Source: Pectinatus frisingensis
Lineage (GTDB): Bacteria > Bacillota > Negativicutes > Selenomonadales > Selenomonadaceae
NCBI RefSeq assembly: GCF_015732285.1
Contig: NZ_WIQU01000002.1
Location: 1 to 46,811 of the forward strand
DNA: 46,811 bases
Direction: 5' to 3'
Of this stretch, positions 1 through 46,811 are shown in pieces. The position numbers and the translations under genes are program-made. The stretch's first letter is position 1. Every line of letters begins with the position of its first letter. The notes beneath the pieces were generated by a model. That model worked only from the letters and a program-made list of their open reading frames with translations. It had not been told where the DNA came from and made no database searches.

Positions 1-377
1 ACTTTTTATAGTTGGTCTTTCAATATAAGCTTTACATTTTATCTGTATCATACCGTACTTGTATTTTATTTTTTTAGTGTACTTCTTTAAAAATTGTTTG
101 TCAACGTTTGGTTATTTTACTTATCTTATTTGTTTTTCATAAGTAATAATAAATAATTAAATGTAACCATAAAACATATATTTGAACTTAACGACATAAA
201 AATTTCTACTGATTATAAATAATAACATTGAAAACTGTTGTTCATGAGGAATTTCCCCATTATTACCGTCAATACATATAATGAGATTATTCTTAATATC
301 TCATTGTATTTTTCATTAACAGGTGTTCTTGAAGTTTTATTCGAATTATTTATTGACAAGAGATGTAATATAATATT
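1..377. other. AT-rich non-coding stretch
   Basis: No open reading frame with coding character is visible. The only structure noted is a weak hairpin with an 8-bp stem at 280-287/298-305 followed by a T-rich run, which could terminate transcription entering from the left. A TTGACA hexamer at 353-358 has no well-spaced -10 box. Confidence 0.4.
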
Positions 378-821
378 ATGCGAAAATTAATAATTTACGA
401 AAGTATCTTCTTGATAGTACTTATTGCCCTGGCAGCATTTGCCGCCGTCGGATCATACAATACAGCTGACAGGGAAAATCTGTGCCATGAATATGATCTC
501 ATTAAGCAGCCATCTCAAGCTCAGCAAATCACCTGCACGATCCTGCGGCAAAATCAAAATTACTGGATAAACAGTGATTATGTATATCCACAAATGAAAA
601 GCAATGATATTATACGCTATTATGACAATTATTTGACGCAAAACGGCTGGCTGCGCATAAAATACAATGTTGGTTATGGTATGCCCTTTTTCGCTTATAC
701 TAAAAACAATTTTATTTTGGTCTTAGGAGTTCATCGTAATGAACATTGGACTATTACTCTGCATTACCGGAATCCAGAAAAAATATATGAACCGCAAAAC
801 TTTCTTCATCTTATTCAATAA
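378..821 (+). CDS. Small exported or membrane-anchored protein of unknown function
   Basis: I do not recognise this 147-residue protein. Residues 1-27 form a short positive N-terminus followed by a hydrophobic stretch rich in Ile, Leu and Ala, so it is probably secreted or anchored by one helix; there is no lipobox cysteine. The rest is rich in Tyr and Asn and ends in alternating hydrophobic residues that suggest beta strands. The ATG has no strong Shine-Dalgarno; a weak AAGAG lies about 15 bases upstream. It stands alone, convergent with the glutamate synthase operon and separated from it by a shared bidirectional terminator. The hydrophobic leader and clean terminator support a real gene, but the start is uncertain. 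Confidence 0.6.
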   Translation: MRKLIIYESIFLIVLIALAAFAAVGSYNTADRENLCHEYDLIKQPSQAQQITCTILRQNQNYWINSDYVYPQMKSNDIIRYYDNYLTQNGWLRIKYNVGYGMPFFAYTKNNFILVLGVHRNEHWTITLHYRNPEKIYEPQNFLHLIQ

Positions 822-871
822 AACAATGGCAGATAAAAATAATTGATATTTTTATCTGCCATTGTTTTATT
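817..871. terminator. Bidirectional intrinsic terminator
   Basis: A perfect 25-bp inverted repeat (817-841 and 847-871) with a 5-base loop ATTGA has A-rich left and T-rich right flanks within the arms. It overlaps the stop codon of the rightward gene and lies 23 bases beyond the stop of the leftward glutamate synthase operon, so it can serve both. Confidence 0.9.
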
Positions 872-893
872 GGTTCAATTATTTAATTTTTTA

Positions 894-3230
894 TTACTCT
901 GCTTCTCCGGTGCGATACATTTTTATTAGTTCCGGATTAGCCGTCATTTCCCAAATACCGCAAGGGCACACGCCAGCACAAATACCACAGCCAATACATT
1001 TATCAGGATCAGAGATATATTCTACTATTCCCATGCCATGGTCAATACGATCAATCGCCTTTTCGGGACAAGATTCAAGACAAGTCTTACAGTCACGACA
1101 GGTACCGCAGCTGACACAACGATTGACATCGCCAATCGGTTCAGGTAAATCACAGTGATGACACTTGGTAAAGTATTCTCTATCCAATGATTTTTCCGGT
1201 ACTTTTTGCTTTTCAGGAAAAGCCGGTACTGTTTTATCCATAACATAAGCATCGGCATAGTAGGCTGTCTTATTACCGGAGCCTATAGCATCAACCAAAC
1301 GTCCTGGTTTTATTACATCACCGGCAATAAATATACCTTCTAAAATGGAATTATCTGCCTGTGGTACAAGCCAGTCTCGGAATTTCTTAATATTTTCGTT
1401 CTGCGGTAAATAATCAAGAATAGGGGCTTCACCAATAGAAACAATTACCATATCGCCCTTTACAAAACGTCCCTTATTATCATAAATACCATCATCAGTT
1501 ATTTTTGTTGTCATGAACGGCCATACAAGTTTGCCGCCTAATTGTTCAATATATTCTATTTCATCTTGGAATGCCGCCGGCTTCTGCACATCAATGCAGG
1601 TAACTGTCTCAGCTCCCATATCATAGGCACCGCGAGCCGTATCCATACCGGAATTGCCACAGCCGATAACGATAACATTTTTCCCCACAGCCGGATGTTC
1701 TCCACGATTTACCGCTTTCAAGAAATCCAGTCCCATGGTCAATTTTTCAACACCTTCCCAAGGGAAAAACCTTGATTTATGTCCACCTGTAGCTAAAATT
1801 ACCGCATCATTTGTTTTTCTTAACTCAATGAATTTATCAGCGTCGACTTTACATCTGGGGACAAATTTGACACCAGCCGTTTCGATACGTTTGAGTTCAG
1901 CTTGCAGTAACTCATGCGGCAGGCGGGCGCGAGGAATCACTTGTTCCAACTTTCCGCCAATATCAGCATCATCGTAAACAGTTACCGCATGTCCTAATCT
2001 AATTAGCTGCCATGCGGCACTGAGTCCTGCCACACCACCGCCGATAACAGCTATCTTTTTCCCGGTTTTTTTCGTTGGCATATCTAATTCAGCATACACT
2101 GACTGAAAACCAAGTGGTCCAATCTGAACTGCCTGATCAATTTTTGCACGAGTACATGCATCCATACATGGATTCGGACATACCGATGCACATACAGACC
2201 CCGGAAAAGGTGTATATTCAAGCACCAGTTTAACAGCTTCTTCCTGTTTATCTTTACGCAGCATATTATAACGCAATTGTGTAGGAATATTTGCCGGACA
2301 AGCAAATTCACATGGTGCCGCATATTTGGCATTATTCCATTGCGGTACCCGCTGACGATATATTCCCTTTTCCACAAGATTCTTAACTGCGAAATCATCC
2401 ACCGCCACATCACTGAACAACCCGCCCTTTATCCATTCATTCAGGCGGAATGATTTCATATCGGTATGTTTTATATTTGTCTTTTGTTTTTCCTCAAAAC
2501 TTAATGGACGCAATTTATGCCATTGTTTCCAATCAGTAAGTTCTGTATGAAGATCTTCTTTTTCTATTGCCCGTAAAAATTCGTCCATACCACCTGACAA
2601 AAAAGCCTTATCATCATCATTAAGTTCTTCCAGTAATATATCCGCCGGATGATCATGCGAATGGCCGCGAAAATAAACGATACCCCCGACCATTCCGACA
2701 CAAGGTCGTTCCCCAAGTACAGAATCAAATTCTTCACTATCGATCCCACAAACCACAGCGCGGCCGCCACCCATAAATTCAAAAGAAAAACTGCCAACAT
2801 TTTTCAATATCCAAAGCTGCGGTTCTTCATAAAGCGGATCATGTTTCATCAAAGAACCTGTGCGAGTTCCGCCTCGCCCGCCGATATAAATTTTACCACC
2901 GGCTGAACAATGCCCTGCCGTATCACCGGCATCACCTTTTACCGTTATTTTACCGCCGGCATTAAGCCAGCCTACATCTGCTGAAACAGAACCATCAGCA
3001 ATTATTTCTGTATTGGCCAAACACATTGAACCCAAACGCTGTCCTGCATTAGCAACATGAAAATACAGCGTCTTCCCTTCAGGATGCCATAAAGGTCCGC
3101 CAATATCATGCTGACCGGAAGCCGCTATTTCAAAATTAGTTTCACCATTTGCCACTGCTTCACTGATAGCCAGCAGCAAATCCTGTGTGGACATACGATC
3201 ATGTCCCTTTATTGTATCTATAGTAAACAT
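894..3230 (-). CDS. Glutamate synthase GXGXG domain fused to FAD/Fe-S NAD(P)H reductase (GltD-like)
   Basis: This 778-residue protein joins two glutamate synthase modules. Residues about 40-195 carry the Gly-rich repeats of the GltB C-terminal GXGXG helix. Residues 305-360 hold the Cys-rich N-terminal motif of GltD-type reductases (C307, C311, C347, C351, C355, C359). FAD is bound at GGGVAG (397-402) and NAD(P)H at IGCGNSG (522-528). Two C-terminal ferredoxin-like clusters lie at 705-722 and 745-756 (CIGCGICAGVC). Known family role: moving electrons from NAD(P)H to the FMN synthase subunit for glutamate formation from 2-oxoglutarate and glutamine. It is the last of three leftward genes, 20 bases after the synthase gene, with a strong Shine-Dalgarno (AAGGAGG). 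A GXGXG domain on the reductase rather than on the synthase chain is the unusual point. The family is clear; the electron donor (NADH, NADPH or ferredoxin) is not. Confidence 0.88.
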   Translation of the reverse strand: MFTIDTIKGHDRMSTQDLLLAISEAVANGETNFEIAASGQHDIGGPLWHPEGKTLYFHVANAGQRLGSMCLANTEIIADGSVSADVGWLNAGGKITVKGDAGDTAGHCSAGGKIYIGGRGGTRTGSLMKHDPLYEEPQLWILKNVGSFSFEFMGGGRAVVCGIDSEEFDSVLGERPCVGMVGGIVYFRGHSHDHPADILLEELNDDDKAFLSGGMDEFLRAIEKEDLHTELTDWKQWHKLRPLSFEEKQKTNIKHTDMKSFRLNEWIKGGLFSDVAVDDFAVKNLVEKGIYRQRVPQWNNAKYAAPCEFACPANIPTQLRYNMLRKDKQEEAVKLVLEYTPFPGSVCASVCPNPCMDACTRAKIDQAVQIGPLGFQSVYAELDMPTKKTGKKIAVIGGGVAGLSAAWQLIRLGHAVTVYDDADIGGKLEQVIPRARLPHELLQAELKRIETAGVKFVPRCKVDADKFIELRKTNDAVILATGGHKSRFFPWEGVEKLTMGLDFLKAVNRGEHPAVGKNVIVIGCGNSGMDTARGAYDMGAETVTCIDVQKPAAFQDEIEYIEQLGGKLVWPFMTTKITDDGIYDNKGRFVKGDMVIVSIGEAPILDYLPQNENIKKFRDWLVPQADNSILEGIFIAGDVIKPGRLVDAIGSGNKTAYYADAYVMDKTVPAFPEKQKVPEKSLDREYFTKCHHCDLPEPIGDVNRCVSCGTCRDCKTCLESCPEKAIDRIDHGMGIVEYISDPDKCIGCGICAGVCPCGIWEMTANPELIKMYRTGEAE

Positions 3231-3250
3231 AAATCACACTTCCTCCTTTA

Positions 3251-4882
3251 TCAGCATACGTATTGAATACCTAATTGTTCAGCAATCGCCTTGTCTGTTG
3301 AAACCAAGGCATCGCTGCGGCCTACAGGAAGTGAGCTGTTACCAATAGGAGCCATCAGCTTACGCAATTCCTTATCAAAAGTAAGCACATAATCAACAAT
3401 TTTTTGAGCACCGCGATCAATATCAAGCCGTTTTACCAGACGCGGGTCTTGTGTACAAATACCGGTTGGGCATTTACCGGTATTGCAGGCGTTGCAATGA
3501 CCTTCTTCATTACCTACACATCCTAGCAGCTGAATAAGCATTTTACCAACAAATACACCATTTGCTCCCAGACATATCATTTTAAAAGCATCGGCTGCAG
3601 CGTTACCGGTCATGCCCATACCACCGCCGCCATAAAGTGGAATTTGTCCCTGCAGGCCTTGTTTTACTGCGGCCAAATAGCAGTCACGTATTTTAGATAC
3701 AATTGGATGACCTGTATGATCTAAAGAAATTTCATTAGCAGCACCAGTACCGCCTTGTATCCCATCAATAAAAAATCCACCGCATATCTGATAAGGATCC
3801 CGTAACAAATTATTATAAACAGATACTGATGTAGCAGAAGCCGCACATTTTATAGCCACCGGCACTCTGAAACCAAAAGCGGCATTTAACGACAAATGCA
3901 TTTTTTGCACAGATTCTTCGATTGAATATAGTCCCTGATGATTTGGTGGAGAAGAAAGTGTTGCTTTTGGCACACCCCGTATTGCCTGTACATGTTCAGC
4001 GACTTTAGCCGCCTGTAAAAGCCCACCGTCACCGGGTTTTGCCCCTTGCCCAATTTTAATCAATACACCTGCCGGATCAACTTTCATCCGTGGCATTGCC
4101 TTTATAATTCTATTCCAGCCAAAATGACCTGATGCTATTTGCAAAATCATATACTTCAGCTGTTCTGATTCCAACAGCTTACTTGGCATACCGCCCTCAC
4201 CTGAACTCATACGTACCGGCAGTCCACACTTTTCATTCAAATAAGCTACTGCCATTGACACTGCTTCCCATGCCCGTGTAGATAATGCACCGATTGACAT
4301 ATCAGAAAAGATCAACGGATAAATCCACCGTACTGGGGGAGCCTTATGTGCCATAACCAATTTACCATCTTTTAAAACAAACGGTAATTTTTCAGCCGGC
4401 AATACCCGTCCAAATGGTGCGCGGATATCAAATGTATGTCTTATTGAATCAAGTGATGGATCTGTCATTTGGCTGATTCGTCCGACGATTATATGATCCA
4501 AGGTACGCTGTGCATTCAAGTTTGTCCGCCCGCCGCGCTTTATGGGTCCTGCATCACGTGACAATAAAGTCTGGCGATTATCACGGTTTCTCACAGGATG
4601 AATAGCATTATTAGGGCAGACTTTTTCACACATACCGCAGCCGACGCAGGCATTGGCGATAGATTTAACTTGTTTTATAACAGGAATAGTTCTATGTGTA
4701 CGCAATGGTGTCGGCTGAAAATCTTCTGAATAAGTCTTATCCACACGAACCACACCGGCTTCAATGGCCCCCAGTGTACATGTTGCTATACAGCTGCCAC
4801 ACATTGTACAACGTTCCGGCAAGTATTCTATATTCCATTTTAAATCGGCCTTACCAATATCCTGTGATTTTATTGCTTCCAT
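3251..4882 (-). CDS. Glutamate synthase central FMN/Fe-S domain protein
   Basis: A 543-residue stand-alone version of the FMN-binding synthase domain of GltB. The N-terminus adds two 4Fe-4S ferredoxin motifs (C25, C28, C31, C35 and C79, C82, C85, C89) not found in the classical large subunit. The TIM-barrel part shows family signatures GEGGMPSKL, KIGQGAKPGDGG and the FMN phosphate-binding YGGGGMGMTGN. A Cys cluster for the 3Fe-4S centre lies at about 455-476 (ending CPTGIC). It should condense ammonia, channelled from the amidotransferase subunit, with 2-oxoglutarate. The start ATG has a GGAGG site and lies 13 bases inside the upstream amidotransferase gene, indicating translational coupling. 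The N-terminal ferredoxin module resembles archaeal-type split glutamate synthases. Confidence 0.9.
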   Translation of the reverse strand: MEAIKSQDIGKADLKWNIEYLPERCTMCGSCIATCTLGAIEAGVVRVDKTYSEDFQPTPLRTHRTIPVIKQVKSIANACVGCGMCEKVCPNNAIHPVRNRDNRQTLLSRDAGPIKRGGRTNLNAQRTLDHIIVGRISQMTDPSLDSIRHTFDIRAPFGRVLPAEKLPFVLKDGKLVMAHKAPPVRWIYPLIFSDMSIGALSTRAWEAVSMAVAYLNEKCGLPVRMSSGEGGMPSKLLESEQLKYMILQIASGHFGWNRIIKAMPRMKVDPAGVLIKIGQGAKPGDGGLLQAAKVAEHVQAIRGVPKATLSSPPNHQGLYSIEESVQKMHLSLNAAFGFRVPVAIKCAASATSVSVYNNLLRDPYQICGGFFIDGIQGGTGAANEISLDHTGHPIVSKIRDCYLAAVKQGLQGQIPLYGGGGMGMTGNAAADAFKMICLGANGVFVGKMLIQLLGCVGNEEGHCNACNTGKCPTGICTQDPRLVKRLDIDRGAQKIVDYVLTFDKELRKLMAPIGNSSLPVGRSDALVSTDKAIAEQLGIQYVC

Positions 4883-5976
4883 CTTTGTACCTCCAAGTCA
4901 TTGTCGATAACCACGACCTCACGTTCATTGGGATAAATATCCTTTGTCATATCCCTCTCAGGCATTATTTCATTAAGGCCGCATACTTCTGAAGCAATAG
5001 CAACCGTATCTTCAGTCTGTCCCACTACTACCGGACGCAGTTTTTTGGAATCACAGCAAGTAATCATTCTACCATCAGGTAAACTGGCAATAATCGTATT
5101 AGGTCCATTTATTTCCAAATTAGCTAATGATTGGCGAATTGCCTTCAAAACTTCCTTGTCCTCACGCTGTTCAATTTCTCCAAACGGCAGTGGTGTTATC
5201 ACATGTTTATAATATTTAATCGGCCACTTCAATTCATGCAGAACATAATGCAATGTATAAAGAAAATTTTGCGAATCAGATTCAAAACCTACATATCCTC
5301 TATGTAAAGACTTTTGAAATTCTTTATTTTTTGTATAAAAGGTATTTTCACCGTTGGCACAAAGTGTATATCCCTGCAAAAAAAATGGATGAGCCGCATA
5401 GCGGACTATATCATAGTTAGTATTTTGCCGGCATTGCACTACTATACTTTTAGCCATGAGACAGCCATTATCGTCCCAAAGTCTGAAATATGTCGCAATA
5501 TCACGCGGATCGCCTATTTCCTTAAGTGTCAGCACATCCGGCCAAAATGAATAAACGTAACCTTCATCGGCATCTTCCAATATTTTTCGCAATTTAAGAC
5601 GAATATCCAGTAATAATTCCTCTTTTTCTGCCATTGGTTTATCGCGATAATATTCCGGGTAATCATAATTACGAAATATATAATATGGCATTGCCTTTAT
5701 ATCAAGACCCGGCTGATTATTAGGCACAGGAATCCATTCCGCCAATTGTTCGAAATTATGACTGTCCATAAAATCTTCAACCATCTGTGCCCCACGTTGT
5801 GTGCAGGCCAATGATAATAACGGTTTATCCTTATACGGTGTAAAAATACCGTACAGGTCCTGCATGACCATGGCAAATCCCGAATTATCATGCCCCTCCT
5901 GCTGCGGCAACATAAGATATAACGCCTTTGACGGGCTAAAAGCTACTTTACTTTTTATTGAACCAATTCTACACAT
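4870..5976 (-). CDS. Glutamate synthase class-II glutamine amidotransferase subunit
   Basis: This 368-residue protein is the stand-alone Ntn-type glutaminase domain of a split glutamate synthase. It begins Met-Cys-Arg-Ile-Gly, so Cys2 becomes the N-terminal nucleophile after Met removal; QQEGHDNSGF further in matches the class-II amidotransferase core. The start is fixed by that catalytic Cys: a TTG five codons upstream lies inside the GGGGG Shine-Dalgarno and would bury the nucleophile. It is first in the three-gene operon and overlaps the synthase gene by 13 bases. A promoter at 6192-6220 and a terminator at 6035-6070 lie in its long leader, implying regulated read-through. Role: hydrolyse glutamine and supply ammonia to the FMN subunit. 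Confidence 0.87.
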   Translation of the reverse strand: MCRIGSIKSKVAFSPSKALYLMLPQQEGHDNSGFAMVMQDLYGIFTPYKDKPLLSLACTQRGAQMVEDFMDSHNFEQLAEWIPVPNNQPGLDIKAMPYYIFRNYDYPEYYRDKPMAEKEELLLDIRLKLRKILEDADEGYVYSFWPDVLTLKEIGDPRDIATYFRLWDDNGCLMAKSIVVQCRQNTNYDIVRYAAHPFFLQGYTLCANGENTFYTKNKEFQKSLHRGYVGFESDSQNFLYTLHYVLHELKWPIKYYKHVITPLPFGEIEQREDKEVLKAIRQSLANLEINGPNTIIASLPDGRMITCCDSKKLRPVVVGQTEDTVAIASEVCGLNEIMPERDMTKDIYPNEREVVVIDNDLEVQRWKQ

Positions 5977-6034
5977 ATAGTCTGCCCCCAATAATACACA
6001 ATATCAGCACAGCAAAAACATTAATTTATAGACT

Positions 6035-6070
6035 AAAAAATCATATATTGGTTTGCTACCAATATATGAT
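6035..6070 (-). terminator. Leader terminator (candidate attenuator) of the glutamate synthase operon
   Basis: On the minus strand a perfect 13-bp stem (arms 6058-6070 and 6040-6052, loop of 5) is followed directly by a run of six T. It sits between the promoter at 6192-6220 and the amidotransferase start at 5976, so operon transcripts from that promoter must read through it. Two smaller hairpins precede it: an AGTGAT/ATCACT pairing and CAGCA-TTGT-TGCTG. I could not match the leader to a known riboswitch or T-box. Confidence 0.75.
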
Positions 6071-6191
6071 GCTCCAGCAACAATGCTGATTAATCTTACA
6101 TAAGTGATAGTTCGCAATTCCACCATCACTAAACATCTATGACGATATAATTACATACAATAACTGCAGTCAAGAAATAGATGCATATATA

Positions 6192-6220
6192 ATTATATAA
6201 ATGTATTCTTATACTGTCAA
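6192..6220 (-). promoter_or_regulatory. Consensus sigma-70-type promoter of the glutamate synthase operon
   Basis: Minus-strand TTGACA (6215-6220), a 17-base spacer and TATAAT (6192-6197) match both consensus hexamers exactly. Start of transcription is predicted near 6185, giving a leader of about 209 bases before the amidotransferase ATG. Confidence 0.8.
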
Positions 6221-6254
6221 CAAAAATTTCTTTTTTAAATTAGAAAAATATTGT

Positions 6255-6293
6255 ATTCTTTGTAAAGAATAACTAATAATTGATTCTTTACAA
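6255..6293. promoter_or_regulatory. Candidate operator: repeated ATTCTTT half-sites
   Basis: A perfect 11-bp inverted repeat TTGTAAAGAAT-N12-ATTCTTTACAA (6260-6270 and 6283-6293) overlaps a second palindrome ATTCTTT-GT-AAAGAAT (6255-6270). It begins 35 bases upstream of the -35 box of the glutamate synthase promoter, a normal place for an activator. The regulator is unknown. Confidence 0.5.
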
Positions 6294-6551
6294 TAGATTT
6301 ATCATTGCATAATATTACTTAAGTGTATTTTTATTCATATTAAAAACAGATTATCATTTACTATTTATGTTGTACATTTGTAATCATAATAGCAATTTAT
6401 AGGGAACACTTATATCATTGTTTTTAAGTATGTATTGAATTGTATTGCAGTATACAAAATACTACTACCTTTACAAGATATACAATTTCGCTGCAAATAA
6501 ATTTTCTTTTTTTCCGGTTATTATTACTTTTTGAGCTTGAAAATTTTATAA
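6294..6551. other. AT-rich intergenic DNA
   Basis: I see no gene, RNA or clear promoter here. It is the remainder of the 621-base gap between the glutamate synthase operon and the terminator of the M23 peptidase gene. Confidence 0.4.
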
Positions 6552-6593
6552 AAAAACAGCCGGTGATTATATTAAACCACTGACTGTTTTTTC
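6552..6593 (-). terminator. Intrinsic terminator after the M23 peptidase gene
   Basis: Minus-strand arms around 6578-6593 and 6552-6566 pair with a few mismatches (outer AAAAAACAG/CTGTTTTTT) and end in a T run, just beyond the stop codon at 6598. Confidence 0.65.
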
Positions 6594-6597
6594 AGCC

Positions 6598-7524
6598 TTA
6601 TAAATAACCTGCCGGATCCACCGGACGACCGTTGATCCGCACTTCATAATGAACATGTGGCCCTGTACTAAATCCAGTACTGCCCATATACGCTATTACT
6701 TGTCCGCGTTTGACATGCTGCCCCACAGCCACTATAACACTTGATGCATGTCCATAGCGAGTCATAATCCCATTACCATGATCAATATCAACCATATTGC
6801 CATACCCACCGGAATTCCACCCAGCCGTGGTTACAACACCATCAGCTGTAGCACGAATTGGCGTACCATAGTCAGCCGCAATATCTATCCCCGGATGAAA
6901 ATCAGTGCCATTCCATCTAAAACCGTACGGTGAACTTATCGACCCTTGTGCCGGCCAGCCCATAGGAGTGGTAATAGATTTTTGCGTAATCATTTCCTGT
7001 TGTTTTCTCTGAGATATGAGTGCCTGCCGCAAGACTTCCATGTTTTCCTGATGGATCGCCACTCGTTTTTCCAAATCATCCATTACCTCGGAAAGATTTT
7101 GGACATCCGGTGCTATCAAAGGCCCGCCCTGACCCCCAGTTCCGTCTGAAGAATGATTTGCCGAAGAATCATCTGTTGTTTGTACATCTATATTGGACAA
7201 AGATTTTAACTCTTTTTCTGTAGCATTCAATTTATCCAAATCACTTTGCAGCTGACTGGCCTTCTGTGCTAATTCCGTCAGTTTTTCTTGCTGAATAGTA
7301 TTAGCCTTTTGCAAATTTTCAACTGTCTGCTGATCAACCCTATTAGAAAAAAAGCTGTATCCGGCAAAACAAACCCCCACTATCAACAATAACGCCCCAC
7401 CTATAAGTGAAGCCAGTCCATACTTTACCAGCTTACTTGTTAAGCGAATACTATGTATAGTACCCCCATCACTGGGAATAAGCTTTATCATATATTCACG
7501 AGATTGCTTTTTATCGCTTGGCAT
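6598..7524 (-). CDS. M23-family metallopeptidase (LytM/NlpD type), membrane anchored
   Basis: The 308-residue product has a cytoplasmic N-terminus, one membrane helix at about residues 34-55, a Gln/Lys/Leu-rich coiled coil (about 65-110, continued about 150-185) and a C-terminal M23 domain. The zinc and catalytic motifs are present: HPGIDIAADYGTPI (His and Asp ligands) and GPHVHYEVR (the HxH pair). Known role: endopeptidase cutting peptide cross-links of peptidoglycan, acting outside the membrane. I chose the ATG at 7524 because GGGGGA lies 6 bases upstream; in-frame starts further up lie before that site. It has its own promoter (7579-7607) and terminator, so it is monocistronic. The coiled coil resembles EnvC/NlpD-like division regulators, but all catalytic ligands look intact. 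Confidence 0.9.
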   Translation of the reverse strand: MPSDKKQSREYMIKLIPSDGGTIHSIRLTSKLVKYGLASLIGGALLLIVGVCFAGYSFFSNRVDQQTVENLQKANTIQQEKLTELAQKASQLQSDLDKLNATEKELKSLSNIDVQTTDDSSANHSSDGTGGQGGPLIAPDVQNLSEVMDDLEKRVAIHQENMEVLRQALISQRKQQEMITQKSITTPMGWPAQGSISSPYGFRWNGTDFHPGIDIAADYGTPIRATADGVVTTAGWNSGGYGNMVDIDHGNGIMTRYGHASSVIVAVGQHVKRGQVIAYMGSTGFSTGPHVHYEVRINGRPVDPAGYL

Positions 7525-7578
7525 CAAAAATCCCCCATGCATCAATCCGTCTCATCCACATCAATAATAACGTTCATA

Positions 7579-7607
7579 AGTATAACATAAAAACACCTAT
7601 ACGACAA
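7579..7607 (-). promoter_or_regulatory. Promoter of the M23 peptidase gene
   Basis: Minus-strand TTGTCG (7602-7607), 17-base spacer, TATACT (7579-7584). It lies about 55 bases upstream of the chosen start. Confidence 0.55.
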
Positions 7608-7637
7608 ATAATACTGTCATTCGAACCTACAACCTTA

Positions 7638-8471
7638 TCAATCATCATAAATTCCTTTTAAAAGTGTCTCTTTACGCAAAGATTCACATTCACAAGTCCG
7701 TTCTTCACTCAGTGAACGAATCGTATCTAAAATAATACTGCCAATCATTGGTGCATCATCATAAAATATATCTTCAAGATCCTCGTGCGACCATGATTTT
7801 CGAATGCCTTCCCCATAATTAACAACATAGTAAAGACCGGCATAACAAGCCCCAATTTCACGAGCTAAATAAACTTCAGGACAAATACTTTGCCCAACAA
7901 TATCAGCATGTCCGTTCATCATGGCTATTTCGGCAGGACTTTCAAAATGTCGTCCGTCTGTATTGGCATAAGTGCCGCGTGTAAATATACGTCCGCTAAA
8001 ATATTTTCTGGTCGATTCAATGAGCACCTTGCGTATTTGCGCGCAAAGCGCATCACGCATTATAAGCAGATACTTTCCTTCCAGACCGACATCTTTTCTG
8101 ACAGAAAGATCAAGATAATCATCAGGAATCAAAAAATCACGGATATCAAGCAATTTATTTACCGTACCGACACCGCCTTCTGATATGATTCTTTTAACAC
8201 CTGCTTCACGAAAAGTCCAAAAAAGCTGTCTTGATGCATCGGCACGACTTACACCACTGCGCCAGGAATGCATTTTACAGGTTATTACTTTCTTTCCGGC
8301 TACCTCAAACAAGCGTAATTCAGCCGTTTTACCATAAGGTGTATCAAAGACCAGATGATCAGCCAATATTTTTACATCACTATCTGTCACCCTTGTGGGA
8401 AAATTGCTCGACAACGTACCTGAACCGCCTATTACGGCAAACTCAGCTTTGGGAATATTTTGTTCAGTCAA
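7638..8471 (-). CDS. MTAP/PNP-family nucleoside phosphorylase, probably acting on (amino)futalosine
   Basis: A 277-residue protein of the purine nucleoside / methylthioadenosine phosphorylase family: N-terminal phosphate loop VIGGSG, the segment HFESPAEIAMM and CPEVYLAREIGACYA. The base-recognition strand reads VVNYGEG, with Asn where adenine-specific MTAPs have Asp-Tyr-Asp; in known enzymes Asn favours 6-oxopurines. The usual RHGxxH segment is changed to KMHSWRSG. It is last in an operon with mqnE, mqnE-like and mqnC, while no MqnB hydrolase is present, so I infer it removes the base from futalosine or aminofutalosine. Start: TTG with GGAGG 7 bases upstream. Methylthioinosine or methylthioadenosine salvage is the main alternative. 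Confidence 0.75.
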   Translation of the reverse strand: MTEQNIPKAEFAVIGGSGTLSSNFPTRVTDSDVKILADHLVFDTPYGKTAELRLFEVAGKKVITCKMHSWRSGVSRADASRQLFWTFREAGVKRIISEGGVGTVNKLLDIRDFLIPDDYLDLSVRKDVGLEGKYLLIMRDALCAQIRKVLIESTRKYFSGRIFTRGTYANTDGRHFESPAEIAMMNGHADIVGQSICPEVYLAREIGACYAGLYYVVNYGEGIRKSWSHEDLEDIFYDDAPMIGSIILDTIRSLSEERTCECESLRKETLLKGIYDD

Positions 8472-8552
8472 TCAAATTCCTCCATTCAACATCATACACA
8501 TAACAACAGCTTCATATTTAATTTAAAAGTAACTATCTAGTCGCAGCAGTTA

Positions 8553-9584
8553 TCAATTACAATACCGCAGAATGTTGTAAGCAGTATCCCGTTGAGCCGG
8601 TATTTTATCTGCTTTTTTTATTATATCGGACATAGTATTTACGGACATTTGGTGTGAAGTTCCGGCAGCTCTTACGACATTTTCTTCCAGCATTATACTG
8701 CCTAGATCATCGGCACCGAAAGCCAATGTCATTTGTCCGATGTTTTTTCCCTGTGTAACCCATGAGCCTTGGATATGACTGATATTGTCAAGATACAATC
8801 GAGAAACAGCCAATGTTTTCAGATAGTCCCATGAAGATAGTTTTTTACCGCCAAGTTTTGTATTACCGGGCTGAAAAGTCCACATAATAAAGGCACGGAA
8901 TCCACCTGTTTCTTCTTGTAGTGAGCGAATCAGATTCATATGTTCTATGCGTTCCTGAATAGTTTCTCCGAGTCCTAAAACCATGGTAGCTGTTGTTTTC
9001 ATACCTATATTATGGGCACAGCGCATAATGTTGAGCCAATCCGAGGTCATAATTTTTTTAGGACTCACTATTTTGCGCACTCTGTCAACAAGAATTTCCG
9101 CACCACCACCAGGCAATGAAGATAATCCCGCTGCCTGCAGTCTTTTTAAAACTTCAGTTACCGAATAACCGGTGATTTTGCTGAAATGAAGTATTTCAGT
9201 TGCAGTGAAGGAATGAATTGTAATATCATATTTTTTCTTTATGGCGGTGAGCATATCAATATAATATTGAAAATCAACGTCTGGGTGCAGTCCTCCCTGC
9301 AGCATTATCTGAGTTCCTCCAGCGGCAACCGTTTCATCTACTTTTTTCAAGACGTCATCTATGGATAAAAGGTAAGCACCCTTTTCTGATGAGCGGCGGT
9401 AAAAAGCACAAAAATTGCATTCATTTACACATATATTAGTATAATTTATATTTCGATCAATTATAAAAGTTACTATATTACCAGGATGCATTTGCTGCCG
9501 TACTTTGTCTGCCTGCTGAGCCATGTCAATAATGTCACCGTCTTTCAGCAAAGAGACAGCCTGGCTGTCTGTCAATCGTTCCAT
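8553..9584 (-). CDS. mqnC: Cyclic dehypoxanthinyl futalosine synthase, MqnC
   Basis: A 343-residue radical SAM enzyme with the CxxxCxxC cluster ligands C52, C56 and C59 in NYTNICVNECNFCAFYR, the arrangement typical of MqnC. Downstream SLPGGGAEILVDRVRK and the C-terminal FGADDLGSIMLEENVV also match that family. Known role: cyclising dehypoxanthine futalosine to the spiro intermediate of the futalosine menaquinone pathway. The ATG has AAGGAG at good spacing. It follows two MqnE-like genes and precedes the nucleoside phosphorylase, with gaps of 36 and 81 bases, so the four are probably one operon. mqnA, mqnB and mqnD are not in the window. Confidence 0.9.
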   Translation of the reverse strand: MERLTDSQAVSLLKDGDIIDMAQQADKVRQQMHPGNIVTFIIDRNINYTNICVNECNFCAFYRRSSEKGAYLLSIDDVLKKVDETVAAGGTQIMLQGGLHPDVDFQYYIDMLTAIKKKYDITIHSFTATEILHFSKITGYSVTEVLKRLQAAGLSSLPGGGAEILVDRVRKIVSPKKIMTSDWLNIMRCAHNIGMKTTATMVLGLGETIQERIEHMNLIRSLQEETGGFRAFIMWTFQPGNTKLGGKKLSSWDYLKTLAVSRLYLDNISHIQGSWVTQGKNIGQMTLAFGADDLGSIMLEENVVRAAGTSHQMSVNTMSDIIKKADKIPAQRDTAYNILRYCN

Positions 9585-9620
9585 ATATTGTACTCCTTGA
9601 TTTTATATATAAATAACAGC

Positions 9621-10730
9621 CTATAAATGTTTTTGATTCTGAAAATTATCTACAGAATGATACAATGAATCACGCTCTACAGGTATATAACCAGCTTGTG
9701 TTATCATCTCAGACAAACGTGTTCTAGTCATCAGACTGCCCGCTTTAGCACCGGCAGCATGGATTATTTTTTCTTCACCCACTGTACCATCTAAATCATC
9801 AGCTCCGAATGCCAATGACAGTTGGGCAATTTCCTCACTAAGCATTATCCAAAATGACTTTAGATGGGCAATATTGTCTAAAATCAACCTGGCTATTGCG
9901 ATAAATTTTAGATTTTCCCACGCTGTCAGTGGTTTTATTTTATATTTTTGGGCAAGTTTTGTATTATGTGGATAAAATGGAAAGGGAATAAATGCATTAA
10001 AACCTCCCGTTTCATCTTGAATATCCCGCAGTGTAAATAAATGCTGCAAACGTTGTTCTATAGTTTCAATATGCCCATACAAAATTGAAGCATTTGTGGG
10101 TATTTTCAATAAATGTGCTGTTCTTACCACATCTATCCACTCTGCAGATGTTGCCTTATCAGGACAAATTATCTTACGTACCGCATCATCAAGAATCTCC
10201 GCCCCACCACCCGGTAAAGCTGATAAACCGGCTTCTATTAACAGCTGCAGTACTTTTTTTATACTCAGTCCGCTTATTTTAGCAAAATGAACAATTTCTA
10301 CGGGTGTAAATGCTTGTATATTAACTTGTGGTAATATACTTTTTACCGTTTTCACAACATCAATATAATAAGAAAATTCGACATTGGGGCATAATGAACT
10401 AACTATATGTATTTCAGTTATTCCAGGCACTTCCCTAGCTGCTTTTCTCACTATATCAGCGACATTAGCCAAGGATAATATATAACCGTTTTTATCACCC
10501 TCTTCCACGGAAAAAGCACACAATGGACAATTAGCTGTACAGGTATTACTCAAATTTATATGACGGTTGATATTATAATATACTTCATTTTTACTATGGC
10601 GTTTCTTTGCTGCTCTGGCCCATTCAGCCAAAAACAAAATAGGTGCTTTTTCATACAGCAGCAGCGCTTCATCAAAAGATAGCCTCCGCCCTGCCCGGGC
10701 TTTTTGCTGTGCATTCAAAAATTCATTCAT
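9621..10730 (-). CDS. Second MqnE-like radical SAM aminofutalosine synthase
   Basis: A 369-residue paralogue of the upstream MqnE. It keeps the radical SAM ligands C64, C68 and C71 (TCTANCPLCAF), LPGGGAEILDDAVRK and the MqnE-type C-terminal DGTVGEEKIIHAAGA. It differs clearly from its neighbour near the cluster (CPLCAFS against CKFCAFG) and over much of its length, so this is an old duplication. I use the ATG at 10730, with an AGGT site upstream, 19 bases after the stop of the first mqnE; in-frame starts further up overlap that gene. Expected reaction of the family: joining SAM-derived adenosyl radical to 3-[(1-carboxyvinyl)oxy]benzoate. Whether this copy has the same activity or another substrate cannot be told from sequence. 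Confidence 0.8.
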   Translation of the reverse strand: MNEFLNAQQKARAGRRLSFDEALLLYEKAPILFLAEWARAAKKRHSKNEVYYNINRHINLSNTCTANCPLCAFSVEEGDKNGYILSLANVADIVRKAAREVPGITEIHIVSSLCPNVEFSYYIDVVKTVKSILPQVNIQAFTPVEIVHFAKISGLSIKKVLQLLIEAGLSALPGGGAEILDDAVRKIICPDKATSAEWIDVVRTAHLLKIPTNASILYGHIETIEQRLQHLFTLRDIQDETGGFNAFIPFPFYPHNTKLAQKYKIKPLTAWENLKFIAIARLILDNIAHLKSFWIMLSEEIAQLSLAFGADDLDGTVGEEKIIHAAGAKAGSLMTRTRLSEMITQAGYIPVERDSLYHSVDNFQNQKHL

Positions 10731-10749
10731 AATATTACCTCGCAACATC

Positions 10750-11835
10750 TTAGAATGTACGAACGACATTAAAATTACAATCACATTCGGCTGGTATGCG
10801 TCCTGCTTCTTTTATTGCCGCAATCAGGCTGTTTTTGGTAAGCGATTTTTGTGAACTTACTCCGGCAGCATGCATTATTTTTTCGCCGCCAACTGTTCCA
10901 TCGATATCATTAGCTCCGAAACCTAAGGCCAGCATTGCAATTGGCAGAGTCAGCATTACCCAGTATGCCTTGATATTATGCACATTGTCCAATATCAAAC
11001 GGCTAATTGCCATGGTCTTTAAATCATCCCAAACACTTGTCCTGATTATACAGCTTTCCAATTGTGTATTTTTAGGTTCAAAAGGAAAACAAATAAATGT
11101 CTGCAAGCCGCCCGTCTCATCCTGAAGATTTCGCAGTGTCAGTAAATGATCAATACGCTGTTCCACTGTCTCAATGTGCCCATAAAGCATACTGGCATTG
11201 GTTTTCATTCCTAATTTATGGGCAGTACGTGCCACTTCCAGCCATTCTGCACTGGTGGCCTTATTGGGACAAAGTTTTTTCCTTAAATCATCATCAAGAA
11301 TCTCCGCCCCGCCCCCCGGCATCGTTTCCAAGCCAGCTTCCATCAATTCACTTAAAACTTCCCGTATCGATTTGCCGCTGATCTTGACAAAATGCATTAT
11401 TTCCACACCGGTAAATCCTTTTAAATGCATATCCGGGAATGTATGTTTTATCGTTTTTATAATATCAAGATAATATTCATATGGCCAGTCCGGGTGCAGT
11501 CCACTGACAATATGCAGATTTTTCATATCCGGGTCTGACGCCGCCTTGGCAATGCGGTCCAAAACACTTTGTTTAGTCAGACTATACGCTCTATCACTAG
11601 TTGCCTTGCAACCAAAAGCACAAAATTTACATTGCCCTATACAGACATTAGTAAGATTTATATGCAGATTGACATCATAATAAACATAATCCCCACTAAT
11701 TCTCCTGCGTACTGTATCAGCAAGATAACCAATTCTCGCTAAATCATTCGAGTCATATAAGGCTATCCCGTCTTCCCTGGTAAGGCGTTGGCCAGAAAGC
11801 ACCTTTGCTTCTATCATATCTAATGCGTTATTCAA
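10750..11835 (-). CDS. mqnE: Aminofutalosine synthase, MqnE
   Basis: A 361-residue radical SAM protein with ligands C65, C69 and C72 in NVCIGQCKFCAFG, the LHINLTN lead-in, METMPGGGAEILDDDLRK and the C-terminal DIDGTVGGEKIMHAAGV, all characteristic of MqnE. The known reaction forms 6-amino-6-deoxyfutalosine, the first radical SAM step of the alternative menaquinone pathway. It is the first gene of the leftward operon mqnE, mqnE-like, mqnC, phosphorylase. The start is TTG, supported by AAGGAG about 10 bases upstream; the ATG alternatives downstream lack a site. A promoter candidate lies at 11895-11924. Confidence 0.88.
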   Translation of the reverse strand: MNNALDMIEAKVLSGQRLTREDGIALYDSNDLARIGYLADTVRRRISGDYVYYDVNLHINLTNVCIGQCKFCAFGCKATSDRAYSLTKQSVLDRIAKAASDPDMKNLHIVSGLHPDWPYEYYLDIIKTIKHTFPDMHLKGFTGVEIMHFVKISGKSIREVLSELMEAGLETMPGGGAEILDDDLRKKLCPNKATSAEWLEVARTAHKLGMKTNASMLYGHIETVEQRIDHLLTLRNLQDETGGLQTFICFPFEPKNTQLESCIIRTSVWDDLKTMAISRLILDNVHNIKAYWVMLTLPIAMLALGFGANDIDGTVGGEKIMHAAGVSSQKSLTKNSLIAAIKEAGRIPAECDCNFNVVRTF

Positions 11836-11894
11836 AATTTCTTACTCCTTCGGGAACATATTTACTTTCCATATGTCCTTCGCTTTATCAATCA

Positions 11895-11924
11895 ATTATC
11901 ACGATTGTGATCCAATCATTACAA
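11895..11924 (-). promoter_or_regulatory. Promoter candidate of the mqn operon with overlapping palindrome
   Basis: Minus-strand TTGTAA (11919-11924), 18-base spacer, GATAAT (11895-11900). A perfect palindrome ATCAC-GATT-GTGAT (11898-11911) covers the -10 box and spacer, as an operator for a repressor would. Confidence 0.4.
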
Positions 11925-12035
11925 ATGATATATAAATTATACTACAAAGTACATTAGGAAAAAATATATAAAGTTTATACCATATTAACTTTCATACTTT
12001 ATAGAAAAACATGTTTATGGAAAATAGCATCTTCA

Positions 12036-13049
12036 TCAACGGCATAACCGTATCATAATATCTTCCAGCATAGCTGGATTATCCCGTCCTGTTTTAAGTT
12101 TATAATCCGCCTCAGCAAAATCGACAATTGCCTGGCGCAAGGCCTGCAATTTAAAATGACGGGCTTGCTTTATTAATTTTTCTGCAACAAACGGAACTAA
12201 ACCAACCGTTTTGGCAATAGTTCGACCGGACTGACCTTGCATCAGATAAAATTTTATCTTCCACAGCTGACGAATATGACGTGTTAATATTGCCAGCATA
12301 CTGAGCGGATGAACACCGTCTTTTTTTTGTTGCTCCAATAATGACAAAGCCCTTTTTATATCTTTTTCACCCACTGCCTCAGCCATAGCAAAGACCGATA
12401 TTTCGGGTAAGCCTGACAGTACTGCAATCAAATCAGCTTTATTTATATCACGCCGATCAGTGTATAAGGCTAATTTATCAAGCTCTTTATCAAGAAATCC
12501 CAATGACACCTTTTGCATCACATTTATCGTTGACAATAAATAAGCATAGGCTTCAGCATCAGGTGCTTTTCCTATTTCATGGAATTTCCCTTTTAGCCAG
12601 CCACCGATGTTATAAGCTCTGACTATATCTGTTTCTACTACCAAACCATACTTATCTATAATCTTATATAATTTACGCCGCTTATCCGGCTTCTCGTCCG
12701 TTTCTATGATGAGTACAGTAAAATCCGGCATATCAGCTATTAATTCGGCAAACTGCCGTTCCGCCTGCTGTGCCGTTTTGCCCTTTTTTTCTTTTAGAAA
12801 ATTATTATTTCGTACATAAACAACATTTTTTTTGCTAAAAAAAGGCAGTGTCGTGCAAGCTTCAATGATGTCATTGAATGAGATCTGCTCATCCATCTTT
12901 ATTAGGGCTGTATCATCACCATCCGGTAATAGCCTTTTCAATAACAGCCGAATAAATTTTTCCGCTAAATATTTTTCCTCACCGGCAACAAAATACAGTT
13001 TTCTTAAATTATTATTATGTAATTCTGCCACAGCTTCACTGTACTGCAA
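12036..13049 (-). CDS. holA: DNA polymerase III delta subunit, HolA
   Basis: A 337-residue protein with the HolA layout: N-terminal KLYFVAGEEKYLAEKFI, the aromatic-hydrophobic segment TTLPFFSKKNVVYVRN (sliding clamp contact region in the family), and the C-terminal helical collar with DYKLKTGRDNPAMLEDIMIRL. Role: the subunit of the clamp loader that opens the beta clamp, in the cytoplasm at the replication fork. Start is TTG, with GGAGG 7 bases upstream. It begins 12 bases after comEC ends, forming comEA-comEC-holA, an order common in Firmicutes. Confidence 0.92.
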   Translation of the reverse strand: MQYSEAVAELHNNNLRKLYFVAGEEKYLAEKFIRLLLKRLLPDGDDTALIKMDEQISFNDIIEACTTLPFFSKKNVVYVRNNNFLKEKKGKTAQQAERQFAELIADMPDFTVLIIETDEKPDKRRKLYKIIDKYGLVVETDIVRAYNIGGWLKGKFHEIGKAPDAEAYAYLLSTINVMQKVSLGFLDKELDKLALYTDRRDINKADLIAVLSGLPEISVFAMAEAVGEKDIKRALSLLEQQKKDGVHPLSMLAILTRHIRQLWKIKFYLMQGQSGRTIAKTVGLVPFVAEKLIKQARHFKLQALRQAIVDFAEADYKLKTGRDNPAMLEDIMIRLCR

Positions 13050-13061
13050 ACCGCTGCCTCC

Positions 13062-15422
13062 TTATTCAATATAGGGTTCAATACGACATTTTTTACCATC
13101 TGTATAAAATACTATCGCCCCGTTTTTATCAGTTCTATATACTTTTGTTCCAATAGTCTCAAAACGCTTTAATACATCTTCTGCCGGATGTCCATAGCTG
13201 TTATTGGCTCCAACTGATATAACCGCCCAACGCGGTGCACTTTTTCGCAAAAATGCCTCTGTAGATGATGTTTTAGAACCGTGATGGGCAACTTTTAATA
13301 ATGTACATTTCAATTTATTCGCATCATTTTTTTGTATCATTTCTTGTTCTTCCTGAGCTGGTAAGTCCCCGGTAAACATTGCAGTAAAATCCTGGTAACT
13401 GACCTTGATAACTGCCGATGTCTCATTAGCTCCGCTGCCTTTTCCCAAATAAATCACGCTAAACTTAACCCCGTCAAGATCAAAGCTTTCACTTTCGTCT
13501 AGTGAGATTACTTTATCCATTATATCGCTTTGCTGTGAAATATGCCACACAGAGGCATATTCGCTGCGTTTTTCCCTGCCGACAAAAATATTATCTACTG
13601 GTATCCGTTTTACAATACCACTGACCCCACCGGCATGATCATCGTGAGCATGACTTAAAAAAATATAGTTCAAATGAGTAACACCATAATGGTATAAATA
13701 AGGCACGTCAACCTGCCTGCCAATATCATAATCACTATCACGAATTCCGCCAGTATCAATCATCGCCGATTTACCATGCGACGTTATAATGAGCGCAGCA
13801 TCCCCTTGTCCGACATCAATAAAATGCACTGATAAATCTTGCGTTCTAAACATATTCCAGCCCAAGATCAGTACCGATATGCAAAAAAGCTTACAAAAAA
13901 ACTGTTGATGCCGCCTGATTTCGGTTAAACAATAAATGCGGCAGCTTTTTTGCAAGATCATCAACCAGATTATATAGTAAAAAATACTGCCGATAAATGA
14001 AAAATACGGTACATATACCATACTAGCCGGCAGTAATGCCAGCAAACGTGTTATTTCAGATACACAACCAAGCAGCAAACTGCACAAGACAAAGACCAGT
14101 GAAGAAATAAAAGGAAACAATGTATTTGCAAGCACAGCCGTCAAAGCCATCATTATAATAACATCGATAATCGGAACGGCAATAACATTAGTTATAAGTG
14201 AACTTAATGATACTGTATGAAAATACCATGCCAAAAACGGCAAACAAAACAACTGGGCCGATATTGTTATTGATAATGGCACCGTTAAAACCTGCGGCAA
14301 AAAATACAATATTCTGCGAAAATATGGTGCAGCATATAAAAGTCCGGCTGTAGCTGCAAAGGATAATTGAAAACTTATATTAAAAATCAGTCCCGGTGAA
14401 ATAATTATCATTATCATACCTACTAACGACAATAAATAACAAGACTGATTTTCTTTATTATAGGCCAGCGCAGCATAGGAAAGCAGTCCCATTGATGCTG
14501 AACGAACAACCGGCGGAACCAATCCGGACAAAATTGCATACATTATTATGGTAACATTCAAAATCAAAAATATCAGCCATTGCCGCAGCCGCAGCGCTTT
14601 GCCCAAGGCAACAATGCTGCCGGCTAATAATGTTATATGGGAACCAGAAACGGACAGTATATGTACTATCCCCGTAGTCGTAAAGTTATCTAAAAGCTCA
14701 GGATCAATATCAGCATATCCACCGAACAGCATGGCAAAAACTGCCCCTGCATCTGTCTTGGGCATTACTTTTTCCATCGCTGTTCTTATAGATGTCCGCA
14801 ATGCATTAATTCTTTTAGCAAAAAGCTTGTCATTTGGCCGTTCTTCTATCTTTAAACTAGATTTTTCCGCAGATATGTAAGCTGATACCCCCTGCTGCTT
14901 TGCCTGGAGCACATTGTCAATACGGCCAGGGTTTTTATATGAATTGATTTTTTTTATTGTACCAACAACAGTTATCCTGTCACCTGTCTGCACTTTCCGA
15001 TAATTATCCTGCCGAATATTGATATAGTAACCACCTGTAATTTTCTGATTTCTGGATGTCACAGCTTTCATTTCATAACGTATATGAAAAATTCCCTGAG
15101 CATCCTCGTGAACAAGCGGTTCATTTTGTAATATTCCTGTCACAGTTCTTTGCTGTCCGATAAAATTGACTATATCATCATCTGCAACTGTATTGACCAT
15201 TGTATAACGATAAATCCCCAGAACAAAAAGCAGTGCAGCTATAAACAAAAATGCATAGCGGGACTTTTTTATCACTGATCCAACAGAAAATAGCAACAGA
15301 AATATCAGCACACAACCGGCATAATTTAAATCGAACACTATTTTATCTGCTACATATATTCCCGCCAAACAGCACAACAAAATACCGTTGATAAAAGTAA
15401 GCGGCTGTTGTCCATAACTCAT
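13062..15422 (-). CDS. comEC: ComEC/Rec2-family DNA uptake channel protein
   Basis: A 786-residue membrane protein with three parts: an N-terminal DUF4131-like region with two or three helices and a soluble OB-like part (about 1-190), the multi-helix competence domain (about 220-500, with VHILSVSGSHITLLAG), and a C-terminal metallo-beta-lactamase-like domain (HFIDVGQGDAALI, then FLSHAHDDHAGG, and later VAHHGSKTSS). Known role: carrying single-stranded DNA across the inner membrane during transformation; the lactamase-like domain is proposed to degrade or process the other strand. The ATG overlaps the comEA stop by 4 bases (ATGA). The reading frame is intact and the metal-binding motif complete. 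Confidence 0.93.
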   Translation of the reverse strand: MSYGQQPLTFINGILLCCLAGIYVADKIVFDLNYAGCVLIFLLLFSVGSVIKKSRYAFLFIAALLFVLGIYRYTMVNTVADDDIVNFIGQQRTVTGILQNEPLVHEDAQGIFHIRYEMKAVTSRNQKITGGYYINIRQDNYRKVQTGDRITVVGTIKKINSYKNPGRIDNVLQAKQQGVSAYISAEKSSLKIEERPNDKLFAKRINALRTSIRTAMEKVMPKTDAGAVFAMLFGGYADIDPELLDNFTTTGIVHILSVSGSHITLLAGSIVALGKALRLRQWLIFLILNVTIIMYAILSGLVPPVVRSASMGLLSYAALAYNKENQSCYLLSLVGMIMIIISPGLIFNISFQLSFAATAGLLYAAPYFRRILYFLPQVLTVPLSITISAQLFCLPFLAWYFHTVSLSSLITNVIAVPIIDVIIMMALTAVLANTLFPFISSLVFVLCSLLLGCVSEITRLLALLPASMVYVPYFSFIGSIFYYIIWLMILQKSCRIYCLTEIRRHQQFFCKLFCISVLILGWNMFRTQDLSVHFIDVGQGDAALIITSHGKSAMIDTGGIRDSDYDIGRQVDVPYLYHYGVTHLNYIFLSHAHDDHAGGVSGIVKRIPVDNIFVGREKRSEYASVWHISQQSDIMDKVISLDESESFDLDGVKFSVIYLGKGSGANETSAVIKVSYQDFTAMFTGDLPAQEEQEMIQKNDANKLKCTLLKVAHHGSKTSSTEAFLRKSAPRWAVISVGANNSYGHPAEDVLKRFETIGTKVYRTDKNGAIVFYTDGKKCRIEPYIE

Positions 15423-16009
15423 ATGGTTATTTTATCCTTTAATTTTATATACTTGGCCTCACCGATACCACGCACTTTTTTTAAATCATCAATGCTTTGA
15501 AAATTCCCTTGGTTTTGCCGATACTCAACAATGCGTTTAGCCATAGCCGGTCCTATTCCTGGTAATGTATCAAGTACAGATTCATCAGCTGTGTTAATAT
15601 TTACCCTGTTATTATCAATTGAACTCGACTTGCCATCCGATAAGCTTACTGTATTGGTATTTTCACTTCTTATCGGTATTTTTATCTGAGCAGCATCAGT
15701 TATTTTTTGTGCTAAATTAATATTTTCAGTATCGGCCGATTCATTCATACCGCCGCATTTGTTCACAGCATCAACTATCCGTGAGCCTTCTGGCAGCTCT
15801 ATTACACCTGGACTATTTACTGCTCCTGTAACATACACTACCAATTTATTCCCGTTTTCTACTGTCATTGGCGATACTGTCATATTTTCATTGGTCGATG
15901 CAGCCTCTAATTCAACGCTTTTTCCAGATTCATCCACATAATACGTAATTGCTGCTACAATAGCAATTATCGTTAACAAAACTATCAGCTGTTTTCTATA
16001 CATAGGCAT
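15419..16009 (-). CDS. comEA: ComEA, helix-hairpin-helix DNA-binding competence protein
   Basis: A 196-residue protein with an N-terminal membrane anchor (about residues 5-22), a SLBB-like segment (VVYVTGAVNSPGVIEL... GSRIVDAV, about 55-105) and a C-terminal pair of helix-hairpin-helix motifs (INTADESVLDTLPGIGPAMA and KVRGIGEAKYIKLK). Known role: binding incoming double-stranded DNA outside the membrane and handing it to ComEC. I start at ATG 16009, with GGAG 7 bases upstream; the TTG two codons earlier is too close to that site. First gene of comEA-comEC-holA. Confidence 0.92.
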   Translation of the reverse strand: MPMYRKQLIVLLTIIAIVAAITYYVDESGKSVELEAASTNENMTVSPMTVENGNKLVVYVTGAVNSPGVIELPEGSRIVDAVNKCGGMNESADTENINLAQKITDAAQIKIPIRSENTNTVSLSDGKSSSIDNNRVNINTADESVLDTLPGIGPAMAKRIVEYRQNQGNFQSIDDLKKVRGIGEAKYIKLKDKITI

Positions 16010-16051
16010 AGGCAAACTCCTTACATAATTTATATAATATTCTGAATTTTA

Positions 16052-16091
16052 AATAAAAGTTAAACAGCTGAAAAACTGTCTAACTTTTATT
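16052..16091 (-). terminator. Hairpin between the DUF4931 gene and comEA
   Basis: Arms AATAAAAGTTA (16052-16062) and its complement (16081-16091), plus an inner 4-bp ACAG/CTGT, form a hairpin overlapping the stop codon of the DUF4931 gene. The T-run is carried in the 3' arm rather than after it, so termination strength is uncertain. Confidence 0.45.
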
Positions 16092-16847
16092 AAAATACAA
16101 TTTTTGCATTTCATCTACTATAATATTAAGATTATTAGGACGCAACCGTAAATTGTAACCAATGAATAATGGAGATGTCGGAAAACGCGGCATGACTTTT
16201 ACTGCAATCAATCCATCAATACGATAAAAAAATATATTATAACTCTTGCATCGTTTATTAAAATACTTCATTATATAATCAACGGTAATCTGAATAAAAT
16301 CGGCTATTGTATCCAGTTCATTGTTATTTTTAGTCAGTATATTAAGCTCGCAAAACCCCAGGCGAGGCATCGTTGACACATTTAACTCAACATTTTTTGT
16401 CTGGCTGATTGTCATACCTATAAAATCACTTTTATCATACATCAGTGAACTGTCAACATGTCTTAATCCAACTATCTGCATATGCGGATGAAGGATAGTT
16501 CCGCCTGACAAAGGTCCATAATTCTTAAAAAACAGGACTGATTTATATCTGCCAGAGTCGAGAAGACTAAACCAATATTCAACGCCGAAATGGATAAGCT
16601 CATGCATATGTGCTTTACTGTAATCGGGTATGTCACTGCCACAGTAGCGAGTTTCAATCAATACTGTCTGAAATGAGTCTTCCAAAACATTATATTTATT
16701 TTCCAGTAATGTCATCTCGCCGCGTCTGGCAATAATATTTTCTAAGTGATCATACTCACAAAATGGACAAGCCGCATCTTTGTTAACTATGGTTTCTGGT
16801 TTTTTCCTACCTACCGTAATATTGAATCCTATAATATTTTTTCTCAT
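16080..16847 (-). CDS. DUF4931 / GalT-like (HIT superfamily) protein
   Basis: A 255-residue protein resembling galactose-1-phosphate uridylyltransferase. It has a CPFC zinc-type pair (about residues 28-31, in DAACPFCE) and the HIT-type catalytic segment GGTILHPHMQIVGL, where the central His of HPHMQ would be the nucleophile. In sequence this fits the DUF4931 group of Firmicutes, whose substrate is unknown to me. It is too short for a full GalT (about 340 or more), so galactose metabolism should not be assumed. It is divergent from the flippase gene across a 190-base gap and followed by comEA with a hairpin between. A nucleotidyl transferase or hydrolase role is inference. Confidence 0.7.
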   Translation of the reverse strand: MRKNIIGFNITVGRKKPETIVNKDAACPFCEYDHLENIIARRGEMTLLENKYNVLEDSFQTVLIETRYCGSDIPDYSKAHMHELIHFGVEYWFSLLDSGRYKSVLFFKNYGPLSGGTILHPHMQIVGLRHVDSSLMYDKSDFIGMTISQTKNVELNVSTMPRLGFCELNILTKNNNELDTIADFIQITVDYIMKYFNKRCKSYNIFFYRIDGLIAVKVMPRFPTSPLFIGYNLRLRPNNLNIIVDEMQKLYFNKS

Positions 16848-17038
16848 ACTAAAACCTTCGATAATTAATTTGTAATATCACAGCATTAAAGCTTGCCCTT
16901 AAATTATACTGGCATAGTTTAAAGATAAATGCTATAATTTTTTAAGTCAATATTTAATTGATAATACTGTTCCCCATCAGATATATTATATATAATCCCA
17001 GCAAAAAAGAAAATACAAGTTTGTTCAAAATAAAGCAG

Positions 17039-18709
17039 GTGCTAACTATAACTACTCAAACTATTCCTGAGAAAAAGGCTGATAAAAGTGCTTCCTTTCT
17101 AAAAGGTACACTGATATTGACGATAGCCGGTATCGTTGTTAAAGTAATCGGTTCACTTAATTGGATATTTGTATCCCGTATTCTCGGTGGTGAAGGAATC
17201 GGCCTTTATCAAATGGCTTTTCCTATATATTTTCTGGCTTTTAATATTTCCACTGCCGGTGTTCCCATTGCCATATCTATTATAACAGCCGAGCATGTAG
17301 CCTTAAAAGACATATGGGGTGCCAAACGTGTCTTTCACATATCAATGACATTAATGTTTTTTACTGGTATTTTATGCAGTCTTCTCACTTATTTTGGTGC
17401 CCAATGGCTTATCGACTGGCAGTTTATTCGTGATCCGCGAGCCTATTATGCCGTGGTTGCATTAGCTCCGGCTATATTTTTTGTGACCATTTTAGCCAGT
17501 TCACGCGGCTATTTACAAGGCTGGCAGCGAATGACTCCAACCGGTGTATCGCAAATTGTTGAACAGATTTTTCGTGTCATAACAATGATTCTTTTTGCCC
17601 AGCTGCTGCTACCTTATGGCCTAGAATTTGCTGCAGCCGGGGCAAGTCTTGGCGCTCTGGCTGGTGCTGTAGCAGGGCTGCTTGTACTGGTCTATTTCCA
17701 CTGGCGTCTCAATAAGGATATTGATGCGACTTATGGCACGCATCTTGAACCGCCGGCTAATGTTCCGCGACAGTCTGTTGCCCACATAATGAAACGAATT
17801 TTTAAACTGTCCCTGCCTGTATCGGCCACCAGTATAATGTTACCAATCGTAGCTAATCTTGATCTTATGATAGTTCCGCAGCGACTGGAAGTAGCCGGTT
17901 ATTCAGTAAACGAAGCCACTAAATTATTCGGCTATTTAACCGGGATGGCTGTTCCCTTGGTAAATTTATCCACTATATTAACTGCAGCACTCGCCGTCAG
18001 CATCGTTCCTGCCATATCAGAAGCCCGTATTCTAAAAAACCACGACAGCTACCTGAGACAGACTGCCGGAGCCATACGTATTTCTAACTTTATATGCTTT
18101 CCGGCATTTGTCGTTGTCCTCATTTTAGCAGTGCCCATTTCTACTCTTATTTATAATGCCCCTGGTGCCGGCCCGGCAGTGTGGGTATCGGCTTTTTCCA
18201 TTGTACTATTAGGACTGCATCAGATAACTACGGCTGTTTTACAGGGATTAGGGCATCCCACTGTTCCAATGATAAATATGATTATTGCCGCTATTGCCAA
18301 GGTGATTTTAAATTGGATTCTTACGGCTCAGCCATCACTCGGTATTATGGGAGCCGCATGGGCAACTGCTGCCGATATAGGAATAGCTGCTTTTATTAAT
18401 TTATACTTTCTTTACAGATACATCGGCTATAAAATGGAATTAACACAGGTAATGAAAAATATAATCGCTGCATTGATAATGGCAGCTGCACTTTATCTGT
18501 CATACCATCTTATATTAACAAGATTTGGCAGTAATGCTATTGCCACTTTAAGTTCAGTATTGATTGGTGCCATTATTTATATAATTGTTCTCATCGCCGT
18601 GAAAGGTTTACTAGAAGATGATTTAGCTGCTGTCCCGGTAATCGGTAAAATTACTATCAGGGGACTGCGCAAATTAGGCGTATTTAAAGAAATTTCTCAG
18701 GAGCTATAA
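17039..18709 (+). CDS. MATE/MOP-superfamily polysaccharide flippase (SpoVB/MurJ-like)
   Basis: A polytopic protein of about 555 residues with some 14 hydrophobic helices. The opening FLKGTLILTIAGIVVKVIGS followed by the RILGGEGIGLYQMAFPIY segment is the signature of the SpoVB/MurJ-like group that flips lipid-linked sugars across the membrane. The start is unclear: there is no ATG before the first helix. GTG 17039 has the purine-rich AGCAGG directly abutting it, while AGGTG is well spaced (6 bases) from an ATA at 17048; TTG codons at 16958 and 17021 lack a site. A -10 box TATAAT at 16933-16938 marks the likely promoter. The lipid kinase gene begins 2 bases after its stop, so the two are co-transcribed. 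A sporulation role is not implied by family alone. Confidence 0.85.
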   Translation: MLTITTQTIPEKKADKSASFLKGTLILTIAGIVVKVIGSLNWIFVSRILGGEGIGLYQMAFPIYFLAFNISTAGVPIAISIITAEHVALKDIWGAKRVFHISMTLMFFTGILCSLLTYFGAQWLIDWQFIRDPRAYYAVVALAPAIFFVTILASSRGYLQGWQRMTPTGVSQIVEQIFRVITMILFAQLLLPYGLEFAAAGASLGALAGAVAGLLVLVYFHWRLNKDIDATYGTHLEPPANVPRQSVAHIMKRIFKLSLPVSATSIMLPIVANLDLMIVPQRLEVAGYSVNEATKLFGYLTGMAVPLVNLSTILTAALAVSIVPAISEARILKNHDSYLRQTAGAIRISNFICFPAFVVVLILAVPISTLIYNAPGAGPAVWVSAFSIVLLGLHQITTAVLQGLGHPTVPMINMIIAAIAKVILNWILTAQPSLGIMGAAWATAADIGIAAFINLYFLYRYIGYKMELTQVMKNIIAALIMAAALYLSYHLILTRFGSNAIATLSSVLIGAIIYIIVLIAVKGLLEDDLAAVPVIGKITIRGLRKLGVFKEISQEL

Positions 18710-18711
18710 AA

Positions 18712-19593
18712 ATGAAAAAATTCGTCCTTGCTTATAATCCTGTATCCGGGAACAATATGTTTAAGAAAAAACTCGATCTTCTAGTGGCAATGTTTCAGGC
18801 TAGATACTGCATACTAATTCCTTACCGAACCAGTCCGCAAAATACTGATTTTGTGGAATTTATCCGTACTATCAAACCATGTGGCATAATTATAGCAGGC
18901 GGCGATGGAACTTTAAACGAAATAGTAAACATACTGCTAAAAAACAAAATAACCCTTCCCATAGCTATATTACCCAGTGGAACTTCAAATGACTTTGCCT
19001 CCTGCCTAACCTTAAACGCCCATACCATTGAATCTTATATCGACTCAATAGTTAATGGTAAAACTGCACCTGTCGATATTGGTTACACCGGCAATAATTA
19101 TTTCATAAATGTCGCCAGCGCCGGCATGCTGACCTGTGTTGCCCACAATGTTGACCGAAGATTAAAAAGCACCTTTGGTAAGTTAGCCTATTATCTCAGA
19201 GGAATTGGTGAACTGCCAAAATTCCGAGCTTTAGATATGACTATAGGGGCTGATGGAAAAACAGAAAGAGTCAGCGCCTTTTTTGTGTTGATTGTTAACA
19301 GCAGTGTTGTTGCTGGTTTAAAAAATGTTTCAGTAAATGCCCGGTTAAATGACGGTAAACTCGATTTAATTTTGCTTAAACAATGTAGCATCCCGGAGCT
19401 CGTTACTTTCGCCGCTGAAACAGTAGCCGGCAAACCGGCCTGTAACAATAAAAATATTGCCTATATTCAGGCATCATCTTTTGAAATAAATTGCAGTGAA
19501 ACAGTCCAAAGTGATATTGACGGAGAACCCGGTCCGAAATTACCATTAAAAATAGAAACTATTCCCGCAGCAATTGATGTATATATCCGATGA
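18712..19593 (+). CDS. Diacylglycerol kinase-family lipid kinase (YegS/DgkB-like)
   Basis: A 293-residue member of the diacylglycerol / sphingosine kinase catalytic family. It starts with the FVLAYNPVSGNN lead strand and has the nucleotide-binding IAGGDGTLNEIVN (about residues 61-73) and LPSGTSNDFASCL (about 86-98). The C-terminal beta domain contains DGKLDLILLK and the closing SDIDGEPG motif. Role in the family: ATP-dependent phosphorylation of a membrane lipid on the cytoplasmic side; lipid substrate unknown. Only two bases separate it from the flippase, which suggests a joint job in envelope lipid or undecaprenyl-lipid handling (inference). Confidence 0.88.
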   Translation: MKKFVLAYNPVSGNNMFKKKLDLLVAMFQARYCILIPYRTSPQNTDFVEFIRTIKPCGIIIAGGDGTLNEIVNILLKNKITLPIAILPSGTSNDFASCLTLNAHTIESYIDSIVNGKTAPVDIGYTGNNYFINVASAGMLTCVAHNVDRRLKSTFGKLAYYLRGIGELPKFRALDMTIGADGKTERVSAFFVLIVNSSVVAGLKNVSVNARLNDGKLDLILLKQCSIPELVTFAAETVAGKPACNNKNIAYIQASSFEINCSETVQSDIDGEPGPKLPLKIETIPAAIDVYIR

Positions 19594-19612
19594 ACAATTT
19601 ATAATTAACTGC

Positions 19613-19676
19613 AAAAAAGGCCTGTGATTTTGATATATTTATTCAACCAAATATATCATCAATCATAGGTCTTTTT
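19613..19676. terminator. Bidirectional terminator between lipid kinase and biotin carboxylase genes
   Basis: Arms 19613-19640 and 19649-19676 pair with few mismatches around an 8-base loop, with A6 at the left edge and T5 at the right edge. It sits in the convergent gap and can end both genes. Confidence 0.85.
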
Positions 19677-19695
19677 ATTATATCGATATCACCTG

Positions 19696-21186
19696 TCACA
19701 TATAATACAATCCTGACAATATTGCCACACGCATATCTTCATCAACCTTTTCCTGTGACCATTCCTGATCATTCTTTTTCTCTTCTTCCTTAATCTGATG
19801 CATCGGTATAAATCTTTCATTAGGCTTTGAAGAATCAGCAGCGGTTGGTTTTGTATAATGATATCTGGAGAAATGATCTTTTATGAAACGTGTGTCAATA
19901 TTACCCGTTCTAAAATATTCATCACGCAATATTTTTTTGTGCAATGGAATAGTTGTCTTAATCCCTTCAATAGTAAACTCTTCAAGAGCCCGCTGCATAA
20001 TTTTTATTGCCTCACCACGTGTTTTCCCATGTACAATAATCTTGGCAATCATTGAATCATAATATGGTGAAATATTGAGGCCGGCACATACTCCGGTATC
20101 AACCCGAACACGCGGTCCACCAGGTTCGATAAAAAATTCTACTTTACCTGGTGAAGGCAGAAAATTATTTTCCGGATCTTCAGCATTTATCCGGCATTCA
20201 ATCGCATGTCCGCTAAATTTTATATCTTCCTGTTTTATATCAAGCGGTTCATCTGCCGCAATACGAATCTGTGTTTTTACTAAATCAATACCAGTAACAG
20301 CTTCTGTTATGCCATGTTCAACCTGTACACGCGGATTTATTTCCATAAAATAAAAATCATTATCATGAAGATTCAATAAAAATTCCACCGTGCCAATATT
20401 ACTATAGTGCACACTTTTAGCAGCTTTTATTGCCAAATCTCCGACCCGCTTGCGCATATCTGGTGTAAGAGCTATAGATGGAGATTCCTCCAACAATTTT
20501 TGATTACGTCTTTGCAGTGAACATTCTCTTTCTCCCAACTGAAGTACAGTCCCATAATTATCCGCAACAATTTGAACTTCAATATGACGTGAATGATCAA
20601 TATAATGTTCAAAGTAATAGGCAATATTTTTTATGTCAACAATATGCAGTATTTTTTTCAGTTCATCTTCTGATTTGACGACAATCATGCCCTTGCCGCC
20701 TCCGCCGGAAACCGGTTTTAAAATAACCGGATACCCTACCTCACCAGCCTTTTTTACGGCATCATCTTCATCGACAAGGGGGTCACTGCCTTTCGCCATA
20801 GGAATACCTGATGGTATCATCGCTGCACGGGCAATATCTTTGTCGCCAACCTGACGAATAGTTTCCGGATGAGGTCCAATCCATGTCATCCCGGCTTTAG
20901 TAACACGTTCTGCGAAATTTGCATCTTCTGATAAAAAGCCGTAACCAGGATGTACTGCATCAGCTTCTGTATCAAGTGCTGCCTGCATTAATGCATTATA
21001 GTTGAGATATGACAATGCTGCATCAGCCGGGCCTATATTGTACGCTAAATCAGCTAATTTAACATGCATTGCTTCTTTATCCTCATCAGAATATACAGCA
21101 ACCGACTGTATTCCCATTTCTTTACAGGCTCTGATAATACGAACGGCAATTTCACCGCGGTTAGCTATTAAAATACGCTTAAACAA
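19696..21186 (-). CDS. Biotin carboxylase (AccC / pyruvate carboxylase subunit A type)
   Basis: A 496-residue ATP-grasp enzyme with FKRILIANRGEIAVRIIRA, the glycine loop GGGGKGMIVV, ECSLQRRNQKLLEESPS and FYFMEINPRVQVEHGITE (metal and catalytic residues). It carboxylates biotin on a carrier protein. Length exceeds AccC (about 450) by a Lys/Glu-rich tail ending LSGLYYM, closer to stand-alone PycA subunits; Gly-Ile in VEHGITE also departs from the AccC norm. No biotin carrier or carboxyltransferase gene adjoins it, so the acceptor (acetyl-CoA, pyruvate or other) is open. The start is TTG at 21186 with AGGAG 9 bases upstream; in-frame codons further up lack family similarity. The gene is monocistronic. 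Confidence 0.88.
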   Translation of the reverse strand: MFKRILIANRGEIAVRIIRACKEMGIQSVAVYSDEDKEAMHVKLADLAYNIGPADAALSYLNYNALMQAALDTEADAVHPGYGFLSEDANFAERVTKAGMTWIGPHPETIRQVGDKDIARAAMIPSGIPMAKGSDPLVDEDDAVKKAGEVGYPVILKPVSGGGGKGMIVVKSEDELKKILHIVDIKNIAYYFEHYIDHSRHIEVQIVADNYGTVLQLGERECSLQRRNQKLLEESPSIALTPDMRKRVGDLAIKAAKSVHYSNIGTVEFLLNLHDNDFYFMEINPRVQVEHGITEAVTGIDLVKTQIRIAADEPLDIKQEDIKFSGHAIECRINAEDPENNFLPSPGKVEFFIEPGGPRVRVDTGVCAGLNISPYYDSMIAKIIVHGKTRGEAIKIMQRALEEFTIEGIKTTIPLHKKILRDEYFRTGNIDTRFIKDHFSRYHYTKPTAADSSKPNERFIPMHQIKEEEKKNDQEWSQEKVDEDMRVAILSGLYYM

Positions 21187-21384
21187 AAATATCACTCCTA
21201 ATTTGCAACATCTAAAAGTTTGTGAAAAACAAAACTTAATCAAATACACATGTCCTTCATTTACGGACTGCTGTGACCATCTCCTCTGATATTGCCCCGA
21301 AATGCCTTTTACATTCTGACACAATGACTAATATTAGCCAGATTTGATACCCATAAGGTTTATTTTCTATTTTGTATTAGTACA

Positions 21385-21414
21385 ATAATAAGTATGAGAA
21401 TAAAATTTTGTCAT
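21385..21414 (-). promoter_or_regulatory. Promoter candidate for the biotin carboxylase gene
   Basis: Minus-strand ATGACA (21409-21414), 18-base spacer, TATTAT (21385-21390). This would give a leader of about 190 bases in which I see no convincing terminator or known riboswitch. Confidence 0.4.
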
Positions 21415-21688
21415 ACCATAGAATAATTTTCTGTATTGATGGTAAATTAAATCTTTATCGAATAAACCTAATTCTATACCACATAATTTCATAAGTCAAG
21501 TTAATAATATCATTAACATTATTAACACCAATATTAGTAAAGATAAACACATCCGTTGATTATTCACCAAGATATTATACCATAATATGTCTCATCAGCA
21601 GTAATAATTTGTATCATGATGCATAACAATAATCATTTAGTGCTTTTTTTAGCGGAGATACATGCTTATATAAAATATATTCCCCGCA
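21415..21688. other. AT-rich intergenic DNA
   Basis: No gene or clear regulatory element found between the biotin carboxylase promoter candidate and the stop of the oxidoreductase gene. Total gap between coding regions is about 500 bases. Confidence 0.4.
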
Positions 21689-22666
21689 TTATTTAAATTT
21701 TATTCCTGCACTATGACGCAGCTGTGTCAGCACGTCCATAACGTTATGCGAATGTTCCAGCAGCTTATAACATGCACTCAGATTATTTTCCCGGTATAAT
21801 TTTTCAAAAGCAATAAATTCATCCACCATGCGATTTTCATATTGCTCACCAGCATATTTTATTAGTTTATCCTCTTTTTTCAATGTGACACTGCCACAGA
21901 CATTAGGAGAACCCTGTAGTTGAATATAACCCTTTTCTCCTATAAAAACAGCCCCACTGGTGCTTTCAGAATCTTTGGCCGCGCTGCAAGTTGCCACACT
22001 GCCATTATATACTAAAACAGCTGCCCCTGATGTATCAATTCCATTGGCTGCAATATTAGCATAATATTGAACTGCCTGCGGCATACCCAAAAGTCCCATT
22101 ACCAAATGAATGTTATATACATTCAAATCATACAGGCAGCCACCTGAAAAAGCAGGATCAAACACTGGTAAAACAATTCCTTGCAAAAATTTATCATAAC
22201 GACTGGAATACTGAAAATAGTTTGCCTGAATCATACGTAAGCGGCCAATATCAGGTAAATGCTGGCGCATAAAAGCAAAATTGGGGGAGTGTAAAAGTGT
22301 TATTGCTTCAAAAAAGAATAGCTTAGCTTTTTGGGCAAGAATTTCCAATTCAACAAATTCATCAATATTTGAAGTCACCGGTTTTTCACAAATTACATTT
22401 TTACCATGTTCAAGTGCCATTTTAGCATATTCATAATGCATATTATTAACAATGCCAATATAAACGAAATCAATAGTTTGATCATTAAGCAATTGTTCAT
22501 AATCAGTATAGACCGTTGTAATATTATATTTTCGTGCCAGTGCATGCGCCTTTGTTTCGCTTTTAGGCCGTGCACAAATAGCTGCCGGCGTCACGAAATC
22601 AGCCTTCGTCAAAGCATCAAGACATGTTTCCACAATACCGCCTGTTCCAATTATTGCCAATTTCAC
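21689..22666 (-). CDS. Gfo/Idh/MocA-family oxidoreductase
   Basis: A 325-residue NAD(P)-dependent dehydrogenase. The Rossmann fold opens with KLAIIGTGGIVETCLDAL, and the family signature strand ICEKPVTSNIDEF (about residues 90-102) supplies the catalytic Lys-Pro pair; the C-terminal part shows GGCLYDLNVYNIHLVMGLLG. Members oxidise or reduce sugars, inositols or related compounds; the substrate here is not predictable. The start is GTG at 22666, with AAGG 8 bases upstream; the GTG three codons earlier lies in that site. A LacI-type palindrome at 22718-22731 sits about where the promoter should be, which points to sugar-dependent control. Confidence 0.85.
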   Translation of the reverse strand: MKLAIIGTGGIVETCLDALTKADFVTPAAICARPKSETKAHALARKYNITTVYTDYEQLLNDQTIDFVYIGIVNNMHYEYAKMALEHGKNVICEKPVTSNIDEFVELEILAQKAKLFFFEAITLLHSPNFAFMRQHLPDIGRLRMIQANYFQYSSRYDKFLQGIVLPVFDPAFSGGCLYDLNVYNIHLVMGLLGMPQAVQYYANIAANGIDTSGAAVLVYNGSVATCSAAKDSESTSGAVFIGEKGYIQLQGSPNVCGSVTLKKEDKLIKYAGEQYENRMVDEFIAFEKLYRENNLSACYKLLEHSHNVMDVLTQLRHSAGIKFK

Positions 22667-22980
22667 AAAAATCACCTTCCATTCAATAATATACCTAATA
22701 TATTCCAGACACTTATAGTAAAACGTTTTACATATAAAAATTATATATAAATTTAAGATTATTTACAATAAGAGCTGATAAAAAGTACAAAAATAATACA
22801 ACGTTTTATTTCTATGTTGTTATTAATACCTGACATTAATAGATATTCTAAAAATATTCTCTGGGTGATATAATTGATATTAATAAATTAATATTTTGCA
22901 GTTTTGTTTTATAGCTTCATTCTACTGCTTATCCCGCTAATATCGATACAGTTATTTAAATTTTACAAAGAGGTACTATT
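22667..22980. other. Divergent intergenic region upstream of oxidoreductase and addA
   Basis: The 314 bases contain the LacI-type palindrome described separately, a partial second copy (AACGTTTTA near 22802-22810) and the AGAGG Shine-Dalgarno of addA. No gene is convincing. A TATAAT at 22868-22873 may serve addA but lacks a good -35. Confidence 0.4.
22718..22731. promoter_or_regulatory. LacI-family-type operator palindrome
   Basis: GTAAAACGTTTTAC is a perfect 14-bp palindrome with the central CG typical of LacI/GalR-family operators. It lies 52 bases upstream of the oxidoreductase start. It does not fit the spacing of a CcpA cre consensus exactly. Confidence 0.55.
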
Positions 22981-25900
22981 ATGTCCTGGTCAAAAGAGCA
23001 AGAAACAGCAATTCACACCCATGGAAAAAATATTTTGGTTGCAGCAGCTGCCGGTTCAGGAAAAACAGCCGTACTTGTTGAACGTATAATACAGCTCATC
23101 TTGAATAATAATGTTGATATCAGTGAAATATTAGTCGTAACTTTTACTAATGCCGCAGCATCTGAAATGCGCGAACGTATCGGCCGACAATTGGAAGGTC
23201 ATCTCTCACAAGCAGCTCAGCATAATTACGCAGATATGATGAAAAAACTTGAACGCCAGCTTGTCCTGCTTAATGCTGCGTCAATATCAACACTGCACGC
23301 TTTTTGCCAGAATATTCTTCGTCGTCATTTTCACGAAATAGACATTGATCCCAAATTCCGCCTCGCCGGTGAACAGGAAACAACTTTATTAAAACAAGAT
23401 GTTCTGACTGATTTAATAAAAACTCAATATGAACAGGAAAATAATGATCTTTTTTTACAATTTGCTGATTCTTACGGCAACGAACGCGGTGATGAAGCAG
23501 TCTGCCAAACAATTTTAAATATTTACGAATATGCTATGAGTCAACCTTTTCCCTATCAGTGGTTAAACAGTCTGCCTGATTTTTTCACTATCCCACAGGA
23601 TAAAACCATTGATGATACCAAATGGATAACTATTATTCGCTCAGAAATACAAAGCAGTATTGATGAATGTATCCGACTCAATTTGGAAATGCAAAAAACG
23701 GCTGGTCAAACTGACTACGTCATAAAAGCAATTACTGCTGATGAAGTTTTATTAGAGACAATCCGTACTGCTGTAACAGCAAACTGGCATACTTTATATA
23801 CTGTCATGAATACCTTTAACTTTTCAACAATGCGCCTTCCCGCCGACATGGATGAAACAACAAAAAATCATCTTAAAGAAACACGGCAAACAATAAAAAC
23901 TATTATAAATACACTTCGTGATGATTTTTTTCTAATGCCACCGGATAAAATGCTGGATGATATACGAAATCAAAAAAATATTATCTCCTTTATTGCTGAT
24001 TTCACAATAAAATTCATGGCTGCCTACGGTAAAGCTAAGCATGAACACATAATTGTCGATTTCAATGACTTAGAACATTTTACTTTGCAAATATTAGCAG
24101 CGGCCGGTTCAACAGAAAAACACCTGATTCCTACCAATACAGCAATTAACATAAGCAAAAAATACAGGGAAGTGATGGTGGATGAATATCAAGATACCAA
24201 TGGTGTCCAAGAAGCTATAATTAATTTAGTCTCCGGTAAAAATTTCAATAAATTCCTCGTTGGTGATGTAAAACAGAGCATTTATCGTTTCAGGATGGCT
24301 GATCCTGGTCTATTCATGGAAAAATATCTTACTTATCCCCAAAAGTCAGATCAGTGTATACGCATTGATTTATCACAAAACTTCCGCAGTCGTTCCAATA
24401 TATTGCAATCGATAAATTTTATCTTTGCCCAAACCATGACACAGCAGGCTACTGAACTGGACTATGGAAAAAAAGAAGCTTTTTCCCCGGGTATAGAATA
24501 TCCGGTTGACAAAAATTCATTGGATGAAAAAGTCGAACTACTGTTGATTGATAATGGCAGTTCAGTACCTGATGAAAAAGCCATAACCGATAATGATGTC
24601 ATCAATAATAAAGAAACTCTTACCGGTTTTGCCGCTGAGGCTGACTGTATTGCCAAGCGGATTAAACAGCTCATGCAACAAAATCATACTATATACGATA
24701 AGCAAAGTAATCTTTACCGACCGCTTATTTATCGTGATATTGTTATTCTCCTGCGTTCAATGACCGGCAAAGCTGATGTCATGCTTGAAGCACTGCGTAA
24801 TAATGATATTCCCTCATATGCATCAGCAAATGGTGGTTATTTTGCCGAAACGGAAATAAAAATAATGCTTGCCTTACTGCAAATACTCGATAATCCACGT
24901 CAGGATATCCCTCTTGCAGCCGTATTATACTCACCAATAGTTAATTTCAGCACACAAGAGCTGGCCCAAATAAGACTATGCCAGCCGACCGGCAATCTTT
25001 TTGAGGCTTTAATGCTATCCTGCAATCCGCAAAGCGGCCTTGACGAACCGCTCAAAGAAAAAACAATTTCCTTTCTGAGTAAGTTAACACATTGGCGATC
25101 CTTATCCAGGCAGCGCAGTGTTCCTGAACTTATCTGGCAGCTATATGATGAAACCGGTTATTATGATTATTGTGGTGGTATGCCCGGTGGCCTTTTAAGA
25201 CAGGCCAACCTACGAATGTTATATGACCGTGCGGCAGCTTATGAAAAAACAGATTACCGCGGTCTATTCCGTTTTCTGCAATTTATTGGAAAAATGAAAA
25301 AAAGCGGTAACGATCTGTCAGTGGCCCGCACACTTGGTGAAAACGAAAATGTTGTCCGCATTATGAGTATTCACAAAAGCAAAGGCCTGGAATTTCCCGT
25401 TGTCATTATTGCAGATCTCGGTAAAAAAATGAATCTCACCGACAGCAGGCAAGCTTTATTGATACACAAAAATTATGGATTAGGACCATATATTTATAAC
25501 CTGCAATACAACTCCCGCTATCCGACTCTTGCCCGACAGGCTATTGCCAGGCAAATAATGAAAGAAAGCAAGGCTGAAGAACTGCGCATTCTTTATGTTG
25601 CAATGACCCGTGCCCGGGAAAAACTAATTTTAACTGGTACTGTGAGAAATTTACCCAGACAGGCTGAAAAATGGTGCCATCAAAACAATGACAATAAACC
25701 AACATTGTCAAGTTACCAAATTCTTTCTGCCGGCTCTTATCTAGACTGGATCTGTCCTGCATTATCCCGACACAGTGCCGGTACCGCATTATACCGACTC
25801 TGGAATGGCCAAATGGTGGATGATATACCACATCTTGACTACGACGATTCTCAATGGAATATAACCATTCATTCCGCCAATGCGGACAGTACAAAAGAAA

Positions 25901-26655
25901 AACCCGTCGAATTGACCGCCATCTTCAATAAATTGAAAAAGCACGCACCGCTTGCCACTACTGTTAATAAAAGCTGGGTTGATAAACGCCTTGCCTGGCA
26001 TTATCCACACCTCCCCGACAGCCATATCCCTTCCAAGTTATCTGTTACAGAAATAAAACGTCGTTTTTCCTCTGCGGATGAAAATGCTGTTAATATCTTT
26101 GTTAACAATGAATATACTCGCCCGCGTTTCCTACAAAAAAAGTCAACCTTAACAGGTATTGAATACGGAACTTTGATGCACACTGTCATGCAGCATCTTG
26201 ACCTAACAGACGACTTAAGTAAAAGTGGTATAAAAATACAGCTGAACCAAATGGCACGAACTGAAATAATTGCACCGGAAAATATTCCTCAAGTAAATCA
26301 ACTTTCTATCTATAATTTTATCTATTCAGAACTGGGTCAAAGAATGCTTATTTCAAATAAAATACGGCGTGAGATGCAGTTTTCCCGTATGCTGGATGCT
26401 GTCAGATTTTACAATACCAGTCCAACGGGCAGTAAAATATTTATTCAAGGTGTAGTAGATCTTTTATTCGATGAGCCCGATGGATTAGTATTAATCGATT
26501 ATAAAACTGACAATTGCAATCCTGCTGAAGCCAAGGACAAGTATAATATACAAATCAACCTTTACAGCGAAGCTGTCCAGTCTATCTTAAATAAACCTGT
26601 TAAGGAAAAATATCTATATCTATTTCATAATAGTGAAATCGTGCAAATTAATTGA
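22981..26655 (+). CDS. addA: ATP-dependent helicase/nuclease subunit A, AddA
   Basis: A 1224-residue UvrD/Rep-type helicase with a C-terminal nuclease. Walker A is AAAAGSGKT at residues 21-29, Walker B VMVDEYQDTN (about 400), motif III/IV region LVGDVKQSIYRFR, and motif VI LYVAMTRAREKL. The nuclease core is complete: GVVDLLFD with D1160 and IDYKT with D1173 and K1175. Known role: with AddB it resects double-strand breaks to Chi sites for recombination. The ATG has AGAGG upstream. addB normally lies directly upstream in Firmicutes, but here the upstream DNA is a divergent promoter region. A terminator follows at 26665-26718. Confidence 0.93.
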   Translation: MSWSKEQETAIHTHGKNILVAAAAGSGKTAVLVERIIQLILNNNVDISEILVVTFTNAAASEMRERIGRQLEGHLSQAAQHNYADMMKKLERQLVLLNAASISTLHAFCQNILRRHFHEIDIDPKFRLAGEQETTLLKQDVLTDLIKTQYEQENNDLFLQFADSYGNERGDEAVCQTILNIYEYAMSQPFPYQWLNSLPDFFTIPQDKTIDDTKWITIIRSEIQSSIDECIRLNLEMQKTAGQTDYVIKAITADEVLLETIRTAVTANWHTLYTVMNTFNFSTMRLPADMDETTKNHLKETRQTIKTIINTLRDDFFLMPPDKMLDDIRNQKNIISFIADFTIKFMAAYGKAKHEHIIVDFNDLEHFTLQILAAAGSTEKHLIPTNTAINISKKYREVMVDEYQDTNGVQEAIINLVSGKNFNKFLVGDVKQSIYRFRMADPGLFMEKYLTYPQKSDQCIRIDLSQNFRSRSNILQSINFIFAQTMTQQATELDYGKKEAFSPGIEYPVDKNSLDEKVELLLIDNGSSVPDEKAITDNDVINNKETLTGFAAEADCIAKRIKQLMQQNHTIYDKQSNLYRPLIYRDIVILLRSMTGKADVMLEALRNNDIPSYASANGGYFAETEIKIMLALLQILDNPRQDIPLAAVLYSPIVNFSTQELAQIRLCQPTGNLFEALMLSCNPQSGLDEPLKEKTISFLSKLTHWRSLSRQRSVPELIWQLYDETGYYDYCGGMPGGLLRQANLRMLYDRAAAYEKTDYRGLFRFLQFIGKMKKSGNDLSVARTLGENENVVRIMSIHKSKGLEFPVVIIADLGKKMNLTDSRQALLIHKNYGLGPYIYNLQYNSRYPTLARQAIARQIMKESKAEELRILYVAMTRAREKLILTGTVRNLPRQAEKWCHQNNDNKPTLSSYQILSAGSYLDWICPALSRHSAGTALYRLWNGQMVDDIPHLDYDDSQWNITIHSANADSTKEKPVELTAIFNKLKKHAPLATTVNKSWVDKRLAWHYPHLPDSHIPSKLSVTEIKRRFSSADENAVNIFVNNEYTRPRFLQKKSTLTGIEYGTLMHTVMQHLDLTDDLSKSGIKIQLNQMARTEIIAPENIPQVNQLSIYNFIYSELGQRMLISNKIRREMQFSRMLDAVRFYNTSPTGSKIFIQGVVDLLFDEPDGLVLIDYKTDNCNPAEAKDKYNIQINLYSEAVQSILNKPVKEKYLYLFHNSEIVQIN

Positions 26656-26664
26656 TTTTTGCTC

Positions 26665-26718
26665 TATATAATAATATAAGCGCACAGCCAAATGGTTGGG
26701 CGCTTATATTATTATATA
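26665..26718. terminator. Bidirectional terminator between addA and mtlD
   Basis: A 19-bp perfect outer stem (26665-26683 with 26700-26718) continues into an inner CAGCC/GGTTG pairing around the loop. It lies in the convergent gap directly after both stop codons. Confidence 0.85.
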
Positions 26719-26722
26719 TAAA

Positions 26723-27868
26723 TCATTTTTTTAATTTGTGGTATTTTTTTAAAATATTTTTTCCTAATTTAGTATCAGCTTTTATAGTGGTGTATTTAAA
26801 TAAAGCATCAGCAACACCATTATTCTTAATGCCCGCTTGTAAAATTTGTGCTTCTGTATCTTCCTTATAATCAAAACATAATGCTGCCGCAATTGCAGTT
26901 GCATACCCATCGGCAATACAATTATCTTCAGATAATTGTATTGCCGGCGACACCAATCGATCATCTGCAGCCAATTTACGGATAGGAGCCCGCCCAACTC
27001 TGATAACATCATCCGAAATATATTTACTCGAAAATCTATTTAAAACAGTCCTGGCGTATGTTTTATATTCTTCTAAATTAAATTTATATTTTCTATTCAA
27101 AAGAACACCAGCTTCATTTAATAATGTTTTAACCGTATTTTTAATAATATCATCTTCAAGTGCCTGATTTATACAATTTATTCCTTTTGCATATCCGAGA
27201 TAGGCAATTGTCGCATGAGCTGCATTTACTGCAAACAATTTCCGTTCAATATAGGCTTGCAAATTCTTCACGTAAGTTATTCCTTTAACAGGCGGTTTAA
27301 TTCCCACCACTGTCGTTTCATCAACATCCCATTCAAAGAATTCTTCTGTTTGTACCAATAACTTTTCATTATTTTTCTGTAATGGTACGATTCTATCAAC
27401 TGCCGCATCAGGAAATCCGGCATATTGTGGTAATACTAAACATTCTTTGTCCGATAAATACTTACAAACCAATCCTTTTAAAACCGAACTTCCCTTTTTC
27501 ATATTTTCACAAGCTATAATATTAATTGGGGGAGTTTGCGCGGCTATTCTTTTCGATAAACCAGCCGCGATAACAGGTGCAATATATTTTAAAATATTGG
27601 GACCTAATGCTGTGGTTATTATGTCGGCATGCAAAATTTTATCTATGACAGCAATCTTATCATTACTATTTTGTGCAGATATATTTTTTATGAATAGACG
27701 TTTGGGTGCGTCTCCTAATATTTCTATATAATACTGTTTTAATGAATTAATATCATCAATGACATGCTGATTAACATCAATAAAACATATTTCATATCCC
27801 GATGCGAACAACATTTGACCTATGAAACCCCGCCCAATGTTTCCAGCTCCGAAATGTACAGCTAACAT
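26723..27868 (-). CDS. mtlD: Mannitol-1-phosphate 5-dehydrogenase, MtlD (or related hexitol-phosphate dehydrogenase)
   Basis: A 381-residue polyol dehydrogenase of the long-chain mannitol family. The N-terminus AVHFGAGNIGRGFIGQMLF is the NAD-binding motif, followed by the typical NIIACENMKKGSSVLK, GIKPPVKGITYVKNLQ (family: substrate-binding region), KLFAVNAAHATIAYLGY with the catalytic-site Asn/His, and later RDPIRKL-like RVGRAPIRKLAADDR. Known reaction: mannitol 1-phosphate to fructose 6-phosphate with NAD. It is the last gene of the leftward PTS operon and starts 26 bases after the EIICB gene ends, with GGGGGA upstream of its ATG. Because the operon also encodes an epimerase and an isomerase, the true substrate may be another hexitol phosphate. 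Confidence 0.87.
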   Translation of the reverse strand: MLAVHFGAGNIGRGFIGQMLFASGYEICFIDVNQHVIDDINSLKQYYIEILGDAPKRLFIKNISAQNSNDKIAVIDKILHADIITTALGPNILKYIAPVIAAGLSKRIAAQTPPINIIACENMKKGSSVLKGLVCKYLSDKECLVLPQYAGFPDAAVDRIVPLQKNNEKLLVQTEEFFEWDVDETTVVGIKPPVKGITYVKNLQAYIERKLFAVNAAHATIAYLGYAKGINCINQALEDDIIKNTVKTLLNEAGVLLNRKYKFNLEEYKTYARTVLNRFSSKYISDDVIRVGRAPIRKLAADDRLVSPAIQLSEDNCIADGYATAIAAALCFDYKEDTEAQILQAGIKNNGVADALFKYTTIKADTKLGKNILKKYHKLKK

Positions 27869-27894
27869 AAAATTTCCCCCATCTAATTACAGAT

Positions 27895-29319
27895 TTATTT
27901 ATGCTGATTTTTAATTTTTTTAATAAGTTCATTCAGCTTAGGATCTGCCAAATAATTCTCAATAGCCACTATAGGTTTATCTTGTACAACTAATTTTGCC
28001 CGCTCAGCCAAATTTTTGTGCGTGACAATTACATCTGCATCCATGGGAATTTTTTCAATAGCAAAATGTTCCACATGAATATCTATACCAGCTTTCGACA
28101 ATTTCTTTTTCATCACACTGGCTCCCATGGCGCTGCTGCCCATTCCAGCATCACAAGCAAAAGCCACAAATTTTATTACTTTATTTATACTATTTTCAAC
28201 TTTACCATTATTATCTTCAGTAATATTAGAAAGAACAGCCTTTCCCTCACTTTTCATAGACTGACTTTGTAATATAGAAACGCTTAATTCATCATCATTA
28301 CCATTTTTAGACATTTTTAAAATAAAAGCAGTTATAATAAAACTCACCAGTGCGGCTACAAATACTCCGGCAATAACACCAAAGAAATGACCTTTAGGTG
28401 TCAATGCCAAATAAGCAAATATTGACCCAGGACTAGGTCCGGCAACAAGGCCTGCATCAAATAACTGAAATGTAAATATACCACATGCGGAGCCCGCAAT
28501 CATAGCAATAATAGTAATCGGTTTCATCAAAACAAAAGGAAAATACATTTCATGAATTCCACCCAAAAAATGTATAATAATAGCACCTGGCGCAGTACTT
28601 TTAGCATTACCTTTACCGAAAATAGAATAAGCCGTTAATAATCCCAATCCTGCACCTGGATTTGATGCCATCATGAAATATATTGATTTACCCGTATTCA
28701 ATGCATCCTGCATTCCTAGTGGATAATAAACGCCTTGATCTATGACATTATTTAAAAATAATACCTTTGCCGGTTCATTCACTAAAGCCAAAATAGGTAA
28801 TACTCCTGTATTTACAAGTGCTTTTATAGACATACTTAAAAAACTATTTGCTTCCTGAATTATCGGTCCTATAAGCGCATTTGCAAGCAAACACAATATA
28901 AATCCAATAATGCCTAAAGAAAAATTATTCACCAACATTTCAAAACCAGATGGTATATTATTTTCTATTTTCCTGTCAAATTTTTTTATTACAAATGCAC
29001 TTAACGGCCCCATCACCATAGCACCAAGAAACATTGGAATATTGGCTCCCACAATAAGTCCAATCGTGCCAATTGTACCTGCTATACCACCTCTCGTGCT
29101 ATAAATTAATTTGCCTCCTGCATATGCTAAAAGCAATGGTAATAATAAACTAACCATTGGACTTACCAACTTTGCAAAAGCTTCATTGGGAAGCCATCCC
29201 GTGGGTATAAACAATGCTGTAATAAATCCCCACGCTATAAATGCTCCCATATTTGGAATCACCATTGCTGTTAAAAATCCACCAAATGCCTGTAACCTGG
29301 CTCGTGCATCGACTGCCAT
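27895..29319 (-). CDS. mtlA: PTS mannitol-type EIICB transporter, MtlA
   Basis: A 474-residue protein: a membrane EIIC domain (about 1-340) and a fused EIIB domain. EIIC shows the mannitol family segments LQAFGGFLTAMVIPNMGAFI, NNVIDQGVYYPLG, SNPGAGLGLLTAY and GGIHEMYFPFVLMKP. EIIB has phosphorylation Cys389 in FACDAGMGSSAMGA. It has no EIIA domain; the phosphate comes from the separate EIIA gene 75 bases upstream. Role: uptake and phosphorylation of a hexitol. The ATG is preceded by GAGG. Sequence matches mannitol transporters well, but the accessory genes leave the substrate open. Confidence 0.9.
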   Translation of the reverse strand: MAVDARARLQAFGGFLTAMVIPNMGAFIAWGFITALFIPTGWLPNEAFAKLVSPMVSLLLPLLLAYAGGKLIYSTRGGIAGTIGTIGLIVGANIPMFLGAMVMGPLSAFVIKKFDRKIENNIPSGFEMLVNNFSLGIIGFILCLLANALIGPIIQEANSFLSMSIKALVNTGVLPILALVNEPAKVLFLNNVIDQGVYYPLGMQDALNTGKSIYFMMASNPGAGLGLLTAYSIFGKGNAKSTAPGAIIIHFLGGIHEMYFPFVLMKPITIIAMIAGSACGIFTFQLFDAGLVAGPSPGSIFAYLALTPKGHFFGVIAGVFVAALVSFIITAFILKMSKNGNDDELSVSILQSQSMKSEGKAVLSNITEDNNGKVENSINKVIKFVAFACDAGMGSSAMGASVMKKKLSKAGIDIHVEHFAIEKIPMDADVIVTHKNLAERAKLVVQDKPIVAIENYLADPKLNELIKKIKNQHK

Positions 29320-29393
29320 TTACCTCATCCTTTCAATATTTAGCAATTAAATTAAAATTATGAATATTAGCTATAAAGTTATTAATGCTAACT

Positions 29394-29822
29394 TTACCTA
29401 AATTGTTCTTGTATAATTTCTATCGATGATGACAAACTTATATTTTTAACTTTCTTATCATCAATAAATATATCCGCAAGTTCTGACATAAGTTCTAAAT
29501 GATTTTTCTCTTCCTTTGCTGCCAAAACCATAATCACACTGACCAATTTTTCTTCTGGAAACATTACCGGCCGATTTAATTTTAAAAGCGATAACCCTGT
29601 TTTCAACACTCCTTTATCTTCGCGGGCATGAGCCAATGCAATTTGCGGCACAATTACCATATAAGAACCATTTTTATTTACATTATCAATCATTGCCTGA
29701 ACATATGATTCTTTAATAATCTTTTTATCCAGCAGCACTTGGCTGGCTAAAACTATACTCTCATCCCACGAGCCCGTTTTGTCTAAAATACTGATATTTC
29801 CAGCTAAATATTTTGCTATCAT
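29394..29822 (-). CDS. PTS EIIA protein, ascorbate/galactitol (UlaC-like) type
   Basis: A 142-residue PTS_EIIA_2 domain protein. The phosphorylated His65 lies in VPQIALAHAREDKGV, and the next segment GLSLLKLNRPVMF is typical of the UlaC/SgcA-like (ascorbate) EIIA group rather than of MtlF, where the site usually reads IPHG. It should pass phosphate from HPr to the EIIB domain of the neighbouring EIICB. The ATG has AAGG 8 bases upstream. It is the third gene of the operon, between the HxlB-like gene (25-base gap) and mtlA. Pairing an ascorbate-type EIIA with a mannitol-type EIICB is odd and is reported as a finding. Confidence 0.82.
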   Translation of the reverse strand: MIAKYLAGNISILDKTGSWDESIVLASQVLLDKKIIKESYVQAMIDNVNKNGSYMVIVPQIALAHAREDKGVLKTGLSLLKLNRPVMFPEEKLVSVIMVLAAKEEKNHLELMSELADIFIDDKKVKNISLSSSIEIIQEQFR

Positions 29823-29847
29823 TCATATCACCTTACATCCTTATGTT

Positions 29848-30405
29848 TCATTCCAAATTGGCATGATAATTCCACAATTTTTTTAACTCTATATGCCTTT
29901 CATCCATTATCATGACAGCAACAATATCACATAATAACAACAAACTCTGTTCAAATAAACTTGACATTGGCTGTCTAGATGCTATCTCATCTTTAAGATA
30001 AAGTTTTGTCTGCACCGGAATCCGAACCATTAAATCAGTAATAGGTGACAGGTTACTTTGCGGATTAGAGCCAATGTGGATTATTTTACCACCAAATCCC
30101 TTTGCTTTTTTGGCAATGGCAACAGGTACTACTGATTCACCACTGCCTGAACCTACTATTAAAATATCCTTATCAGTCATTGCCGGTTCTGTTATATCAC
30201 CTACCATGCATGCTTTAAATCCTAAATGAACCAGTCTTTTAGCAAAAGCCTCCAATTCAAGCTTTACTCTGCCCACACCAATGAGAAATACTTTGTCAGC
30301 CTGTAAAAGCATAGTAATGAATTCGTCAACTTCATGCTCGTTGACCTTTGATAATGCAGTAGTGCATTCTCCTATTACTAAATTCCGCGCCGCCTCATAG
30401 TTCAT
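29848..30405 (-). CDS. 6-phospho-3-hexuloisomerase-like SIS-domain protein (HxlB family)
   Basis: A 185-residue SIS-domain protein close in length and motifs to HxlB: FLIGVGRVKLELEAFAKRL, then ILIVGSGSGESVVPVAIAKK (phosphosugar loop), HIGSNPQSNLSPITD, SSLFEQSLLLLCDIV and the closing HANLE typical of the family. HxlB interconverts D-arabino-3-hexulose 6-phosphate and fructose 6-phosphate. I start at ATG 30405 with GGAGG 8 bases upstream; this overlaps the end of the epimerase gene by 11 bases. Its partner in the ribulose monophosphate pathway, 3-hexulose-6-phosphate synthase, belongs to the same fold as the upstream epimerase-like gene. In this PTS operon a sugar-phosphate isomerase role feeding fructose 6-phosphate is likely, formaldehyde fixation less so. 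Confidence 0.8.
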   Translation of the reverse strand: MNYEAARNLVIGECTTALSKVNEHEVDEFITMLLQADKVFLIGVGRVKLELEAFAKRLVHLGFKACMVGDITEPAMTDKDILIVGSGSGESVVPVAIAKKAKGFGGKIIHIGSNPQSNLSPITDLMVRIPVQTKLYLKDEIASRQPMSSLFEQSLLLLCDIVAVMIMDERHIELKKLWNYHANLE

Positions 30406-31111
30406 CACAATTTCCTCCAGTAAAATTAAAATGTTCATTAATAAGCTGTTTTATCTCTCTGTAATTTTCAACAAAAGTATTTTCCTTTCGAAAAACACTT
30501 TTGCTGCCAGCTACCAACACTTCAGCACCAGCATCTATCAAATCAGGGATAAGCTTCATGGATACTCGTCCATCAACAATTATTTTGGCATTTGAATGTC
30601 TTCTTTTAATAAATGACTTACAATCACGAATTTTTTCCAGTGCATAGGGAACCATTTCTTCCCCTTTCCCGTCAGCATAACCTGGATTTATCAGCATCAA
30701 TAAAATATAATCACAGTCTTTTATCACATAATCCAATATATTTATTGCCGTAGCGGGATTTAAAGCAATACCAGTTTTTATATCGGCCGTTTTTATAATC
30801 TGAAGCATTTTTTCTATATGCAAACTTGTTTCACAATGAAATATAATACTATCAGGTTTTATTTTTATCAGCTGTTTGATAAAAAATTCATTCATAGTAG
30901 ACATAATATGAATATTAAAATCCATATCCGTCTTATTATGCAATTGTTCTACTGTAGACAGACCAATAGGCATACTGGGACTAAAATGCGGATCAATTAT
31001 ATCTACATGCAATGATTGCATGCCGGCATTTTTCAAAAGGGCAACTTCTTTTTCCAAATTGCATAAATCCGCACATATAAGTGATGGTGATATAACAATG
31101 TCTTTTTCCAA
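30395..31111 (-). CDS. Ribulose-phosphate 3-epimerase-family protein (possibly allulose-6-phosphate epimerase)
   Basis: A 238-residue TIM-barrel protein of the RPE family. Metal ligands are conserved: H35 and D37 (LHVDIID), H68 (FNIHIM) and D180 (IIVDGR). The usual MDGxFVPN loop reads IDPHFSPSM, so it is not a standard housekeeping Rpe and may act on hexulose phosphates as AlsE does. The start is TTG, with AGGGAG 8 bases upstream. It is the first gene of the operon, close to the DeoR-controlled promoter, and overlaps the HxlB-like gene. The family is sure; choice between pentulose and hexulose phosphate is inference from context. Confidence 0.8.
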   Translation of the reverse strand: MEKDIVISPSLICADLCNLEKEVALLKNAGMQSLHVDIIDPHFSPSMPIGLSTVEQLHNKTDMDFNIHIMSTMNEFFIKQLIKIKPDSIIFHCETSLHIEKMLQIIKTADIKTGIALNPATAINILDYVIKDCDYILLMLINPGYADGKGEEMVPYALEKIRDCKSFIKRRHSNAKIIVDGRVSMKLIPDLIDAGAEVLVAGSKSVFRKENTFVENYREIKQLINEHFNFTGGNCDEL

Positions 31112-31124
31112 TTTTATTGCTCCC

Positions 31125-31172
31125 TATCGCAAATTTTAACAATAAAAATATTGTTAATAGTTGTTATCGCAA
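31125..31172. promoter_or_regulatory. Operator cluster for the hexitol operon
   Basis: A palindrome TAACAAT-N6-ATTGTTA (31137-31156) is flanked by two direct copies of TATCGCAA (31125-31132 and 31165-31172). All lie just downstream of the operon's -10 box. The adjacent divergent DeoR-family regulator is the likely binder. Confidence 0.55.
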
Positions 31173-31200
31173 TAATATCATTGTATTAATCGGTTGTCAA
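31172..31200 (-). promoter_or_regulatory. Promoter of the hexitol PTS operon
   Basis: Minus-strand TTGACA (31195-31200), 17-base spacer, TATTAT (31172-31177). Start of transcription is predicted near 31165, inside the operator cluster. Confidence 0.65.
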
Positions 31201-31304
31201 CAACTTTTTTATTGTAATTAATTGGAATAAGTCATCTTATAAGTGGTTAAAAATATGATTGTCTGGTATAATTTAAACAAAACGTTAAGTTGGGAGTGTA
31301 GTGT

Positions 31305-32072
31305 ATGAGTAAATTAATTGCTGCCGAAAGAAGAAATAAAATTGCAGAATTAATTGTTTCAAATGGCAGCATCAAAGTAGGTGAGTTATCCAACAATTTT
31401 TCCGTCTCAACAGAAACCATACGCAAGGACTTAATATATCTGGATAAAATTGGGGTCATCAAAAAAAGTCGTGGTGGAGCTTTATCTTCATTAGAAGTTA
31501 TGGAAAAACCACTTGAAACAAGAAGTGCAGAAAATTTTGATTTAAAAAATGCTATTGCCAATAGGGCTCTTTCGTTCATAAAAAACAATGCTGTCCTATT
31601 TATTGATGCAGGAAGTACCGCACTTTGCCTAGCAAAAATGCTTTACTTAAAAAAGGGCCTGACTATTATTACTACTTCAATCAGTGCGGCAAACATATTA
31701 GCTAACAGTAAAAATAAAATCTATATGAGCGGTGGAAAACTCAATAATACTACAATGGCTTTAGAAGGATTTGGTGCTACAGATTTTCTTGCTAAAATCA
31801 AAGTGGATATTGCTTTTTTAGGTTCCAGTGGATTTAAAGAACATCGTGGACCAGTGTCAATTGATTTTTCAGATGCTGATGTAAAAAAAACAATGATTGC
31901 TAATTCTAAGCTTACTATTGTTTTAGCCGACAGTAATAAATCACGCTCGACTGCACTAGTTGAATATGCATTGTGGAGTGATATTGATTATTTAATAACC
32001 GATATCGACATCAACCCTAAAACTGCTAATGAATTAAAAAAATTTACTAAACTAGTCATAACGGAAAAGTGA
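31305..32072 (+). CDS. DeoR-family transcriptional regulator
   Basis: A 255-residue regulator. Residues 1-57 form the DeoR winged helix (ERRNKIAELIVSNGSIKVGE, then VSTETIRKDL), and the rest is the DeoR C-terminal sensor domain with INDAGSTAL-like LFIDAGSTALCLA, YMSGGKL and VDIAFLGSSGF. Such proteins repress sugar operons and release DNA on binding a phosphorylated sugar. It is divergent from the hexitol operon, sharing a 193-base region with palindromes, and so probably controls it. The ATG has GGGAGTG upstream; a TATAAT at 31267-31272 is its likely -10. A bidirectional terminator follows. Confidence 0.88.
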   Translation: MSKLIAAERRNKIAELIVSNGSIKVGELSNNFSVSTETIRKDLIYLDKIGVIKKSRGGALSSLEVMEKPLETRSAENFDLKNAIANRALSFIKNNAVLFIDAGSTALCLAKMLYLKKGLTIITTSISAANILANSKNKIYMSGGKLNNTTMALEGFGATDFLAKIKVDIAFLGSSGFKEHRGPVSIDFSDADVKKTMIANSKLTIVLADSNKSRSTALVEYALWSDIDYLITDIDINPKTANELKKFTKLVITEK

Positions 32073-32126
32073 AATAATACTATAATTAACAATTTACAGC
32101 AAATCAAATATAATTTTTTATAAAAA

Positions 32127-32179
32127 ATAATGAGACCCCGAATTTCCCAACACATTCAAGAAATTCGGGGTCTCATTAT
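32127..32179. terminator. Bidirectional terminator between deoR-type gene and FtsA-like gene
   Basis: A perfect 20-bp inverted repeat (32127-32146 with 32160-32179) including a GC-rich core GAGACCCCG, with A-rich and T-rich flanks, in the convergent gap. Confidence 0.9.
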
Positions 32180-32231
32180 AATATTAACCATCTAAGAAAT
32201 AATATAAATTATATAATACTGTAATATTATT

Positions 32232-34469
32232 CTAATTCTTACCGTTTTCTGGCACCGTCTTTACATCAAACGGTTTCAATACCACTTTTATATTATCATT
32301 TTCATTAACTAGCGTAGTAAATTCAGCCGGAGCATTATTTCTTAATAATTCAAAGGAAACCTGACTGCCAGGTTTCGGCGGTGTGTAATCAGCAGCCAGC
32401 AGCACATCACCAATTATAGCTTGATGCTGTTTTCCCGCAGTGCAAGTTATTTCATCGCCATTATTAAGCAAATAATCTGAAGCAGCCGCATTATCATTAA
32501 CAGAAATCTGCCCATTGGAAGCCGTATGAACGACACACGGTTTATCATTAAAGAGTACCGTTATATCAGAAGAAACGCTCATATCATGTAAAATATTTTT
32601 CAAGGGAACTCGCTGCGGTTCCTTAAAATCTATTTCATCATTTTCCTGAACTTCATCAGATAAATATGCGGTTTGTCCATTTAATTGAATTTGCGGTGCA
32701 GATTCATATACTTTACTAATGCCATTAAGCGTATAATTATAAACAGCATTACTTATATCATAACCAGTATTTTCCAATGCATCTGCAATAGTAACATGTT
32801 CACAATAAGTTATTTCGTCCTTATCCTTAAGGGACACAGCTGTATCTGTACATAATTGTCCGTTTAATAAATAGCGCGGCTGTACGACTGTTAATTCACC
32901 ATTTATATACACATTTACCGATTTCCCCGCTTTAATCACATCACACAGATGCATCTGTGGCGGTGCACCATTTTCACCATGCTCTATTACAATATGCGCC
33001 TTAGCTTCCACCTTGTCACTCAATGAGGCTGGTTGTCCATTAAGTTTCAGTTTGGCCAATGTTCCCATTGTTCCGCTAATCATTTTTTGTTTACCGTTTA
33101 TATTGATCCCAATACCCAAACCCGGTTTACCATTATATTTATGTAAATTTATCCCTGCATTCAAAAGCACATCGGCAATGGTAAGTTCCTTAAAATTAAA
33201 CATATTATATTCTGCATCATTTACATACATTGCAATAAGATTGAGCGTTTGAATACAGGCCGTTTTTAATATTCCCAATGGAGTCACCGCATCCGGTGCT
33301 TTTAACGTATCAGGTATGTCCGTTATATCATCTACTTTATCCGGCATTCTGACCGCTACACGTGATACCGGCATGCTAAGCTTTTCAGCTACTTTCTCAG
33401 ACAAACGCGGTGTCAATGCTCCGCCTCCCACCAGCATTACAGCTTGTGGCGCTGCTGCGTTAAGTTCTAATATTTGATTGGCTATTGCTTGAGCAAGCTC
33501 GGTTACATTTTCCATCACACTATCGACTATTTCATCTCCAGACAGTGCATAATCCATTCCTAATATATCCGTAAATTTTACTTTGTTAACACCATCCATC
33601 GATAATTGTCTCTTTACTGCTTCCGCCACATTAAAATCCAATAAATATTGCTTTGATATTGCTTCTGTTATCTCATCGCCAGCCATCGGCACCATACCAT
33701 AAGCGACTACTGAACCATCCCTGGTTATAGCGACATCAGATGTTCCTGCACCTATATCAACAAGTACCAAATTTAAATGGCGCATCGTTGTAGGTATTAA
33801 AACACTTATTGCTGCAATTGGTTCTAATGTCAGGGCATGCATTTCTAACCCTGCCGCCTTTAAGGCTGACTGCATAGAATCTACAACCTGTCGCGGTAAA
33901 AACGTAGCTATTACATCAGCGACAGCTGTTTTACCACGCTGCCCCACCAAACTTTTTAATTTAACTCCATCAAGAGCATAAGATACTGTACTATATCCTA
34001 CACAATAATAAAGAGACATGTCTTCTGCCATATTTGACTCTGCCAATTTTTTCTGTGCCGCTTGCACTGCTATAAAATCAAGGTGCTTTTCTTGTTCGTC
34101 ATCTATAACACCATCAACTTCCAATTTTGCCTGAGCCGTCATCGTATATAATGCACGTCCCGCCGCTGCCACCGAGACTTTTTTCAGTGGCCCGACAGAT
34201 TCCTCAAGACCTTCCTTTACTGCACAAATCACTTGTGCTACCTGAGGAACATCATGTATCTGCCCATCGAGCATTGAACGAGTCTTATGCTCCTGCCGTT
34301 TTGTTGTAATAATTTTAAGATTATCCTCATTTTTTTCTGCCACAATGCCAATTACACTGCGTGTACCTATATCAAGGGCAAAGACAGTATTTTCATCATT
34401 TAGTTTTTTATTGTCCACTACATCTGTTTTTCTGTTAGACATATGCCATGCAGCCTTTTTCGTCCTCAT
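32232..34469 (-). CDS. FtsA-like actin-fold protein with C-terminal repeat region
   Basis: A 745-residue protein. Residues about 28-410 form an FtsA/PilM-type actin fold: phosphate-1 loop FALDIGTRSVIGIV, phosphate-2 VLVDIGAGTSDVAI, and the adenosine motif VMLVGGGALTPRL. Residues about 430-715 are a run of about four degenerate 75-90-residue repeats, each with a TIADVL-like helix, a VNGxx strand and an LNGQxAxLxD turn, suggesting beta-grasp or SLBB-like folds. True FtsA is about 420 residues with a C-terminal amphipathic helix, which is absent here. Role unknown to me; cell division or envelope assembly is inferred from the actin fold. The ATG overlaps the stop of a 13-codon ORF upstream. Monocistronic. 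Confidence 0.78.
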   Translation of the reverse strand: MRTKKAAWHMSNRKTDVVDNKKLNDENTVFALDIGTRSVIGIVAEKNEDNLKIITTKRQEHKTRSMLDGQIHDVPQVAQVICAVKEGLEESVGPLKKVSVAAAGRALYTMTAQAKLEVDGVIDDEQEKHLDFIAVQAAQKKLAESNMAEDMSLYYCVGYSTVSYALDGVKLKSLVGQRGKTAVADVIATFLPRQVVDSMQSALKAAGLEMHALTLEPIAAISVLIPTTMRHLNLVLVDIGAGTSDVAITRDGSVVAYGMVPMAGDEITEAISKQYLLDFNVAEAVKRQLSMDGVNKVKFTDILGMDYALSGDEIVDSVMENVTELAQAIANQILELNAAAPQAVMLVGGGALTPRLSEKVAEKLSMPVSRVAVRMPDKVDDITDIPDTLKAPDAVTPLGILKTACIQTLNLIAMYVNDAEYNMFNFKELTIADVLLNAGINLHKYNGKPGLGIGININGKQKMISGTMGTLAKLKLNGQPASLSDKVEAKAHIVIEHGENGAPPQMHLCDVIKAGKSVNVYINGELTVVQPRYLLNGQLCTDTAVSLKDKDEITYCEHVTIADALENTGYDISNAVYNYTLNGISKVYESAPQIQLNGQTAYLSDEVQENDEIDFKEPQRVPLKNILHDMSVSSDITVLFNDKPCVVHTASNGQISVNDNAAASDYLLNNGDEITCTAGKQHQAIIGDVLLAADYTPPKPGSQVSFELLRNNAPAEFTTLVNENDNIKVVLKPFDVKTVPENGKN

Positions 34470-34507
34470 ATTATAAACCGCATAATCGCGGATTTCACCT
34501 CTTTCAT
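34466..34507 (-). CDS. Possible 13-codon leader peptide of the FtsA-like gene
   Basis: ATG at 34507 has AGGA 6 bases upstream and opens a 13-codon frame (MKEVKSAIMRFII) whose TGA overlaps the FtsA-like ATG as ATGA. Such an arrangement would couple translation of the main gene, which itself lacks a strong site. Very short, so only a candidate. Confidence 0.3.
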   Translation of the reverse strand: MKEVKSAIMRFII

Positions 34508-34641
34508 AAAATTTCCTATAATCGCGCCAAGCTTATGTATTATTTTTACATATCAATGATATTATAGCATAACCCTATTGGAAAATATAATAGAGCATTT
34601 TGTGTTTTCTGATAATATTTTTCAAATAAAAACCACATACA

Positions 34642-34681
34642 TAAAAACAAAGCCATCCACCACAATCTGATGAATGGCCTT
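34642..34681 (-). terminator. Terminator after tRNA-Pro
   Basis: Minus-strand arms (34668-34681 and 34649-34662) form 14 pairs counting G-U, with a 5-base loop and a following TTTGTTTTT tract, 36 bases beyond the tRNA 3' end. Confidence 0.75.
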
Positions 34682-34716
34682 AAGCATATTGTTTACACAA
34701 ACTAATGTCAATATAA

Positions 34717-34793
34717 TGGTCGGAACGGCGGGATTTGAACCCACGACCCCTACCACCCCAAGGTAGTGCTCTACCAAACTGAGCCACGTCCCG
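34717..34793 (-). tRNA. tRNA-Pro (anticodon GGG)
   Basis: A full cloverleaf of 77 bases with the 3' CCA encoded. Acceptor CGGGACG pairs with CGTTCCG, the D stem is GCTC/GAGC, the anticodon stem CTACC/GGTAG encloses loop TTGGGGT with anticodon GGG (34757-34759), and the T arm is GTGGG-TTCAAAT-CCCGC. It reads CCC and CCU proline codons. It is a single tRNA gene with its own terminator. Confidence 0.95.
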
Positions 34794-34892
34794 AACAGAT
34801 GTATTATAAGTTTATTTTTCTCTCCTGTCAAGTCATCCCAACGATAAAATCCCATTTTATACACGATTACAGTTTCTCAGCAAGCTCAATTA

Positions 34893-34921
34893 TTGACTTT
34901 CCGACCTATTGTCTCTATAAT
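34893..34921 (+). promoter_or_regulatory. Promoter of pdxK-ridA
   Basis: TTGACT (34893-34898), 17-base spacer, TATAAT (34916-34921). The predicted start near 34928 fits the ATG at 34971 and rules out longer versions of the kinase. Confidence 0.75.
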
Positions 34922-34970
34922 TTTATTCAATCCCATATATATGGATAATAAACTAATGAGGATGATTTTC

Positions 34971-35777
34971 ATGTCAAAAAAATTTAAAGCGCTATCGATT
35001 GCCGGTTCTGACACTTCCGGCAGTGCTGGTATGGAAGCTGATTTAAAAACATTCGAAGAAATGGGCGTCTATGGCATGGTTGCTCTCACTGTTATCGTTG
35101 CCCAAAATCCTGCCAATTGGGCGCACGACATATTTCCCATTGATCTTCATACTATCGAACGCCAAATTGCCACTGTTGGCAGCGGTATTGGCACCGATGC
35201 GATGAAAACCGGTATGCTCGGTTCAGCTGCCTTAGTTGAAATGGTCGCAGCATCAATTCAAAAATATCATTTAAAAAATATTGTCATTGACCCGGTAATG
35301 GTCTGCAAGGGCATTGACACTATAATGGTGCCGGAAGCGGCCGCAGCTATAAAAACCAAACTTGTAAAATATGCTGATGTAATAACACCAAATACTTTAG
35401 AAGCAGCTTACTTGGCCGATATGGACAAAGTCGAAACGGTTGACGATATAAAGGAAGCCTGCCAGCGTATTCACAAATTGGGCGCCAAAAATATCGTAAT
35501 AAAATCCGGCAGCCGTTTCACGGGTGGTAATATGGTTGATGTTTTATTTGATGGAACTGCCTTTACCATTGAAGAAAAAACCAAACTTGACAATGTCTAC
35601 AACAGCGGAGCCGGCTGCAGCTTCTCTGCAGCGATCACAGCCTGTCTTGCTAAGGGACTTGACATTCATACTGCTTTTAAAACCACACAGAAATTTATGC
35701 AAAAAGCTGTAGAAAATTCATTTAAACTCAATAAATACACTGGTTCTTTATGCCATTGGGCATCTCGTCAACAATAA
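34971..35777 (+). CDS. pdxK: Pyridoxine/pyridoxal kinase (PdxK/ThiD family)
   Basis: A 268-residue ribokinase-fold kinase: N-terminal ALSIAGSDTSGSAGMEADLKTF, VIDPVMVCKG, TPNTLEAAYLA and the anion-hole segment NSGAGCSFSAAITACLAKG. In this group the closest pattern is the Bacillus-type PdxK, in which Cys in GAGC(S/T)F-like motifs replaces the usual GTGCTF; hydroxymethylpyrimidine kinase (ThiD) remains possible. It makes pyridoxal 5'-phosphate or thiamin pyrimidine phosphate from ATP. Start ATG 34971 has GAGG 9 bases upstream and follows the promoter at 34893-34921. No other thiamin gene is nearby, and its neighbour is ridA, which protects PLP enzymes, so PdxK is favoured. Confidence 0.75.
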   Translation: MSKKFKALSIAGSDTSGSAGMEADLKTFEEMGVYGMVALTVIVAQNPANWAHDIFPIDLHTIERQIATVGSGIGTDAMKTGMLGSAALVEMVAASIQKYHLKNIVIDPVMVCKGIDTIMVPEAAAAIKTKLVKYADVITPNTLEAAYLADMDKVETVDDIKEACQRIHKLGAKNIVIKSGSRFTGGNMVDVLFDGTAFTIEEKTKLDNVYNSGAGCSFSAAITACLAKGLDIHTAFKTTQKFMQKAVENSFKLNKYTGSLCHWASRQQ

Positions 35778-35835
35778 CTTGCTGTTTATCAAACTTGATC
35801 ACTGCAAAATGTATCAATAAAAGAGGTTATTTTTT

Positions 35836-36213
35836 ATGAAACAAATCATCTATACTGATAATGCGCCTGCTGCCCTTGGTCCATATTCACAGGCAATAGC
35901 TGTTTTTGATAAATTAATTTTTATCTCAGGACAAATCGGTGTCATGCCACAAACCGGCAAACCCGCTCAAGGCATTGAAGCTCAGGCTAATCAAGTCCTA
36001 ATTAATTTGAAAGCTATTTTAAAAGAAGCTGGATCTTCTATGGATAAAGTGGTTAAAACCACTGTTTTTATCAAGGATATGAATGATTTTTCTAAGGTAA
36101 ATGAAATTTATGGTCAATATTTTACCAATACTTATCCGGCCCGCTCCTGTATAGAAGTGGCTCGTCTGCCTAAAGACCTGCTAATTGAAATAGAAGCTAT
36201 AGCCATTAAATAA
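35836..36213 (+). CDS. ridA: RidA-family enamine/imine deaminase
   Basis: A 125-residue YjgF/YER057c/UK114 protein, standard length. Recognised segments are APAALGPYSQAI (N-terminal signature), FISGQIGV, TVFIKDMNDFSKVNEIYGQYF and the C-terminal PARSCIEVARLPKDLLIEIEAIA, with Arg in PARSCIEV being the active-site arginine. It hydrolyses reactive 2-aminoacrylate-type enamines formed by PLP enzymes. Probably co-transcribed with the kinase 58 bases upstream; AAGAGG precedes its ATG. A long hairpin at 36234-36360 ends the unit. Confidence 0.93.
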   Translation: MKQIIYTDNAPAALGPYSQAIAVFDKLIFISGQIGVMPQTGKPAQGIEAQANQVLINLKAILKEAGSSMDKVVKTTVFIKDMNDFSKVNEIYGQYFTNTYPARSCIEVARLPKDLLIEIEAIAIK

Positions 36214-36233
36214 ATAATTCCCAAACATATTAC

Positions 36234-36360
36234 AAGAGCTGTCGCACGAATGACATTGACTTCATATAAATATGCAGCTACCATCCTCTTTTTAAGAGCG
36301 GACAAGAGATTTGGCATATTGCATATTTATGAATAGAAATGCTACGTGTGGCAGCTTCTT
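36234..36360. repeat. Long imperfect inverted repeat (terminator or MITE-like element)
   Basis: Outer arms of about 42 bases (36234-36277 and 36319-36360) are roughly 80 percent complementary, with the best-matched ends AGCTG and ATAAATATGCA. A small inner hairpin CTCTT-TTT-AAGAG lies near 36286-36298. The right end is followed by a T-rich run, so on the plus strand it could terminate pdxK-ridA. Size and structure also fit a miniature transposable element; no clear target duplication is visible. Confidence 0.55.
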
Positions 36361-36379
36361 TTTATATTGTGATTTATCG

Positions 36380-37396
36380 TTATTTATCTTCGTACATTTT
36401 GGCATAATAATCCTTATACGAACCATCGATTATTTTTTGCCACCAGTCACGATGCGCTAGATACCATTTTATTGTTTTTTTCATTCCTTCATTAAACCTA
36501 GTTTTTGGCTGCCAGTCCAGTTCATCGTTTATTTTAGCCGGATTAATAGCATAACGTCGGTCGTGTCCCGGTCTGTCAGTGACAAACTTTATAAGTTCAT
36601 ATGGTTTGTGTAAATATTTCAGAATCATTTCCACAACTTGAAGGTTTGTTTTTTCATTATGCCCGCCGACATTATATATTTCTCCTTCTTGCCCTTTTCT
36701 TACAATTAAATCTATAGCCTGGCAATGATCTTCCACATAAAGCCAATCCCGTACATTTCTGCCCGTACCATAAATTGGTAATTGTTTATCATTAAGCGCA
36801 TTTATTATCATTAACGGTATGAGTTTTTCCGGGAAATGATACGGTCCATAATTATTGGAACAACGCGATATACTCACAGGCAATCCGTATGTACGGTGAT
36901 ATGCCTGTACCAATAAATCAGCAGCCGCTTTTGATGCTGAATATGGACTTGATGTACGTAAAGGAGTATCCTCTGTGAAAAACAAATCCGGCCTGTCAAG
37001 CGGTAAGTCACCATAAACTTCATCGGTAGATACTTGATGGTAACGCTTTATTCCATATTTCCTGCAGGCATCCAGCAATACACCAGTCCCAATTATATTA
37101 GTCTGCAAAAAAATCTCTGGTGTTTCAATAGATCTGTCCACATGGCTTTCAGCCGCAAAATTAACAACAATGTCCGGTTTTTCCCGTTTAAATAAATCAT
37201 ATACAAATACTCTGTCGGTTATGTCACCTTTAATAAATTTAAACTTTTCATTCTGCATCGCTGTACTCAGCGTTGATATATTTCCGGCATAAGTCAACAA
37301 ATCAAGGCAAATTACTTTATCCTCATGTGCAGCCAATTCATAATAAATAAAATTGCTGCCTATAAACCCGGCACCGCCAGTGACCAATATATTCAT
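36380..37396 (-). CDS. rfbB: dTDP-glucose 4,6-dehydratase, RfbB
   Basis: A 338-residue extended short-chain dehydrogenase. NAD motif TGGAGFIGSNFIYYE at the N-terminus, NFAAESHVDRSI, the dehydratase-specific STDEVYGDL and YSASKAAADLLV (Tyr and Lys of the active site), RCSNNYGPYHFPEKLIPLMI and NVGGHNEKTN. It makes dTDP-4-keto-6-deoxyglucose for rhamnose and related sugars. It is the last gene of the leftward cluster, separated from rfbA and rfbC by pduX and cobD. The ATG has AAAGGATGATGAGG upstream. Confidence 0.94.
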   Translation of the reverse strand: MNILVTGGAGFIGSNFIYYELAAHEDKVICLDLLTYAGNISTLSTAMQNEKFKFIKGDITDRVFVYDLFKREKPDIVVNFAAESHVDRSIETPEIFLQTNIIGTGVLLDACRKYGIKRYHQVSTDEVYGDLPLDRPDLFFTEDTPLRTSSPYSASKAAADLLVQAYHRTYGLPVSISRCSNNYGPYHFPEKLIPLMIINALNDKQLPIYGTGRNVRDWLYVEDHCQAIDLIVRKGQEGEIYNVGGHNEKTNLQVVEMILKYLHKPYELIKFVTDRPGHDRRYAINPAKINDELDWQPKTRFNEGMKKTIKWYLAHRDWWQKIIDGSYKDYYAKMYEDK

Positions 37397-37423
37397 GCCT
37401 CATCATCCTTTCCCACCAATTTC

Positions 37424-38506
37424 TTATTCCATAATACTTTCCACAGCATCAAGCAATTTATCATTTTCCTCCCGACGCTTAACGGCTATGCGGACAAAGT
37501 CACCGGACAATCCAGGATAATTAGCGCAGTCCCTGACAATAATACCCTTCTCCAACATTATTTGATAAAACCGAGCCGAATCCATTCCCAATTTATGTAT
37601 ATTTAAAAGTATATAATTAACTGATGGTTTATAGACTTTAAGCAGTGGCAGCTGAGAGAGTTCTTCATATAAATAATTTATCTCACTGCGCGTATAACTG
37701 CGGCTGCGCCGACGATATATTTTATCATCCAATGCTGCCAAACCTGCCTTTTGTGCCAGACAATTAACATTCCAGGGATCTTTATCCAAATTCATGCGCC
37801 GTATTACCTCGGCATCGGAACAAGCAGCAAATCCCAGTCGCAGCCCCGGCAAAGCAAAAAATTTTGTCATTGAATGAATTATCAACAGATTATGACATCC
37901 ATTTAATAAAGATTTTACAGAAAAATCTCCGCTATTACTGATAAAATCCATGAATGATTCATCAACAACAACAAAACAATTATTGGCTTCCGCATGTTCT
38001 ACAACAATTGCAATATTTTCAGCAGAATATAATGTTCCAGTGGGATTATTGGGATTACATAAAAACAACATATCTTTATTTTTCAATGAAATAATCAATT
38101 TTTGCAGTGGCAGTTCAAACTCATGCTGTTCCGATAAAAAGCAATAATTTATTGTGGCATCGACACTTCTGGCGGCCCTTTCATATTCACTGAAAGTCGG
38201 TGCGATCAGCAAAACATTTTTGGGCTGCAGTACATGACACAAAACATATAACAGTTCCACGGCACCATTTCCCATTATTATATTTTGCGGTGCTATATCG
38301 TAAACTGTACCAATTTTATTCTTTAACTCAGTCATTGCCGTATCCGGATAATGTATAACATTACCTACATTGTCCATTATTGCCTGCTTGACAATTTTAC
38401 TCAATCCCAATGGATTGATGTTGGCACTAAAATCGATTAAAGCATTGTCACCTGTTTTTGCAGCTGCCGCATAAACGGCACCGCCGTGTTCAAATTTTTC
38501 CGGCAT
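37424..38506 (-). CDS. cobD: L-threonine-O-3-phosphate decarboxylase, CobD
   Basis: A 360-residue fold-type I PLP enzyme of the CobD/HisC group. CobD features are the opening HGGAVYAAA and LIDFSANINPLGLS, LCNPNNPTGTLY, the PLP lysine in HSMTKFFALPGLRLGF, DPWNVNCLAQKAG, and the closing GIIVRDCANYPGLSGDFVRIAVKRREEN. It makes (R)-1-amino-2-propanol O-phosphate for the cobalamin nucleotide loop. The preceding pduX gene makes its substrate, so the two form a complete two-step module; 55 bases separate them. AAAGGA precedes its ATG. HisC aminotransferase is less likely because of the CobD-type ends. Confidence 0.88.
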   Translation of the reverse strand: MPEKFEHGGAVYAAAAKTGDNALIDFSANINPLGLSKIVKQAIMDNVGNVIHYPDTAMTELKNKIGTVYDIAPQNIIMGNGAVELLYVLCHVLQPKNVLLIAPTFSEYERAARSVDATINYCFLSEQHEFELPLQKLIISLKNKDMLFLCNPNNPTGTLYSAENIAIVVEHAEANNCFVVVDESFMDFISNSGDFSVKSLLNGCHNLLIIHSMTKFFALPGLRLGFAACSDAEVIRRMNLDKDPWNVNCLAQKAGLAALDDKIYRRRSRSYTRSEINYLYEELSQLPLLKVYKPSVNYILLNIHKLGMDSARFYQIMLEKGIIVRDCANYPGLSGDFVRIAVKRREENDKLLDAVESIME

Positions 38507-38561
38507 AAAAATACTTCCTTTCCGGTTTTGTTCACGCTATTAATAATATTACATATCTTAA

Positions 38562-39464
38562 TTATACAGTAAAAAAACCACCGGCTATCAGCTCAGCGGT
38601 AAATAAATACCTCATATACGGACACATTTCATGAACAGCATGTACACATTCCAGCAACTTGTTTTCACTAACTGTAATGGAAAACAATACACCTATCAAA
38701 GTACCGCTGTGAGCTATATTGACTCCGACCGCATTACATTTTTCAGCTATATCTATGATCACTTCCAAATCTTCTTTGCACAAAATATCCTGATTAGCCA
38801 ATGCACTTATTGTTGCTCCTTTACCTATCGCTGCCGCATTTTTATACTTTACACCATATTCAACCAATTCCAGGGCTTGTTTCACCTGTTCTTCTTTTTT
38901 CTCATTAAGATATGGCAGTTCACCACGTTGATTAAACACAATTGTATCGACACTGCCTCCGCAATCAAATACAAGTATTTTCAACGGCGGTGGCGTTCCC
39001 AGATATTGCAGCACTTCCCCAGTTATATGATTAAACTTGACTATTCCATCACAAAAAACACCATCAGTGGGTTCAACACGTGCTGCTATTTGAGCAATTT
39101 TTTCAGCAGTTATGTCTATTCCGAAGGCAATAGCAGCTGCTTTGCACACAGCTGCTATATCAGCACTGCTCGATGACATGCCTTTACTTTTTATCAATTG
39201 TGTCTGCAACTTTACATTCAATAACTCCGCATCCAGACCAAATTCTGTGCAAAATATTTTTAGTGCTTTGGAAGCCTTGCTTTTCAAAACATTTTTAACC
39301 CCATTGTCAATAATTATCGCTGTAGAAAACACATTGATCGGACAGGTTATTAAAAACGGTTCACCATCTATTACACCTTGTACCAATTCACCACAGGAAC
39401 CTGGCACTCTCACTGTCACAGGTACATGGTTTTCTGTTTTTTCACTCAATCGCAGCAATTCCAT
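38562..39464 (-). CDS. pduX: L-threonine kinase, PduX-like (GHMP family)
   Basis: A 300-residue GHMP kinase. The N-terminal VRVPGSCGELVQGVIDGEPFL is characteristic of PduX, and the phosphate loop is KGMSSSSADIAAVCKA (about residues 103-118); the C-terminal part shows GVNIAHSGTLIGVLF. PduX phosphorylates L-threonine to the substrate of CobD. Its ATG follows the rfbC stop codon with no gap (TAAATG), and the GGTGA site lies within the end of rfbC, so translation is coupled. Other GHMP kinases (homoserine, mevalonate) lack the CGELVQG start and the cobD neighbour. Confidence 0.87.
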   Translation of the reverse strand: MELLRLSEKTENHVPVTVRVPGSCGELVQGVIDGEPFLITCPINVFSTAIIIDNGVKNVLKSKASKALKIFCTEFGLDAELLNVKLQTQLIKSKGMSSSSADIAAVCKAAAIAFGIDITAEKIAQIAARVEPTDGVFCDGIVKFNHITGEVLQYLGTPPPLKILVFDCGGSVDTIVFNQRGELPYLNEKKEEQVKQALELVEYGVKYKNAAAIGKGATISALANQDILCKEDLEVIIDIAEKCNAVGVNIAHSGTLIGVLFSITVSENKLLECVHAVHEMCPYMRYLFTAELIAGGFFTV

Positions 39465-40034
39465 TTAAATTTCACCATAAACAAACGGCGTGACAAAATC
39501 TTTGAAAAGCGGTGCCTGTTTATCCTTCGCCGAAAAAGTATATCGGCCTTGCTGCCACTTATCCCAGGTGATACCAATATCCGGATCATTGTAGATAATG
39601 CTTCCTTCCGTCTCCGGTGCGTAATAATTATCTGCCTTATACTGAACTTCAACATCATTGCTTAAAGTCACAAATCCATGTGCAAAACCACGCGGCACAT
39701 ATAATTGACGCTTATTTTTATCTGACAATTCAACAGCCAGCCATCTCTTATAAGTGGGTGAACCCTTTCTTATATCTACTGCAATATCCATCATCGTACC
39801 ATGCGTGCAGCGAACAAGTTTTGCCTGTGTCATTGGTGGTTTTTGAAAATGCAGCCCCCTCAATGTCCCCCTTGGTGCCGAATAAGATTGATTATCCTGG
39901 ACAAAATCAGTTTTCACACCATATTTCCTCAAAACGCGGGCAGAATAGGTTTCCATGAACCAACCACGATTATCGCCAAAAACTTTTGGCTCAATAATAT
40001 ATACATCTTTTACTTGTGTCTGTATCACATCCAC
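39465..40034 (-). CDS. rfbC: dTDP-4-dehydrorhamnose 3,5-epimerase, RfbC
   Basis: A 189-residue cupin-fold epimerase of normal length, with VFGDNRGWFMETY, NQSYSAPRGTLRGLHFQ, the catalytic His and Asp region CTHGTMMDIAVDIRKGSPTY, VPRGFAHGFVTLS and YKADNYYAPETEGSI. It epimerises dTDP-4-keto-6-deoxyglucose at C3 and C5. The start is GTG, with GGAG about 10 bases upstream inside the end of rfbA. The gene lies between rfbA and pduX. The rhamnose reductase rfbD is not in the window. Confidence 0.94.
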   Translation of the reverse strand: MDVIQTQVKDVYIIEPKVFGDNRGWFMETYSARVLRKYGVKTDFVQDNQSYSAPRGTLRGLHFQKPPMTQAKLVRCTHGTMMDIAVDIRKGSPTYKRWLAVELSDKNKRQLYVPRGFAHGFVTLSNDVEVQYKADNYYAPETEGSIIYNDPDIGITWDKWQQGRYTFSAKDKQAPLFKDFVTPFVYGEI

Positions 40035-40035
40035 T

Positions 40036-40929
40036 TTACCAAATCTCCCTATTCAGGTTATTATCTTTTAACATATTCATGAGATAGCAGCCATATTCAT
40101 TTTTCACTAATGGTGCCGCTAACTTCACTACATCCTCAGCACTTATGTATCCAAGCCGATAAGCAATTTCCTCTGGACAGGCTATTTTAAGACCTTGCCT
40201 ATCCTGCACCGTTTCAACAAACGAAGCCGCCTGCAATAACGATTCATGTGTCCCCGTATCAAGCCAGGCATAACCACGTCCCATAATCTCAACATGCAGT
40301 GTTTTCTCATTTAAATAAAGACGATTCAGATCAGTAATTTCCAATTCGCCACGTGCCGACGGTTTCAAACTTTTAGCATAATCAACTACATTATTATCAT
40401 AGCAGTAAAGCCCGGTTACTGCATAATTTGATTTTGGTTCTGACGGCTTTTCTTCTAAACTAACAGCATTACCGGCTGCATCAAACTCAATAATGCCATA
40501 GCGCTGCGGCTCCTTAACATAATAAGCGAATACAGTAGCTCCACTTTGTCTTTGCGCAGCATGTTTTACCGTTAATGATAAATCGTGTCCGTAAAAAATA
40601 TTATCACCGAGAATCAATGAACAACTCTGTCCGTCAATAAAGTCCCTGCCAATTATAAACGCCTGCGCCAATCCATCAGGACTTGGCTGCACTGCATAGT
40701 GAAGAGAAATTCCCCATTGACTGCCATCACCCAACAGTGCCTGAAAAAGCTCTGTATCATGTGGTGTAGTGATAATAAGTATTTCTGTTATACCTGCCAG
40801 CATAAATGTACTAAGCGGATAATATATCATTGGTTTATCATAGACAGGCATCAGCTGCTTACTTACAACTCTGGTCAGCGGATATAACCGTGTTCCCGCT
40901 CCGCCAGCCAGAATAATTCCCTTTTGCAT
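40036..40929 (-). CDS. rfbA: Glucose-1-phosphate thymidylyltransferase, RfbA
   Basis: A 297-residue nucleotidyltransferase with [38 protein letters not shown]-like [45 protein letters not shown]-like [23 protein letters not shown] and [17 protein letters not shown]. It activates glucose 1-phosphate with dTTP for the rhamnose pathway. AGGAG precedes the ATG, 3 bases after the ugd stop, and its stop falls just before rfbC. Confidence 0.95.
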
Positions 40930-40932
40930 AAT

Positions 40933-42267
40933 CTATTTCTCCTGTTTTACGCCTATCTGTATATATGACAAATCAAATTTTGCCAAAATCTTAGTTTTAT
41001 ACTGGTTCCGCCCATCAAAAACATATTTTCCGCGCATTCTTTTTTTGATTTCCAAAAAATCCGGACTTTGAAACTCCTTCCACTCTGTGACAACTATAAG
41101 AGCATCAGCATCATCAAGAGCGTCATATTTATTTTCACTATATGTTATATTATCAACAGTATTGAGATAGAAATCACGTGCCGTTGCTATTGCCTTTGGA
41201 TCATAAGCCTTTACAGCTGCGCCGCGCCCGACGAGTTCTTTAATAAGGAAAATTGCCGGTGCCTCGCGCATATCATCAGTTTCCGGTTTAAATGCCAGTC
41301 CCCATACAGCAAATGTTTTTCCTGATAGATTTTCGCCAAAAATATTTACTACTTTTTTCCCCAATACTTTTTTCTGTTCCATGTTAACTTTTTCTACCGA
41401 CTGCAATAATTTTGCCTCATAACCATACTCACTGCTGGTTTTTATCAACGCCTGCACATCTTTGGGAAAGCAGCTGCCTCCATAGCCGCAGCCAGGGCTG
41501 ATGAAGCTATAGCCTATGCGCCTATCGCTGCCTATGCCCCGACGGACCTTATTTACATCGGCACCGGTACGTTCAGCTATATTAGCTATTTCATTAATAA
41601 AGGAGATTTTTGTCGCCAACATAGCATTCGCAGCATATTTGGTCAGTTCGGCACTCTTGACATCCATTATTATAAATACTTCCCGTGAACGAATAAACGG
41701 TTCGTATAATTCCTTCATCATTTCAATAGACGCAGGTTCTTCCGAACCAATTATTACTCTGTCTGGCGTCATAAAATCGGCGCAGGCATTTCCTTCTTTC
41801 AAAAATTCCGGGTTAGAAATTATATCAAATTTAAGATTACTATTCCGTTTTTTCAATTCAATTGCAATGGTTTCTCTTACCTTTGCTCCTGTGCCGACCG
41901 GCACAGTAGATTTGTCAACAACATACATATCGTGTATCATATATCTGCCAATATCACGCGCCGCGGCTAAAACATACTGAAGATCGGCACTCCCGTCTTC
42001 TCCCATTGGTGTACCAACTGCAATAAAACAAATATTTGCTTTTTGCAATGCTTCCTTTATATTGGTAGTAAATGACAAATTACCCTTTATATAATTATTT
42101 TTCACCATGTCAGAAAGGCCTGGTTCATAAATTGGAATATGACCGCTGACTAATTCTTTTATTTTTTTTTCGTTTATATCGACACAAATAACATCATTGC
42201 CGGTTTCTGCGAAACATGTACCCGTCACTAAACCCACATAACCCGTACCAATCATCGCTATCTTCAA
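40933..42267 (-). CDS. ugd: UDP-glucose 6-dehydrogenase
   Basis: A 444-residue UDP-sugar dehydrogenase: LKIAMIGTGYVGLVTG (NAD motif), IPIYEPGLSDMV, VGTPMGEDGSADL, EFLKEGNACADFMTPDRVIIG, the active-site Cys in ISPGCGYGGSCFPKD, and AFKPETDDMREAPA. It oxidises UDP-glucose to UDP-glucuronate for capsule or exopolysaccharide. The start is TTG at 42267 with AAGGAGA 8 bases upstream; twelve codons further up belong to the leader. First gene of the nucleotide-sugar operon ugd-rfbA-rfbC-pduX-cobD-rfbB. Confidence 0.93.
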   Translation of the reverse strand: MKIAMIGTGYVGLVTGTCFAETGNDVICVDINEKKIKELVSGHIPIYEPGLSDMVKNNYIKGNLSFTTNIKEALQKANICFIAVGTPMGEDGSADLQYVLAAARDIGRYMIHDMYVVDKSTVPVGTGAKVRETIAIELKKRNSNLKFDIISNPEFLKEGNACADFMTPDRVIIGSEEPASIEMMKELYEPFIRSREVFIIMDVKSAELTKYAANAMLATKISFINEIANIAERTGADVNKVRRGIGSDRRIGYSFISPGCGYGGSCFPKDVQALIKTSSEYGYEAKLLQSVEKVNMEQKKVLGKKVVNIFGENLSGKTFAVWGLAFKPETDDMREAPAIFLIKELVGRGAAVKAYDPKAIATARDFYLNTVDNITYSENKYDALDDADALIVVTEWKEFQSPDFLEIKKRMRGKYVFDGRNQYKTKILAKFDLSYIQIGVKQEK

Positions 42268-42325
42268 AATAATCTTCTCCTTGGATTGTCTATTCTTTTG
42301 CAAAAATAAATCTTTTAATCTATAT

Positions 42326-42345
42326 TTTCCTATATTTGTAGGAAA
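42326..42345. promoter_or_regulatory. Operator-like palindrome between ugd and TSCPD genes
   Basis: TTTCCTA-N6-TAGGAAA is a perfect 7-bp inverted repeat with a 6-base spacer, centrally placed in the divergent promoter region. The binding protein is unknown. Confidence 0.4.
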
Positions 42346-42421
42346 TTTACAAGGGCTTTAAAAAAATCCTTCATTAGATTATAATGATAATATTGATTGT
42401 AAATTATAATATGAGGTGTAA

Positions 42422-42676
42422 ATGAGTATGTATTCATATAAAACAGCAGGAACATGTTCTCAACAAATAAACGTTGAACTAAATGGTAATATAATAAAAA
42501 ACATCTCTTTTATCGGCGGCTGCAACGGTAATTTACAGGGAATCACCAAGCTGGTCCAAGGCCAGGATGCTCATGATATAATAAATAATTTTAGCGGTAT
42601 TAAATGCGGTTCACGTCAGACTTCATGTCCTGATCAGCTGGCCAAAGCCCTTCAGGAAGCTTTAAATAAACGATAA
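42422..42676 (+). CDS. TSCPD-domain protein (TIGR03905-like)
   Basis: An 84-residue protein that matches the TSCPD family: TAGTCSQQINVEL at the N-terminus, FIGGCNGNLQGI in the middle, and the namesake IKCGSRQTSCPDQLAKAL at the end. The four cysteines (Cys in TCS, GGCN, IKCG and TSCPD) suggest metal binding. The domain also occurs at the end of some B12-dependent ribonucleotide reductases and in NrdJ-related proteins, but the function of this stand-alone form is not known to me. AGGTG lies just upstream; a second ATG two codons in would have better spacing. Followed after 44 bases by a PHP-type gene. Confidence 0.85.
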   Translation: MSMYSYKTAGTCSQQINVELNGNIIKNISFIGGCNGNLQGITKLVQGQDAHDIINNFSGIKCGSRQTSCPDQLAKALQEALNKR

Positions 42677-42720
42677 TTTACTGGCATTAATTTAATATTT
42701 TGCCAAAAGGGGTGATTACC

Positions 42721-43494
42721 ATTTTATTCGATTGTCATGCCCATACTGAATTTTCTGCTGATTCTGTAATGAAGCTCACTGATGCTCTTGATATTGCTCA
42801 AAAACTCAATATTGGACTTATTACAACTGAACACATCGATTTTGATTTTCCCGGTTCTGACATATATGAATTTGATCCAATCGAGTACTTCGATCACTAT
42901 CGGAAATATCAATATAATAATTCATTGCTGCTGGGTGTTGAAATAGGCATGCAAAAACAAACTGCCGTCCGCAGTAAAATATTTTCACAACAATCACCTT
43001 TTGACATGATCATAATATCACAACATATTATCGATGGTTATGATATTTATTATCCTGAGTATTTTTACGGTAAAGATAAGCTGACTGCTTACCGCATATA
43101 CTTACAGGCTATTGCCGATATGATTTCATTACATTCTTTCGGTGACGTTTTAGGGCATATAGATTACATTTGCCGCAAAGCACCTTACGATGACAAAGAA
43201 TTATATTATAATGACTTTGCCCCTTATATTGACAAGATTTGGCAAACAGCCTTAGTCAATAATGTGATTCCCGAAATAAACACACGTCGTTTTTCAAATG
43301 ACATTTCTATAAAGACTTTAATTCCCGTCTATAGAAGATATCATGAATTAGGTGGTAAATATGCAACAATTGGTTCTGATGCCCATGTACCTGCCTCTTT
43401 AGGTTCGGGACTAAAAAAAGCCTGCATTTTTCTAAAAAAATGCGGCTTAGTACCTGTATATTTCAAAAATCACCAACTCATTCCCATGCTTTAA
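42721..43494 (+). CDS. PHP-domain phosphoesterase, histidinol-phosphatase (HisJ)-like
   Basis: A 257-residue PHP-fold protein. Motif 1 is LFDCHAHTEFSADS (two metal His), motif 2 TTEHIDFDFP, followed by LLGVEIGMQ, ISQHII, GDVLGHIDYI and IGSDAHVPASLG (last metal Asp/His). It should be a metal-dependent phosphomonoesterase; histidinol phosphate is the best-known substrate. HisJ-like proteins begin immediately before FDCH, where the codon is ATT (42721) with AAGGGG 8 bases upstream. GTG 42712 overlaps that site and TTG 42700 has none, so AUU initiation is favoured. The gene lies alone rather than in a his operon, so the substrate may differ. Confidence 0.8.
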   Translation: MLFDCHAHTEFSADSVMKLTDALDIAQKLNIGLITTEHIDFDFPGSDIYEFDPIEYFDHYRKYQYNNSLLLGVEIGMQKQTAVRSKIFSQQSPFDMIIISQHIIDGYDIYYPEYFYGKDKLTAYRIYLQAIADMISLHSFGDVLGHIDYICRKAPYDDKELYYNDFAPYIDKIWQTALVNNVIPEINTRRFSNDISIKTLIPVYRRYHELGGKYATIGSDAHVPASLGSGLKKACIFLKKCGLVPVYFKNHQLIPML

Positions 43495-43528
43495 ATATAT
43501 TTAAAATCATTTTGAAAGGGTGACTACA

Positions 43529-44584
43529 ATGAATTTTATCTCTAAAAAGAATGTAAAAATTCTTTCTACTGTTTTATGTATAACACTTACTTTTTCCACT
43601 ACTTCCATTACATTTGCCGATAGCACCATAACCACAGGCACTACATTGTCAACAGCCAGTGATATTTCTGATAGCAATGCCGTGCAGGACAAATTAGCCT
43701 CTGTAGAAAAAGCCGTGTATGGGACCACCCAGACGGGGGCCATAATTGATCGTATTAATAAATTAGAACAAGATTATTATGGGACATCTAAAAACGGTAA
43801 CTTGGTCGACCGCATCAATAACATATATGCACAAATCTTCACTAATACCTATTCTCCCTCAGCAATAGCCCAAATGAATGGTATTGAATGGTCGTTAATG
43901 CATCAGGTCTCAATGCACCCTATAGGACAACGTTTATCCGATCTTGAAACCATGCTTTATGGGAAACCCAAGAGTGGTACATATTATAGCCGTATGTTGT
44001 CATTAGGCAACGCTGCTTTTGGCAGTTCACAACAAGCTATTCCACTTTCACATACACTTGTCCCTGCTAATACACTCATAAAGATCAAACTCGTCACTCC
44101 ACTCAATTCTGAAACGATGAAAGCCGGAGATGAAGTAAAATATCAAGTAGCTGAAGATGTTATTTATAATGGCAGCATGGTTTTTGCCGCTGGTGGACTT
44201 GGTGAAGGTACTGTGACCAGCGTGAGCTCTGCTAAAAATTTTGGCCGCGATGGAAAAATCGGTATAGACTTTGCCAAAACGCAGGCTTTTGACGGAACAA
44301 TAGTAGACACCATTCTGGGTGAGAAAGCAAAAAAAGAAATGAAATCGGAGGCCATGGCCGCCGGTGCCAGTGTTGCCGGTATGGTATTATTAGGCCCTAT
44401 AGGCATCGTTGGCGGTGTTTTTGTCAAAGGGAAAAATATAAATCTTCCTGCCGGTACTGAATTATTTATCCAAACAAAATCAGATATTACTCTTTATGGC
44501 ACTCCGGCCAACAGTACCTCTTCCAATAATACACTAAATTCAACAGCTCAGACAGTGACCCAAACTAGTTCCTCAGCGGAATAG
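43529..44584 (+). CDS. Secreted repeat protein with glycine-rich hydrophobic segment, unknown function
   Basis: A 351-residue protein with a clear signal peptide (about residues 1-27, ending TSITFADS). Residues about 55-170 hold three or four copies of a roughly 36-residue unit with the pattern YG(T/S/K)..(T/K)(N/S)G...DRI (VEKAVYGTTQTGAIIDRINK, then DYYGTSKNGNLVDRINN, and LYGKPKSGTYYSRM). Residues about 180-325 form a beta-rich domain with NTLIKIKLVTPL and a hydrophobic Gly/Ala segment (AGASVAGMVLLGPIGIVGGV). The Ser/Thr/Asn-rich tail ends at TAG, but the frame continues (see 44585-44683). Start ATG has AAGGGTG 6 bases upstream. Exported, function unknown. Confidence 0.78.
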   Translation: MNFISKKNVKILSTVLCITLTFSTTSITFADSTITTGTTLSTASDISDSNAVQDKLASVEKAVYGTTQTGAIIDRINKLEQDYYGTSKNGNLVDRINNIYAQIFTNTYSPSAIAQMNGIEWSLMHQVSMHPIGQRLSDLETMLYGKPKSGTYYSRMLSLGNAAFGSSQQAIPLSHTLVPANTLIKIKLVTPLNSETMKAGDEVKYQVAEDVIYNGSMVFAAGGLGEGTVTSVSSAKNFGRDGKIGIDFAKTQAFDGTIVDTILGEKAKKEMKSEAMAAGASVAGMVLLGPIGIVGGVFVKGKNINLPAGTELFIQTKSDITLYGTPANSTSSNNTLNSTAQTVTQTSSSAE

Positions 44585-44683
44585 CAGGAGCATGTTGATC
44601 CTTACGATGATACTCCGGCAGTATTATCAAGTACAGCTGATTTAATTCAATATAATAATACTTCCGACCAAAATCAAAAATGA
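44585..44683 (+). pseudogene. In-frame continuation beyond an amber codon
   Basis: After TAG at 44582-44584 the same frame stays open for 32 codons (starting QEHVDPYDDTPAVLSS) to TGA at 44681-44683. Its Ser/Thr/Asn/Gln/Asp-rich composition continues that of the tail before TAG. A change of CAG to TAG would explain it, as would a natural stop followed by fortuitous sequence. Confidence 0.4.
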
Positions 44684-44721
44684 TTGATAATATAAATATC
44701 CAATTTTTATTGTACTAATTA

Positions 44722-44750
44722 TTGACAATAAATGAATATAATGATATATT
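44722..44750 (+). promoter_or_regulatory. Promoter of the YeeE-TusA operon
   Basis: TTGACA (44722-44727), 17-base spacer, TATATT (44745-44750). Transcription should start near 44757, about 98 bases before the first gene. Confidence 0.7.
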
Positions 44751-44755
44751 ATCAA

Positions 44756-44826
44756 CTAATGACAAGCTCATTAGAAAACTAAAGGCTTGGAAAGGCAGAT
44801 ATTTTCTGCTTTTCCAAGCCTTTTTT
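44756..44826 (+). terminator. Leader hairpin and intrinsic terminator (candidate attenuator)
   Basis: A perfect 7-bp hairpin CTAATGA-CAAGC-TCATTAG (44756-44774) is followed by a 19-bp stem (44781-44799 with 44805-44823, one G-U pair, 5-base loop) running into T6. It lies between the promoter and the first gene at 44855, with no room for another promoter downstream, so expression needs read-through. Confidence 0.8.
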
Positions 44827-44854
44827 GTTTTCAGGCATATCAAGGGGGTACAAA

Positions 44855-45520
44855 ATGAATCAATCATTATCATCACTGGCTGCTGCCAGAAGGAATCATA
44901 AAACAAAGCACAATCAGCTTCCTTGGGGAATAGTCGTGTTAGCTGCAATTATCGGTATCGCTTTCTTCTTATTTGCAAATGTTCCCCAAGCTGCAATTAT
45001 GTGGGCATTTGGCATAATCATCGGATTTACATTGCAAAGATCCCGCTTTTGTTTTACCGCATCCATGCGAGATCCAGTCTTGACCGGCAGCACATCTTTG
45101 ACCAAAGCAGTGTTATTGGCAATTGGTGTAGCTTCCATTGGCTTTGCTTATATTCAACATTCTGCTGCTGTCAGTGGTTTGCCAATTCCAGGTAATATTT
45201 CGCCGGTAGGTCCGAACACAGCTATTGGCGCTGCTATGTTCGGTATTGGCATGGTCATTGCCGGAGGGTGCGCTTCCGGCACATTAATGCGTGTAGGAGA
45301 AGGGTTCTTAATTCAGATAATAACTTTAATTTTTTTTATCATCGGTTCACTTTGGGGCGCACATGATTTCGGCTGGTGGACAGCCAATATCATTCCTAAA
45401 ACCAAAATATTCTTACCGACGCTTATTGGCTGGATTCCTGCTTTAGTAATTCAGTTCGGATTCTTAATAGGATTATATGTTTTAGCAAACAAATATGGTA
45501 AAAGATCAGATAAAATTTAA
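44855..45520 (+). CDS. YeeE/YedE-family sulfur (or selenium) transporter, N-terminal half type
   Basis: A 221-residue membrane protein with about five helices. It carries the family motifs QRSRFCFTASMRD (C66) and GGCASGTLMRVGEGF (C139), which belong to the first half of full-length YeeE/YedE proteins. TsuA, the studied member, imports thiosulfate through a pore lined with conserved Cys. The start ATG has AAGGGGG upstream; codons upstream of it are inside the terminator. It is followed by tusA and a second YeeE/YedE gene that carries the other half of the motifs, so the pair may act as one transporter. Substrate (thiosulfate, other sulfur forms or selenium) cannot be fixed. Confidence 0.85.
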   Translation: MNQSLSSLAAARRNHKTKHNQLPWGIVVLAAIIGIAFFLFANVPQAAIMWAFGIIIGFTLQRSRFCFTASMRDPVLTGSTSLTKAVLLAIGVASIGFAYIQHSAAVSGLPIPGNISPVGPNTAIGAAMFGIGMVIAGGCASGTLMRVGEGFLIQIITLIFFIIGSLWGAHDFGWWTANIIPKTKIFLPTLIGWIPALVIQFGFLIGLYVLANKYGKRSDKI

Positions 45521-45533
45521 GGAGATAATTGAT

Positions 45534-45755
45534 ATGTCAGAATATACACTGGATTGTCTTGGAGAAATATGTCCTGTTCCTTTAATAAAAACACAAAAGA
45601 AATTAGCTGCATTAAACAAAAATGATATTCTCATCGTATCCATTGACCATAGTTGTGCTATGAAAAACATTCCTGAATGGGCTAGAAAAGAGGGCCACAA
45701 TGTGGAAATAGAAGAAATAAACGATGGAGAATGGGAAATATATATAGAAAAATAA
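45534..45755 (+). CDS. TusA-family sulfurtransferase
   Basis: A 73-residue TusA-like protein of normal length. The active Cys13 lies in LGEICPVPLIKT, with a second Cys8 before it and Cys at about 41 in DHSCAMKNIPEW, typical of the SirA/YedF/TsuB group. It carries sulfur as a persulfide from the transporter or a desulfurase to an acceptor. Start is ATG 45534 with AAGGAG upstream, 13 bases after the first transporter gene; longer frames run into that gene. The gene order transporter half, tusA, transporter half puts it directly at the mouth of the pathway. Selenium handling (YedF-like) is the alternative. Confidence 0.9.
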   Translation: MSEYTLDCLGEICPVPLIKTQKKLAALNKNDILIVSIDHSCAMKNIPEWARKEGHNVEIEEINDGEWEIYIEK

Positions 45756-45765
45756 GGAGACCCGT

Positions 45766-46293
45766 ATGGACAACACTTCTTTATATGCAAAATTACTCAA
45801 AAATCCCTGGAGTTACACGACAGGTGCAATTATTTTAGGTATGGCAAATATTACCATGCTCAGCATTACCGGCAGTGCTTGGGGTGTCACAACGCCATTT
45901 TCATACTGGGGTGCATGGTTTTATCAAATTTTAGGTGGACAACCCGATACATGGTTTTATTTCTCGCAAAAAACACATGCCGCAGCTATTACCGCCGGTT
46001 TTTGGAATAACGGTCATTCAGTTTCCAATATTGGTATAATTTTTGGTGCTTTTTTAGCGACATTGCTCGCATCACAATTTAAAATAAAAAAAATCAAATC
46101 TAAAAAACAAATCTTTGGTGCCATCCTCGGCGGCCTCTTAATGGGATATGGTGCCCGCATAGCTTTTGGCTGTAATATCGGAGCACTTTTCAGCGGAACA
46201 GCTTCCATGTCCCTGCATGGCTGGGTATTCATGCTCTTCATTTTCATCGGCGCTATTATTGGCAGCAAATTACTGACAAAATACTTTATCTAA
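45766..46293 (+). CDS. YeeE/YedE-family transporter, C-terminal half type
   Basis: A 175-residue membrane protein with about four helices. It has LLMGYGARIAFGCNIGALFSG (C136) and SLHGWVF, motifs of the second half of YeeE/YedE proteins, plus a long TTPFSYWGAWFY region. With the first half encoded 246 bases upstream, all signature Cys motifs of a full transporter are present across the two genes. AAGGAG precedes the ATG, 10 bases after tusA. I infer a heteromeric or split sulfur transporter in the cytoplasmic membrane. Confidence 0.85.
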   Translation: MDNTSLYAKLLKNPWSYTTGAIILGMANITMLSITGSAWGVTTPFSYWGAWFYQILGGQPDTWFYFSQKTHAAAITAGFWNNGHSVSNIGIIFGAFLATLLASQFKIKKIKSKKQIFGAILGGLLMGYGARIAFGCNIGALFSGTASMSLHGWVFMLFIFIGAIIGSKLLTKYFI

Positions 46294-46327
46294 AATACTT
46301 AACCATTTTTTATTGTGAGGTTCCTTA

Positions 46328-46811
46328 ATGAAGAAAAAACATGCATACTATGATATCATAATTATCGGTGGCGGACCGGCCGGTTTAACTGCTGCCATTT
46401 ATACAGGAAGAGCAAAATTAAAAACATTGGTCTTGGAAAAATCATTTATCGGAGGATCAGCTTCATCCAGCAGTGAAATTATCAATTACCCCGGATTCCC
46501 ATCAGGAATAACCGGACTGGCTCTCACAAAATTATTTCATGAACAAGCCAAATTACTCGGTGCAGAATTTAAACTTACTGCTGCTAAAAAAGTAAATTTC
46601 TCCACTCAAAACGACTATACCGTAGATACCTTCCGCACCATTTACCATGCCAAGTCAATAATCATCACCGCGGGAGGAATTCCCTGTCTTACCAATGCAA
46701 AAAACGAGGAAAAATTCCTTTTTGATAAGGGCATTTCCTTTTGTGCCACCTGTGATGCCGCAGCCTGTGAAAATAAAACAATTTTGGTCGTCGGCAGTGG
46801 TAATGCCGCTT
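46328..46811 (+). CDS. Thioredoxin reductase-like flavoprotein (partial at window end)
   Basis: The first 161 codons of a pyridine nucleotide-disulfide oxidoreductase; the window ends inside the gene. FAD motif IIIGGGPAGLTAA at residues 11-23, IINYPGFP at 51-58, and a redox-active CATC at 139-142 (CATCDA) followed by the NAD(P) motif opening ILVVGSGNAA. This is the layout of thioredoxin reductase. The ATG at 46328 has GAGG about 8 bases upstream and lies 34 bases after the second transporter gene, so it is the fourth gene of the sulfur operon. It may reduce the persulfide on TusA or release sulfide (inference); a general thioredoxin reductase is the alternative. Confidence 0.85.
   Translation, partial: MKKKHAYYDIIIIGGGPAGLTAAIYTGRAKLKTLVLEKSFIGGSASSSSEIINYPGFPSGITGLALTKLFHEQAKLLGAEFKLTAAKKVNFSTQNDYTVDTFRTIYHAKSIIITAGGIPCLTNAKNEEKFLFDKGISFCATCDAAACENKTILVVGSGNAA

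Follow-up and report, generated by a model that had tools for sequence, protein, structure and literature searches.

The window analysed here is a stretch of 46,811 nucleotides that constitutes one whole contig (C49) of a 2.9-Mb Pectinatus genome (G000). It contains three genes of a glutamate synthase (glt) operon on the minus strand, which overlap or are closely spaced and are preceded by a promoter and a long leader (Table 1). The closest named glt proteins are those of Pectinatus cerevisiiphilus (96% identity) and P. brassicae (93%). The first gene is without a Pfam match and shows weak similarity to PurF in a comparison with the PDB (E 0.57); its probable assignment as the amidotransferase subunit comes from the MCRIG start and the place in the operon. 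For comparison we used a set of five Pectinatus genomes, G000 and four congeneric ones, with glt leaders labelled L002 to L006; these five leaders represent one lineage and are counted as one event.

Table 1. Coordinates of genes, leader elements and upstream sites at the glt locus of the window
Feature	Position	Strand	Remarks
Glutamate synthase subunit with GXGXG, pyridine-nucleotide oxidoreductase and Fer4 domains	894..3230	-	PF01493, PF07992, Fer4
Glutamate synthase, FMN-domain subunit with Fer4 domains	3251..4882	-	PF01645, E 1.4e-62
First gene, 368 aa, MCRIG N-terminus	4870..5976	-	ATG at 5976; probable glutamine amidotransferase subunit of glutamate synthase
Possible basal stem 6096-6090/6036-6030 around hexaloop hairpin and terminator	6030..6096	-	RNAalifold consensus, 5 leaders
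Intrinsic terminator AUCAUAUAUUGG-UAGCAAA-CCAAUAUAUGAU and U-run	6034..6070	-	3 nt after hexaloop hairpin
ANTAR-type hexaloop hairpin UCAGC-AUUGUU-GCUGG	6074..6089	-	5 pairs, C-G closing pair, loop 6084-6079
Promoter-proximal leader, possible hairpin 6184-6177/6140-6133	6133..6184	-	consensus fold of 5 leaders
Sigma-70 promoter TTGACA-N17-TATAAT	6192..6220	-	12/12 match; predicted start near 6185; kept in 5/5 Pectinatus
Block AAAGAATACAATATTTT just upstream of -35	6245..6261	-	largely conserved, alignment of 5 Pectinatus upstream regions
11-bp inverted repeat	6260..6293	.	exact here, absent in 4 other Pectinatus
Palindrome TTGTAT-N6-ATACAA	6440..6457	.	candidate site of DNA-binding regulator

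A first-pass annotation of this DNA had proposed a perfect promoter and a leader of about 209 nt. The promoter matches the consensus at every position, and the distance from the predicted start to the ATG agrees with that length. The same annotation had placed a 13-bp terminator with a T6 tract ahead of the first gene, and two smaller hairpins ahead of the terminator. The stem of the terminator (6070-6040) indeed comprises 13 pairs, three of them G-C, and is followed by T5, which extends to T6 only if the last paired T is counted. Both smaller hairpins are present as well, that at 6088-6075 being the important one. Between 5700 and 6650 there are two terminator-like sites, compared with 0.3 in shuffled sequences; the second of them is the hexaloop hairpin read on the opposite strand. 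Both arms of the terminator stem, the U-run and the subsequent AGUCU are identical in all five Pectinatus leaders, which as a whole have pairwise identities of 66-87% and a variable middle part with an indel. Lack of conservation in relatives, or a promoter below the terminator, had been named as observations that would count against leader control. Hairpin and terminator are kept in the five Pectinatus genomes, though with little covariation, and the sigma-70 scan of the minus strand gave no match between the terminator and the start codon. Comparison of the genomes establishes, at the level of sequence, the promoter, the hairpin, the conservation of its loop bases A1 and G4 and of its C-G closing pair, the terminator and the adjacency of hairpin and terminator, and the existence of an element in the glt leader is firm.

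The hairpin in front of the terminator has a six-base loop with A at the first and G at the fourth position (A1 and G4). Both residues are kept in the five Pectinatus loops (AUUGUU, ACUGUU, AUUGUU, AUCGAU and AAUGUU), where positions 2, 3 and 5 vary and position 6 is always U. Since A1 can pair with U6 in all five loops, and the loop has four bases in the consensus fold, conservation of A1 within the genus is weak evidence. A C-G-closed ANNGNN hairpin with at least five pairs, at most 5 nt from the terminator, did not occur in any of 20,000 dinucleotide shuffles of the leader, and with the closing pair and the position within the leader left free, an ANNGNN hairpin occurred in 11 of 5,000. The gap between hairpin and terminator is +3, +3, +2, +2 and +3 nt in L002 to L006, respectively.

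ANTAR targets are recognised by a six-base loop that carries A1 and G4 (PMC3369931). For EutV, both bases are reported to be needed, and the sequence of the two closing pairs, of which C28-G35 borders the loop, is also of importance (PMC3369931). The glt hairpin resembles the targets of EutV (eut, Enterococcus faecalis), NasR (nasF) and AmiR (amiE) in its short stem, its six-base loop and A1/G4, in its location directly before or within an intrinsic terminator of a nitrogen-gene leader, and in the presence of an ANTAR response regulator in the genome; the C-G closing pair is common to the Pectinatus hairpin and eutP P1. However, the eut, nasF and amiE targets are described as dual hexaloops of which the second overlaps the terminator, whereas the Pectinatus glt leader has one, adjoining the terminator without overlap. 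Antitermination by EutV is reported to need two hexaloops (PMC3369931, PMC8934654), and actinobacterial ANTAR targets are also dual hexaloops, with linkers of 2-25 nt (PMC8164766). All five Pectinatus glt leaders contain an A1/G4 hexaloop on a stem of at least three pairs. In the window leader no second A1/G4 hexaloop lies upstream at a short linker distance, no second hexaloop overlapping the terminator is visible by eye, and the hairpin itself, at a gap of +3, does not overlap it. As judged from its sequence, the glt element is by strict definition not a dual-hexaloop ANTAR RNA; it would act like one and, in sequence and fold and with 7 of 11 regulator contact residues kept, fits the minimum proposed in PMC8934654, a single A1/G4 hexaloop to which an ANTAR dimer would bind. 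We consider it highly probable, from these features, that the glt hairpin is an ANTAR target. Such targets have been reported ahead of genes for glutamate synthase, glutamine synthase and ammonium transporters elsewhere in bacteria (PMC3369931). Among these are predicted ANTAR RNAs ahead of glutamate synthase genes in Desulfotomaculum reducens; they were found with a dual-hairpin model, and their likeness to the Pectinatus element is one of gene function (PMC3369931).

An ANTAR domain (PF03861) is present above the cut-off in 54 of 60 genomes. G000, one of the 54, has a single match (E 1.9e-19), in a receiver-ANTAR protein of 194 aa (PF00072 and PF03861) encoded on contig C70; the presence of the regulator is thus established by comparison as well. 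Directly upstream lies a gene for a kinase with PdtaS GAF (PF12282), HisKA_2 (PF07568) and HATPase domains, so that G000 has the PdtaS-PdtaR arrangement of a PdtaS GAF and HisKA_2 kinase beside a receiver-ANTAR regulator. The best structural match of the regulator is likewise Rv1626 of that system (E 4.2e-55), and EutV (6wsh/6ww6) matches at E 1.6e-43. Unlike in PdtaS-PdtaR, the predicted targets in Pectinatus are nitrogen genes. Seven of the eleven RNA-contacting or plugging residues of EutV are kept (Arg142, Lys143, Lys149, Glu160, Tyr164, Met172 and Arg175) and four are changed (Lys147 to Arg, Arg168 to Gln, Asn173 to Ala and Arg177 to Thr); residue numbers in the aligned EutV chain exceed those of PMC8934654 by 2, a shift that fits all eleven residue types given there. 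The regulator gene of Pectinatus is far from glt. An ANTAR domain is encoded within about 0.7 kb of glt in five of 50 glt-bearing genomes, two of the 50 being weak matches with 26% identity; it is on the same strand in G005, G030, G031 and G034 and divergent in G029.

Hexaloop hairpins were also found at the terminators of other nitrogen genes. All hexaloop hairpins at terminators, whatever their loop type, were tallied to provide an internal control; the sequences are related, so these counts are not independent events. At the 248 distinct terminators in the loci scanned there were 20 flanking hexaloop hairpins, 11 of them A1/G4 and 9 distributed over the 15 other combinations together. The 67 upstream regions of amt (from 69 amt matches in 49 genomes, with two contig-end fragments excluded) contain 77 terminators and 36 hexaloop hairpins that overlap or adjoin one, of which 33 are A1/G4, two GG and one CG. 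For glt, the 107 upstream regions (the distinct ones among 130 loci, with 91 terminators) hold 15 hexaloop hairpins at terminators, ten of them A1/G4. A looser test for A1/G4 located units of hexaloop hairpin and terminator in 48 of the 67 amt regions and 11 of the 107 glt regions; the amt units come from 40 of 49 genomes and from 34 of 42 genera, and two of the glt units (L016 and L030) are doubtful; no unit was found by this test in the other 96 glt regions. Two further glt units from other genera, missed by the scan, were found by hand (L058 and L068, the latter with an interrupted U-run). Every one of the 69 units has C-G as the pair next to the loop; the scan required two G-C or C-G pairs in the stem, with neither their place nor their direction as a criterion.

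At glnA, a hexaloop hairpin and a terminator have bases in common in nine of ten loci scanned from the start codon, with A1/G4 in seven and GG in two. The glnA units of G000, on contig C19, and of G004 both read GGC-AAUGGA-GCC, the loop is AAUGGG in G001 and AAUGGC in G002, and a fifth Pectinatus locus (L169), for which the start codon was misplaced in the scan, has GGC-AAUGGU-GCC by eye. Hairpin and terminator overlap by 3 to 9 nt in the glnA units and by 3 to 13 nt in the amt units. The 3' arm of the amt hairpin belongs to the terminator (gap -3 to -13), so that hairpin and terminator exclude each other. For glt, Propionispira and two Megamonas-labelled genomes have gaps of +3, -1 and +1. 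In G000 itself, the amt leader (C60:162673) contains AGGC-AACGCA-GCCU inside a strong terminator, and AGGC-AACGAA-GCCU followed by a terminator is found in the leader (C48:201205) of a gene assigned, from its sequence, to the DASS-type anion transporters. Two complete hexaloop-terminator units stand in tandem in ten amt regions. Among the nine amt-bearing genomes without a unit by the scan, all except G015 have an ANTAR domain above the cut-off, and two, G018 and G026, have A1/G4 hairpins by eye. An ANTAR domain was not found in G054, an 87%-complete genome, despite its A1/G4 amt units.

We considered whether a second hexaloop (P1 or P2, stems of at least three pairs) is hidden upstream of the units, and rejected this, as A1/G4 is not enriched there. 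Within 25 nt upstream, an A1/G4 hairpin with at least three pairs and at least one GC pair is present in 2 of 67 glt and amt units, compared with 0-8 units for each of the other loop types; with two GC pairs, none of the 67 has one. A promoter-like site lies within 90 nt in 37 of 58 amt units, and in 20 of these 37 the distance from the -10 to the start of the hexaloop core is 13-30 nt, so that a first hairpin would hardly fit in between. Pairing holds for 94.1% of the stem cells in the unit alignment (shuffle mean 75.1%, slid controls 25.5-52.7%), and in 46 cells both sides have changed (shuffle mean 15.2); this covariation is weak evidence, because a stem of at least three pairs was the entry condition for the alignment. 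Double-change pairs (3, shuffled 2.9) and further pair types (8, shuffled 7.8) are not in excess over shuffles in that alignment. A loose GC-stem hexaloop pattern yields 36 matches in the whole genome and 41 in the reversed control, so that the degenerate pattern alone is not informative; of nine matches viewed in context, two are at terminators, those of the amt and DASS-transporter leaders.

We propose that the glt leader is an ANTAR-responsive attenuator, and from the sequence comparisons we hold this to be very likely. As an ANTAR-type hairpin adjoins the terminator, the cell can probably choose read-through into the glt genes. Transcription from the promoter (6220-6192) would yield the ANNGNN hexaloop hairpin (6088-6075) and, three bases on, the intrinsic terminator, and as long as a signal, presumably related to nitrogen, is absent, most polymerases would halt at about 6035. 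The PdtaS-type kinase would phosphorylate the ANTAR response regulator encoded on contig C70, a dimer of which would bind the hairpin through A1 and G4 of the loop and the C-G closing pair on its emergence from the polymerase. The bound dimer would stop the zipping of the adjoining terminator, and the glutamate synthase operon would be transcribed. The usual mutual exclusion is missing in the glt leader because hairpin and terminator share no bases; we infer that the bound dimer would stand in the way of the terminator base, and that a single adjoining hairpin could in this manner keep the polymerase from stopping. Further targets of the same regulator would be the leaders of amt, glnA and the DASS transporter in G000, in which the hairpin shares bases with the terminator.

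Whether one adjoining hexaloop suffices in the cell appears to us evenly balanced. We speculate, with no more confidence than doubt, that one-hexaloop antitermination operates in the Negativicutes: the amt and glnA hexaloop would be the antitermination hairpin, the glt-bound dimer would form a roadblock at the mouth of the RNA exit channel with no swap of base pairs, the two-hairpin rule of EutV would be broken, and a PdtaS-PdtaR pair would regulate ammonium uptake, glutamine synthetase and glutamate synthase in this class. The EutV structure paper asks why two hexaloops are needed and how far single ones work (PMC8934654), a question on which dozens of natural one-hexaloop leaders at terminators, in 48 of the 67 amt regions, bear. 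These leaders are ready test cases, with a predicted regulon of glt, amt, glnA and the DASS transporter, and point to a possible role for a PdtaS-PdtaR pair. Among the literature matches listed, none names an ANTAR RNA of the Negativicutes in its title or at the start of its abstract, and nothing relevant to nitrogen control in Pectinatus was among them; the names Selenomonas and Veillonella are absent from the main text of PMC3369931, the hit tables of which could hold such RNAs.

Upstream of the promoter, the 11-bp inverted repeat TTGTAAAGAAT-N12-ATTCTTTACAA had been suggested as an activator site. The repeat is exact in the window (6260-6270/6283-6293) but is missing in the other four Pectinatus genomes, and the five-genome alignment rules it out as a conserved activator site. 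The palindrome about 220 bp upstream of the -35 is the sole exact copy of TTGTAT-N6-ATACAA in the 2.9-Mb genome, and its core, TGTAT-N6-ATACA, is exact in all five Pectinatus glt upstream regions. Of the 107 glt upstream regions, 64 have the core with at most one mismatch and 21 have it exactly, compared with 7.2 and 0.4 expected from shuffles; among 14 amt regions examined, two have it, neither from Pectinatus. The 5-6-5 symmetry of the palindrome resembles what we take to be that of CRP/FNR-family sites. The first-pass annotation had raised the possibility of dual control of nitrogen assimilation by an unknown RNA element. The dual part stands, in that leader RNA control and a separate DNA-level control are both backed by conservation, but the element is not wholly unknown, as it has the ANTAR hexaloop signature and a likely protein partner in the genome.

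Control of the operon might reside mainly in initiation at this palindrome, with a minor role for the leader, which would be compatible with ANTAR-responsive attenuation. That the palindrome has no second copy in the genome and shows conservation at the family level favours such control; its distance from the -35 and the conserved hairpin and terminator, which would be left unexplained, make this a rather unlikely account. We regard as improbable that a constitutive or weak terminator merely tunes expression and that the hexaloop hairpin is incidental. At a gap of 2-3 nt the hairpin itself does not compete with the terminator, and many relatives have short glt leaders in which no terminator is seen by eye, as expected under that view. 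The near-absence of such hairpins from shuffled leaders is difficult to reconcile with it, as are the recurrence of A1/G4 and the C-G closing pair at terminators of amt, glnA and other glt operons and the position of the terminator between the operon's own promoter and start codon. It is very improbable that a short translated frame controls termination by ribosome stalling, as in leader-peptide attenuation: short ATG or GTG frames can be drawn by eye in several leaders, but no frame is kept by eye, with a one-base gap inside the frame in L005 and an early stop in the ATG frame of L003.

The remainder of the leader (about 6185-6090) might instead form an aptamer that senses a metabolite or an RNA and governs the terminator, with the hexaloop hairpin as part of its fold. 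Conserved blocks are found near the 5' end of the Pectinatus leaders, and the consensus fold has a basal stem around hairpin and terminator, which by eye is complete in L002-L004 and partial in L005 and L006 and which could form only after read-through. A motif, ACAAATGT/ACATTTGT, occurs in 32 of 90 glt 5' regions (1.0 expected), and some class-level relatives have a ykkC-type riboswitch at the same place. The motif is present in short leaders too, however; the middle of the leader is variable with an indel, and the pairing of the promoter-proximal hairpin (6184-6177/6140-6133) is broken by eye in two of the five species (L005 and L006). In the amt leaders of the same genomes there is little besides the hexaloop between promoter and terminator. 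A long-range pairing of the leader 5' end (UGCRUC) with the junction GAYGCA was noted by eye, but five sequences vary too little to claim it. No Rfam family matches the leader, in line with the earlier view that no T-box element and no FMN, glycine or glutamine riboswitch signature is recognisable in it: at gathering level the sole match in the window is a tRNA at 34.7 kb, and permissive scanning of 5900-6500 (E up to 5) gave two chance-level matches (E 1.8 and 1.7). A T-box was matched in neither scan, and with only the tRNA and chance-level matches the Rfam riboswitch and sRNA families were rejected for the glt leader. An aptamer of this kind is unlikely in our estimation, and we prefer ANTAR-responsive attenuation.

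The ykkC-type element mentioned above relates to ykkC subtype 2a, a ppGpp riboswitch found ahead of glutamate synthases (PMC5912903). RF00442 has no match in the window or the other Pectinatus leaders, and the core CUAGGGUUCCG is absent from the glt region of the window. The core CTAGGGTTCCG is found in 10 of the 107 glt regions (L031, L057, L059, L061-L063, L065, L066, L126 and L146). Eight such loci, seven with the core, gave no RF00442 match when scanned at gathering level; in a permissive scan L061 scored 59.1 bits, below the cut-off of 63. Many Selenomonas glt leaders are short, with no terminator visible by eye. With ykkC-type, short and hexaloop leaders at glt, one operon has been given different leaders within one bacterial class.

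The place occupied by the hexaloop and terminator in the glutamate synthase (glt) leaders of Pectinatus is taken, in the glt leaders of some relatives, by an element with the core CTAGGGTTCCG. Judged from its sequence, this element is probably a ykkC-superclass riboswitch of the ppGpp type. The core is shared by the leader of locus L061 with those of L031, L057, L059, L062, L063, L065, L066, L126 and L146; in a permissive scan of L061, the sole leader with this core so scanned, the score fell slightly below the Rfam cut-off.

Single-hexaloop units, as found in glt and ammonium transporter (amt) leaders, are also present in glutamine synthetase (glnA) leaders (L165-L174), where the terminator hairpin is unusually long (~37-74 nt). 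In ten amt upstream regions the units occur in tandem, two per region and each with its own terminator. A further predicted unit precedes a gene divergently oriented to another; we take these to encode a DASS-type anion transporter and a panC-like protein, respectively.

Coordinates of features at glt and other loci (G000, the P. frisingensis genome; C48, a contig; L numbers, loci)
Feature	Position	Remarks
Palindrome TGTAT-N6-ATACA	window 6440-6457	also in 64/107 glt upstream regions (at most one mismatch)
ykkC-superclass riboswitch candidate, glt leader	L061:1229-1331	core CTAGGGTTCCG
Predicted single-hexaloop attenuator, leader of presumed DASS-type transporter gene	G000:C48:201205-201218 (L197)	
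Two hexaloop-terminator units, amt upstream regions		L213, L217, L221, L228, L229, L230, L237, L238, L240, L251

Across the Selenomonadaceae, the palindrome is kept upstream of glt. Copies with one mismatch lie close to two amt promoters (L150, L154). Within the first 70 nt past the -10 element of the glt promoters, ACAAATGT or ACATTTGT was found in 32 of 90 leaders, short ones included, versus 1.0 expected from shuffles.

Terminator-like hairpins with the common internal sequence GCCATGCGA...AGCAAGG were seen in three glt leaders (L011, L014, L018) from three families. They have no credible Rfam match (one chance match, E 0.32, lies elsewhere in L014), and possibly represent additional structured RNA.

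The first gene of the operon (window 4870-5976, minus strand) has no counterpart in Pfam, even when E values up to 10 are allowed; matches to it occur in 50 genomes, and in 48 of these the identity is 74-96%. In four genomes (L049, L050, L052, L053) the ANTAR gene is separated from gltA by a small gene, whose product, read by eye, starts with MMALNFR.
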